Of a stretch of 45,896 bases of DNA, positions 1 through 45,896 are shown piece by piece. Under the pieces are notes generated by a model. It worked only from the letters and a program-made list of their open reading frames with translations. It had not been told where the DNA came from and made no database searches. Positions within the stretch are counted from its first letter, which is position 1. The number at the start of each line of letters is the position of its first letter. A program made the translations under genes and the position numbers. Source of the DNA: Robiginitomaculum sp. (lineage in GTDB: Bacteria; Pseudomonadota; Alphaproteobacteria; Caulobacterales; Maricaulaceae); the NCBI GenBank assembly GCA_023301505.1, contig JALZUP010000105.1, forward strand, positions 1 to 45,896, given 5' to 3'.

Positions 1-44
1 GGACTTTTTAAAAAGTCCCTCAAAAAGTCCCTCGATATTAGGCA

Positions 45-82
45 TAAAAAAAGGCTCAATCCTTACGTACTGGATTGAACCT
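45..82 (-). terminator. Rho-independent-like terminator
   Basis: Minus strand GGTTCAATCC-AGTACGTAA-GGATTGAGCC followed by TTTTTTT. Confidence 0.6.
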
Positions 83-281
83 AATTGTAGCTTTTCTTAT
101 TAGCTCGCTACCGAAGCCCTTAACCAAGTAATGCTACTTTGCATCAATGAGTTGGAGACAGTCGTCCGGAGTTCCTACAATTATCTGACTGCCCTATAAA
201 AATACAAAAAACCGATGATATATTCCCTACTATTTTGTTAAAGGAACATACAATTCTTTCATTTTTTTTGAATTAATTAAA

Positions 282-313
282 TTCATCGGACGGCGTTAGC
301 CATCCGATGAATA
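282..313. repeat. R1 hairpin repeat (TTCATCGGACGGCGYTAGCCATCCGATGAATA)
   Basis: Imperfect palindrome, at least 7 near-identical intergenic copies in the window. Confidence 0.85.
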
Positions 314-323
314 GGTTGAAAAT

Positions 324-740
324 CTAAGAATACAATTCCATGGACTCCTCAATATAAGCACCCAGTTGTATTAAGTTATTGAATTTTACCTCTGCATCTG
401 GCTTTAGCGAATGAAAAGGAAATGTACCAGTAAGTGGCGTGTTTTTGACTAGCGAATACAATAAGCTTAATTTGCCATAAGGTGGCAAGGGCTTGTCTTC
501 CACAAAGGCTACAATAGATTTGGTAGCAGCCATTGCCTTTCCTCGATCTTGCGTCTGTATATCAAAGGATCGGTTGTCTAGCAATATCCGTTGTGCGGAT
601 TTGTAAGCCTCTTCTTGCAAGTTAACTTGTTGCTCAGATAAGACGGCAATAATCGGTAGATGTTGCTTGAAAAATAAAGCAGAGAATTGAAGGAATGTTT
701 GAGGCTCTTGGAGCTTCGTTGGGTTGGATTGATTTACCAT
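324..740 (-). CDS. hypothetical protein, paralog of 21996..22415
   Basis: 138-aa ORF; similar size, spacing and motifs to the second locus (LLYSLVK/LLYQLVC, FVEDKP/FIEKFSDKP); own promoter and structured leader. Confidence 0.75.
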   Translation of the reverse strand: MVNQSNPTKLQEPQTFLQFSALFFKQHLPIIAVLSEQQVNLQEEAYKSAQRILLDNRSFDIQTQDRGKAMAATKSIVAFVEDKPLPPYGKLSLLYSLVKNTPLTGTFPFHSLKPDAEVKFNNLIQLGAYIEESMELYS

Positions 741-897
741 GATTTGTCAATTATGGATGTTAAATAAAAAAAGCCGCCTTAATATTGGGTGACAAATCAT
801 GGACTTTACTACACAAGGTAATATACCAAAATAACCAATAAAAGACGGCTAGATCTTAATTAGATATAAGTGTAGTAAAGTAAAAATGATTTGTCAC
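741..897 (-). ncRNA. structured 5' leader (copy 1) with interleaved inverted repeats
   Basis: A 870..897 complementary to A' 789..814; P1 843..850 complementary to P1' 772..780 followed by T7; P2 hairpin 817..827; A'' 738..749 over the start codon repeats A. Confidence 0.65.
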
Positions 898-899
898 TA

Positions 900-929
900 C
901 AAATATAAACCTTTTTAGAATATGTCAAA
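900..929 (-). promoter_or_regulatory. Bacteroidota-type promoter for leader copy 1
   Basis: Minus strand TTTG (926..929), 18-nt spacer, TATATTTG (900..907), just upstream of leader element A. Confidence 0.65.
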
Positions 930-966
930 GAAAATTAATATTACAGCAACAAAAATAAGGCGATTT

Positions 967-980
967 CACGAATCTTGCAA
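967..980. promoter_or_regulatory. TTGCATAATTCGTG-like motif, copy 1
   Basis: CACGAATCTTGCAA; related copies at 4373, 17864, 18351, 22697, 34405, 37826. Confidence 0.5.
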
Positions 981-1043
981 TAGGTATTAACTGTTTTTAA
1001 GAAGGTTTTTAATTTGTTAACTTCTTGGGTTTAGACTCTATAT

Positions 1044-1286
1044 TTAAACTAATTCGTCAAATGCTTGCTCTATGCCGCACCTAGTACAGTAGATGCCAAT
1101 GCAGTTTTTTGTAGTCCTGTTGTCGACTAATTCCTTAATAAGAGGTTGTTTGTCTTTGGAGTGTAAAAATACTTTTCCTATCGTTCTTACAGCCTCAGTA
1201 TCTAATGGTGTGACTGAAATATTGTACAGTGGTTTGAAATTGTGTCCTAGAAGCGAACCTGTTAGTCCGGAGCATTTTGTATTCAT
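1044..1286 (-). CDS. hypothetical small protein
   Basis: 80-aa ORF; overlaps an antisense ORF, so weak. Confidence 0.4.
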   Translation of the reverse strand: MNTKCSGLTGSLLGHNFKPLYNISVTPLDTEAVRTIGKVFLHSKDKQPLIKELVDNRTTKNCIGIYCTRCGIEQAFDELV

Positions 1287-1510
1287 ATTAAAATTGGGTG
1301 CAATAAATATTAATAGTATCTAAGTTATAAAAGAACAATCTGCTATTAACGGTATATGTTTTTCTATCTAAAACAATTGGTTCCCCTTTATTAGGTGCTA
1401 AGGCAACTGGTTTTTCTGTTGTATGAATTACGTCCTTGGTTTTGTGGTGTATGAATTTCAGGATCATTGTATTTATTAAGAGAATCGTGAATTTAAAAGA
1501 TTAAGCAAAG

Positions 1511-1590
1511 TCGCTCCTCCTTGGGGGTTGGGGGTCGCACTAAAGCTAAGGCGCTTTTTCTGTAGATACCCCCAACCCCCAAGGGGGAGC
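1511..1590. repeat. R4-type G/C-rich terminal sequences (inverted pair)
   Basis: gctcctccttgggggttgggggt ... acccccaacccccaagggggagc. Confidence 0.7.
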
Positions 1591-1604
1591 GCTTGGTCGG
1601 TGGA

Positions 1605-2195
1605 TTAAAGATGTTGCGGTTTCATTGGACGACTGCAAGTCATCCGATGAATAAAAGGAACATCAGGTAGTGGCATCCAATGAGTTATCTCGAAAGGGAT
1701 AAGCCAATAATTATCTTCATAATTATTAAATTCATACCAGCCTTCTATAACATATTTCTTGTTTTTTTCTTCGTAGTATTCGCCTTCATCCCAATCATTA
1801 TCGTCTTCAATAGTGTATCTAGGAACATAGAATGCACGAAGAATTTTGTTTCCCCCGAAAACTAAAGAAATAATTTTCGTCTCTGGCTTATCATCCGCCA
1901 CGCTAATCCATTGCCCAGGTAGCTGGCACTCTGTATCCATATCACGAGGTATATGATCTTCGGGATTTATTGTATCGCCGAATATTATTTTAAGCTTATA
2001 CTTAGTGCGTTCTATAATCGGTAGTAGCTGCTCGATTTCTTGTAATTGATAAGGAGTGATTTTGCCTGTCTTTTTTATTTGTTTTATTATATCCTGAATG
2101 TAGGATACGATAGCTGTTAGTTTTAAAAGGGCAAAATAAAAAGCTATGGACAGCAAGCAGAAGAAGCAGGTAGTTATTAATAGTAAGATGTTCAT
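1605..2195 (-). CDS. hypothetical protein with N-terminal TM segment
   Basis: 196-aa ORF, MNILLLITTCFFCLLSIAFYFALL; C-terminus overlaps an R1 copy. Confidence 0.7.
   Translation of the reverse strand: MNILLLITTCFFCLLSIAFYFALLKLTAIVSYIQDIIKQIKKTGKITPYQLQEIEQLLPIIERTKYKLKIIFGDTINPEDHIPRDMDTECQLPGQWISVADDKPETKIISLVFGGNKILRAFYVPRYTIEDDNDWDEGEYYEEKNKKYVIEGWYEFNNYEDNYWLIPFEITHWMPLPDVPFIHRMTCSRPMKPQHL
1621..1654. repeat. R1 hairpin repeat, divergent copy
   Basis: ttcattggacgactgcaagtcatccgatgaataa. Confidence 0.6.
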
Positions 2196-2197
2196 GT

Positions 2198-2599
2198 TTA
2201 TTTTATTAAGAAAACAGGAATTGATTCCGCTCCTTTTTCAGGATGATTGTATCCATGAAAGTCGTGGAATGCGGGTGTAGGTGCTATAGTTAATTGTTTA
2301 ACTTCGATGCAATGACAAGTGGCGAAATCTGGATTGCCTTTTCTGAAATAAGCCACGGGCATATTGTCGGGTAGTAAGGCGATAGCTAGTTTTAGTTCTT
2401 TGACTGTTATTTTTTCAGAATGATTTTGCATTTTATATAATGCATTATTAATATTTTCTATGGTTGTTTTTTTAGGGTCTATTTTTAGGTGCTTTGCTTT
2501 AAGGTTGTACCTTATTGAATCAATAAAGAGCTTTATAAGGAGTATTATTATCAGAAAAATTCCTGATGTAATAAGAAAAGGACTTAATGGTTGAGTCAT
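2198..2599 (-). CDS. hypothetical protein with N-terminal TM segment
   Basis: 133-aa ORF, FLITSGIFLIIILLIKLFI. Confidence 0.7.
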   Translation of the reverse strand: MTQPLSPFLITSGIFLIIILLIKLFIDSIRYNLKAKHLKIDPKKTTIENINNALYKMQNHSEKITVKELKLAIALLPDNMPVAYFRKGNPDFATCHCIEVKQLTIAPTPAFHDFHGYNHPEKGAESIPVFLIK

Positions 2600-2680
2600 A
2601 AATAGTAGTTTAATAAAAAGGTAATTGGTTATTCTTAGTTTTTAAAATAAAATTAATTTTGTTTATTGGTTGAAGAAGAC

Positions 2681-4294
2681 TCAACGCATTCCCGCCCGTT
2701 CCCCACGATGCGCCTTAAGCGCACCCACCCACCGAGCAGGAAAGGCTAAGCGATAATATTCAAAACGCTTGCTCCTGTTCCAAATCGCTTCTTTGTGATG
2801 GAATTTAAAATCGTTAATAAACACTACCTCTTTGATTGCTCTAGAGTAGCTTACGTAGCGCAAGTTCGCCTCCTGCTCTAATTCCCAATCTTGTTTGGCG
2901 TTTCTGTTGGGGGTAAGATCATCGCCTAGAATAAATACCCTGTCGGCCTCTAATCCTTTTGAGTTATGTATCGTCATTAGGCGCACGCCGCCCGTCTTCG
3001 GAACGAATAAATCCGCTATACCTGCTAGTAATTCTTTGCCAGTCTTTGCTTGAGTGCGTTCTGCGACGTATCTGATTTCTTCTAGGAGGGATAAGTGACG
3101 GATCCATTTTGGATTGTCTTCTATTGGGATAGTAGTAGATTTTGTTAGGGTGTTTTGAAGGCTTAGAGAATCGGTTTTTAATTCTTGAAAAATCACCATG
3201 CAAGTTTTTTGATTTTTTCCTTTCAGTATTTGCTTGATGTCTTTGAGCGTATTATCGCTTTGCTTACCGTTGATTTGTGCGCTGATGCCTTCTTCTTGCA
3301 AGTGATAGTATAGTTGCATAAGTGGTTTGTTAAGTCTGCAAATAACTAGATCGCCTTCCGTTAACTCGCTGATACTGCCATAGCGAACCATGCCCTTGTC
3401 TTTATTTGTTTGGAAAGCAGTGATGTCTTTATTCACTTTTGTGTTGTTGATGAAGTGAATAATATTGCCATGGCATCGGAAACAAGTAGTCAGTGGAAAA
3501 ACGGAAATATTAGGTAAGGATAAAATATTCTTGAAACTATCACTATCTGCGCCCGCAAAGCCATATATCGCCTGGTGCTTGTCGCCAACAAAAACTAATC
3601 GAGTGTTGGTGTGCATCATTTGCTTAATAAAAATGAATTGCGCACGATTCAAATCTTGTGCTTCATCTACAAAGACCCAATCATATTTTTTGACAGGGAC
3701 CCTGCCACTTGCAGGCAAATAGATCATGTCTGCGAAATCGTGATACGGTAAGGGAAAGCTATAAGTACGATGTAATAGATTCCAAATGACCTGGACTCTA
3801 CGAGATTCTACTTGGAATCCATATTTGATCAATACCGCTTTAATATCATTTTTTTCGATACAGACATATTGCTTGCAGATAGTTAGTTGATCTTGCATCA
3901 ATCTTAAGAAAGCTTCTTCCTCTGCCCAATGCGCTGCCAGTTGGTCCGTATTGTAAGTACTCAATCTTTCGCTCCATGCAGATATTTTGTTCTTGATTAA
4001 GTCCTTTGTGTATCCTTTTGAAAACTTACTCTGTAGTCCAGCGCTACGCATCATCTTCAATCCAGTAGAATGCACCGTCCCTGTTTCTACATGTGCAGGC
4101 AATTCTCTGCGAAGTTCCTTAGCAATCGGCTCATTAAATGCAAGAGAAATAATAGACTTGTTTTTTGGAATTCGATTAATCGCTTTTTTGAGCGTCGTTG
4201 TCTTTCCTGTACCAGCTAATGCAGATAATAATGCATGTCCTTTCCCTGTATCCACCCAGTTGTAAAATTCAATTTGTTCACTCGTTGCTTGCAT
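2681..4294 (-). CDS. UvrD/Rep-like superfamily 1 DNA helicase
   Basis: 537 aa; Walker A ALAGTGKTTTL, VDEAQDLNRAQ, GDKHQAIYGFAGA, C-terminal MTIHNSKGLEADRVFILG and YVSYSRA. Confidence 0.93.
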   Translation of the reverse strand: MQATSEQIEFYNWVDTGKGHALLSALAGTGKTTTLKKAINRIPKNKSIISLAFNEPIAKELRRELPAHVETGTVHSTGLKMMRSAGLQSKFSKGYTKDLIKNKISAWSERLSTYNTDQLAAHWAEEEAFLRLMQDQLTICKQYVCIEKNDIKAVLIKYGFQVESRRVQVIWNLLHRTYSFPLPYHDFADMIYLPASGRVPVKKYDWVFVDEAQDLNRAQFIFIKQMMHTNTRLVFVGDKHQAIYGFAGADSDSFKNILSLPNISVFPLTTCFRCHGNIIHFINNTKVNKDITAFQTNKDKGMVRYGSISELTEGDLVICRLNKPLMQLYYHLQEEGISAQINGKQSDNTLKDIKQILKGKNQKTCMVIFQELKTDSLSLQNTLTKSTTIPIEDNPKWIRHLSLLEEIRYVAERTQAKTGKELLAGIADLFVPKTGGVRLMTIHNSKGLEADRVFILGDDLTPNRNAKQDWELEQEANLRYVSYSRAIKEVVFINDFKFHHKEAIWNRSKRFEYYRLAFPARWVGALKAHRGERAGMR

Positions 4295-4372
4295 AGATTA
4301 TCTATTTTTATAGATATTTATAAATATTTAACATAAATATCAGTAAAAATAAGGATATTTTAAAATAAAATT

Positions 4373-4386
4373 CACGATTCATGCAA
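4373..4386. promoter_or_regulatory. TTGCATAATTCGTG-like motif, copy 2
   Basis: CACGATTCATGCAA, 13 nt before TAACTTTG. Confidence 0.5.
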
Positions 4387-4477
4387 TTAAAAAAATTAAC
4401 TTTGTAAAAACGAATTTTAACAATGTATGTCTTTTTTAGTTTTTAGATACCTCCCCATACATCTAAAATCATTTGAG

Positions 4478-4606
4478 ATGAGAAAATCAAAAATCACTAT
4501 TACAGAACAAATTGATCTACTTCAAACTTTTCCTAATTTCCAAATCAGAAAAGGAAAAGTGGAGTGGCTCAAGAAAGCTAACAACCGTTATGTCACAAAA
4601 AAGTAA
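4478..4606 (+). CDS. small ORF overlapping the dnaB start
   Basis: MRKSKITITEQIDLLQTFPNFQIRKGKVEWLKKANNRYVTKK*; overlaps ATG 4590 in another frame. Confidence 0.45.
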   Translation: MRKSKITITEQIDLLQTFPNFQIRKGKVEWLKKANNRYVTKK

Positions 4607-6122
4607 GTGGAAGGATTTTGAAAAAAAAGGAGATCAGCAAAATGCTGATCTTTCTAATTATGTTTTTGGAAAAGTGGCGCCTAATTCGGTACCGCTTGAA
4701 CGCGCTGCACTTGGCGCAATAATGCTAGATAAAGATGCTATTTCGGTAGTTATCGACATTATTGAGGCAGATGATTTATATGATTCTAGACATCCTCTTA
4801 TTTACAAGGCTTTTATTCGTCTTTTTGAAAGGAGTCAGCCGATTGACATATTGACGGTCACAAATGAATTGAAAGCTTCTGGAGATCTAGAGAATGCAGG
4901 AGGTGGGGGTTATATAACAACTCTAACAAATAGAGTTACCTCGGCTGCGAATTTAGAATATCATGCTCGGATTATCGCTCAGCTTTCGATGCGTAGAAAA
5001 GTAATTAAAACCAGCGTCAAATCTATAGAAGAGGCATATGATCCGACAGTAGATGTATTTGATTTAGTAGATAATGCAGAGCAGGGGATATTTGATGTAG
5101 CCTCTAAGCATCTTGTTGGTAGTGTTGAAAAAAGTTCAGATTTGGCATTAAAAGCATTGAAGCAGATAGAGGCAGCCGCTCAACAAGGCGATGGATTAAC
5201 AGGTGTCCCATCTGGATTTAGTGATTTAGATAGAGTAACATCTGGATGGCAAAAATCAGATTTAATCATCATTGCAGCGCGTCCAGGAATGGGAAAAACA
5301 GCGATTATGCTGGGCATGGCAAAGAATGCCTCGATGGATTTTGGGAAAGATGTCGCTATTTTTTCCTTAGAAATGAGCAAGTTGCAGTTAACGACTAGAC
5401 TTATAAGTTTAGAAGCAGAAATATCAGGATCAAAATTAAGAAGCGGATCGCTAGAGCCTGATGAATGGAAGGTGTTGCATCATTCCGTTGAGAAAATTAC
5501 TAATGCGAAAAGTAGTATACACATAGACGATACGCCTGGTATTAGCGTATTCGAGCTTCGCGCCAAATGCCGTCGATTGAAGATGCAGAATCCCAACCTT
5601 AGTATGATAATAATAGATTATCTACAACTAATGACTGGAGGAGGATCCAAAAATAGCGGGAATAGAGAGCAAGAGATTTCCTTTATTTCTCGCTCCCTAA
5701 AAGGATTAGCAAAAGATTTGAATGTTCCTGTGATCGCACTCTCTCAATTAAGTAGAGCAGTAGAGCAGCGCGGCGGAACAAAGCGCCCTCAACTTTCTGA
5801 TTTACGCGAAAGTGGCGCGATAGAGCAAGATTCGGATATTGTAACGTTTATTTATCGGCCAGAATATTATCAGATACTAGAGGATGAGGAGGGCCAGAGC
5901 TTGAAAGGGATAGGCGAAGTTATTATTGCAAAGCATAGAAATGGGGCATTAGGCACTGTTAAATTGAAATTTACAGACCGCTATGCTAAGTTTTCAGATT
6001 TGGATGATTTTGAGAGTCTGCCAGATGCATTTGAAAATATTGCTAGTAGTATTAATACTGGGTTGCCTGAAAATGTGATTAAAATGGCTAGGAACGGGAA
6101 TGAGGAGGATATTCCTTTTTAG
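4590..6122 (+). CDS. dnaB: replicative DNA helicase DnaB
   Basis: VPLERAALGAIMLD N-domain, ARPGMGKTA Walker A, IIIDYLQLM, LSQLSRAVEQR; start taken at MSQKSKWKD rather than upstream TTG. Confidence 0.95.
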   Translation: MSQKSKWKDFEKKGDQQNADLSNYVFGKVAPNSVPLERAALGAIMLDKDAISVVIDIIEADDLYDSRHPLIYKAFIRLFERSQPIDILTVTNELKASGDLENAGGGGYITTLTNRVTSAANLEYHARIIAQLSMRRKVIKTSVKSIEEAYDPTVDVFDLVDNAEQGIFDVASKHLVGSVEKSSDLALKALKQIEAAAQQGDGLTGVPSGFSDLDRVTSGWQKSDLIIIAARPGMGKTAIMLGMAKNASMDFGKDVAIFSLEMSKLQLTTRLISLEAEISGSKLRSGSLEPDEWKVLHHSVEKITNAKSSIHIDDTPGISVFELRAKCRRLKMQNPNLSMIIIDYLQLMTGGGSKNSGNREQEISFISRSLKGLAKDLNVPVIALSQLSRAVEQRGGTKRPQLSDLRESGAIEQDSDIVTFIYRPEYYQILEDEEGQSLKGIGEVIIAKHRNGALGTVKLKFTDRYAKFSDLDDFESLPDAFENIASSINTGLPENVIKMARNGNEEDIPF

Positions 6123-6178
6123 GGATTGTTGTTTTTGTGAATAAGTATCTTGTCAATTAAAGATCTAATAAAAACGTT

Positions 6179-6403
6179 ATGGAAAAAACTTACGATAGAA
6201 AAAAGTCGATTAAAAACAATCGAATTACTTACATTGAAAATTGTAGATATGGTGGACTAGAAAATCTTGAGATCGCTTTCTTTGAGTCAGGTGAGGGAGT
6301 GGTTATATCAATTAGGCATCCCGACAAGCTTAATGTGATTAACATGAAAAAAGAACAAGCTGTCTCTCTATTTAGAGATATTTTAAAAGATTTGGAAAGT
6401 TAA
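6179..6403 (+). CDS. hypothetical protein
   Basis: 74-aa ORF. Confidence 0.6.
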   Translation: MEKTYDRKKSIKNNRITYIENCRYGGLENLEIAFFESGEGVVISIRHPDKLNVINMKKEQAVSLFRDILKDLES

Positions 6404-6425
6404 CAAGATTTCCACATATATAATT

Positions 6426-6455
6426 AGAAAAGGCGCTTATAAAGCGCCTTTTCTC
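6426..6455. terminator. bidirectional terminator hairpin
   Basis: AGAAAAGGCGCTT-AT-AAAGCGCCTTTTCT between convergent genes. Confidence 0.85.
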
Positions 6456-6470
6456 GTTAATGAAACGATC

Positions 6471-7916
6471 TTAAAATTGTTTTTCAAATAACTCAAATAA
6501 GTCCACATTATAAGCCTCACAGAAAGAGAACAAGAAATTAACTTTCAGTTCATTCTCACCAGATTCAAAACGAAAAAACTGACTAGAAGAGATGCCGTCT
6601 ACGCCGATTTTTTTTGCAGCATCTATGTACGTATCTTCTTTTAATTTTCTTATAACTCTGATGTTATACCTGATAAGGTCAGATTTGCTCAGAATATTTT
6701 CTGAATATTTTACTTTTTTCATATTGTCCCAAGCTAATTCTAAGTCTTTGACGACTAATTTTTTCTTTATTTTTGCATAAATAGTAGTCATCCTTTCGGT
6801 GCTATGGCCTAATAATTCTTGCAGGACTTCCCTACGAAGACCGAAAGTGATTGAAAGAGTAGAGAAAGTATGCCTAGCCGTATGCGGAGACATTTTTTTA
6901 TTGATGTTGAAAGCGGCATCTATATCTTTCAATAAAACCAAATAATGATCTTCGCAATAATGATAAAACAAAAATCCCTCTTCTTGTTTTAGATCAATCA
7001 TTTCTACTGCAGCTTCTAATAAGGGGATCGTATTTTTCTTCTTTCCCTTCTGCATTGTTTTCTCGATAAAGTACCTTTTTCCAATACCGTGTATCGTTTT
7101 TTCTGTCAAGTGCTCAGGCGTCAAGAATCTTGTATCGGAACCACGTAGGCCTGTATAACAAGCAAAAATAAACTGCCTTAGTACATTATAGTGTGCCTTT
7201 CTTAATCCTTTTTGCATCGAACCATCTAGTAAATAAGCCTTATAAGAAGCCTTTAGCCTTTCAAATTCGTCTAAATCGAGAGATTTTCTAGATTCCTTTT
7301 CCTCTGATTTTTCTTTAAATCCCTGAATATCAAGAAAGGCATTTTGATTAGGATATTGTTTTTTTTGCGCAGAGGCATAGACCCACATCAACACATTAAA
7401 ATACAAGAAAGCAGTAGCGTTCTTGTATTTTGCCTCTAGAAAGTCTCGGTATCGCTGGACTAACAAGTTGTTTAAGGCTCCGACGGTAATATCCGTCTTT
7501 GCAAACTTCTTAAAGCACTTCAAGGCATAGCCATATAATTCAAAGCTGCTTTTTTCTATATTTTCTTTATCCAGTTGCCCCTGATAAAAATCCATTCCTA
7601 ATTTAAACAAGGAAATATCCTTCTTAGGAAGGAAATCATTTTTGAACTGTCCAAAGTTAATGACCCGGCCATTCTCCTTGTATCTGATCAAAATATGCTT
7701 AGCTTCTTGGTGTTTTTTTAGAAATAGAGCATTCAATCTACTAGAAAAAGGCGCTTGTCTGGTTAGATAATTGGAGCCATTTGGTTTGAAATGTTTCTTT
7801 AATACCTTCTCTTCTAAAGATATATATCGACTCTCTCGATTAGCGGTGAACCTCAAATTTACGTATCCCTCGTCAGTATTTTTAATTCTACGCCATACAA
7901 TTCCTACTGTAGCCAT
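6471..7916 (-). CDS. tyrosine recombinase with C-terminal XRE-like HTH extension
   Basis: TGLRGSDTR, SPHTARHTF, LGHSTERMTTIYAK catalytic motifs; C-terminal IRKLKEDTYIDAAKKIGVDGISSSQFFRFESGENELKVNFLFSFCEAYNVDLFELF. Confidence 0.9.
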   Translation of the reverse strand: MATVGIVWRRIKNTDEGYVNLRFTANRESRYISLEEKVLKKHFKPNGSNYLTRQAPFSSRLNALFLKKHQEAKHILIRYKENGRVINFGQFKNDFLPKKDISLFKLGMDFYQGQLDKENIEKSSFELYGYALKCFKKFAKTDITVGALNNLLVQRYRDFLEAKYKNATAFLYFNVLMWVYASAQKKQYPNQNAFLDIQGFKEKSEEKESRKSLDLDEFERLKASYKAYLLDGSMQKGLRKAHYNVLRQFIFACYTGLRGSDTRFLTPEHLTEKTIHGIGKRYFIEKTMQKGKKKNTIPLLEAAVEMIDLKQEEGFLFYHYCEDHYLVLLKDIDAAFNINKKMSPHTARHTFSTLSITFGLRREVLQELLGHSTERMTTIYAKIKKKLVVKDLELAWDNMKKVKYSENILSKSDLIRYNIRVIRKLKEDTYIDAAKKIGVDGISSSQFFRFESGENELKVNFLFSFCEAYNVDLFELFEKQF

Positions 7917-8171
7917 ATTTTTATTACTTTTTTAGTACAACAATTGCACTAACAAACAGTGCTGTTTAATGCGTTATATTGACCTTTAATTGATGAAAAT
8001 TGATTAAAAATGATTGATTATCATTGATATTAGAAATAAAGGTAATTAAAATTGATAATTGATAGGTATGATGTGTAGAGAGATTAACTTTACACTAATC
8101 CACCCACCCGCCCATCAGCGTGTTGGTCAATCTCTTACACATCATAAAAAAGCTATAGTACAACAATACGA

Positions 8172-8675
8172 TCAACTTTCAGGAGAAAGCAGTACCAAGA
8201 CCCGCTCAATCAGTTCATGCGCACCCACCCCTCCTTTTTCGCTAGCATAATCAATAGGGACCGCCTTTTTAAGTTTCTTTATATCAGACAAGATAGAAGC
8301 AAACAATTGATTATTGTAAGTATCTTGTTGTTTTAGTAATAGCTCTAGTGTTGCAATTCTTTCCTCCTGACTTTTAATCAGTTTATCTCGGTAGTCAATC
8401 TGCTCCTTCTTCTTGAATATGTCAACGCCCGTCAAATCGTCTTCCAAAAAATAACTGTCACTGACGCCCCATTTTTCTTGTATCAAGGTAACGATACTTA
8501 AGGTCGCTTTGTGACCGTCGCCTTTTTCTGCATTCGAAATGGTGCTCTGACTGTTTATTTTTAGGGCTTTTGCAAAAGCCGATTGGCTCATGCTTTTTTT
8601 AATTCTGAAACGACTAATGCGATGACCGATTAGTTTCAAAACTTCTTCGTCGCCTTTTTTTACGTTCATCATCAT
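8172..8675 (-). CDS. XRE-family transcriptional regulator
   Basis: ISRFRIKKSMSQSAFAKALKINSQSTISNAEKGDGHKATLSIV, coiled-coil C-terminus. Confidence 0.88.
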   Translation of the reverse strand: MMMNVKKGDEEVLKLIGHRISRFRIKKSMSQSAFAKALKINSQSTISNAEKGDGHKATLSIVTLIQEKWGVSDSYFLEDDLTGVDIFKKKEQIDYRDKLIKSQEERIATLELLLKQQDTYNNQLFASILSDIKKLKKAVPIDYASEKGGVGAHELIERVLVLLSPES

Positions 8676-9023
8676 GGTTGATAATTTTGATAATAAGTAA
8701 TAATTTCTTATTATTGTTGATAATTGGTGAAATCCTTATTTCTCTATTGTTTCTAATAATAAGTAATCAATAGCTGATTTCACAAAATTAGGGCAGCTTT
8801 CTCTCATTTTATAGTCCTAAAAAGTTAAAAAAAAGAATCAATTGCTACTTAAGTGATTGATTGTCAATTGAAGTACACAAATAGCTCCACATAGAGCAAA
8901 CAAGGAAAACGGGCTAACAACCTTTTCAAGTAACCACACAGCAATGTTTTATAAAAACAATAAATAATAATATCTATCATTTTTTTTGATAAATAAGTAT
9001 TATTTTTTTGTTAAATTTTTTTA

Positions 9024-9314
9024 ATGGAAAAAGAAAATATCTATAAACCATTGATAAGCTTCTTTGAAGAACTTAAGCAACAAATTGATGCTCAAGGAGC
9101 TATTATTATTCTGCTTTCCGAAAAAGTAGCTTTGTTGGAAAAACAAAAGCAACCCATCTTTTTCGATAGAAGGGCAGCAGCCGAATACATTGGGTGCAAG
9201 GATCGCTACTTTCAAAAAGAATACGTTCCCAATATCCCAAACTACGGCACTCAGCGGAAACAAAAATTTTGCAAGCAAGAAATAGATGCTTACATCCTAT
9301 CAAAAGGAAAGTAA
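9024..9314 (+). CDS. helix-turn-helix/excisionase-like small DNA-binding protein
   Basis: FFDRRAAAEYIGCKDRYFQKEYVPNIPNYGTQRKQKFCKQEIDAYILSK resembles HTH_17/Xis-like folds. Confidence 0.65.
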   Translation: MEKENIYKPLISFFEELKQQIDAQGAIIILLSEKVALLEKQKQPIFFDRRAAAEYIGCKDRYFQKEYVPNIPNYGTQRKQKFCKQEIDAYILSKGK

Positions 9315-9360
9315 TTAAGTAGAACGGCTACGTCCTCGGTTCGATTCCGATAATTACACA
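9311..9360 (+). other. tRNA-like remnant or mini-tRNA structure
   Basis: GTAATTA/TAATTAC 7-bp outer stem, GTAG-AACGG-CTAC hairpin, T-arm-like TCGGTTCGATTCCGA; no room for an anticodon arm. Confidence 0.45.
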
Positions 9361-9402
9361 ACAAAAACAGGAGGAAACTCCGATTAAGCTAGAGGAATCC
9401 AA

Positions 9403-10866
9403 ATGGATCTCTCTATGCTTATTTTTAATAAGACAAGTATGGCTAACAAATTACAACAACTCTCAAAGGCTGGTGTCGTCGCCTATCCTGACTACATCCA
9501 CATCGACAATCGGTCTACCTGGACTGATTTCCTCAATCCTTTCATTCTTAACACCAACAAAAATAAGCGTATAGCGCCGTGGCGTCCTTGTCACACGACT
9601 ATTGCAGGTTTCGTGATTGCTATGCTAAATAAGGACTTAGAGCGCCTTAGAAAAAGCATCAAGAAGGAGGATCGAGAAGAATATGCCCGAGTTCACGCAT
9701 CCTCCTGCCCTTACATTCCTTTTAAAACAACGACTGGGCAACTCCTTAAGAAGGCATATAAGCATCATTTAGACGACGATGACATACGAAAGGAAAGAAA
9801 GCGCACAGTCGCCAGAAACATCAAGGAAATGAAGGCTATGGGCTTCCTGAGGGAAATTGAGAGAGAAGGCAAAGGCAAGATGTATTGGGTGCTGCATATT
9901 GATAAGAAATACTTAGGCATAGCTGCACCTGTTTCGGTGCCTGGATCAGCTCCCTCAGACGACCAAAATCCCTTCGAAAATCAAATTTTCCAAGCTACTG
10001 ATAATCAAGGAGTTATAAAATCCGAAAATAAAAAAGGGGGATTTTCCCCCCCTTCATATAATATTATAAAAGAACTATCTAAAAAAGATAATAAGAAAGG
10101 AACTATGGCGACTGTGGAAAACCACAGTCAGGCTGTTGAAAAAAAAATAAAAGGAACAACAAAAACAGTGAGGGGGTTGAGAGAAGAGGGGGGCGCGGCG
10201 GCGGCGAAATCACTGATCGATGTGCGAATGGAGCAAACTAAACTCTTCTATCTTGAAAAGACGCAAGATCTCTCTACTGTAAAAAAGCAAATCTATGCTT
10301 ATGCTCTTCAAATATTAAAAGTACTCGTCTATACCTGCTTCCCGAATGGTGTGAATGGGAGACAACTTTCTGAAAAGGAACTAATGATGGCGGTTCCTGC
10401 CATAATCACTCACCTTCAGCGAAATCTTAAATTAGGCACAGCTACTAATTTAGAGCAATCTCATAATATATTGCTTTCTGCTATACTCATCCAGCAGCAA
10501 CAAATTGCGAAGGGATCGTGGAAAATGAACTATGGATTATCTTTCTATTTAGGACTCAAAGGTGCTAAAGCTACACTCAAGTATATTATTGACAACTTCC
10601 TGAAACGACAGGAAGAAGCCAGAAAGGATTATCTAGGCAAAAACAACCTATATCAGCGATATCGAGAGGCTTATATAGAAATGGAGGCCGTGACGCAATA
10701 TGTCAGTCACTACTTGATGACTATCGACACTGCTCACGAACGACAAGGCATGGCGACCAACAAATTGTACTACTTAAATCGAAAGTTAAGAGAACTGGAT
10801 ATCGATCAAAAGACAATGATGGAATTAATCAAACAATATAATGACACAATTGAACAATATTTGTAA
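9403..10866 (+). CDS. hypothetical protein with winged-helix-like region, possible replication/plasmid protein
   Basis: 487-aa ORF; ERKRTVARNIKEMKAMGFLREIEREGKGKMYWVLHIDKKY. Confidence 0.75.
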   Translation: MDLSMLIFNKTSMANKLQQLSKAGVVAYPDYIHIDNRSTWTDFLNPFILNTNKNKRIAPWRPCHTTIAGFVIAMLNKDLERLRKSIKKEDREEYARVHASSCPYIPFKTTTGQLLKKAYKHHLDDDDIRKERKRTVARNIKEMKAMGFLREIEREGKGKMYWVLHIDKKYLGIAAPVSVPGSAPSDDQNPFENQIFQATDNQGVIKSENKKGGFSPPSYNIIKELSKKDNKKGTMATVENHSQAVEKKIKGTTKTVRGLREEGGAAAAKSLIDVRMEQTKLFYLEKTQDLSTVKKQIYAYALQILKVLVYTCFPNGVNGRQLSEKELMMAVPAIITHLQRNLKLGTATNLEQSHNILLSAILIQQQQIAKGSWKMNYGLSFYLGLKGAKATLKYIIDNFLKRQEEARKDYLGKNNLYQRYREAYIEMEAVTQYVSHYLMTIDTAHERQGMATNKLYYLNRKLRELDIDQKTMMELIKQYNDTIEQYL

Positions 10867-10877
10867 AAAAAAAAGAC

Positions 10878-11354
10878 ATGGATCAATTAACTATTGGATT
10901 TAAAAATCAAATTATTAAAAAATTTAAATTCAAGGGTAGGGTTTACCCTAAAGAACCTCTTAAGGAATTGAAATTTCTGGCAGATTCCGTAATGGACCAA
11001 ATGCCCAAGATGGTAGGCTATCTAACAATGAAAGTGGATGGTAAAAAGTACTGGCACCACCACCAATATGGCTGGATTAATTATAAGCCTACGCCCAGGT
11101 ATGTTGCAAGAGTTTATTTTAGTCCGACTGAAGCAGCTAAGCGTAAATTAAGCAAGGAAAGTCCTAATTTCCGTATTTATTCTGATGCTCAAAAAACTAA
11201 ACATGCTCATACAGAACTATATCGGAAAGCAGTCGAATTTACTGACTTGTGGGAGCGACTTAGAGTGTATTATGAGCTCCATTATCCCATCATCCGACGC
11301 ATTGTTATCTATGATAATTGGTTAGGGTTGGAAGTAGATCGCTTTTCTTTTTAA
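10878..11354 (+). CDS. hypothetical protein
   Basis: 158-aa ORF, same-strand cluster. Confidence 0.7.
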   Translation: MDQLTIGFKNQIIKKFKFKGRVYPKEPLKELKFLADSVMDQMPKMVGYLTMKVDGKKYWHHHQYGWINYKPTPRYVARVYFSPTEAAKRKLSKESPNFRIYSDAQKTKHAHTELYRKAVEFTDLWERLRVYYELHYPIIRRIVIYDNWLGLEVDRFSF

Positions 11355-12047
11355 ATGAATATTGCAGGATTCATAAAAATTAACAATAATATCAAAATGA
11401 ACAAATTACAAAAAAACAAGCTTGTTACAACAGAACTTGCTGTAGACTATGACGCAGTTCCGAAAAAAGACAAATGGCGCATAGGGGACCCTCAACCTAA
11501 AACTGCTAACACAAAGAAAGGCGACAGTTCCCATGTCTTACATGTAGCCTATTGGAAACCCTGCTATGAAGGCCGAAACTTTATTCGCTATTATAGCATG
11601 GATTGGCGGCATGAACTAAAAGGCCGCTGTCCTGAAAAAGATACCCAATACGGGCTGCAAAGACTACACGGAAAGGTGTATAATAAGAAGGTGGAAGAGT
11701 GGAAAGCAAGAGGGCAGGTCAAAGAAATATTCATTCAGAACCTAGATACCCGAGAAATTGTCCAGCGCTATAATCTAGCGACCGATCAATGGCAGTTTTG
11801 CGGGCATTTCCGTATATGGCTTTGCTATCAGGATCATGTGTTGGCGGAAAGAAAAAGAGACAAATTACCTGCCTCCGAAACGCATTATGCAGACAAGTAT
11901 TATTCGACTGAGGAGGAGGAGGTTCAGCACTTCATCGACTTATATAACTCAATAGAAGATGTGAAGTTGTTTTGGTTGTATACAAATGATGGGGAGAATG
12001 AAAAGGCTGGGGTTATAAGTCAAGGACAATTTATTGCTTTACTATAG
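11355..12047 (+). CDS. hypothetical protein
   Basis: 230-aa ORF; start may be internal MNKLQKNK. Confidence 0.75.
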   Translation: MNIAGFIKINNNIKMNKLQKNKLVTTELAVDYDAVPKKDKWRIGDPQPKTANTKKGDSSHVLHVAYWKPCYEGRNFIRYYSMDWRHELKGRCPEKDTQYGLQRLHGKVYNKKVEEWKARGQVKEIFIQNLDTREIVQRYNLATDQWQFCGHFRIWLCYQDHVLAERKRDKLPASETHYADKYYSTEEEEVQHFIDLYNSIEDVKLFWLYTNDGENEKAGVISQGQFIALL

Positions 12048-12068
12048 ATGCTTTCTTATTTAGTGCCT

Positions 12069-12105
12069 AACAGCAAGTGATTACGTGTAATCACTTGCTG
12101 TTTTT
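12069..12105. terminator. strong terminator hairpin
   Basis: AACAGCAAGTGATTAC-GT-GTAATCACTTGCTGTTTTT. Confidence 0.85.
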
Positions 12106-12511
12106 CATTAAAAGCCTACAATTTCTTGATGATCCTGTTTTCTTGGCTTCAATCTGCAGGACTCAATTTGAGCGTTTCTACGAGTTCGTAGATGCGAACG
12201 ATTTGGAGGCTAATGGTGGTAATATCTCTAAGGCAGATCGGGTTAAATTCATTGATTGGGAGAAGGCAAAAGGAGTCCTGATGGACAAGAGGACAACGAA
12301 GCCTGTAAGTGATGTATATCGAGCAAAATTAGCCTGTAAGAGTGACTACGAAATGTTCTATTTGACTGATAATAAAACATACTTGGACATGGCAGAGGAA
12401 CGTGCTAGATGGCATGATTTAGAAGAGTGGATGGATGGTAAAAAAGAACACTGGTGCAGCTTGTACGAGTGGCGAAAAGATCAAAGATTTAAAGGTGCTA
12501 AAAGAGAATAG
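12077..12511 (+). CDS. hypothetical protein (start uncertain)
   Basis: 144-aa ORF; annotated GTG start lies inside the terminator hairpin. Confidence 0.5.
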   Translation: MITCNHLLFFIKSLQFLDDPVFLASICRTQFERFYEFVDANDLEANGGNISKADRVKFIDWEKAKGVLMDKRTTKPVSDVYRAKLACKSDYEMFYLTDNKTYLDMAEERARWHDLEEWMDGKKEHWCSLYEWRKDQRFKGAKRE

Positions 12512-12572
12512 ATGACTTTCATACTTTGAGAAAAGCAGGTAAAAAATTATTAAAAAACAACAAATAATAATT

Positions 12573-12839
12573 ATGAAAGTATTTAGAAATAGTAATGGAT
12601 TCTTGTACTATATTGTCAAAAATGGAAGAAGTTCTATTATTAGCAAAGCCCCTGATGATTTTAAGTGGGTAGCATATCCGTACAAGACAAATAATGAAGC
12701 TCCTAAGATAGTAATTGGTGATGATTTGGTTTTAGATGATTTCATTTTAGAGTTTGAAGATAGATTGTCTGGTAAAGAGAAAGGAGCTTGTTGGAATCAA
12801 TATCACATGATGTCTTTGGAGACGTCAATAAGGAAATAG
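12573..12839 (+). CDS. hypothetical protein
   Basis: 88-aa ORF. Confidence 0.6.
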   Translation: MKVFRNSNGFLYYIVKNGRSSIISKAPDDFKWVAYPYKTNNEAPKIVIGDDLVLDDFILEFEDRLSGKEKGACWNQYHMMSLETSIRK

Positions 12840-12884
12840 ACTTGCATACTATGAGTAAAGCACATTAAGATTTATTAACGAAAT

Positions 12885-12933
12885 GCCCCGTTATTCGCCA
12901 AATAGTTTTGGACGACGAATGGCGATAACGGGG
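12885..12933. other. long hairpin upstream of membrane-protein gene
   Basis: CCCCGTTATTCGCCA ... TGGCGATAACGGGG. Confidence 0.6.
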
Positions 12934-12949
12934 ACTTAAAAAAACAGTT

Positions 12950-13354
12950 ATGCAAGGTAACTTTATTAAGGGGCTTGTAAAAGCATCAAGCCCATCTTTG
13001 ATCATTTTTGGGGTGCTATCCTTCCTAGTATTAGGAATTTACGCTACTGATTATTACGCAGCTCTGAACACTCCAAGGTTCGGCTCCTTCGGTGGATTGG
13101 TGATTGGAATTTGTTTATCATTAATCATCGAGGGAGGGCGGTTTGCTTTCCTACTGGCTTCGGTTCGTGACTTCTCCATTGGTAACAAGAAAAACGGATG
13201 GTTGGGTCTGATTGCTTCTGTATTTTTGGTTATTCACGATCTCACGGTCTCGTGGAAGATTGCCCACCTATGGAGCGCAGAAAATGCGCTCGATTACTTC
13301 AATTTATTATTTTTTCTGGTGGCTTTTGGTTTATTTAGTCCTTTGTATCTTTAG
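12950..13354 (+). CDS. polytopic membrane protein
   Basis: 134 aa with about 4 hydrophobic segments. Confidence 0.7.
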   Translation: MQGNFIKGLVKASSPSLIIFGVLSFLVLGIYATDYYAALNTPRFGSFGGLVIGICLSLIIEGGRFAFLLASVRDFSIGNKKNGWLGLIASVFLVIHDLTVSWKIAHLWSAENALDYFNLLFFLVAFGLFSPLYL

Positions 13355-13445
13355 AAAAAAATCTGTTGTAGCAGACTTTTAATAATTCAAGGAATTTTGT
13401 GTGTTAGCCCAATTTCCTTTATGCAAATACTATAGAATAAGTATT

Positions 13446-14276
13446 ATGAGTACAAATTTAGCAAATTCTGATATAAATAGCAATATAGCTACTCAAGAGC
13501 GTCCTGCCAACGCCTTGACCCCCTCCCAGTATAACGGGGGTCAACTTTCCAAAACACTAGCTTCTAGCAATCCGACCGAGCTAAAGAACGCTTTCTTCAT
13601 TGACTGGTTTGAGGTGACTATGAAACCATCCCAAGTACCCATTAATTGGGAGGAAAAAGGAGGTGAATTCGCGCTGGACGATGGATATATAGTGTTCAAA
13701 CTAACCAAACCGAACGGAACCAAGCATTATCAGCGTGGCTACAACATCTGGATCGACGGGTTTGACTTTGGGCAGCTCCTAGTTGATCCAAGAAACCCAA
13801 AAATATTGAAGGGAAATCCTGTCCAGTTCAAAATGTACAACAATGTGTTGTATGAGCGTGAGTGGATTGACCGATTTACACAGTTTCGTAGTGCGATGGA
13901 GTACCAAGTAACTAGCTATACGAGAGTCGATATCGCAATAGATGGGTACAACTACCTTGACCAATGGAAAAAAGTAATGAGCGGAGACCTGAAACGAGTC
14001 GGGAGGAAGGCATTTTTCAAGACTCATTATGAGGATGGAAAAGAGTTAGAAATGACAGGTATTGACTTAGGTTCTAAGTCTTCAGATAAGATGATTACTG
14101 TCTACAAAAAAGGGGCTCGAATAGCTGTAGACAATAAGCGTTACATTAAGAATGCTTGGGAAAAGAACGGGTTCACAGACTTGAAGAATGTAGAGAGAAT
14201 AGAGCTAAAAATGAAGTCTAAGTGCATCAAAGGAATGAAGGAATTTAAGTACCTAAATATTATAATCTTATTATAA
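13446..14276 (+). CDS. replication initiation factor, RstA/Rep_trans-like
   Basis: FIDWFEVTM, TSYTRVDIAIDGYN, TGIDLGSKSSDKMITVYKKG, NVERIELKMKSK. Confidence 0.75.
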   Translation: MSTNLANSDINSNIATQERPANALTPSQYNGGQLSKTLASSNPTELKNAFFIDWFEVTMKPSQVPINWEEKGGEFALDDGYIVFKLTKPNGTKHYQRGYNIWIDGFDFGQLLVDPRNPKILKGNPVQFKMYNNVLYEREWIDRFTQFRSAMEYQVTSYTRVDIAIDGYNYLDQWKKVMSGDLKRVGRKAFFKTHYEDGKELEMTGIDLGSKSSDKMITVYKKGARIAVDNKRYIKNAWEKNGFTDLKNVERIELKMKSKCIKGMKEFKYLNIIILL

Positions 14277-14280
14277 ATAA

Positions 14281-14720
14281 GAACCTACCCATACAAACTG
14301 CCTCTCAATAGGGCTTATAAACTAAGTTTTTTATTGCTTTTTTCTATAAATATCCTATAATCATCTCTTTATTTCTTTATGAATAAGAGAATACCCATAA
14401 AAACACCTCTCAATAGACCTATAAGATTACCTATTCCAAATAATCTGTACCAAATAGGCATAGAAGCAACGAAAATACCTCTCAAATAATCTATAAATAA
14501 GAAAATACCCACAAAACTACCTCTCAATAGACCTCTGCATTGATGATCTTCCTATAAAAGAATGTTTTCTTGAAAAATAGTTGATTGTAATCGCTATAAA
14601 TATATAAATAAGAGAATACCCATAAAACTACCTCTCAATCCTTGCAATTAGCTGTATTTGAGTCGCAAAAGCTTTCCATTTCCTTATAAATATATAAATA
14701 AGGAAAGTACCTGTAGCGGC
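14281..14720. repeat. iteron-like direct repeats downstream of rep
   Basis: CCTCTCAA at 14301, 14406, 14478, 14520, 14631, most within AATAAGARAATACCCATAAAACTACCTCTCAATAG-like units. Confidence 0.75.
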
Positions 14721-15134
14721 TAGGTGTTTTGTCGTAAAATGTGTTTTTTTAGCTAATTTTTCCCTATAAATAAGAAAGTAGATTCGTTTACTTTTAATAA
14801 ACGGCCCAATATGCAGGCAAAACGCCTTTAGATTAAGTGTTAGATTTGCCTAATTATTAGAAGATCTTACAGAAAAAAATGGTGATGGTAGATTTTTTAG
14901 AATGGCTCTCATTTTTCAGGAGAGCGATAGAAGTGCTTGTCTTCTGCTTTGATTCTTTAATTTAAATGTTAATTATATCAAAATAATATCAATATGTATC
15001 AACAAAAAGAACCATTATTCTTAATATCAACGTAAATAATTGCAAGAAACATAAAAACAATTGAAATTATTAAAATTTATCATTTGTATGTGTTATTTTT
15101 ATAGAGCGATTGAGACAGGATTTTTTTTCTTGTT

Positions 15135-16211
15135 TTGCACCAAAAAGATAATTTAATGGAAGAATTCTTCATCATAAAAGACAATCAATTTTTGATTGCT
15201 ACTACGATAATTAATCAGTTAAAAGGAAGCCACAACAAAGCTTACCAGCGATGGCGAAAAAGAAGGGGACTCGCAGCAGTCTTGAAGCTATCAGGCAAGC
15301 ATTATTTTACGGCGCAGGATACTTTAGTTTTTCTGAAGGGATATGTGCATACCGATGCCGGCGAGATGATTGGCGAGACTATCCAAACTATTATCAAGAC
15401 AATAGAGGATCTTATTAGTCAGGACAGTAAGCAAGCTGCGATTGTCTCGACAGATAAGAAAGTCGAGACAAGTGTCTCGGCAGTAGTGGTTGATAAAAAG
15501 GTAGTTGTCTCGAAAGAAAAAAAGTATACGCCTTCTTTTGAAAACAAGAATAATGTCTTAAGGAGTAAGACAGGTCCCGAATCTGTAAGTAAGATAATTG
15601 TTGCGAATGGGACAGTATCCAGTATAGTTGCAAATGATGTCTCAAGTAGTGAGACAATTACTTCTGTTCAATCCGACTCTAAGACAACTGTCTCAGCTAG
15701 GAAGGCGTTGGAAACAAAGGGTGTTTCGGAAGTGCAAGTCACTGGCGTAGATGTCTCGCCATTAAAGGAGACTAAGACTAACAGAAACGACCCATTACGG
15801 GCTATGCCTAGCGTACAACCAGTAACGGCTCTCAATTCAAGGATTAGACCTCTCAGTGAGACATTATTGGTTGAAGAAACAAAGGATGCAGTTAAAGGGG
15901 GCGAGACATTACGAGGGTATAGCGTCTCGGATGGTGGAGTGGCTGTATTGGAAGAGCCATTACTAAACGTCAAAACGAGACAGCGAGACAAGACAGTGGG
16001 ACGACAAGACAACGGGACAGCGAGACAAGACAGTGGGACAAGACAGTGGGACGACAAGACAACAGGACAGCGAGACAAGACAGTGGGACAAGACAGTGGG
16101 ACGACAAGACAACAGGACAGCGAGACGAGACAGTGGGACAAGACAGTGGGACGACAAGACAACAGGACAGCGAGACGAGACAGCGAGACAAGACGGTGGG
16201 ACGGAACCTAG
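15135..16211 (+). CDS. hypothetical repeat-containing protein
   Basis: 358-aa ORF; compact N-terminal domain, low-complexity linker, C-terminus encoded by 50-bp tandem repeats. Confidence 0.6.
   Translation: MHQKDNLMEEFFIIKDNQFLIATTIINQLKGSHNKAYQRWRKRRGLAAVLKLSGKHYFTAQDTLVFLKGYVHTDAGEMIGETIQTIIKTIEDLISQDSKQAAIVSTDKKVETSVSAVVVDKKVVVSKEKKYTPSFENKNNVLRSKTGPESVSKIIVANGTVSSIVANDVSSSETITSVQSDSKTTVSARKALETKGVSEVQVTGVDVSPLKETKTNRNDPLRAMPSVQPVTALNSRIRPLSETLLVEETKDAVKGGETLRGYSVSDGGVAVLEEPLLNVKTRQRDKTVGRQDNGTARQDSGTRQWDDKTTGQRDKTVGQDSGTTRQQDSETRQWDKTVGRQDNRTARRDSETRRWDGT
15991..16200. repeat. 50-bp tandem repeat array
   Basis: AGACAGTGGGACGACAAGACAAC recurs at 15991, 16041, 16091, 16141; AGACGGTGGGACG at 16191. 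Confidence 0.95.
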
Positions 16212-16707
16212 ATGGAAAGGAAATATAAAAACAAAGCCGTCTAAGTCAATCGGCTATAAGCTAGGTAAGTTGTTTTCTAGCTTTGGTTTCTTATACAGTG
16301 CTGCGATTGTACTTTGCTTTACTGAAAGTTTCTTCCTAAGAAGCTTTTTTATGGTAGACGGCGCAATAGGCGTTAATGAATATGTAGGCTTCCTGTCTTC
16401 CTTAGTTTTTAATGCCATTGCGCTTATCTGCGCCCTGAGTGAAGACATTTGGAGAAAAGCATTTATGGTCAACAGAGATTTAGAATTCACAGATAAGACT
16501 AAGACAAGCTATCTTTTGTTCTTCCTCTTCGCCTGGCATTTAGGCGCTACTTTTATTGTCTTGAATCAAGACTTCCACGACTTGTTTGCGCTGGAATGCC
16601 GATACCGAGACATCAAAAATATGTTTCGGGCGCTTGCAACAGCCTGCATTATGGTCTTTTTCCCTAAGACAATTATCGCTAAGTGGCGGGTGGAAAATGC
16701 TAAATAG
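16033..16707 (+). CDS. membrane protein ORF emerging from the tandem repeat
   Basis: GTG-started 224-aa ORF; from about 16246 GYKLGKLFSSFGFLYSAAIVLCFTE with about 4 hydrophobic segments. Confidence 0.6.
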   Translation: MGQDSGTTRQQDSETRQWDKTVGRQDNRTARRDSGTRQWDDKTTGQRDETARQDGGTEPRWKGNIKTKPSKSIGYKLGKLFSSFGFLYSAAIVLCFTESFFLRSFFMVDGAIGVNEYVGFLSSLVFNAIALICALSEDIWRKAFMVNRDLEFTDKTKTSYLLFFLFAWHLGATFIVLNQDFHDLFALECRYRDIKNMFRALATACIMVFFPKTIIAKWRVENAK

Positions 16708-16813
16708 GTGTTTTTTAACTAATAGTTATGATAAAGTAACTAATAGTTATGATAAAGTAACTTGTGTAGATAATTGATTAATGAATCTGTGACAAAAAAT
16801 AAACCATCTACTT

Positions 16814-17137
16814 ATGGACAAAAATGAACTTAATTTTCTTACAATATTCCATCCATCATGTATAGCAATACATCCAAGCGAAATGATTAAAGATTTAATA
16901 CATAACAGATTGTTGCAAATTGATACGATAGTTTACTTTGATAGAATAATAAACAATATTACAGGGAGAAAATCAACATTAATATCTTTCTTCAATAAAG
17001 AATCCCCAATGACTGATGTTCTAGCTAGTTATTTTTCTAACTGCTTCGGCATATCTAAAGAGTATTTCTATAATCTACAAACAATGTACAATCTAGCTAC
17101 TAATATTCAACATTACATAACTGACACAAACAAATAA
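16814..17137 (+). CDS. hypothetical protein (Xre/antitoxin-like helix-turn-helix features)
   Basis: IHPSEMIKDLI ... ISFFNKESPMTDVLASYFSNCFGISKEYFYNLQTMYNLA resembles HigA-type HTH. Confidence 0.6.
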   Translation: MDKNELNFLTIFHPSCIAIHPSEMIKDLIHNRLLQIDTIVYFDRIINNITGRKSTLISFFNKESPMTDVLASYFSNCFGISKEYFYNLQTMYNLATNIQHYITDTNK

Positions 17138-17140
17138 TCC

Positions 17141-17392
17141 ATGAAAAGTAAATTGTTTTTACTATTAGTTATCGTATTTACCAGTTGTCAAAACTTGGAG
17201 CAAAATGAAGAGTGCGAAGTTTCTTCTATTTCAAATTTCTGCTTGGTTACGTACAAATCAAACCTACATCAGACAGAAAAGTATAAAGTTTGTGAGTCTA
17301 AGAGGATTTATTACTTGAAAGATTTAAATGTTTGGGTAGCACAAGATAGTTTGGATTTAGATAGGAGATGTTTTGGGGAAATTACACATTAA
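17141..17392 (+). CDS. putative lipoprotein
   Basis: MKSKLFLLLVIVFTSC lipobox. Confidence 0.65.
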   Translation: MKSKLFLLLVIVFTSCQNLEQNEECEVSSISNFCLVTYKSNLHQTEKYKVCESKRIYYLKDLNVWVAQDSLDLDRRCFGEITH

Positions 17393-17413
17393 CCATCATA
17401 AATTAAATTAACA

Positions 17414-17761
17414 ATGATTAAAGATCAATTAAAAGAATTAGGGTTCGTGGAAGATACAAGATCAGAACCAACTAATAAATCATCCAATGGTTTTCAAAAT
17501 TTTGTAAAGGGTGCTGTTTCAGTAGGGCTTCAAGATGGTGAATTGATTACGTGGGGATTGATAGGAAAAATGGAGTGGAACGAATCTCCTAAAGGTTTTA
17601 ATTCACCAAGTAGTAGTTGTATTATTAAAGAAAATCCGAGCATTGATAAGATCAAGAAACTTGATCTATTAGCGAATCCAGAAGGTTATGAAGAAACGAG
17701 AGAATTAAGACATTTTCAGCCTACACCACAAGAATATGCGGAAATGATGTTTGGGTGTTAA
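17414..17761 (+). CDS. hypothetical protein
   Basis: 115-aa ORF. Confidence 0.65.
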   Translation: MIKDQLKELGFVEDTRSEPTNKSSNGFQNFVKGAVSVGLQDGELITWGLIGKMEWNESPKGFNSPSSSCIIKENPSIDKIKKLDLLANPEGYEETRELRHFQPTPQEYAEMMFGC

Positions 17762-17769
17762 TAGTGACA

Positions 17770-17803
17770 GGCTAATAATTTTGCAGCAGCAAGATTATTA
17801 GCC
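17770..17803 (+). other. hairpin with conserved TTTTGCAGCARCA loop, copy 1
   Basis: GGCTAATAATTTTGCAGCAGCAAGATTATTAGCC; relative at 29747. Confidence 0.65.
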
Positions 17804-17863
17804 AATTTTTCCACACAAGATATTCCACATAAGTAACAGGTGAATGATATAAAAAATCACTCA

Positions 17864-17877
17864 TTGCATAATTCATA
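17864..17877. promoter_or_regulatory. TTGCATAATTCGTG-like motif, copy 3
   Basis: TTGCATAATTCATA upstream of small ORF 17893. Confidence 0.5.
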
Positions 17878-17892
17878 AAATCAATTAATATT

Positions 17893-18030
17893 ATGGTAAT
17901 AATTCAGATCAATAAGCATCCTCCTAAAGGGAGTCGATTTTTTCAGCTAAAGGCGCTAATAGCGGCTACTTTTTTTAGAAGGGAAGGTAGTTGTTGTGAA
18001 TTCGTCTTAGACGAAGACTGCCCGCTCTAA
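17893..18030 (+). CDS. small ORF
   Basis: 45-aa MVIIQINKHPPKGSRFFQLKALIAATFFRREGSCCEFVLDEDCPL; preceded by the shared motif. Confidence 0.4.
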   Translation: MVIIQINKHPPKGSRFFQLKALIAATFFRREGSCCEFVLDEDCPL

Positions 18031-18082
18031 AGCGGTTTCTTAGAAACTATTAATTAAAGCTTCCACTCACTTTTTTAAGAAG

Positions 18083-18331
18083 GTGTGGGGAGTTAAAAAT
18101 CAAAAAATGGCCTCGCAACTAAAAGTGAGGGTGTACGAAGAGTTCAAAGTAATTCCAAAGCAATATCACATAAAAGGAACAACAGGCTTAGTTAATTTAA
18201 CCAGGTCTGCAGAAAATTATCTGAAAGCAAAATTTCCTTGTTACTATGAACATCAATACCTGCCTGGTAGAGCATTGGAAGCCCAACGATGGGACGACAC
18301 TTTTCACCAAGACAGATTACAGGAAGACTAA
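18083..18331 (+). CDS. hypothetical protein
   Basis: 82-aa ORF. Confidence 0.55.
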   Translation: MWGVKNQKMASQLKVRVYEEFKVIPKQYHIKGTTGLVNLTRSAENYLKAKFPCYYEHQYLPGRALEAQRWDDTFHQDRLQED

Positions 18332-18350
18332 ATATACTATGTTGATTGTA

Positions 18351-18364
18351 TTGCATAATTCGTG
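18351..18364. promoter_or_regulatory. TTGCATAATTCGTG motif, copy 4
   Basis: Exact TTGCATAATTCGTG upstream of lysozyme gene. Confidence 0.55.
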
Positions 18365-18466
18365 AATACAATCATAAATAAAACAATTTATCAATTTTTG
18401 CACACTTAATCCTCCTTCTAGAATATCTAGAAGGAGCTTATTTCTCAATACATAAATTAGATTTTC

Positions 18467-19144
18467 ATGAAAAAAGTATTATCAATCTTAAGCGCCTTGT
18501 TGCTTCTCGGCATTATTGCGAATGCGCAGATCACCTATAATATGCCTGTAGATGTAGTTCTGGAATCAGTAGCAATACCAACTAATCATAAGGAATTAAA
18601 GGAGATTTATGCTACCTGCATATATCACCTAAAAGCTGCGGAAGGAATCAGGCTCGAAGTTTATAAATGTGCGGCAGGCTATAAAACAATTGGATGGGGG
18701 CATTGCCTATCTACTTATGAAGTAGATAAATTTCCTGATAACATATCTTTAAACGATGCAAATGAACTTTTGAGAAGTGATTTTTTCAAGGCATACAATG
18801 AAGTTAAGGCAGCTTATCCAGAATTAAATACTAGAATGAAATTATACGCAATCACTTTATTTTCTTTCAATATGAAAGGTAGGGTGAAGCGAATAAAAGG
18901 GACTCAGCTAGAAACATATATCAAAAAACAGCAGTGGACTCAAGCTTCTATGCAACTTAGGAAATTTAATAAAGCTAAGGTAAATGGGAAATATGTAGTT
19001 CTGTCAGGATTGTCTAAGCGTAGAAATTTTGAAAGTTTATTATTGCTAGATCGATTTGATGATGTCGATAAATATAAGGAAGAATTGAGGGCTACCGTCA
19101 TTCGTAAGATTAATCAAGAGCTAAATAAGAAAAAACGGGCTTGA
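18467..19144 (+). CDS. GH24 phage-type lysozyme with signal peptide
   Basis: MKKVLSILSALLLLGIIANAQ signal; LKAAEGIRLEVYKCAAGYKTIGWGHCLS GH24 active-site motif. Confidence 0.88.
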   Translation: MKKVLSILSALLLLGIIANAQITYNMPVDVVLESVAIPTNHKELKEIYATCIYHLKAAEGIRLEVYKCAAGYKTIGWGHCLSTYEVDKFPDNISLNDANELLRSDFFKAYNEVKAAYPELNTRMKLYAITLFSFNMKGRVKRIKGTQLETYIKKQQWTQASMQLRKFNKAKVNGKYVVLSGLSKRRNFESLLLLDRFDDVDKYKEELRATVIRKINQELNKKKRA

Positions 19145-19169
19145 TGATCTAAGTAAAAGCACCTAATCG

Positions 19170-19191
19170 CTCCCCCTTGGGGGTTGGGGGT
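19170..19191. repeat. solitary R4 terminal sequence
   Basis: ctcccccttgggggttgggggt. Confidence 0.7.
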
Positions 19192-19209
19192 AATTCTAAA
19201 GCAAAATAA

Positions 19210-19254
19210 AAGGTCTACCAAATTTTGTAAAATAAATAGGTAGACCTTTTTTTT
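19210..19254 (+). terminator. terminator
   Basis: AGGTCTACC ... GGTAGACCTTTTTTTT. Confidence 0.8.
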
Positions 19255-19269
19255 AATAAAAATAAGCGA

Positions 19270-19695
19270 ATGCGAAAATTCGAATACCAAATAATAAAGA
19301 GGAATACAGTAGAAGGTGAAGAGCTTTTTTTTAACGATATAGGGCAACAAGGATGGGAGTTGGTGTCTGTTCAAAACGCTATTTACTATATCTTCAAAAG
19401 AGAAATTACAGAAGCGTCAATTACGGGGTTATCAAAATTAGAGCAAGCTAACTTTTTTCGAAGAAACGTTCAAGAATCAGTTAAGCGATATGAGGATTTT
19501 TTAAATTCCTTAAGTGATAGAGAATTATACGACCACTGTTACAATAACTCAGATGGATCGTTTCGAAATCATTATGTGGCCCTCGGTATTTTAGCTAAAA
19601 GAGGTATTCAGAGATATCGGCGCTGTACTGATTGTGAAAATGGATGCACGGTTTGTTATGGGACGAAGACGGTTCCTTGGTTTGAAGGAAAATAG
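19270..19695 (+). CDS. DUF4177-like N-terminal domain with Cys-rich C-terminus
   Basis: KFEYQIIKR ... FNDIGQQGWELVSVQNAIYYIFKRE; CTDCENGCTVC. Confidence 0.65.
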   Translation: MRKFEYQIIKRNTVEGEELFFNDIGQQGWELVSVQNAIYYIFKREITEASITGLSKLEQANFFRRNVQESVKRYEDFLNSLSDRELYDHCYNNSDGSFRNHYVALGILAKRGIQRYRRCTDCENGCTVCYGTKTVPWFEGK

Positions 19696-19730
19696 AAAGG
19701 AAAATAATTCAAAAAAATAAAACCTAAATA

Positions 19731-20906
19731 ATGTGGATAGTTCCAAACAACCTAAAAACTTCTATAACCTCTCCCTATGTTCCGGTCTCCTCGGTATCGA
19801 AAGAGGATTGGAAGCAGTTATTCCCCACTTTAAGTCAGTCGCTTATGTGGAGATCGAAGCCTTCCCCATATTCAACTTGGTATCAGCGATGGAATCGGGT
19901 ATGGTGGCTCCAGCACCTGTTTGGTCGAATCTTAAGACCTTCGACCCACAACCATTTCGTGACCGAATACACTGCATCACTGGAGGTTATCCCTGCCAAC
20001 CCTTTAGCGTGTCGGGCAAGCAAAAAGGCACAACCGATCCCCGACACCTGTACCCTCATATGGAAGGGATTATCCGCACAATTAGACCTCTTTGCTGCTT
20101 CTTCGAAAACGTCCCCAATCACCTCAATATTGGGTTCGACAAAGTTTACCAAAGCTTACGCAGTATGGGCTACACAGTTGAAGCGGGACTATACAGCGCG
20201 CCTGAAGTCAATGGCCAGCACATCCGAAAAAGACTATTCATCTTGGCAGTGTCCGACATTTACCAAGTCAGGCAATATGTATCCGACACCAATGGCTCAG
20301 GAGGGCGCAACCAATACCAGCCCGAGCAACAAGAAAATAAGGCTGCAACTCAACAAAGCAGTCACTCATTGGTCCACTCCAAGGGTAGGGGGACAAGAAA
20401 AAGCGAAAACAAGAATAGCGAGAGGAAAGGATTTGGGCTTACAAGGTCAAGTCGAGATGGTGAATTGGCCGACACCGATCACAGCCACTTGCACCTATCA
20501 AGTACAGAGCGATGGGAGCAAAACACCGATGTTAAGAAAAATAGTATTGCCGCAGCAGAATTGGATGAGTCCCTTAGTATCAGATCACAAAGATACCTTC
20601 AACATGAAGAAGCAGAGAAATGGAAAAGAGCGTATCGATCAATTACCGAGACAATTATACCAATTGCTCCACCAGGACAACAACAGTATGAATGGGAAGA
20701 ACCAAGAACAAGACTCACTAGAAAAGTACACGACTATATTCGTAGACATACCGACGCACAAGGCAATATGCCGAGCCTATCAGAAAGGCAAGCTCAGTTA
20801 TATGCCTATCATGATGCTGCCCGAACGGATGAATCCAGCATGGGTAGCACAGTTAATGGGTATGACTTTCAAACAGAGCTTCTTCGCGCATATGGCAATT
20901 CGGTAG
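19731..20906 (+). CDS. overlapping alternative frame; C-terminal half Dcm-like
   Basis: 391-codon open frame; MYPTPMAQEGATN, HWSTPRVGGQEKAK, WPTPITATC, QNWMSPLVSDHKDT, RMNPAWVAQLMGMTF resemble the variable C-terminal part of phage Dcm proteins. Confidence 0.45.
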   Translation: MWIVPNNLKTSITSPYVPVSSVSKEDWKQLFPTLSQSLMWRSKPSPYSTWYQRWNRVWWLQHLFGRILRPSTHNHFVTEYTASLEVIPANPLACRASKKAQPIPDTCTLIWKGLSAQLDLFAASSKTSPITSILGSTKFTKAYAVWATQLKRDYTARLKSMASTSEKDYSSWQCPTFTKSGNMYPTPMAQEGATNTSPSNKKIRLQLNKAVTHWSTPRVGGQEKAKTRIARGKDLGLQGQVEMVNWPTPITATCTYQVQSDGSKTPMLRKIVLPQQNWMSPLVSDHKDTFNMKKQRNGKERIDQLPRQLYQLLHQDNNSMNGKNQEQDSLEKYTTIFVDIPTHKAICRAYQKGKLSYMPIMMLPERMNPAWVAQLMGMTFKQSFFAHMAIR

Positions 20907-20971
20907 TACCTCAAATGGCAAGATTTGCTTTCTTAGATCTTGTGCAGAAGCACATTAAAAATGCTTTGTAA
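19733..20971 (+). CDS. C5 cytosine DNA methyltransferase (Dcm-like)
   Basis: LSLCSGLLGIERGLE (I), GGYPCQPFSVSGKQ (IV), FFENVPN (VI), HIRKRLFILA (VIII), AYGNSVVPQMA (X); GTG start. Confidence 0.92.
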   Translation: MDSSKQPKNFYNLSLCSGLLGIERGLEAVIPHFKSVAYVEIEAFPIFNLVSAMESGMVAPAPVWSNLKTFDPQPFRDRIHCITGGYPCQPFSVSGKQKGTTDPRHLYPHMEGIIRTIRPLCCFFENVPNHLNIGFDKVYQSLRSMGYTVEAGLYSAPEVNGQHIRKRLFILAVSDIYQVRQYVSDTNGSGGRNQYQPEQQENKAATQQSSHSLVHSKGRGTRKSENKNSERKGFGLTRSSRDGELADTDHSHLHLSSTERWEQNTDVKKNSIAAAELDESLSIRSQRYLQHEEAEKWKRAYRSITETIIPIAPPGQQQYEWEEPRTRLTRKVHDYIRRHTDAQGNMPSLSERQAQLYAYHDAARTDESSMGSTVNGYDFQTELLRAYGNSVVPQMARFAFLDLVQKHIKNAL

Positions 20972-21005
20972 AGAAAAATAGAAAGAAAAAATAAAACAAA
21001 AGCGA

Positions 21006-21605
21006 ATGCAAAAAATCGAATATCTAATCAGATCTCTTGGTATTTCTAGAAGTACCAATGACCATCTAGAAATTTTAAATGAAGTGGGCCAAAAAGGATG
21101 GAAGTTGTCTAATAAAAGTATTGGAAGTCAAATGATTACTTATATTTTCGAAAAAGAAATTATTAAAGAGCAAAGATCTACAGTGGTAAAGCAAGAGCAG
21201 GAAGCGACTCTAAAATTAAGAGGCGAAAGAATCTTGCTTTTTAGATTGAAAAATAAGATTAGTCAACAAGCATTAGCTAAAAGGATTGGATTAAATCAAT
21301 TAGTTATAAGTAATGCAGAGAAAGGGCTTTTTGAAAAGTCTCAAGAAAGGGTAATTATTTTGATCGAAGATCATTTTTTTGTAGAAAAAGGTTTTTTTAT
21401 TACTGATTCACGTATAAAGCTTAATCTTTCCCTTGTCGATCAAGGAGAGATGTTATTCTTGGATTATAAAAAGAAAGAGCAGGAATATCGTTCGTTTCTA
21501 AACGGCATGAACAATGCAGAACTTAAAAATTATAATACAAATATGTCGTTTGACGATGGCATGTCTGCTAATCTTATTTATAATCGCAAAAATCCAACTG
21601 AGTGA
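21006..21605 (+). CDS. DUF4177-like N-terminus fused to XRE-like HTH
   Basis: LNEVGQKGWKLSNKS; RLKNKISQQALAKRIGLNQLVISNAEKG. Confidence 0.7.
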   Translation: MQKIEYLIRSLGISRSTNDHLEILNEVGQKGWKLSNKSIGSQMITYIFEKEIIKEQRSTVVKQEQEATLKLRGERILLFRLKNKISQQALAKRIGLNQLVISNAEKGLFEKSQERVIILIEDHFFVEKGFFITDSRIKLNLSLVDQGEMLFLDYKKKEQEYRSFLNGMNNAELKNYNTNMSFDDGMSANLIYNRKNPTE

Positions 21606-21931
21606 CCCAAAACATAGCTAAAAACAAAAACAACTACCTAGCCTTTCACGGCCTAAGAGCCTACTTATACAGCAAAACCTTCACCATTAAGGAAATGCAA
21701 CTTAAACTAGACCTAACGCCAGATCAGTGGAAAGAAATACTAAACAAACAGGCCGCCCTAAAAACCTCCTACATAGAAAGATGCCGAGCTTCTGATTGCA
21801 TCAAAAAAATAATAAGTTCAGAAGAAAAAACGATTAAAGCAGTATGGGAAGACATAAAGGCAGGAAAATCAGATTATGATTTCGGGGATCAAAGCACTAA
21901 CGCATCGGTCGTTAGAATGTTTTATACATAA
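21602..21931 (+). CDS. hypothetical protein
   Basis: 109-aa ORF overlapping the previous stop. Confidence 0.6.
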   Translation: MTQNIAKNKNNYLAFHGLRAYLYSKTFTIKEMQLKLDLTPDQWKEILNKQAALKTSYIERCRASDCIKKIISSEEKTIKAVWEDIKAGKSDYDFGDQSTNASVVRMFYT

Positions 21932-21945
21932 ATAGAAATTAAAAC

Positions 21946-21985
21946 AGGCTTGGCGAGTTAAAAAAAAACTCGCCAAGCCTTTTTT
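21946..21985. terminator. bidirectional terminator
   Basis: AGGCTTGGCGAGTT-A7-AACTCGCCAAGCCTTTTTT between convergent genes. Confidence 0.9.
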
Positions 21986-21995
21986 AATTAAGCTC

Positions 21996-22415
21996 TTAGC
22001 TCATCTCCTCCAAATCCTCCACCAATTCATTTCCAAATACTAGCTGATGCGAAAGCCCGTAATATTGCGCCAAGCACATCATAGTGAGTGGCGATAGTTC
22101 CGCAAATAAGCCAGTGCTCCCAAACTGAGATTTGCAAACTAGCTGATACAATAGTTGCATCCGACGAAACGGCTTATCGCTAAATTTTTCAATAAATTCA
22201 AAAAGGCTTAAAGTTTCTTTTTCCCAAGATAACTGGGGAATAGGTAAGTCATACTTCTCCTGCTCGGCTAGAAGCATCTTTTTGGCATCGTCATAGATTC
22301 GCTCTAGTAATAGATGGAATTGGTCGGTAATAGCGGAAACGATGCCGTTGTTGGCTTGAATAAATTGCTTTCGCATCATGCGGAAGCTTTCTTGTTGTTG
22401 AATCTGATTTAACAT
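21996..22415 (-). CDS. hypothetical protein, paralog of 324..740
   Basis: 139-aa ORF with matching leader architecture. Confidence 0.75.
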   Translation of the reverse strand: MLNQIQQQESFRMMRKQFIQANNGIVSAITDQFHLLLERIYDDAKKMLLAEQEKYDLPIPQLSWEKETLSLFEFIEKFSDKPFRRMQLLYQLVCKSQFGSTGLFAELSPLTMMCLAQYYGLSHQLVFGNELVEDLEEMS

Positions 22416-22594
22416 TATGTGTTGTCGTTACATAAGTGAAATAATAAAGCCGCCTAAAAGTTGGGTGACAACACATAATGCTACAAACCTCATAGAGGAA
22501 TACAATAAAGTGACCAACAAATAGACGGCTAGTTCTTTTTGTGATTGATACGCCTAGTAGAGGTATCTTGTAGCTAAAGTTATGTTGTCGATAC
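22416..22594 (-). ncRNA. structured 5' leader (copy 2)
   Basis: A2 22560..22590 complementary to A2' 22467..22491; P1 22523..22530 / P1' 22448..22456; P2 hairpin 22488..22498; A2'' 22413..22427 over the start codon. Confidence 0.65.
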
Positions 22595-22600
22595 AAAGAT

Positions 22601-22608
22601 CAAACATA
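22601..22608 (-). promoter_or_regulatory. -7 box of leader copy 2
   Basis: Minus strand TATGTTTG (TAnnTTTG) just upstream of A2. Confidence 0.5.
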
Positions 22609-22696
22609 ACTTTCATATATCCAAATAGCTAAATTAATCACATTATCAATAAAAATACTAGCCTTATGGTTATTATCCAAGAACTTTGATAATAAT

Positions 22697-22710
22697 TACG
22701 AATCTTGCAA
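22697..22710. promoter_or_regulatory. TTGCATAATTCGTG-like motif, copy 5
   Basis: TACGAATCTTGCAA. Confidence 0.5.
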
Positions 22711-22774
22711 TATTTGTTAAGAAATTATTTTAATTTTGTTAGGAATTTTAATGTTTCCTTAAGAAAAAAAACAG

Positions 22775-22981
22775 ATGCTACAAATCATTTTTCATGGCAT
22801 ACTTAGTATTCTTATTCTAGCAGTGACGCTACATTTATACTGTAATCAGTTCTTTCAAGGCAAGGATATATCCAAAGATTGGAAAATTATTGTAGCGACA
22901 GGTTTTTTATTTAGCTTCTTTTCTGCTTGCGAGATGGTACGGCATATCTACTTGTGGAATACTTCAATACAAACAATATGA
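22775..22981 (+). CDS. small membrane protein
   Basis: 68 aa, two hydrophobic segments. Confidence 0.6.
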   Translation: MLQIIFHGILSILILAVTLHLYCNQFFQGKDISKDWKIIVATGFLFSFFSACEMVRHIYLWNTSIQTI

Positions 22982-23172
22982 TTGTTATTTATGGTTTGGC
23001 TCTTTTGGGGGTGTTTTTTATAGTAGCGGCTATTTATACTTACGCCTTTGTGGGTATGAGCGGGAAGCAAAAGAAAATGTGGCAGGAACGGGTGATCGTT
23101 TTTTTATTGGTTATTAATTTGTTAGCTACTGTTTTCTTTTCAGGGATAGGTGTAGTTTTTTTTAATAATTAG
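22978..23172 (+). CDS. small membrane protein
   Basis: MIVIYGLALLGVFFIVAAIYTYAFVG; ATGA overlap with previous gene. Confidence 0.6.
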   Translation: MIVIYGLALLGVFFIVAAIYTYAFVGMSGKQKKMWQERVIVFLLVINLLATVFFSGIGVVFFNN

Positions 23173-23204
23173 AAAAACAGGCATAAAAAAAAGACAAGAA
23201 AAAA

Positions 23205-23492
23205 ATGAAATCTAAAATTCTAAAACACACAAGAAATAATGGTGAAGTGTTTTATACAGCACATCTTTATACAAAGGTGTTTTTTTTATGGTTTTTCTAT
23301 TATTGGAATCATTATTTTTTATGTGACGGAATACTTCAATTGAATATTTTTGGCAATCCATTGTATTCGGATATGGACAATTTTGATAGTAAAGAGGAAG
23401 CACAACTTAGTTTAGATTTTGCTATAGATAAATACATTAGAAAAATAGAAGAAAAAAACGGGCAATTTATTAAATCAACGGAAGAAGTATGA
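23205..23492 (+). CDS. hypothetical protein
   Basis: 95-aa ORF. Confidence 0.55.
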   Translation: MKSKILKHTRNNGEVFYTAHLYTKVFFLWFFYYWNHYFLCDGILQLNIFGNPLYSDMDNFDSKEEAQLSLDFAIDKYIRKIEEKNGQFIKSTEEV

Positions 23493-23510
23493 TTCTTAGT
23501 TTTTATTAAA

Positions 23511-23542
23511 TTCATCGGACGGCGCCAGCCATCCGATGAATA
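23511..23542. repeat. R1 hairpin repeat
   Basis: ttcatcggacggcgccagccatccgatgaata. Confidence 0.9.
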
Positions 23543-23587
23543 AAAAGCAAGAAAAATAAACCTTACTCAAAAAAATAAACATACTTT

Positions 23588-23905
23588 ATGCTTAATGCTT
23601 TAGATTTTGAAAAAATAATAAGAATAGAAAGCAAATATTTTGTTAAAGAAAAATTGAATGGTAGGTTTCGAGAATATGTATCAGATGCTTACTTGTCGAG
23701 GCATTTAGCCATTATGACAGAAAATGCTTATTCAGAGCGTTCTAAATCATTCACAAGAGATGTCTCGGATCAGATAGGAAATATCGCTTACAAAGCAGCA
23801 ATTCCAATATTTGAAGGTGTTTTAGAACCTATAGGAGCAAAGTGTAACGGGCATCATGTTGCACAGGATTTTGCTAACTTTATTGAAGAAATAAGTAAAA
23901 TATAA
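23588..23905 (+). CDS. hypothetical protein
   Basis: 105-aa ORF. Confidence 0.6.
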   Translation: MLNALDFEKIIRIESKYFVKEKLNGRFREYVSDAYLSRHLAIMTENAYSERSKSFTRDVSDQIGNIAYKAAIPIFEGVLEPIGAKCNGHHVAQDFANFIEEISKI

Positions 23906-23924
23906 TAATAAGTCAACCACTAAA

Positions 23925-23955
23925 TTCATCGGACGGCGCTAGCCATCCGATGAAT
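23925..23955. repeat. R1 hairpin repeat
   Basis: ttcatcggacggcgctagccatccgatgaat. Confidence 0.9.
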
Positions 23956-23969
23956 AAAAGTCAAGAATC

Positions 23970-24467
23970 CTAAGCCTTAATATCCCGCCCATCCTTAACA
24001 GGGATTACCTTATAAATCAACCCATTCGCATCGTCGCTCAAGTTCTTAAACTCTTCAATAAATTGATTCGCCTCCGCCTCATTTTTCCAGCAACAAGCGC
24101 CAATCTGCTCAGGCTTATTTAGGTAACATTTTCTCTTGTTATCATAATGAAGAAAGCCACCAATATTTTTACCATTCTCTTTCTTATAGACCAGGATAAA
24201 ACAAAGGTCGGTAACAGAATCTTTATCAATTGTAATAAGACCTTTTGCTTCATTAATGTCTACTATTTTAGCTATATTCCCTCTGTCTGCCAACAAATGA
24301 GCTCGATCCTTAATGTATTTAGCAGCGACAAACCGACTCTTAAATACAGCACATTCTGTATCTAGTTTAGGCGTAATTACTACGCTATGATTATCCGTTT
24401 CCAAAAGGTAGCCTTTTTCATTAGTCTTTTTATTTTCTACCTCTATTACAAATTTAAAATTCGACAT
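23970..24467 (-). CDS. hypothetical protein
   Basis: 165-aa ORF. Confidence 0.65.
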   Translation of the reverse strand: MSNFKFVIEVENKKTNEKGYLLETDNHSVVITPKLDTECAVFKSRFVAAKYIKDRAHLLADRGNIAKIVDINEAKGLITIDKDSVTDLCFILVYKKENGKNIGGFLHYDNKRKCYLNKPEQIGACCWKNEAEANQFIEEFKNLSDDANGLIYKVIPVKDGRDIKA

Positions 24468-24503
24468 TTTTTGATTTTAAGATTAGGATTCAATAAAAAA
24501 AAG

Positions 24504-24534
24504 TTCATCGGATGGCTAGCGCCGTCCGATGAAC
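24504..24534. repeat. R1 hairpin repeat (reverse orientation)
   Basis: ttcatcggatggctagcgccgtccgatgaac. Confidence 0.9.
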
Positions 24535-24541
24535 GCAAAGC

Positions 24542-25417
24542 CTACTTCAAAGAATAAGCATCCATAATGGAGCGTCTAAGAATCTTCGTTCTAGACAAAG
24601 CAATATCACAAATCTTCAATACGATCTGGTCAAAGAAAAACTTAGCCGCCTTCTTGGTCTTCTGTACATTCGCACTACGCTCTTCATAATCCCGCATAGA
24701 TAGCGTTTGCATAGACCAATTTTCTCCACCCTTTCCAATATGCTTCTCTAATACTTCCGCCATAGAGGTTCTGATTTTCTTTTCATCTTCGTGCATGGTT
24801 CGCATAATCCACCCCTGCTTATTCTTGTAAGCCGAATGATCCGTAAAAGGTACTGTATTGTTGTGTAGTGCTACCACCATCACGATGACATTATGCGAGT
24901 CTACCGCATGTCCATTACTGCTCTTCATACCCATCTTCTGCATCGTTCGCTTAAAGTGAGATGCCTTGATTTGATCGGCGTCCACTTCTGATAGCAGCTT
25001 CTTGCCAGCGGTAGCTTTAGCCGCCAATGCTCGTTTTTTCAAATCTATTTCCCGTTGGCGAATTGCGTCTCCTTCACCGGAGATATCCGCTAGCTCCGTG
25101 ATAGATTTATCCTCTAGTCGGCGTTCGATAGATACAGGATTAGCCTGTTCAAAAACAATATTTTTTGCTGGCAAAATAGGTTGCGCTGCTTCTTCTACCT
25201 CTTTAGCTACTAATGCTGCTGCTTCGATTGCAGCAGGCGCCGCAGCAGGATCAGGCTCTACTTCTGTATAGGTGATATCTTCTATCTCTGCCGCCTTATT
25301 GGTTACTGCAATTAATTGCGCTTTCAATGGAGCTAGTGCGATTGCTTTAGCTTCTTTGTTCATATTAGATCTAACTATAGAATCTATAGCTAATTGAATA
25401 TTTTGATCACCTGTCAT
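24542..25417 (-). CDS. hypothetical protein with Ala/Glu-rich N-terminal half
   Basis: 291-aa ORF. Confidence 0.75.
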   Translation of the reverse strand: MTGDQNIQLAIDSIVRSNMNKEAKAIALAPLKAQLIAVTNKAAEIEDITYTEVEPDPAAAPAAIEAAALVAKEVEEAAQPILPAKNIVFEQANPVSIERRLEDKSITELADISGEGDAIRQREIDLKKRALAAKATAGKKLLSEVDADQIKASHFKRTMQKMGMKSSNGHAVDSHNVIVMVVALHNNTVPFTDHSAYKNKQGWIMRTMHEDEKKIRTSMAEVLEKHIGKGGENWSMQTLSMRDYEERSANVQKTKKAAKFFFDQIVLKICDIALSRTKILRRSIMDAYSLK

Positions 25418-25462
25418 GTTGAATTGATTTTTTTATAAAAAAAAGGAAGGATAATTCTAAGT

Positions 25463-26584
25463 TCAAGAAGTTGGGCTAGTCACGGGTCTTTCCGTTACGC
25501 CAATTCCATATTGCGCATACGCTTCCTCTGGAAGGAAGCCCTTATAATAAGCCGTCACCAGTCCAACTGCATTCACGTTAAGCGTATATCGCCTCATGCG
25601 CGAGTAATAGGCGGAGTTCCCTGACTCGATAGAATTTTCGGCATCGAATAGATGCTTGATGTGGGTTTTTATTTCTGCTATTATTTCAGGAGGGGGCGTC
25701 ACTTCACCAGGTTTTCCTAAATAGGCACAAACAATATTTCTAAGCATAGGGGACATCTTTATTTTATTCTCCCATGCCCCAAATTTGATATTGTAATACA
25801 TTTCAATATCATCTACTAATTCCTTTATTTTTGGCTGGTTCACGTAGTCCGCATTCGGTTGCATGTATAGACAGCCGTATAGGTGAGGCGCCTTCGGAAG
25901 GAAATTCACACTATAATGTCTAAGCTTGCCATTCTGAACGCCAAATACATTAAAGCGATATACACCTACTGAGAGGACGTTCGCTTTATGGTATTGAATA
26001 TTCAGTTGGTCAAAACGAAAATCTTCCTTTCCTTTTACGTTTTGATTTCGAGCATAAATAAACACCCTCCCCATATCGGCCAAGCCAGTTCCCCAGCTTT
26101 TTCTTTTAGCAGGTTTGCCATCTTTTGATTTCGATAGGGTCAACAAATCCTGATTCTCCATGAATAAGGATTTGATCTTAGACAACAATGGCCCTGCTAA
26201 ATCTTTCGATAAATGGTGCTCGTAATCTAATACCGCCAATCGCTTAATAATGTCCAAAACGGACTCTATAGGCGTTTTTTTCATCAGCCACTTAAAGTCA
26301 TTTATCTCTTGGTATAAATCTTTCAGGCGTTCCCCGAAAGCAATTATTTCAGGATCCGTTTTTTTGATACTCGTTTTGCGAATAGAAGCGTAATAGTCTG
26401 GATTTCTAGCAGGCAAAAAAGAAATATCAAAATATTTTTTTTCGCCCTTGTCGGTGGTAGCAATAGCCTCAAAAAGGTAATTGCCTCTGACGGAAGGAAG
26501 GATAAGCTTTAAGCTAAGCTTGACATCTGAAAAGTTTTCTTGCACAGGCGTTGTTTTACTAGCCGCCGTATTCATTTGATGCAA
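25463..26584 (-). CDS. hypothetical protein
   Basis: 373-aa ORF. Confidence 0.75.
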   Translation of the reverse strand: MHQMNTAASKTTPVQENFSDVKLSLKLILPSVRGNYLFEAIATTDKGEKKYFDISFLPARNPDYYASIRKTSIKKTDPEIIAFGERLKDLYQEINDFKWLMKKTPIESVLDIIKRLAVLDYEHHLSKDLAGPLLSKIKSLFMENQDLLTLSKSKDGKPAKRKSWGTGLADMGRVFIYARNQNVKGKEDFRFDQLNIQYHKANVLSVGVYRFNVFGVQNGKLRHYSVNFLPKAPHLYGCLYMQPNADYVNQPKIKELVDDIEMYYNIKFGAWENKIKMSPMLRNIVCAYLGKPGEVTPPPEIIAEIKTHIKHLFDAENSIESGNSAYYSRMRRYTLNVNAVGLVTAYYKGFLPEEAYAQYGIGVTERPVTSPTS

Positions 26585-26818
26585 AAATATCTTAAATAAT
26601 CATAATTATCAATTAAATTTTACTTATTTATAGATAATTATCAATAAATATCTATAAATTTGAATATGAAAAACTAAGAAATAGTCTCACGATAAGTTTT
26701 TTAACCGCTGCACGAGCTATATAAGTAACTGCCGAAAGGTGTGCCCCGAAGTTCACGACAATGTTTTAGTAGGGGTGTTTTTTAATTCATCTTATTTAGT
26801 ATAAAACAGAAAATAATA

Positions 26819-27610
26819 ATGGCTAAAAATAGCAAAATAGAATGGACAGATCATACTGTCAATTTATGGTGGGGATGCAGTAAAGTGCATACAGGATGCA
26901 AAAACTGCTATGCAGAATACCAAAGCGATAAGATGAAAAGAGGCACAAGAAATGGGAGCAAACTTTGGGGAGAGAAAACCTACCGACGAAAAATAAAGTC
27001 TGCTTTTTCAGATTTAGGCAAATATCAAGCACAGGCCAAAAAAGAAGGAAAAATGGCTAAAATATTTTGTGGATCCATGATGGATATTTTCGAAGATAGC
27101 AAGCCTTTAGTAGATATTAATGGGAATATATTGGAAGGCAGTACTGGAGATTTAAGAGAAGAATTATTTCAGGATATAATGGGTGGTATGTACGAAAATC
27201 TGATATTTCTATTCTTGACAAAGCGACCAAACAACATTGGTAAGATGATTCCACTCGAATGGAAAAATGGGGTCAAAAGTGTATTCTTTGGCACATCTAT
27301 TAGTGATACAGAAACCCTCAAGTATGCAGATGAGCTAAAGCAATTAAAATTCCAAAACCTCTTCCTGAGTATTGAGCCACAAATAGGGCCAATAATGACA
27401 GACGAGATAGACTTGAAAGGAATTGATTGGGTGATACAGGGAGGCGAAAGTGGCTATAATAAAAGGCCTTTCGATTTAGCATGGGCGTACGAGATGAAAG
27501 AGATATGCGAGTTATATGGCGTTCCCTATTTTTTTAAGCAAATAGATAAACGTCAAGCTATTCCAGAGGACTTAATGATCCGAGAATTTCCTGAATTCAT
27601 AAATCAATAA
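26819..27610 (+). CDS. phage Gp37/Gp68 family protein
   Basis: SKIEWTDHTVNLWWGCSKVHTGCKNCYAE ... FLTKRPNNI ... WVIQGGESG ... PYFFKQ. Confidence 0.9.
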   Translation: MAKNSKIEWTDHTVNLWWGCSKVHTGCKNCYAEYQSDKMKRGTRNGSKLWGEKTYRRKIKSAFSDLGKYQAQAKKEGKMAKIFCGSMMDIFEDSKPLVDINGNILEGSTGDLREELFQDIMGGMYENLIFLFLTKRPNNIGKMIPLEWKNGVKSVFFGTSISDTETLKYADELKQLKFQNLFLSIEPQIGPIMTDEIDLKGIDWVIQGGESGYNKRPFDLAWAYEMKEICELYGVPYFFKQIDKRQAIPEDLMIREFPEFINQ

Positions 27611-27620
27611 AAAAAATATT

Positions 27621-28016
27621 ATGGACAACGATCCGATTATTAAAAAAATCAGAAAAGAAACACCTACAGAAATATACCTACAAATAGATCCAGAAGGAGA
27701 TAAGCCAATTGGTGATTATTTCGATGAGGGAGAAGTAACCTGGTGCGCACAAAGGGTGAACGAGAATGATCCGAAATACACAAGACAAGATTGGATGGAT
27801 ATAAAAGATTCCCTACCAGAAAATAACCCTCAAGTAGGATTGGAAGAAAATGGAGTAGGACAAAAATACACCTCTAGATTAGAGGTCTATACCAAGGAGG
27901 GATATGTGCATCTGAACAGACGAATGAAAGACAAGCTAAAAGAAGAGTGGTATTGGTTGGTAGAAGGGGATACAAGAACAATCACTCATTACAAGGTCTT
28001 TAATTCGCCTGCTTAA
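27621..28016 (+). CDS. hypothetical protein
   Basis: 131-aa ORF directly after the Gp37/68 gene. Confidence 0.7.
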   Translation: MDNDPIIKKIRKETPTEIYLQIDPEGDKPIGDYFDEGEVTWCAQRVNENDPKYTRQDWMDIKDSLPENNPQVGLEENGVGQKYTSRLEVYTKEGYVHLNRRMKDKLKEEWYWLVEGDTRTITHYKVFNSPA

Positions 28017-28027
28017 AATAAAGAATA

Positions 28028-28070
28028 GCCTCAAGGGGACAACACCTTATAACCCATGACGAAGTCGTGG
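28028..28070 (+). repeat. R2 two-hairpin element, divergent copy
   Basis: CCTCAAGGGG + ACCCATGACGAAGTCGTGG, 13 nt before ATG 28084. Confidence 0.65.
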
Positions 28071-28083
28071 AAATAAGAAATAC

Positions 28084-28383
28084 ATGAAAAAGAAAAAAAA
28101 TATTTCAACAGAAAAGATAATAGTTAACATCTCAGGCAAAGATTACATATCAAACACTACCGTAATTAGTCAATGTTCGCTAGATCCAACTTTATACAAA
28201 GCAGTTAAAAAAGATTGGGAATTGTCAACTTCTTTATTGTTAGGCATGGCAGAGCGATGGATGCAGCACACAAAAATAAAGAGCTGTCAATTGGCTGTTA
28301 ATCTAGGCAATCTATCTGTATCTATAGGAAAATATGGAATGGTTCCGAATCCACCTTGCGAAGTCTGCGACGAAGCTGGATAG
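28084..28383 (+). CDS. hypothetical protein
   Basis: 99-aa ORF. Confidence 0.6.
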   Translation: MKKKKNISTEKIIVNISGKDYISNTTVISQCSLDPTLYKAVKKDWELSTSLLLGMAERWMQHTKIKSCQLAVNLGNLSVSIGKYGMVPNPPCEVCDEAG

Positions 28384-28452
28384 GACTGAAAAAAAAGTAG
28401 TTACATGAATAAGTATCTTGTGTACTAATTTGTTCTTATATAGTGTGACAGA

Positions 28453-28480
28453 AAAGCTTCGTTTATCGAGGCTTTTTTAA
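28453..28480 (+). terminator. terminator
   Basis: AAAAGCTTCG-TTTAT-CGAGGCTTTTTT. Confidence 0.75.
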
Positions 28481-28495
28481 TTTAAAGTGTTAAAA

Positions 28496-28570
28496 TATCA
28501 TTAATTAATGATTTATTTTGTTTCAAACCTTGCAGTTATCATTAATCAATGATATATTTGTATTGTCAAT
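28496..28570 (+). promoter_or_regulatory. duplicated palindromic operator overlapping a promoter
   Basis: TATCATTAATTAATGATTTA and TATCATTAATCAATGATATATTTG (the latter ends in a TATATTTG -7 box). Confidence 0.6.
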
Positions 28571-28597
28571 AAGACGAAACAATAAAACATTAAAATT

Positions 28598-28783
28598 ATG
28601 TCACAAGTAGGAAAAGGATTTTACAACAGAGCAGAAGTTGATTTGATACAAAACGAAGCACAAGAAAGAGCAGAGGAATTATTTGATTTTGTAATGGATG
28701 AGGAAAAGACAAAAGAGGAAGTATTAGAGATAGCAAAAGCAGAAGGCGAGGAAGTCTTGAGCGAGCTACAAAAATATTTCTAA
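28598..28783 (+). CDS. small acidic hypothetical protein
   Basis: 61-aa ORF with operator/promoter upstream. Confidence 0.6.
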   Translation: MSQVGKGFYNRAEVDLIQNEAQERAEELFDFVMDEEKTKEEVLEIAKAEGEEVLSELQKYF

Positions 28784-28856
28784 GCAATTAAATCCTAAGC
28801 GATCATCCATTATAATAAGGCTTGTAGTATCGCAAGAATTTCAAATAATAATTACA

Positions 28857-29447
28857 ATGCAAAATTTAAAAGAGTTCACTAGTTTAGCTTCAAGTATTGT
28901 TTCTTTAGAAATAAAGAAATTAAATTATACTGCAATAAAGAGAAAATCTAACGGAGATTTCATTTCAATTAATTTTCCTCTTCATTTAATTCCAAATGCA
29001 GAAAAGAAAATAACTAGCAAGGATGATATTTTCTATGATACAAATGGAGAAAATTTTTGGTATGAATTTTCGCATGTTGATGCATTAAGTAATACTAAGG
29101 AAGAAAATGAGCAAATAGGAAAAGACAGTGCAAGAGTTGATGGACTATATGGTGGAGAGCTTGATTTAGAGCTATTAAAATCAGCAGAAATTAAGAACAG
29201 AAAAAGAATGGCAGGAGAGGAGATATTTGAATATCTACAAAGCATTATTAAGATCACGGCAAAATATGTTCCTTCGATAGATGTATATAATGCAACAATA
29301 CAAAAAGGTTCGACAACTTACATGATCCAAGAAGAAAACGGATCAGACTTAGTTGATTCCGTGAAAAAAGAAACTGGTATAGAAATAGAATACGATTCTA
29401 ATTCCAGAAAATTCTCAATACCTCAAAAAAACAGATTCGATGCCTAG
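28857..29447 (+). CDS. hypothetical protein
   Basis: 196-aa ORF. Confidence 0.65.
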   Translation: MQNLKEFTSLASSIVSLEIKKLNYTAIKRKSNGDFISINFPLHLIPNAEKKITSKDDIFYDTNGENFWYEFSHVDALSNTKEENEQIGKDSARVDGLYGGELDLELLKSAEIKNRKRMAGEEIFEYLQSIIKITAKYVPSIDVYNATIQKGSTTYMIQEENGSDLVDSVKKETGIEIEYDSNSRKFSIPQKNRFDA

Positions 29448-29751
29448 AACCAACCAAGACTATAAACGCTTATTCAATGCGTACTGCAAAGATGCAGGGC
29501 TAAAACAAAACAAGGTTGCCAAAATGTTTAATTTAAATCCTCGTTATTTTTCTACAGGAGACAGGAGATTCAATATAATGAAAGGTATCATTGAATTAGC
29601 GGAAGGGAAAAAAGAATTTATGTTGCCGTGGGTTACTTGCGAATCTTGCGGTTACGATAACACTAAGAAGGAAATGGACGCACAAGATAATTACGACAAA
29701 CCTTGTGCTTGTGTTAAGTGTGATTATGAAATACTTTCTCTAACAAGCTAA
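29440..29751 (+). CDS. HTH-like protein with C-terminal zinc-ribbon-like Cys motif
   Basis: KQNKVAKMFNLNPRYFSTGDRRFN; CESCGY ... CACVKCDY. Confidence 0.6.
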   Translation: MPRTNQDYKRLFNAYCKDAGLKQNKVAKMFNLNPRYFSTGDRRFNIMKGIIELAEGKKEFMLPWVTCESCGYDNTKKEMDAQDNYDKPCACVKCDYEILSLTS

Positions 29752-29779
29752 CAGTTTTGCAGCAACAGGATTGTTAGTT
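29747..29779 (+). other. hairpin with conserved TTTTGCAGCARCA loop, copy 2
   Basis: GCTAACAGTTTTGCAGCAACAGGATTGTTAGT. Confidence 0.6.
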
Positions 29780-29821
29780 AACTTTAACCAGCCGAAACGG
29801 AAGGAGTAGGCGCAAAAAAAA

Positions 29822-30022
29822 ATGAAAATGATTAAAATTTTGATTATACACAAAAATGGAGATGAAGGTACTTTGGAATGGACAGGTAGTTTAAAAGATG
29901 CCATTAATAAGGGAGAAAAGAGAGCGGCAGAAGAAAAGGAAAATGGACATATGAGTGATTCAGAATATGTTTATGTTTATGAGGATGGTGTTTGCAAAGC
30001 AAAGTTTGATTGTAAAAAATAA
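29822..30022 (+). CDS. hypothetical protein
   Basis: 66-aa ORF. Confidence 0.5.
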   Translation: MKMIKILIIHKNGDEGTLEWTGSLKDAINKGEKRAAEEKENGHMSDSEYVYVYEDGVCKAKFDCKK

Positions 30023-30189
30023 ATGTCCGTGACAGGGCAGCAAAGCGCCAAACAGGTATTTTACTGCTCAATTTTGTACATAAGATATTCCACAAAACAC
30101 AGTAATAGTCCTTTTCTATATCGCCCTTTTGAGTACCCCTACTCGAAAGGGCATTTTTCTGTTTTGAAATGATAGGAGGGATCATAAAA

Positions 30190-30270
30190 ATCATACCTCA
30201 TACTTCCAGCACGGTTTGAGTTAAACAGATATATGATTGATGATGTAGGATATATGATGTATGATTTTTT
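30190..30270. repeat. R3 AT-rich dyad repeat
   Basis: aatcatacctcat ... gatatatgattgatgatg...atgatgtatgatt. Confidence 0.7.
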
Positions 30271-30285
30271 TCAGAGGATAAACGA

Positions 30286-30440
30286 CCCCCAACCCCCAAG
30301 GGGGAGATCAGTTCAAAAGCATTGTCAAGGGATAAATACCAGATCAAAAATAGCGACACAAAAAGAGCAAAGACCCAATAAAAGGAAAAGCGGCGAATTA
30401 AGAGAAAGCACTGCACGCTCCCCCTTTGGGGGTTGGGGGT
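30286..30440. repeat. R4 MITE-like repeat
   Basis: CCCCCAACCCCCAAGGGGGAG ... CTCCCCCTTTGGGGGTTGGGGGT terminal inverted repeats. Confidence 0.85.
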
Positions 30441-30487
30441 AAGAAGCAAAAGAAAAAGGCACTATAGAACGATAAGCACCATCTAAA

Positions 30488-30634
30488 ATAAAATTATAAA
30501 TCAGAAATCATAAATCATACCTCATACCTCCATCACAGTTTGAGTCAAACAGATATATGATTTCACGCCCAGCACGCCCCACACGAACAGTCCCAACGGG
30601 ACGACACCTTGTAGCCCATGACGCAGTCATGGGA
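30488..30634. repeat. R3+R2 composite repeat
   Basis: R3 dyad then aacagtcccaacgggacgacaccttgtagcccatgacgcagtcatggga. Confidence 0.8.
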
Positions 30635-30810
30635 ATCTTCCCCATACCCCACCAAAAAAAAACATAAAAAATAAAAAAAAAACACCTTTTCCCCTTTATA
30701 GCAACCCTGCCCCAAAGCCCTCCCAAACAAGCACAAAAACAAATAAAAATCAATAAAAAAAGATAATTTTGTATAAAAATTGATAGAAATAACGCAATTA
30801 TTATATAAAA

Positions 30811-31434
30811 TTGATGAAAAAAGAAATAAATTCAGATAATAGCGAAAACAGCCCAATCAACGGAGAACAGCTATCAAAACTAATCAGCACCGACAACTGG
30901 ACGGAAATCAAGAAGTTGATCCTATCTGAAAAAGTGCGGCTAATGCCGGCCGAAAAACTAGACCAACTAATAGGCGCCCTCAACAATGCACAAACAATCA
31001 AAAAAGAGCATAAGATAATCGTCGAATCCCTATTCCTGCTAGCAGGAGCGATACAGCACATACCAGATCATGCAGATCAAATGCTTGTGTATTACGACCC
31101 TGCTACGGAAAAGATAGACACGGGAAAAATAATGGGCGAGGCCCTTACTCAATACATGGGTGACTCACCAGTCACAAACATGGCCATATCTGCCTTAAAC
31201 AGCTTCGGCGTAAAAGTAAAAAAAGGAGATCCACACAATAATGTTTTTTCTATTTGGCAGGACATCGGTGACAATATAGATACTAGAAACCTAGATCAAA
31301 TAAAGCTAAAAGAACTAAAGGAAATTTTCGATAGAAATGGGATCAATCTAATCTCCTGGATCATCTTATTTCAAAAACTAGGAGCATTAAAGAACCAACC
31401 GAAAAAACTAAGCAATGGCAGAAATAGAGGGTAG
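30811..31434 (+). CDS. hypothetical protein, first gene of putative virion module
   Basis: 207-aa ORF. Confidence 0.75.
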   Translation: MMKKEINSDNSENSPINGEQLSKLISTDNWTEIKKLILSEKVRLMPAEKLDQLIGALNNAQTIKKEHKIIVESLFLLAGAIQHIPDHADQMLVYYDPATEKIDTGKIMGEALTQYMGDSPVTNMAISALNSFGVKVKKGDPHNNVFSIWQDIGDNIDTRNLDQIKLKELKEIFDRNGINLISWIILFQKLGALKNQPKKLSNGRNRG

Positions 31435-32284
31435 TAAAGATCCAATGGATTTTTTGAATTTATTTGATGATCAAATGATTGCCGATATCGAAAACACGCC
31501 CGATAAAGCGATTGGGTCCAGATTGATGCAAAATCCACAGCAAACAGCAGCGGAAACGGTAGAAGTAGACGATGATTTCAAGCAGGAAGATCTCTCTTCC
31601 TATGAAATAGACGACCCTAACGTCGAAGAGGTGGTCAAGTCGGCTAAGAAAAAACGAGCAAAGCGGAAGAGTAGAGTAGAGCGGCAACAGCCAAAGATAA
31701 AGCTAGATAACATCGAGGATGCGATCATCGAGGAGGAGTATGAGTCGGAATCAATCTTTCAGAAAAAAACTGATTTCGACCAAGCAGAAAGTGAGTATGC
31801 GCAAGAAGCGGAGTTCGATGATAACGAGCATCATGGTGAATCGCCTGCCTACGATGGAGATAAAACAGCGAATCGTCGAAATTTTGGGGCAAAATGGGTG
31901 ATTAAAACCTATAATCATTTGCAAGGTCTCGGCAGTAGTTATTTATACGATCGATTCAATGTGCCAGAGCATATAATTTCTAGAAAGAACTATCTAGAAA
32001 TGAGAATGAATAACCAAGCCATGGGCGATGAGGAGCGAATGGAATACAACAATCTAGTCCAGATTGTAAATGGTTTCATGGTCAGAAGGGATGAGTTTCA
32101 TAATCAAGTTTTGATGGATGCTGCCTCCGAAAAGGAGGCAACAGAGGCGGTAAAGGATTTCATGGATACAGAGGAGATTACGCCAAAGCCATTCCACGTA
32201 ATAGGAATGGTGTTAGCAGGCAAGCCCTTTGCTAATTTGACGCAAGGCTTAATGCATTTCATGCAATACAAAACAAAATTTTAA
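31415..32284 (+). CDS. hypothetical acidic protein (scaffold-like composition)
   Basis: 289-aa ORF, highly acidic/charged first half. Confidence 0.75.
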   Translation: MAEIEGSKDPMDFLNLFDDQMIADIENTPDKAIGSRLMQNPQQTAAETVEVDDDFKQEDLSSYEIDDPNVEEVVKSAKKKRAKRKSRVERQQPKIKLDNIEDAIIEEEYESESIFQKKTDFDQAESEYAQEAEFDDNEHHGESPAYDGDKTANRRNFGAKWVIKTYNHLQGLGSSYLYDRFNVPEHIISRKNYLEMRMNNQAMGDEERMEYNNLVQIVNGFMVRRDEFHNQVLMDAASEKEATEAVKDFMDTEEITPKPFHVIGMVLAGKPFANLTQGLMHFMQYKTKF

Positions 32285-32303
32285 GCGCCTTTTTTATCTA
32301 TCT

Positions 32304-33071
32304 ATGAGCAAAATAATAAAAAGATCAGATTTTGAAGCCTACGCATTCGTAGGAGATAAGCGGCAAGGCAAAACCTCCTTGGCGGCGCAGTTCGCCAGAG
32401 CCTATGATTATAAAAATAATGCAGGTGGAAATAGAAAGCATCCAAGGCGAGTATTGATCCATGATCCGACTAATGCAAAATCTTTTGAAGGCTTTCAAGG
32501 GATCACCTTACAGGAGTTGAAGCATGGAATATATGATGAGCAAACGGGAAGGGTGAGAGAATGGACAAGGGGTATTAGAAGATTAGTGAACGATGAAGAT
32601 GCGCAGAACGAAAATAAGGACTATCAAAGAGAAGTGGTTAAAACGATATCGGCAGTCTATTGCAACGGACTATTGCTTTTTGATGAAGCAACGACTTGGA
32701 TTGATGAAAGCAAACCACCGCCTTGGCAAAAGAAGTTATTATTTGAACACGCGAATTTTTGCATAGATGTGGGCTACATCTTCTTAAGCCTAATGGCGAT
32801 TCCCAGAACGCTTCGTAAGCACATCTGGAATTATTATCTGTTTAAAATTCCAGATGAAATTCCAGATGAAAAATGGTTCGTTAATCGACAATTCCCAAAT
32901 TCTAAAGGAATGTTCAAAGCTTATTGTGATGCTTGGAATTCTGAAATCATACCACAGCGAGCAAATGGCCCGACTATACAAAAGTTTTTCTTGGCGAAGC
33001 GTAGTTTCGGTTCGAGAGATATTAAAAAAGAAATTGCAGACCGTGCTTCTAAGAAAAAAGCGAAGAAGTAG
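32304..33071 (+). CDS. P-loop NTPase, putative packaging/morphogenesis ATPase
   Basis: AFVGDKRQGKTSLAAQFA (Walker A), NGLLLFDEATTW (Walker B). Confidence 0.8.
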   Translation: MSKIIKRSDFEAYAFVGDKRQGKTSLAAQFARAYDYKNNAGGNRKHPRRVLIHDPTNAKSFEGFQGITLQELKHGIYDEQTGRVREWTRGIRRLVNDEDAQNENKDYQREVVKTISAVYCNGLLLFDEATTWIDESKPPPWQKKLLFEHANFCIDVGYIFLSLMAIPRTLRKHIWNYYLFKIPDEIPDEKWFVNRQFPNSKGMFKAYCDAWNSEIIPQRANGPTIQKFFLAKRSFGSRDIKKEIADRASKKKAKK

Positions 33072-33096
33072 TACATAACAAATCACAAAAAGCAAA

Positions 33097-33642
33097 GTGA
33101 GAAAAATACACAAACATTGGTACTATCTAATAGCGGGCATCATCGGTAGCGTCTTATTGTATGTCCTTCTACGGAAAAAGAAAAAGAAAGCCGCCTATCT
33201 CACAGAAGAAGCCTACTTAAACGATGTAGCACAAGGTAACTTGATGATACTAGATATTGACCAGATAAGCACCATCGACGAACTAGACCCAAAAATACGA
33301 AGCCTATACGGAGAGGTGCACGATAGGCTATTCCAAACTGAAGAATGGGAACTAAAGATACCTGCATTGAAATTCCCGCAAGAATGGGAGGTGCAAATAC
33401 TACCAGCAACAAAAAACACGATCAGTCAATTCAATATAAAGAACCAAGATAAAACAGCCGAAATATTAATCGACGCCTATGCTATCCACTCTGATGTAAA
33501 AGGTGCTAATTGGATTATCAAGCAAGCAGGCAATCGAAGAGTAGTGCCCTTACAAGATACAAAGCAACTATTAAAAGAATTAAAGCAATTACTAGAAACT
33601 AAGAAAAAAGAGACTACAGAACAAGTGCCAGAGCACGAATAG
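33097..33642 (+). CDS. single-pass membrane protein
   Basis: HWYYLIAGIIGSVLLYVLLRKKKKK; GTG start. Confidence 0.7.
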   Translation: MRKIHKHWYYLIAGIIGSVLLYVLLRKKKKKAAYLTEEAYLNDVAQGNLMILDIDQISTIDELDPKIRSLYGEVHDRLFQTEEWELKIPALKFPQEWEVQILPATKNTISQFNIKNQDKTAEILIDAYAIHSDVKGANWIIKQAGNRRVVPLQDTKQLLKELKQLLETKKKETTEQVPEHE

Positions 33643-33672
33643 TCCCTACGTTCATCGGGTGAATCCTGTTAG

Positions 33673-33839
33673 CGAAATCATAAATCATAAATCATACATC
33701 ATACCTCATATATCCATCTAGTCAGATAGATATATGATTGATGATGTATGATATATGATGTATGATTTCACGACCAGTACGCCCCACACGAACAGTCCCA
33801 ACGGGACGACACCCTGTAGCCCATGACGCAGTCGTGGGA
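33673..33839. repeat. R3+R2 composite repeat
   Basis: Same order as 30488..30634. Confidence 0.8.
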
Positions 33840-33852
33840 TCTGCGACACATC

Positions 33853-33983
33853 ACAATCCATCTAACCAGATAGATATATGATTGATGATGTAAGATACAT
33901 GATGTATGATTTCAAGCTCATCACGTCCCACACGAACAGTCCCAACGGGACGACACCCTGTAGCCCATGACGCAGTCGTGGGA
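33853..33983. repeat. R3+R2 composite repeat (adjacent second copy)
   Basis: R2 ends 15 nt before ATG 33998. Confidence 0.8.
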
Positions 33984-33997
33984 GAAAATAAAACAAA

Positions 33998-34360
33998 ATG
34001 GATCAAAAAAGCATCATCCCAACCAATACTAGCCCTGGCAATATAGTAGAATACCCCGTAGTAAAAATAACATTACAAAGAATAGGAAAAGTATCCAAGG
34101 CGCATATAAGAGATCTACTCGGAATAAATTACGACGAGTTAGCCGTTACCCTAAAAGAGCTAAAGGAGCAAAACGAAGAGTTCAAGGCGATATATACAGA
34201 TGTTGCAGCCAGAAGACATTATCTAACAGCGAACATGGTCGTTATGATTATGCAAAGTGTCTATGCCAACTCAAAAATAATTTTCCTGCTGCCTGAAAAA
34301 AGACCAAAACGCCAACAGGTACTAGGTAAATCAAAGGTAGGCGAAACTAAAGAAAAGTAA
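33998..34360 (+). CDS. hypothetical protein
   Basis: 120-aa ORF. Confidence 0.65.
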   Translation: MDQKSIIPTNTSPGNIVEYPVVKITLQRIGKVSKAHIRDLLGINYDELAVTLKELKEQNEEFKAIYTDVAARRHYLTANMVVMIMQSVYANSKIIFLLPEKRPKRQQVLGKSKVGETKEK

Positions 34361-34404
34361 GTCGTCATCAAATCAAAGTAAGTCGTCACCAAATCTCTGA
34401 CACG

Positions 34405-34418
34405 TTGCATAATTCGTG
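34405..34418. promoter_or_regulatory. TTGCATAATTCGTG motif, copy 6
   Basis: Exact TTGCATAATTCGTG upstream of 34492 gene. Confidence 0.55.
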
Positions 34419-34491
34419 TTTTTCATCTAAAAAATCAACATTTTGCATACTTTCTAAAAACTTTTTATTTCAATAAAAAACATAAAAGAAT

Positions 34492-35235
34492 ATGTACGGA
34501 TCAAACATATTTTCTCCATTTTTCGGAGGAGGCGGTGGATATGGATATGGTGGCGGAAGAGGCAATGTAGCCTTCCTAACTGGCAATCCTGGTGGAGAAG
34601 CAAACCAAGCTGGTATTGCCGAAGCCATTGATGGCTTCAAAGTACTTCAACCAGATGATGGATTAGGCGTCATCAACGGTGGAGTAGAAGTATTTGAGAG
34701 TAGAATACCAGGTTTGCAGGGCGAGATCGCTGTGCCACAATCGGTGGATGTTGAGGATGTGATTAGCATTGTAATTGACACCTCGGAGGAAACAGGATAT
34801 ACTTATCACGATTTATTTGGTCGAGGTAATGGAGCTGGCGGATCTTGTGGATGTGGAGAAGAAGGCGGTTTGGCTTATATGGGCACCTGCGAGGATGATA
34901 ACGAAATGGATTTCTTGATGGAGGTCTTAATGAGTACGGATTATCTGGTATCTATGGTTCATTTGTATGATCAGCCATTAACTATCGGTGCCTTGCCTGA
35001 TATGAATCTAGAATTTGAGGTAATGAGTCGGAATTTAGGTGGAAGAAGCTCAGGCCAAAAATCTTTCTCAGCAATGGATAGTGTTAATCCTTTTCATCAA
35101 GTGAATAACCAGATGTGGATCCCTATTCAAAAGAAAAATGCTCGATTGAATAAATGGAACATGTGGAGAGTTAAGAATTTGGCGCCAAATCACAGATACA
35201 CGTTCCGATTCCACGTCGCAGCAAGAAGATCGTAG
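34492..35235 (+). CDS. Gly-rich protein, candidate major structural protein
   Basis: 247 aa; MYGSNIFSPFFGGGGGYGYGGGRGN; own promoter region; central in module. Confidence 0.6.
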   Translation: MYGSNIFSPFFGGGGGYGYGGGRGNVAFLTGNPGGEANQAGIAEAIDGFKVLQPDDGLGVINGGVEVFESRIPGLQGEIAVPQSVDVEDVISIVIDTSEETGYTYHDLFGRGNGAGGSCGCGEEGGLAYMGTCEDDNEMDFLMEVLMSTDYLVSMVHLYDQPLTIGALPDMNLEFEVMSRNLGGRSSGQKSFSAMDSVNPFHQVNNQMWIPIQKKNARLNKWNMWRVKNLAPNHRYTFRFHVAARRS

Positions 35236-35280
35236 GCAGAAAATTGATTAAATCAATTTTTTTAAAGACTTAATATAGAA

Positions 35281-35751
35281 ATGAAGAACGCTACCGCACT
35301 CATCAACCTCATTGTCAGCAACAACCCATACGGGGTCTATCGCAAGCTTCAAGAAGTTGGAGCTATAGCACAAAATAGAGGGGTGAATGCAGCGGAATAC
35401 ATACGCTTATTTTCGAATACAAAATTTTCGAATAAGCAAGAAGCAATAAGGTTCCTTCGACAAACATTAGACGTACCTGTTAATAATTCAGGCGTTGGTG
35501 CAAAGCAGATTTGGCAAATAGCTAGAGGATATAATCAGAAAATAGTAAATGTCTTACTAGACCAATTAGCTAGCAATCCAGTAGTAAGTGAAAATTTGGA
35601 ATATTCGGCAACAGGTAATACTGGAGCGGAGTTGTTTCAGCAATTAGAGCAAAAGCCAATTTTTAAATCAGCAATGCGTCTCTTAGCTATTTTTGGATTA
35701 GTAGTGACGCTACGGCTACTGTGGAGGGGCTTAGAAAAAATCGGTATTTAA
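35281..35751 (+). CDS. hypothetical protein with C-terminal TM
   Basis: 156 aa; FKSAMRLLAIFGLVVTLRLLWRGLEKIGI. Confidence 0.7.
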   Translation: MKNATALINLIVSNNPYGVYRKLQEVGAIAQNRGVNAAEYIRLFSNTKFSNKQEAIRFLRQTLDVPVNNSGVGAKQIWQIARGYNQKIVNVLLDQLASNPVVSENLEYSATGNTGAELFQQLEQKPIFKSAMRLLAIFGLVVTLRLLWRGLEKIGI

Positions 35752-35775
35752 AATATTTCTCAAAAGAATAAAAGC

Positions 35776-35964
35776 ATGACGCTTAAAAAAGGAGGATTGA
35801 GAGTTTGGATGTTATTAGGGCTAGCTGCATTAGCAGGTGGCTACTTCTGGTGGAAGAATCGGACAGCCAATGGGGCTATCGTTTCCGTGCCACCAGGAGA
35901 TACATCTGGTGAATTACTCTATGCTGATCCCCGTATCACGGGTCGAGCAGTAAGACTTAGATAG
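35776..35964 (+). CDS. small single-TM protein
   Basis: LRVWMLLGLAALAGGYFWWKN. Confidence 0.65.
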   Translation: MTLKKGGLRVWMLLGLAALAGGYFWWKNRTANGAIVSVPPGDTSGELLYADPRITGRAVRLR

Positions 35965-35993
35965 TCTTTTTCATAAACACATATAGTAATCGA

Positions 35994-36116
35994 ATGCTAA
36001 ACTTAAATAAGGATAACAAAAAATTTTGGGTACAAATATTTTTAGCGATTTCGCTAGGTTTTGCAAGTGCCTATGGTCGACAGTTGTTCGATAAGTGGAG
36101 CAATCGAAAGAAATAA
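35994..36116 (+). CDS. small single-TM protein (absent from ORF track)
   Basis: MLNLNKDNKKFWVQIFLAISLGFASAYGRQLFDKWSNRKK*. Confidence 0.6.
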   Translation: MLNLNKDNKKFWVQIFLAISLGFASAYGRQLFDKWSNRKK

Positions 36117-36181
36117 TTTAAAAAAAAATGAATTTATTGCACTTTCATTAAAGCGTAATAAATTCTTAAATACATCTAACG

Positions 36182-36403
36182 ATGAATAACAATCCATTAA
36201 AGGGGAAAGTAGGAAATCTTTCTACGCTCGGTTTCTTGTTTTTATTAATACTTGCGCCATTCGCAGCTAATTTAATTTTCACATGGGTCAATAAGGTCCA
36301 GTCCGCAGGCGGTTATGGTCCGCCACAAGCACCACCACAGCAGCAGGCACAATCAAGCAATCTACGTCAGCGTAGAGGAACGCCTGTCCGTAGAGGATAC
36401 TAA
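36182..36403 (+). CDS. small single-TM protein with Pro/Gln/Arg-rich tail
   Basis: LSTLGFLFLLILAPFAANLIFTW. Confidence 0.65.
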   Translation: MNNNPLKGKVGNLSTLGFLFLLILAPFAANLIFTWVNKVQSAGGYGPPQAPPQQQAQSSNLRQRRGTPVRRGY

Positions 36404-36423
36404 AGGAAATGTGTGGCAAAAAA

Positions 36424-36583
36424 AATCATAAATCAGAATTCATACATTATACATCATAAATCCAACACGGATTGAATCAAGTAGATATATGATTTATGAA
36501 GTATGATTTATGATGTATGATTTCACCAAGCAAGAACAGGGGCAACGCCCCGACACCTTGCAGCCCATGACGAAGTCGTGGGA
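36424..36583. repeat. R3+R2 composite repeat
   Basis: R2 stem here GGGGC-AAC-GCCCC instead of GTCCC-AAC-GGGAC. Confidence 0.8.
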
Positions 36584-36601
36584 TTTTTACGAAGTAAAAA
36601 G

Positions 36602-36805
36602 ATGAAATACATCCAACCATCCGCCAACAACACCTTCGGGGACATACTAGGCGCAGCAGGGGCCGCAGCATTCAACGGAGAAGGAAAAGGCTTAGGCGTT
36701 AATTTTCGCCACGAAGTACCTTTTGAAAGTGCCGCAAGTTTGGCAGGTGCTTTATTAGCTGCATTAATATTATGGAGCTTATTTAAAAAATTTGCCTTAG
36801 AATAA
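36602..36805 (+). CDS. small single-TM protein
   Basis: MKYIQPSANNTFGDILGAAGAAAFNGEGKG ... LAGALLAALILWSLFKKF. Confidence 0.65.
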   Translation: MKYIQPSANNTFGDILGAAGAAAFNGEGKGLGVNFRHEVPFESAASLAGALLAALILWSLFKKFALE

Positions 36806-36806
36806 T

Positions 36807-37805
36807 ATGAGTAGAGCAAGAGCAGTATCAACCAAAAAAAAAAAACCATGGTTCGTTAGCCCCTCTGTGAAAGTACAGAAGGAATACAATGTAGCCTTGG
36901 AACTCCGAAAAATATTTTTGGAGATCAAATGGAGGGATGGTGCGACTTGCTGTAGCAATAAAGATTGTAGGCAAGTAAAGTGGTGTTTTTGGCACAAAGA
37001 AGCACTAGTGTTAGAGACGGATTGGGAAACCCCCTCTACTACTTTTCTGATAGGCGACACTAGATCTACTTATAGTTGCTTACTCTTCCAAGAATCGACT
37101 AAGGATTTACGGGATTTTTTGATTGCAGAAGGCGTAGCAGTCCAATTAGGGGATATCGTAACGCTGCAAGCAAAGGTTTGTAACTGCAAAAACTGCGAAG
37201 CGCAATCTGAGGATATGGAGATGCAATTAGAATTATCTCCGGCGGAGCAAACAGGAGGCGAGTTGTACGGCAAAGACCGATTAACGGACTATGATGCCTG
37301 TTTGGCAGCAGACCCATCCGTTCCAGTTTCGGTAGTGGCGTATTGCGACCAAATAACGAATGAGCCTTGCTATGTGATGGTCAATCAATTGACAGGTCAA
37401 ATCAATAAAAACGCAAATCCTACTAACTGGATACTTCCTTATAAAGAAACTTCTTTGGTTTGCAAAGAGTGGAAACAAAACTTTGCAGCAATTGGACAAG
37501 ATTTAAAACTAACGAAAGATATTATTATCCAGTTAGCAAAAGACGCAGGGGTTAAGTTGAAATCAGGTGATGAAATATCGGACATCAAACAAGCAGTTAT
37601 TCATTTGAAAAACAAAAGAGGACAAGCTAGTTTTTCGGATGGATCTGTAGTTGAAGCAACTACAAGCGACATGTTGGTCGTTAATTGTAACGGCTATAAT
37701 AATGTAGACGATGGCGGTATGTTCGATTATCAAGATGTGGACGATGACTTCTGTGTTATAGTTAAAAAAGGGTCTGTCATTACTTTAGAATTATTTTTTG
37801 CATAG
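36807..37805 (+). CDS. Cys-rich putative structural/spike protein
   Basis: 332 aa; C-terminus FCVIVKKGSVITLELFFA resembles that of 37873..38367. Confidence 0.7.
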   Translation: MSRARAVSTKKKKPWFVSPSVKVQKEYNVALELRKIFLEIKWRDGATCCSNKDCRQVKWCFWHKEALVLETDWETPSTTFLIGDTRSTYSCLLFQESTKDLRDFLIAEGVAVQLGDIVTLQAKVCNCKNCEAQSEDMEMQLELSPAEQTGGELYGKDRLTDYDACLAADPSVPVSVVAYCDQITNEPCYVMVNQLTGQINKNANPTNWILPYKETSLVCKEWKQNFAAIGQDLKLTKDIIIQLAKDAGVKLKSGDEISDIKQAVIHLKNKRGQASFSDGSVVEATTSDMLVVNCNGYNNVDDGGMFDYQDVDDDFCVIVKKGSVITLELFFA

Positions 37806-37825
37806 TTGTTTTTTTTAAATAACTA

Positions 37826-37839
37826 TTGCATAAATCATA
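37826..37839. promoter_or_regulatory. TTGCATAATTCGTG-like motif, copy 7
   Basis: TTGCATAAATCATA. Confidence 0.4.
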
Positions 37840-37872
37840 TTTTTTATTTAAAAAATTAAAAAGCATTTTATA

Positions 37873-38367
37873 ATGGGAAAAGGTTCAAGATCAAGATCAG
37901 GACAAAGAGATTTAAGTGGCTTAACGCCACCTAATCACGATTACGGGATTGATTTGTGCGCACCAGTAGGCGGCGGTGACGTAGTAGTGGATAGAGCAAC
38001 ATTGCTGAAACTTGTTCAAGACAATTATTTAACGCCTTATGGTTGTCTTCCTGGTACAGGAAATAAATGGGATTTAGTAACTGCGGCAGTAGAAACTACC
38101 TCCAAGGGCGATGATTCTGTAAAGTGTGATGTTTTAGGCGTCGATCACACTGTACAAGGCTGGCATAATGCAGTTATTACGGAGCACACAAATGAGTCAG
38201 GTGTTGGGCCAGGTGGAGAGAAGACATTTGGCGTAGAGATCAAAGACCAAAATTGTGATGGTAAAGCGGATATCGCTCTAGCAGCAGATTTTCAAATTGT
38301 CATCCAAGAGGGTGGAGCTGTTACTGTGGAGTTATGCGTGTCTTGTTTCTTAGATGCTAAAGGGTAA
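37873..38367 (+). CDS. putative structural protein
   Basis: 164 aa; FQIVIQEGGAVTVELCVSCF C-terminal motif. Confidence 0.7.
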   Translation: MGKGSRSRSGQRDLSGLTPPNHDYGIDLCAPVGGGDVVVDRATLLKLVQDNYLTPYGCLPGTGNKWDLVTAAVETTSKGDDSVKCDVLGVDHTVQGWHNAVITEHTNESGVGPGGEKTFGVEIKDQNCDGKADIALAADFQIVIQEGGAVTVELCVSCFLDAKG

Positions 38368-38458
38368 ATAGTACAAGTAGTAAGTAATCAAAAAAAGCAA
38401 ACAAAAAAAAAGGTGTGGCAGTTAAAACAACCGCTAGACCTTTTTTTATAATTAAAAA

Positions 38459-41400
38459 ATGAAGCAGGTAATTTTATATTTCTTTTTACTTCTTACAAGT
38501 TTTTCGGCTTTTTCTCAAGAAGGGGACCTAGCTAGAGCTTGTGTTGTCGAGAGCAACGATTTCGTTGCTCTTAATGAGTCAATTCAAGTAGAATTTGTAA
38601 GAGGCGTGGCATGTTGTTATACGGATAGTATTATGCCTAATGGAAAGTTGTATAAATTGCCTGAGTGTCCCGATTTTGTTTGGGGGGAGTGCCAAAAAGA
38701 ATCCAACTGCTACGTATCTAAAAATGCTTATTGGCTGATAGATAATACAGGCACTAGCTTTGCAGAAAATACAATCTACGAAATTAAATGGGATGACGGA
38801 ACGGTATCGGTTACCTCCCAATTACCAACAACATCTTGGACGAATCAATTATTGTATTGGGCCGCTGTCACTTTTAATGATGGAACAGATTTATGCTTAG
38901 AGCAACCATCTTGTGATGATTTCGGACCGAATGGTTGTGGTGGTTTACCTGCTCCTCCGACAGAGGTTTTAAATAGTGGTCAAGACCTAAAACCAATTTT
39001 CGCAAGATATTTAAATCAGACTTGTTGCTACACAGAGAGAATACCAAAAGAAGTAACAATTGTAGGAGGAGACAATCCTGCTAGAATTGGTAGAAAACTA
39101 CCGCTAGTCGTTTTTTATGGCGCAGAACAAAAATATAATGTCTGTGAATCTTGTGGGGAGGAACCTATTTTCTATGCATGGGGTACTGAGAATATTATTG
39201 CAGAAAAAGATTTGCCTATCTGTACAGAACCTTGTGGTTTTCAATTTCCAGCATTAACGAAACCAACTTGTACTTTTTTCTTAGTGGATGGATGTGATCA
39301 AAATGCCACCCCCGTAAAAGCCGTTAAAATACAATTTGTTGACTGTGGCGACGGGAAGGTTATTAATGCGATCTATGAAATAGATGCTACTGGTGCATTG
39401 ATTGATTACCAACCGATAGAAGTAGACGGAGAGGTAGATATTGATGATTGTAATGGAGGTATTATAGTGTCTCCTGTTCCTGTTGTAGATTGCTACGATT
39501 ACTCGCAATTAGAGCGAGAAATTTGCATTATAAGTGATGGAATAGAATGCGCTGCCTATCAAACAATTAATTACTGTGATAATATCGCAACCGATACAAC
39601 AGTCAGTACAATAGAAGGAGTCACAACAGAATACACTCAAATTGACTGCAACAAATGCTACCAAATAGCTGGTTGTCTAGATTTTCGTTTAGCAGTCGCT
39701 TCTATAGTTACATTAGGCGATGGAACGACTATACCTGTAAGTGGATCAGGCAAGCAACAAGATGTGATAGATGCAGTTGTTGCTCAGTGCGGTGGTACTG
39801 GCTACTACGCATTAGGCTTGAATCAAGGAGGACAGTCATACACCTGCGATAATGTAAATTTGGGGGAATTTGTGTTCACTGGATTATCCTGCGACTTAGA
39901 GAGTTTCACGACCCAATTCGGAATATATAATTTTACGGACTATGGTAATTGTGGTTACCCAATCACTATAGCTCAAGAAAATTGTACAAAATCAGAAAGA
40001 GCATTTTGTGCGCTAATAGATGGTGTAAATAAAACGATCTACCGAATAGTTGAAACCTGTAATACTACAGAAAATATCACCTACGAAGATGCATTAGGTA
40101 ATCCAGTCAAAGGCACTGAATTTAAAGAATGTAATTGTGCAGATTATTTAGTACAAGATCTATTCGAATTGCAAGAAGTAACAGGTGATTTGATTGTTCG
40201 TAATTGGGATATATCGACTATTATTCCAAATGATTTTCCTAACGAGGCAGCAGCTAGTCAAATACTCGATAATTTTGACTTTACGCAAACACCTACATCA
40301 GGGCCAGTTTCCTCCGCCGATTTAACGCTAAATGACACAAATAATTCAGGGCAAGTACAAGATGTAGAAGTAAAGAAAGGGTACATAATAGTAGATGCTC
40401 CAATTTCTCTAAGATTCTACGCCAATTCAGAAGGCGTATTAAGAGTCAGACTAGGGGATTGTTGTAGCGAATTAATCGAGCTATACACCTATGCAAAATC
40501 AGTCGGGCTAGAAAGTACGCCTACTATTGATTTGCAAAAGGGGATACATCGTATAGAGTTGATTAATTTAGACTATGGTGCATCTAATTCTAAGTGGACA
40601 ACACAATATAGCTATGATAATATCAACTACACAAACGACAATACACCTCCTGGTATTCGGTATTCTTCCACCAAGCCAAACGAAATTTGTAAGAAGGTGC
40701 AAAAATGTACTACTACAGGAGCCTTTACAGATTTCTTAACAAACAACCCTGTTGATATAGCTAATTGCTACACCAAAAGCTTGCTATGTACGCCTGCACC
40801 AGTAGTCGCTCAAAATGAAGGCTGTGTACAAATATGTGCCGATCCTTGTGATGGTGTGGACCTGAAGTCAACTAAGACTCAAAGTGAATATGATTGTAGA
40901 GTCTCAAATATAGAATATGACAGTACTTTTAATTGGATGTGCATAGATGGTGTCAAATTACCAAAAGACACTATAGTAGTAGAAAACACAATAAGCGAAG
41001 GGTGTCAAGACATTCCCGATATGAAATTGTCGGCAGACTTGGACGATGGAGACCTACAAATAGTAGGGTGGAATGGACCTCAGAATCAACCAAACTGCCC
41101 ACTATATGGCAGTTTTACTTTTTGTTTCAAAGCAGACTTATCCGCACCGAATACTTTGACTATGGTATCGCTTTCAAAAGACCCGAATGAGACTACTTGG
41201 GTTAGCGAATTTGTTTGGTATTTACAAAACCGAACAGCTCCTAGAGCGGCCTACTATGAAATAACAGGTGGCTATGTTGATGGTTGGGAAAATCTAACAG
41301 CTAACTCTGTTGTTGAAATATGTATGGATAGAGATATAGTCGCAGCTACAATGACTTACACTAGAGACGGGGTAGTTGATTTTGTTTCTAATCTAACAAC

Positions 41401-41977
41401 AGCGGGGGAGTTAGGTCCCTTGTATTTCGACAATTCTTTCTATGCCGCCAATTCTGGTTTTTGGGTAGATAACGGTGCGGCACATGTAATATATGACATA
41501 GTATACTGCGAAAAAGAAAGCGCTTCTAAAGTAATTAACTCGTCAAGGATGTTAAATATTTCAGTCGATAATATTCCAGTTGATGATATAGCTAATTCGC
41601 CTTGGTTTTGGCAGTATGCGGCAACAGGAATAATTGAAGAAGAATTGAAAGAAGAAATGTCTTTCTTTAATTTATCCCAAAAAGACTTAGATAATTTGAT
41701 TGTCAGTATAACAGCAGATGCAAGTATAGGGGAAACCAGTGAAGAACTGTCTGAAAAGATATTCTTTCATCTAAAGCGCCCATACGCAGTAAGCACTATC
41801 TACAGAGAATTCAAGTTAAAGCAACTAAGAACTTTCTCGATAGATCGTAACATCATCACAGAAGATCAAAAAATAAGGAAAACAGATCTAATCATTAGAA
41901 TGTTAGCCTGGGCACAAAAAAACCGAATCATCACAAAGGCGCAATACGAGGAAGAGGTCCTAAGGGTGGCTCAGTAA
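38459..41977 (+). CDS. large secreted Cys-rich protein, putative surface/receptor-binding protein
   Basis: 1172 aa; signal peptide MKQVILYFFLLLTSFSAFSQ; many CC/CxxC motifs; helical C-terminus. Confidence 0.8.
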   Translation: MKQVILYFFLLLTSFSAFSQEGDLARACVVESNDFVALNESIQVEFVRGVACCYTDSIMPNGKLYKLPECPDFVWGECQKESNCYVSKNAYWLIDNTGTSFAENTIYEIKWDDGTVSVTSQLPTTSWTNQLLYWAAVTFNDGTDLCLEQPSCDDFGPNGCGGLPAPPTEVLNSGQDLKPIFARYLNQTCCYTERIPKEVTIVGGDNPARIGRKLPLVVFYGAEQKYNVCESCGEEPIFYAWGTENIIAEKDLPICTEPCGFQFPALTKPTCTFFLVDGCDQNATPVKAVKIQFVDCGDGKVINAIYEIDATGALIDYQPIEVDGEVDIDDCNGGIIVSPVPVVDCYDYSQLEREICIISDGIECAAYQTINYCDNIATDTTVSTIEGVTTEYTQIDCNKCYQIAGCLDFRLAVASIVTLGDGTTIPVSGSGKQQDVIDAVVAQCGGTGYYALGLNQGGQSYTCDNVNLGEFVFTGLSCDLESFTTQFGIYNFTDYGNCGYPITIAQENCTKSERAFCALIDGVNKTIYRIVETCNTTENITYEDALGNPVKGTEFKECNCADYLVQDLFELQEVTGDLIVRNWDISTIIPNDFPNEAAASQILDNFDFTQTPTSGPVSSADLTLNDTNNSGQVQDVEVKKGYIIVDAPISLRFYANSEGVLRVRLGDCCSELIELYTYAKSVGLESTPTIDLQKGIHRIELINLDYGASNSKWTTQYSYDNINYTNDNTPPGIRYSSTKPNEICKKVQKCTTTGAFTDFLTNNPVDIANCYTKSLLCTPAPVVAQNEGCVQICADPCDGVDLKSTKTQSEYDCRVSNIEYDSTFNWMCIDGVKLPKDTIVVENTISEGCQDIPDMKLSADLDDGDLQIVGWNGPQNQPNCPLYGSFTFCFKADLSAPNTLTMVSLSKDPNETTWVSEFVWYLQNRTAPRAAYYEITGGYVDGWENLTANSVVEICMDRDIVAATMTYTRDGVVDFVSNLTTAGELGPLYFDNSFYAANSGFWVDNGAAHVIYDIVYCEKESASKVINSSRMLNISVDNIPVDDIANSPWFWQYAATGIIEEELKEEMSFFNLSQKDLDNLIVSITADASIGETSEELSEKIFFHLKRPYAVSTIYREFKLKQLRTFSIDRNIITEDQKIRKTDLIIRMLAWAQKNRIITKAQYEEEVLRVAQ

Positions 41978-42115
41978 ATCATACATCATACATTATACAT
42001 CATATATCCAACACGCAAGCTAAACAGATATATGATTTAAGATGTATGATTTCGACAACAACAAGAACAGTCCCAAAGGGACGACACCCTGTAGCCCATG
42101 ACGCAGTCATGGGAC
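41976..42115. repeat. R3+R2 composite repeat
   Basis: R2 ends 15 nt before ATG 42130. Confidence 0.8.
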
Positions 42116-42129
42116 TTAGAAAAGCAACC

Positions 42130-42321
42130 ATGAAAAATATCCTAAACCTACTACCCGAAATTATCCAAGTAATCGGAAAGCTAATTGCTCCGAAAAACTT
42201 AGACGATAAAATAAAGTGGGCAGAATGGAAGCTAAAAAGTAAGTTTGAAAAGAAGCGACTACGAGTAAAATGGCGACAAGAACGCAGAGCATTGAAAAAA
42301 GAATACAGAAAAAAAAAGTAA
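42130..42321 (+). CDS. small basic protein
   Basis: MKNILNLLPEIIQVIGKLIAPKN ... KKEYRKKK; upstream extension in the ORF track is repeat sequence. Confidence 0.65.
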   Translation: MKNILNLLPEIIQVIGKLIAPKNLDDKIKWAEWKLKSKFEKKRLRVKWRQERRALKKEYRKKK

Positions 42322-42329
42322 CAGCATAA

Positions 42330-42662
42330 ATGGAAAACTTAGAATCTTGGCAAATATTCGTATGGACTATAGGAGCTGGTCTAATCGGGTTTTTCTTGAA
42401 ATTTATTTTTGACTCCTTCAATAACAACTTGAAGGACAAAAGTAACGACATAGAAGAAATCAAAAAGACCATACAAGGAGAATCCGAGAAAATACTACAA
42501 AAGGTAAATGACATATTCGTAAAATTAGGCGTCATGGAAGTACATCAAAAAAACCAAGCCGCCGACATAAAAAAAAACGAACGCTCTATTACAAGCTTGC
42601 AAGAAAAATCAAACGAACACGACAAGCGCCTAGCGAGGCTAGAGGATTTATCTAAAGAATAG
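42330..42662 (+). CDS. TM plus coiled-coil protein, holin-like topology
   Basis: IFVWTIGAGLIGFFLKFIF then long heptad region. Confidence 0.65.
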   Translation: MENLESWQIFVWTIGAGLIGFFLKFIFDSFNNNLKDKSNDIEEIKKTIQGESEKILQKVNDIFVKLGVMEVHQKNQAADIKKNERSITSLQEKSNEHDKRLARLEDLSKE

Positions 42663-42665
42663 CCG

Positions 42666-42696
42666 TCATCGGACGGCGATAGCCATCCGATGAATA
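42666..42696. repeat. R1 hairpin repeat
   Basis: tcatcggacggcgatagccatccgatgaata. Confidence 0.9.
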
Positions 42697-42723
42697 AGCA
42701 AGGAGAAACAGAGGATAAACAAC

Positions 42724-42880
42724 TCCCAACCCCCCAAGGGGAAGATCAGATCAAAAGGTATTCGTTAAAGGATAAATACCAGATCAAAAAGATTGACACA
42801 GAAAAAGCAGAAACCGAATCAATGGAAAAGCAGCGACTTAAAAGAAAGCACTGCACGCTCCCCCTTGGGGGTTGGGGGTA
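42724..42880. repeat. R4 MITE-like repeat
   Basis: Same termini and interior as 30286..30440. Confidence 0.85.
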
Positions 42881-42939
42881 AGAAACAAAAGCAAAAGCTC
42901 CCCTCAAAAGGATCAGCACCATCAAAATAAAAATAATAA

Positions 42940-44130
42940 ATGCACAAAATACTATACAAGGCAACCATATTACTAGTAGCCATCATCTTCACCCTAATAA
43001 TAGGAACAGCCATCAAAGCCTGTAACTACGAAGCGCCAGCGCCCCAGTTGCCAATAGCAGAAAACGTACAAAAATACGAACGATGCGGTACCCAAGCATA
43101 CTGCGAAGAACTACTAAAAGACCCCGAATACAAAAAAGAATTCGAGCGAAGAAGTAAATACCTAGACGGCATCCAAGGCAGAATAGCACAGCGCACAGAA
43201 AATGTTCTAAAAATACCAGTAGCTATACATTTTCAAGGCGTCGCAGACAGTGTCTCCAGAGAATGTCTAGAAGCAGTATCTCAAGAACAAATACAAAAAC
43301 TAAACGACGACTTCCAAAGAAAAAACACCGATAGAAACCTATTCGAAATCAGAAAAGGAATGTATCCAGGCGTAGAAGCAGGCGCAGTAGAATTCGTCTT
43401 TCAAATAGCCAATCAAAACCACCCAAAAGAATTTGGCCTACAAGACGACGACCTAGCAGTAACAATAAATAAAGTAACCGGTGACCGAGAATTTAGATTC
43501 GCAGGCTACCTAAATATTTTTGTATTCGACATAGAAAACAACATATTGGGCTATAGCCCACTAGGCGGCGCCACGAATGGCGATGGCGTTGTCATCGCCC
43601 CGTTCGCATTCGGCACAGCAACAGCTTGTGGAAAGTTCGGCGGCGTCGCTGATTTTGAAGAAGGCAGAACCTTAACGCACGAGTTAGGACATTACCTATC
43701 GCTCAATCACATTTGGGCCGTACAAAATAATTGTGCCACAGATGACGGCATACCAGATACCCCTGAGTCAGATAGTCCAAATTTCGGTTGTCCAGCCGTA
43801 AACGTAATAAAATGCGGCAGTCAAGACCTATTCTTGAACTATATGGACTATACGAACGACAACTGCATGGTCATGTTCACAAAAGGACAATCAGACAGAA
43901 TGAGTAACTGGATAAGTCTCTTCGGGCAACGACTAACAAACAACGCAGAAATAGTTATTTCAAATCCGGAAGAAGAAGACCCAGTTGCAGAAGTACCGAT
44001 ACAGCCAATAGATCCACCTGAAGAGGAAGAGGAAGAGGAAGAGGAAGAGGAAGAGGAAGAGGAAGAGGAAGAGCCGAACGATGGAAAAAGCTGGTGGACT
44101 GCATTTTGGGATTGGGTACTAGGCAGGTAG
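42940..44130 (+). CDS. M43-type (pappalysin-like) zinc metalloprotease with poly-Glu tail
   Basis: TLTHELGHYLSLNHIW, NYMDYTNDNCMVMFTKGQSDRM; Glu18-type run, C-terminal KSWWTAFWDWVLGR. Confidence 0.88.
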   Translation: MHKILYKATILLVAIIFTLIIGTAIKACNYEAPAPQLPIAENVQKYERCGTQAYCEELLKDPEYKKEFERRSKYLDGIQGRIAQRTENVLKIPVAIHFQGVADSVSRECLEAVSQEQIQKLNDDFQRKNTDRNLFEIRKGMYPGVEAGAVEFVFQIANQNHPKEFGLQDDDLAVTINKVTGDREFRFAGYLNIFVFDIENNILGYSPLGGATNGDGVVIAPFAFGTATACGKFGGVADFEEGRTLTHELGHYLSLNHIWAVQNNCATDDGIPDTPESDSPNFGCPAVNVIKCGSQDLFLNYMDYTNDNCMVMFTKGQSDRMSNWISLFGQRLTNNAEIVISNPEEEDPVAEVPIQPIDPPEEEEEEEEEEEEEEEEEEPNDGKSWWTAFWDWVLGR

Positions 44131-44131
44131 C

Positions 44132-44163
44132 TTCATCGGACGGCGCTAGCCATCCGATGAATA
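44132..44163. repeat. R1 hairpin repeat
   Basis: ttcatcggacggcgctagccatccgatgaata. Confidence 0.9.
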
Positions 44164-44200
44164 GGAAAGGATACTATAATCATAATTAAAAAAAAATAAA

Positions 44201-44596
44201 ATGCTAGGATTGCCACACATAATATCAGGATTAGTTGGATTGGCTTTAGGAACTTTGTTAGACGAAGAAATAAATGAAAATACAGATAATGAAACCGACC
44301 CAGATAATGATAGATATTATGTTTTTTTTGAAGGAGAAGATAATGATGGTAGCAGCAGAAAAATTTCTGTTAATTTTCCTGAATACAGGAAAGCAGTAGA
44401 TTTTTACAACTCAATTAATAAGTTGAAAGAATTTAGTTTAGAAAAAATTAAAGATAACGAATATTTTGAGGAAGGAACGATGTATAAGGATAGAGATATA
44501 GAATTTTATTTAGAGGAAGGTGAAAAATACAAATCAACAGAAGTTTCAATAGGATATGGAGACCAAACATTTGAAAGATTGGTGTTTGATGTATGA
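44201..44596 (+). CDS. hypothetical acidic protein
   Basis: 131-aa ORF. Confidence 0.65.
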   Translation: MLGLPHIISGLVGLALGTLLDEEINENTDNETDPDNDRYYVFFEGEDNDGSSRKISVNFPEYRKAVDFYNSINKLKEFSLEKIKDNEYFEEGTMYKDRDIEFYLEEGEKYKSTEVSIGYGDQTFERLVFDV

Positions 44597-44617
44597 TTTT
44601 CCGAACAGGAAAAACAA

Positions 44618-44771
44618 CCCCCAACCCCCACGGGGGAGATCAGATCAAAAAGGTATTATCACAGGATAAACGCCAGATCAAAAAAAATTGATAAAGGACA
44701 AAGATCAGATCAAAAAGAAAAGCAGCAACTTAAAAGAAAGCACTGCAAGCTCCCCCTTGGGGGTTGGGGGT
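44618..44771. repeat. R4 MITE-like repeat
   Basis: Terminal inverted repeats as above. Confidence 0.85.
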
Positions 44772-44823
44772 AAGAAACAAAAACAAAAGCCAAGATCAAA
44801 AGGATCAGCACCATCTAAAAAAA

Positions 44824-44922
44824 AATCAGAAATCATAAATCAGAATTCATACATCATATATCCACATGATTTAAACCACGCAGATATATGATTGATGATG
44901 TAAGATGTATGATCTATGATTT
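44824..44922. repeat. R3 AT-rich dyad repeat
   Basis: aaatcataaatcagaattcatacatcat ... gatatatgattgatgatg. Confidence 0.75.
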
Positions 44923-44939
44923 TGTCACAGGACAAACAA

Positions 44940-45095
44940 CCCCCCAACCCCCAAGAGGGAGATCAGATCAAAAAGGAATTATCACAGGATAAACGCCAGA
45001 TCAAAAAAAGATTGATAAAGGACAAAGATCAGATCAAACAAAAAGCAGCGACTTAAAAGAAAGCACTGCACGCTCCCCCCTTGGGGGTTGGGGGT
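44940..45095. repeat. R4 MITE-like repeat
   Basis: Terminal inverted repeats as above. Confidence 0.85.
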
Positions 45096-45289
45096 AAGAA
45101 ACAAAAGCAAAAGCCAAGATCAAAAGGATCCGCAACATCAAAAAAAAGCCACTCAAAAAGAGCAGCTTTGAAAAATTCCTATAAAACGGAGAAAACTTAA
45201 TCGAAACACTAATGATTAAGTAATACAGCAAATATATACATAAATATTCCATAAATCGTAAAAACAAAGCAATTAAATATAGAATTATT

Positions 45290-45697
45290 ATGAAATATAA
45301 GATTTTATCAATTTTTACCCTACTAATACTAGCAGTTACGCTAGCCAGCGCCCAAACAAAAATAGGCCAACTAGCACCCTGCCTAGACGCAGCAGGCGCC
45401 CCATTAGCAGGCTGTCAAATCATATCGGGGACTGACGGGAAATACAAGCAAGTAGTATTCGCTGCTTGTTTATGTGTAGATGGAAACGTGATCAAAAAAT
45501 ACGTCAACGCAAAAAACTACGCAGACACCTGCCACACGGAAATACTACCAGGCTTATGCAACGAGGAGCAAGTAGTCGTTAATCCGATTACGGAATCGAG
45601 TAGTTTCGGATTGTGCAGCAGCACGATTACGGAAACGAGCAGCTTCGGGCTATGCAGCAGCACGATTACCGAAACGAGTAGCTTCGGGTCCTGCTAA
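45290..45697 (+). CDS. secreted small Cys-rich protein with C-terminal 13-aa repeats
   Basis: signal MKYKILSIFTLLILAVTLASAQ; ITESSSFGLCSST repeats (39-bp units at 45587, 45626, 45665). Confidence 0.75.
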   Translation: MKYKILSIFTLLILAVTLASAQTKIGQLAPCLDAAGAPLAGCQIISGTDGKYKQVVFAACLCVDGNVIKKYVNAKNYADTCHTEILPGLCNEEQVVVNPITESSSFGLCSSTITETSSFGLCSSTITETSSFGSC

Positions 45698-45725
45698 ATA
45701 TATGATCTTGTCACAGGACAAACAA

Positions 45726-45878
45726 CCCCCAACCCCCAAGGGGGAGATCAGATCAAAAAGGTATTATCACAGGATAAACGCCAGATCAAAAAGTATTATC
45801 ACAGGATAAACACCAGATCAAGCAAAACGCAGCCACTTAAAAGAAAGCACTGCAAGCTCCCCCGTGGGGGTTGGGGGT
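45726..45878. repeat. R4 MITE-like repeat
   Basis: Terminal inverted repeats as above. Confidence 0.85.
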
Positions 45879-45896
45879 AAGAAACAAAAGCAAAAG

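Follow-up and report, generated by a model that had tools for sequence, protein, structure and literature searches.

Three leaders and the genes that follow them

Two small protein genes on the minus strand of the window, by which is meant the whole 45,896-nucleotide stretch of DNA analysed, are each preceded by a leader in which one segment, A', is complementary both to a segment before it, A, and to a segment after it, A'', that includes the start codon. The original prediction was of a twin locus, but the element has three copies. Copy 2 lies at 22413-22625 (a whole-genome DNA search matched 22397-22537), and copy 3, absent from that prediction, was found via protein searches at 20547-20760 of a second contig, C256. 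For copy 1 a sequence check located every element on the minus strand where it had been placed, and its description was accurate. The features of copy 1 are:

968-980, minus strand: upstream element TTGCAAGATTCGT, an exact 13-mer
900-929, minus strand: predicted promoter of Bacteroidota type, TTTG-N18-TATATTTG, which aligns with the boxes of copies 2 and 3
886-897 (outer) and 870-881 (inner), minus strand: A, a seqA-like upstream target, from its complementarity to A'
842-850, minus strand: 5' strand of P1, AGCCGTCTT, of which AGCCGTC is identical across the three copies
835-839, minus strand: 5' strand of P2, ATTGG, from compensatory pairs
817-827, minus strand: small hairpin GGTA-TAT-TACC
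789-814 (789-800 plus 803-814), minus strand: A', the seqB-like antisense segment, which lies in the loop of P1/P2 and can pair with either A or A''
784-788, minus strand: 3' strand of P2, CCAAT, from compensatory changes
766-780, minus strand: 3' strand of P1, AAGGCGGCT, with T-run, terminator-like (P1' 772-780, T7 766-772)
737-749, minus strand: A'', TGACAAATCATGG, a seqC-like downstream target complementary to A', with the ATG at 738-740
324-740, minus strand: gene for a 138-aa protein, presumed regulated, a paralog of the copy 2 and copy 3 genes

Those of copy 2 are:

22698-22710, minus strand: upstream element TTGCAAGATTCGT
22594-22625, minus strand: predicted promoter TTTG-N20-GATCTTTG, near-identical in copy 3
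22568-22590, minus strand: A, CGACAACATAA...GCTACAA, from its pairing with A'
22523-22530, minus strand: 5' strand of P1, AGCCGTCT
22466-22487, minus strand: A', TTTGTAGCATTATGTGTTGTCA
22440-22455, minus strand: 3' strand of P1, AGGCGGCT, with T-rich tail
22413-22426, minus strand: A'', GACAACACATAATG, with the start codon at its end, a 14 nt perfect complement to A'
21996-22415, minus strand: gene for a 139-aa protein, presumed regulated

The order promoter, A, P1, P2, A', P2', P1' with T-run, A'' with ATG, gene is common to all three copies, and it persists although the leader-bearing proteins are only 25-49% identical, that of copy 2 being 25% identical to the copy 1 protein and 49% to the copy 3 protein. 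AAGAnCT is conserved immediately before P1, and P1' is followed by T7 in copy 1, TTTATTATTT in copy 2 and TTTTTATTT in copy 3. The small hairpin has an equivalent with other letters, CCTC-TAT-GAGG, at the same position in copy 2, and is not evident in copy 3. An exact-core pattern gave exactly three matches in the 3.84 Mb genome, in which a covariance model built from the three copies found no further convincing copy. Upstream, TTGCAAGATTCGT has four exact copies in the 3.84 Mb where about 0.1 would be expected; three are upstream of the three leaders (that of copy 3 at C256:20431-20443), and it is possibly a regulator site or promoter element. The fourth site, on another contig at C102:1427-1439, sits between two host-like genes.

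What do the genes encode? The leader-linked proteins are of 138-144 aa, and comparison with Pfam, PHROGs, NCBIfam, PADLOC and PDB sequences gave no match that passed the cut-off, which bears out the earlier statement that the 138-aa gene has no recognised family. A model of the copy 2 protein, of moderate confidence (mean pLDDT 66.6), consists entirely of helices and has no fold match with E <= 0.001. Hairpins follow the copy 1 and copy 2 genes, so both units look monocistronic. A fourth protein paralog, at C256:5364-5753, is without the leader RNA.

Pairings and their maintenance among the copies

As had been proposed, A' has alternative partners. In copy 1 the two 12-nt arms of A show 100% complementarity to A', as does A'' over 13 nt, start codon included; in copy 3 a bulge interrupts A':A'', which has 8+7 bp and no single perfect run. 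Might this be chance, or an artefact of repeats, given that the contig has many AT-rich dispersed inverted repeats? That is very improbable in view of there being three copies, of the controls now described, and of the dispersed repeats being a separate low-complexity family. When perfect complements between start region and upstream leader were ranked for 99 ATG starts, covering both leader-bearing contigs, copies 2 and 1 came first and second (14 and 13 nt), and the next longest, of 12 and 11 nt, were mostly within the dispersed low-complexity repeats. Dinucleotide shuffles paired equally well in 0, 0 and 1 of 2000 cases for A:A' (copies 1-3) and in 8, 3 and 4 of 2000 for A':A''. The letters of A, A' and A'' vary among the copies, and for every A' the most stable partners are the A and A'' of the same copy: self A:A' pairing is at -35.1, -32.9 and -35.5 kcal/mol, against -15.1 to -27.6 when swapped between copies, and self A':A'' pairing at -25.9, -32.8 and -34.3 kcal/mol, against -15.0 to -23.5 when swapped. 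In 22 unrelated viral loci with P1/P1' words by chance, the loop/flank complements were of just 5-8 nt. Start complements at 42046 and 30194, considered as extra members, were rejected as part of the dispersed AT-rich repeats.

P1 (AGCCGTC/GGCGGCT) is unchanged in 3/3 copies, including an invariant U-G pair. P2, whose stem letters were set in register by hand, is ATTGG/CCAAT, GTTGG/CCAAC and TGCTG/CAGCA in copies 1-3; both sides are changed in four of its five pairs, and the observed measures are matched in 2-6 of 500 shuffles, the covariation support being from three sequences in one genome, which are few, yet with a consistent signal. A failure to covary had been named beforehand as a refutation, and that outcome did not occur. 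The promoter match is not significant by itself (1 found against 1.2 expected). A terminator scanner makes no call on the P1 and T-run of copy 1; the terminator-like arm, with a loop of about 62 nt, is unlike an ordinary tight terminator, and the T-run of copy 2 is broken. The observation of the leader is confirmed as genuine and is stronger than first claimed.

The element is best read as RNA. An improbable reading would have A, A' and A'' as DNA operators around promoter and start, bound by the encoded protein or a repressor. It would gain from the GACAA core being repeated in A and A'', with TTGTC in A', in every copy, and from A overlapping the presumed transcription start. However, the extended pairings include bulges and G-U pairs (copy 3), the U-G pair in P1 is invariant, the P2 covariation spans the intervening loop, the 150-bp spread including the start codon would be unusual, and the encoded protein is without a recognised DNA-binding family. 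Slightly less probable again is a unit resembling type III toxin-antitoxin systems, i.e., a promoter, a structured and possibly pseudoknotted RNA, a terminator and an RNA-binding protein. The gene order matches, A:A' and P1:P1' are interleaved, and the invariant P1 could serve as a protein-binding site; but the leader has no tandem RNA repeats, the protein has no ToxN-family match and no toxin match in Pfam, NCBIfam or PADLOC, its all-helical model, of moderate confidence, has no fold match, and the tracking of A' by A'' at the start codon is left unexplained.

Competing folds and a self-targeting antisense leader as a possible mechanism

Predicted energies for the full leader put A:A' at -47.7 and A':A'' at -45.0 kcal/mol in copy 1 (-34.7 with P1 enforced), and at -47.7 and -45.3 in copy 2 (-41.6 with P1 enforced); copy 3 favours A':A'', at -63.9 against -52.8 for A:A' (-58.1 with P1 enforced). 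P1:P1' interleaves with A:A', as originally described, and is predicted to be less stable than it by 13 (copy 1) and 6 (copy 2) kcal/mol, though as the folding program does not allow pseudoknots the two could coexist. In copies 1 and 2 the predicted A':A'' state retains the inner A:A' helix, so that the contest concerns the outer half of A'; the earlier proposal, that A' pairs with either A or A'', holds for that half and not for the inner helix. When the core is folded by itself, lacking A, it adopts P1/P2 and leaves A' partly open (mean unpaired 0.63, 0.49 and 0.46). Because P1:P1' is weaker than A:A' in copies 1 and 2, A would in most cases have to be occupied or removed for termination to follow. 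The modelling favours A as a cis antiterminator whose occupation, e.g., by the A' of another molecule, would restore P1 and the T-run. The suggestion that P1:P1' and T7 terminate is right as to arm and T7 being present, but in copies 1 and 2 the arm is predicted to lose to A:A' unless A is occupied or removed.

The sequence itself shows the pairings, their preservation by compensatory change across the three copies, their specificity for self and the rivalry of the predicted folds; promoter use, termination, a stable short RNA, its action in trans, a translational block and any role of the protein in immunity or timing are what we infer. What is proposed, and thought to have slightly better than even prospects, is a self-targeting antisense leader working like P4 CI or P1/P7 C4 RNA. 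Transcription would begin at A. With no short RNA present, nascent A would capture A' on its emergence and keep P1 apart, so that polymerase would read through, the start codon would be free and the 138-144 aa protein would be made. Were P1:P1' to form instead, transcription would stop at the T-run and release an RNA of about 130-150 nt with A' in the P1/P2 loop. The A' of such a short RNA may pair with A of new transcripts, freeing P1 and promoting termination, and with A'' of read-through transcripts, covering the start codon and blocking initiation; in cis the outer half of A' may swing from A to A'' with the inner helix staying. In a resident element the OFF state would then reinforce itself, and on entry there would be a burst of protein. 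A released RNA retaining A is predicted from its energy to fold A onto A', so action in trans would require that P1 wins kinetically or that A is trimmed. The C4 RNA is trimmed by RNase P, at the 5' side of P1. There are no other good A' targets on either contig, and the A' sequences of copies 1 and 2 are orthogonal on one contig, as expected of trans RNAs avoiding cross-talk.

Is anything needed in trans? A leader switch acting in cis alone, in which A:A' would leave the start free and A':A'' hide it, the choice being set by protein, ribosome or ligand and any short RNA being a by-product, predicts the co-divergence of A, A' and A'' equally well. This is the strongest rival, though we consider it unlikely. 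Diagonal specificity is expected in cis too, A:A' and A':A'' are within 3 kcal/mol with the inner helix shared (copies 1 and 2), as in branch-migration switches, and same-frame small ORFs from A' could couple translation to folding. However, a two-state A/A'/A'' switch needs no invariant P1, covarying P2 or Ts, and the known leaders of such layout act in trans (PMC4825925, PMC5320573). As a P4 CI-type layout acts in trans, a released short RNA would more likely be the regulator than a by-product. The interpretation in the original prediction is, then, partly supported: its alternative pairings stand, and the layout points to trans action as well as to the cis switch it advanced.

Known immunity RNAs, distribution and genomic setting

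Antisense-RNA control of lysogeny and immunity is known from a few proteobacterial elements, and the self-targeting leader design mainly from the P1 and P4 immunity RNAs; it is apparently unreported in this bacterial group. The CI RNA of satellite phage P4 has two pairing sites, seqA before cI and seqC after it, and pairing leads to premature termination (PMC4825925). Here too one antisense segment has upstream and downstream targets on one transcript, A' being complementary to both with diagonal pairing in three copies. Unlike P4 CI, to which there is no sequence relation, the downstream target here covers the start codon; the leader precedes a single small gene, which it seems to control, and not a satellite-phage replication operon; and the host is taken as non-proteobacterial, Bacteroidota being deduced from promoter type and repeat style. 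P4 CI is a trans-acting terminating short RNA, whereas the terminator-like P1 and T-run here are seen in sequence only.

The C4 RNA, listed for Proteobacteria and phages (PMC2864571), has a conserved scaffold, a variable loop that determines specificity, and loops partly overlying ribosome-binding sites (PMC5320573). The present leader resembles C4 of P1/P7 (RF01695) in being a same-strand RNA upstream of the target gene, in combining a conserved scaffold with variable specificity segments, and in coverage of the translation start region, its A' segments being complementary to the downstream start over 13, 14 and 8+7 nt. It falls outside the Rfam C4 family: an Rfam scan of the three copies gave no RF01695 match up to E = 10 and no relevant family, and P1 here encloses one long A' in place of the three-hairpin form with a' and b' loops. 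The third comparison is with IsrK of Gifsy-1 in Salmonella, where the short RNA that results from termination interacts with the mRNA that results from read-through (PMC4825925). The shared features would be one promoter serving both products and alternative folds governing translation; unlike the repression predicted here, short IsrK activates its own mRNA, and there is no sequence relation. A small ORF with its ATG inside A' is in the same frame in 3/3 copies (17, 61 and 25 codons), crossing P1' toward or beyond A'', and it could either encode a leader peptide, as orf45 does in isrK, or be there by chance.

Relatives of the protein were absent from GenBank phages, plasmids and viral contig scans, and from 149 relatives, 398 order and 395 class genomes. 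A covariance-model search (R1), a check suggested at the outset, recovered just the three copies and two weak 39-40 nt terminator-like matches in 137 family and 395 class genomes, with no convincing relative. The best viral R1 match (L117, 30.8 bits) was rejected, being without A/A'' complementarity. In the viral contigs of IMG/VR, scanned, as was GTDB, by exact patterns that distant relatives could escape, RNA pattern scans gave 13 and 22 matches, all chance on inspection; the 53 matches in GTDB contigs were also judged chance, full reading being limited to those under 50% GC. The linked phage genes as a lead reached no related phages. On present evidence the element is lineage-specific, with no relative found outside its own genome.

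A broader idea, which we hold tentatively and with rather less than even confidence, is of an independently evolved, lineage-specific counterpart of P4/C4 immunity in Bacteroidota phages, where one A' would switch termination of the nascent leader that carries it, through A, and cover the start codon, through A'', and several orthogonal specificities would coexist per cell and even per phage-like contig. If true, a phage-like element of Bacteroidota would have arrived at the same logic with unrelated sequence, arguing for convergent evolution; there would be a compact model for one segment setting both termination and translation; and a single genome would supply three natural orthogonal RNA switches to a phylum in which such tools are scarce. 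A new family of small phage-associated proteins, seemingly in need of tight control, is suggested as well.

Copy 2 is in a phage-like region, judging from integrase, repressor-like, replication-O-like and endolysin genes:

6471-7916: integrase, with a weak HTH match
8172-8675 and 21006-21605: repressor-like HTH proteins

The replication-O-like match is weak, and the window also has an endolysin and a methyltransferase. Copy 1 lies towards one end, on the far side of the integrase and of a DnaB gene, of which the genome has at least three, and may or may not belong to the phage-like element of copy 2. The genes of C256 include those for a GH108 endolysin, a ddrB/ParB-domain protein and a collagen-repeat protein. 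The two HTH repressor-like proteins, on one contig, are 40% identical mutually and are perhaps two immunity modules. A protein of the DUF5131/Gp37Gp68 family (26819-27610) is related to genes in many phages, and overlapping ORFs at 15135-16707 are made of internal repeats about 90% identical.

Dispersed intergenic repeats are at 30174-30650, 33670-34000, 36416-36600, 41964-42127 and 44590-45896, and are of several types: AT-rich ATATATGAT hairpins, CCCCCAACCCCC boxes and a GGGACGACACC...CCCATGACGCAGTC hairpin unit, the last overlapping two Rfam Acido-Lenti-1 matches (42069-42113 and 30589-30633). Intergenic hairpins of the TTCATCGGATG...CATCCGATGAA type are at 1621-1651, 42666-42704 and 44133-44171, after the copy 1 gene and upstream of copy 3; they are common to C256 and are probably a terminator or repeat family.

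Follow-up and report, generated by a model that had tools for sequence, protein, structure and literature searches.

Two homologous genes in the analysed stretch of 45,896 nucleotides (referred to as the window) each follow a leader whose segments are complementary to one another, and the question is what such a leader might do to the gene behind it. Both genes lie on the minus strand and are called copy 1 (324..740, 138 aa) and copy 2 (21996..22415, 139 aa) here; their proteins share 25% identity over 115 residues. For the 139-aa protein, which belongs to no recognised family, domain and family searches gave no match, and a structure prediction made from two sequences was weak (pLDDT 59) and all-helical.

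The initial annotation had pointed to homologues and their upstream regions, and these yielded both a further leader and a gene that lacks one. With the copy 2 protein as query, four homologous genes were found in the source assembly, two in the window and two on contig C256. One of the latter (G000:C256:20747, copy 3) encodes a protein 49% identical to copy 2 and has an independent leader upstream. The other (G000:C256:5364-5753, match at 5394) is 25% identical to copy 2, and a leader was looked for upstream of it and was absent. A homologue of this kind was what the initial annotation had named as contrary evidence, and it shows that genes of this family can occur without the leader, although the leader recurs. 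Exactly three matches to the pattern AGCCGTC-N45..75-AGGCGGCT are present in the 3.84 Mb assembly, and these are the three leaders. Between copies 2 and 3 the identity at codon positions 1, 2, and 3 was 54, 75, and 40%, which, as expected, fits a protein-coding gene under constraint.

All elements quoted by the initial annotation for copy 2 were found in the claimed order on the minus strand between 22413 and 22710, and the same order is present in copy 1 (minus strand, 737-980). In the direction of transcription, copy 2 begins with arm A, which starts at the predicted +1 (GACAA..., 22567..22589), followed by the 5' strands of two helices, P1 (AGCCGTCTA, 22522..22530) and P2 (GTTGG, 22514..22518, compensatory between copies). 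Behind a small hairpin, CCTC-TAT-GAGG (22488..22498), lies arm A' (22467..22487), which is antisense to both A and a third segment, A''. The 3' strands P2' (CCAAC, 22460..22464) and P1' (TAGGCGGCT, 22448..22456) come next, and directly after P1' a T-rich, terminator-like tract (22439..22448). A'' itself (GACAACACATAATG, 22413..22426) is a 14-nt exact complement of A' and lies over the ATG at 22413-22415. The corresponding parts of copy 1 are A (870..895), P1 (842..850), P2 (TATTGG, 835..840), A' (791..814), P2' (CCAATA, 783..788), P1' (AAGGCGGCT, 772..780), the T tract after P1' (762-772), and A'' (TGACAAATCATGG, 737..749), again over the start codon and all on the minus strand. The small hairpin proposed earlier exists in copies 1 (GGTA-TAT-TACC) and 2, but it is absent from copy 3 and therefore is not a conserved part.

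Upstream of the arms, a candidate promoter was recognised in every copy. The sequence TTTG-N18..20-nATnTTTG, followed by TAnnGACAA, occurs in 3/3 copies; in copy 2 it reads TTTG-N20-gATcTTTG (22594..22625, minus strand), a predicted promoter of the Bacteroidota sigma-A type with the -7 box at -12 to -5, and in copy 1 TTTG-N18-TATATTTG (900..929, minus strand). The -7 box of Bacteroidota sigma-A is TAnnTTTG, located at -12 to -5 (PMC9723704). Based on this published placing, arm A should open with the first transcribed base in all three copies, the G of GACAA. The stretch ATnTTTGTAnnGACAA is invariant at the 5' end of all three leaders, and from the predicted +1 through P1' the leaders measure 124, 142, and 144 nt in copies 1, 2, and 3, respectively. 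Further upstream, the motif that had been noted for both loci, TTGCAAGATTCGT, was located on the minus strand at 22698..22710 (copy 2) and 968..980 (copy 1). Of its four occurrences in the 3.84 Mb assembly, three precede these leaders, and the motif may be bound by a regulator or belong to a second promoter. The fourth (G000:C102:1427-1439), where there is no leader, precedes a cytochrome-c-peroxidase-like gene by about 190 bp.

P1 had been described as conserved, and both P1 (AGCCGUC) and P1' (AGGCGGCU) indeed proved invariant in the three copies, while the pair adjoining them switches from U-A (copy 1) to A-U (copy 2). Past an internal loop, P1/P1' runs on into helix P2, which the initial annotation had missed. 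P2 is AUUGG/CCAAU in copy 1, GUUGG/CCAAC in copy 2, and UGCUG/CAGCA in copy 3; four of its five pairs are altered on both sides among the three sequences with pairing retained (a MAFFT alignment of the three divergent leaders misplaces P2). The earlier view that the structure is selected is thus backed by the third copy and by the covariation in P2. Compared to base shuffles, the stem from P1 to P1' had z values of -3.7, -4.1, and -3.4 in the three copies. It spans 79-83 nt and holds A' inside its loop. As a T-rich tract follows directly 3' of P1', the P1/P2 stem together with this tract looks like a terminator, with a long loop of about 50 nt and, in copy 2, an interrupted T tract.

It had also been suggested that the arms changed between the loci and that complementarity held, and in all three copies A' pairs with its own arms beyond shuffled controls. 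The pairing of A' with A amounts to 12+12 bp in copy 1 (where two of the bases counted precede the predicted start), 9+8 bp in copy 2, and, in copy 3, successive runs of 6, about 5, 11, and 11 bp, with z values of -11.3, -4.9, and -3.7 against base shuffles. For A' with its own A'', the pairing is 13 bp in copy 1, 14 bp (17 with G-U) in copy 2, and 8+5 bp with one bulge in copy 3 (z = -4.1, -5.5, and -4.9). Apart from GACAA, the arms of different copies share little. When 2000 random 16-mers were tried per copy with GACAA kept constant, not one reached the pairing strength of A'' with A', while the first 16 nt of A were equalled or beaten by 0.9%, 6%, and 0.6% of random 16-mers in the three copies. 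The match to the start codon therefore looks selected for itself. Cognate duplexes were calculated at -24 to -32 kcal/mol for A and -20 to -29 kcal/mol for A'', as against -9 to -19 kcal/mol for non-cognate duplexes; in 3/3 copies the cognate energies exceeded the shuffle means and every non-cognate combination. The idea of insulated cognate pairs thus holds, by computation, for the RNA-RNA arms in three copies, whereas its protein side is unsupported.

Folding predicted two states of the leader. When the leader was folded alone, A:A' formed and the probability of P1/P1' was 0.00, 0.00, and 0.01 in the three copies; with A blocked, it rose to 0.99, 0.98, and 0.85, and blocking only the first 20 nt gave 0.98, 0.98, and 0.84. 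Since the folding was nested, with pseudoknots excluded, the mutual exclusion of A:A' and P1:P1' is partly built into these values. Independent of the folding, only 2 nt connect A' and P2' in copies 1 and 2, which makes the coexistence of A:A' and P1:P1' awkward, yet not impossible. With the start region included, A':A'' reached 0.87 in copy 2 and 0.94 in copy 3, and a partial 0.37 in copy 1. Copies 2 and 3 are thus predicted to conceal A'' in their full-length RNA at equilibrium, so that the "on" state would depend on kinetics or a helper. A stem and an exclusive switch, as in attenuators, are therefore predicted, the latter from folding without pseudoknots, and the stem of copy 2 is followed by an interrupted T tract.

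Taking these features together, we lean, by a modest measure, toward the leader being a self-antisense attenuator that works like the immunity RNAs of phages. In a fresh transcript A:A' would pair first, and RNA polymerase would read on into the gene. If A were instead occupied in trans by an A'-bearing RNA of the same locus, which may be the terminated leader or a processed P1-P1' hairpin of about 80 nt, the P1/P2 stem would form and transcription would stop. Any leftover read-through message would also be blocked by A' paired over the start codon. A locus of this kind would silence itself as well as incoming elements sharing its arms, and related loci with other arms would stay unaffected, in keeping with how P4 CI RNA and the heteroimmunity of P1/P7 C4 RNA operate. 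We infer this silencing in trans from the anatomy of the leader. The 139-aa protein would then be something that a resident element must keep low, with antirepressor-, killer-, or replication-type functions as candidates. The long terminator loop, the interrupted T tract of copy 2, and the leaderless fourth homologue count against an attenuator.

Its main rival is activation in the manner of IsrK of Gifsy-1, which we consider unlikely. A short terminated leader would act in trans here too; its arm A, which almost repeats A'', would capture A' of a translationally inactive read-through mRNA and so free the start codon. IsrK has the same parts as the predicted layout of our loci, namely a promoter, a leader sRNA with a terminator, and a read-through mRNA with a hidden start, in which alternative structures control the translation of a downstream phage gene, and the predicted concealment of A'' in the full-length RNA of copies 2 and 3 is in line with it. 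However, folding of the short RNA places arm A in a helix with its own A', which would leave it unavailable, and A' of copy 2 fits A'' (14 bp, 17 with G-U) better than A (9+8 bp). IsrK also differs from the attenuator proposed here in that it activates; no copy-specific code of A, A', and A'' has been described there, and no sequence relation was seen.

The leader might also switch purely in cis, with a protein or a signal as its reader, such as the 139-aa protein feeding back on its own leader. The joint occurrence of protein and leader at three loci would agree with this, and the conserved GACAA and P1 could be protein contacts. Such a switch is nevertheless quite improbable, given that the arms diverged almost wholly between copies whose proteins are 49% identical and that the protein, without a family match, gives no hint of RNA binding. 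Even less credence goes to a pseudoknot in which A:A' and P1:P1' form together and the RNA itself is the product, perhaps as the partner of the protein as in type III toxin-antitoxin systems. The order A, P1, A', P1' is that of an H-type pseudoknot, and type III systems have the order promoter, RNA, terminator, and gene, which the leader locus resembles. In copies 1 and 2, A' is separated from P2' by 2 nt, set against A:A' helices of up to 24 bp, which the P1/P2 strand would have to span, and A'' over the start codon would be left unexplained; moreover, no tandem repeats are visible in the leader, and the protein has no ToxN-type family match. Least probable of all are DNA operators, with A, A', and A'' as binding sites of a protein and the RNA complementarity as a by-product of inverted sites: the promoter, the middle, and the start codon do each carry GACAA/TTGTC, but outside these five bases every copy has sites of its own that fit its own A', and the covariation in P2 would remain unexplained.

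The proposed self-antisense attenuator can be placed among known antisense systems. Attenuators of the pT181 type are similar to the one proposed here in that antisense pairing with the 5' part of a leader frees a terminator; unlike here, the antisense RNA comes from the opposite strand. On the opposite strand of our loci no Bacteroidota-type promoter was seen inside the leader, and only weak ones upstream of it. P4 terminates transcription by means of its CI RNA, which pairs with two sites, seqA on the upstream side and seqC on the downstream side (PMC4825925). The CI arrangement (seqA/seqB/seqC) is shared by the leader: an untranslated leader with a central antisense stretch, and upstream and downstream sites on one transcript. 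In our three copies the leader is antisense to the translation start of the downstream gene over 13-14 bp (with one bulge in copy 3), and a second complementary site lies upstream on the transcript, like seqA. Coupling of the pairing to premature termination likewise resembles the action proposed here (PMC4825925). In contrast to CI, the likely terminator is the P1/P2 stem with its T tract; the downstream site covers the start codon, the upstream one coincides with the predicted 5' end, and the two RNAs showed no relation in sequence.

The C4 RNA of P1 and P7 is processed from a larger transcript to about 77 nt; part of the ribosome binding site lies under one of its loops, and a few bases restrict its target (PMC5320573, PMC12197685). 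Its size is close to the 79-83 nt from P1 to P1', and in both cases an antisense loop faces the start of a gene on the same transcript. Small changes in the arms of C4 create heteroimmunity, which is the logic of the arm-specific silencing proposed here. While C4 has a three-stem structure with loops a' and b' (PMC5320573), the leader forms one extended P1/P2 stem around A' in 3/3 copies, and its upstream arm A competes for the antisense loop. Rfam gave no C4 match in the leaders at the gathering threshold or at E<=10, and no other family either. The leader would thus work like C4 and CI, yet it falls outside the C4 family of Rfam.

The surroundings of the leaders are those of a mobile element. 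As a DnaB, an integrase, a weak Rep_trans match, a DNA methyltransferase, and an endolysin are encoded by its frames, the window is virus-like or plasmid-like by gene content. Readings as CRISPR/tracr, retron, or group I/II intron were dropped, since no such gene was noticed among these frames. The GC content of the window is 37.5%, compared to 48% in the first contig of the assembly (G000:C1), which appears alphaproteobacterial by inspection, whereas the promoter consensus is of the Bacteroidota type. Based on these differences, the window contig (C105) and C256 are probably mis-binned, and the likely host belongs to the Bacteroidota. No relatives of the 139-aa protein were found in viral contigs, phage records, or plasmids, in genome contigs of all species (single-sequence query), or in 137 family and 398 order genomes centred on the alphaproteobacterial-looking main taxon of the bin. 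At the phylum level, a fragment in one of 399 genomes (E 6e-4) covered only 53 positions inside a 322-aa frame and was not counted as a relative. That family, order, and phylum yielded no relatives carries little weight, because the kinship searches were centred on that taxon while the likely host is a member of the Bacteroidota. Searches with further proteins of the window revealed no related virus either. Scans of viral contigs, genome contigs, and order genomes with the RNA pattern returned, beyond chance or unrelated matches, the three known copies only; the other matches were mostly in GC-rich coding DNA or ordinary terminators.

Several repeats were observed in the same contigs. A palindromic repeat of about 67 nt, AACAGTCCCAACGGGACGACACC..GCCCATGACGCAGTCGTGGGA, is present in six copies in the window (28019, 30581, 33786, 33930, 36530, and 42061). 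Two of the six match the Rfam entry Acido-Lenti-1, which suggests that this "RNA" may be a REP-like intergenic repeat. Another palindrome, TTCATCGGACGGCGCTAGCCATCCGATGAA, is repeated between genes at 282, 23511, 23925, 24504, 42666, and 44132 of the window and also occurs in C256, where stretches of SSDGxQPSDE repeated in proteins look like this palindrome translated in frame. An array of GACAAGACAGTGGGACGAC repeats (15925-16224) lies within the overlapping open frames 15135-16211 and 16033-16707 and is possibly a frame-changing repeat, and between the last genes (42709-45896) repeated units with ACCCCCAACCCCCAAGGGGGAG and TATGATTGATGATG motifs were noted.

A broader interpretation, which we put forward tentatively and regard as rather doubtful, is that the leaders represent a new class of immunity RNA of mobile elements in Bacteroidota-type hosts. 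Elements residing together in one host would carry paralogous genes with the same leader architecture and orthogonal arms, which would silence themselves side by side without cross-talk, each antisense arm providing both termination and a block of the start codon. If true, immunity by antisense RNAs that act on their own transcript, as described for P1, P7, and P4, would reach to elements with Bacteroidota-type promoters, and the three copies would be natural, apparently orthogonal versions of one RNA switch. These could be of use in testing how the divergence of arms sets heteroimmunity and in building insulated regulators.
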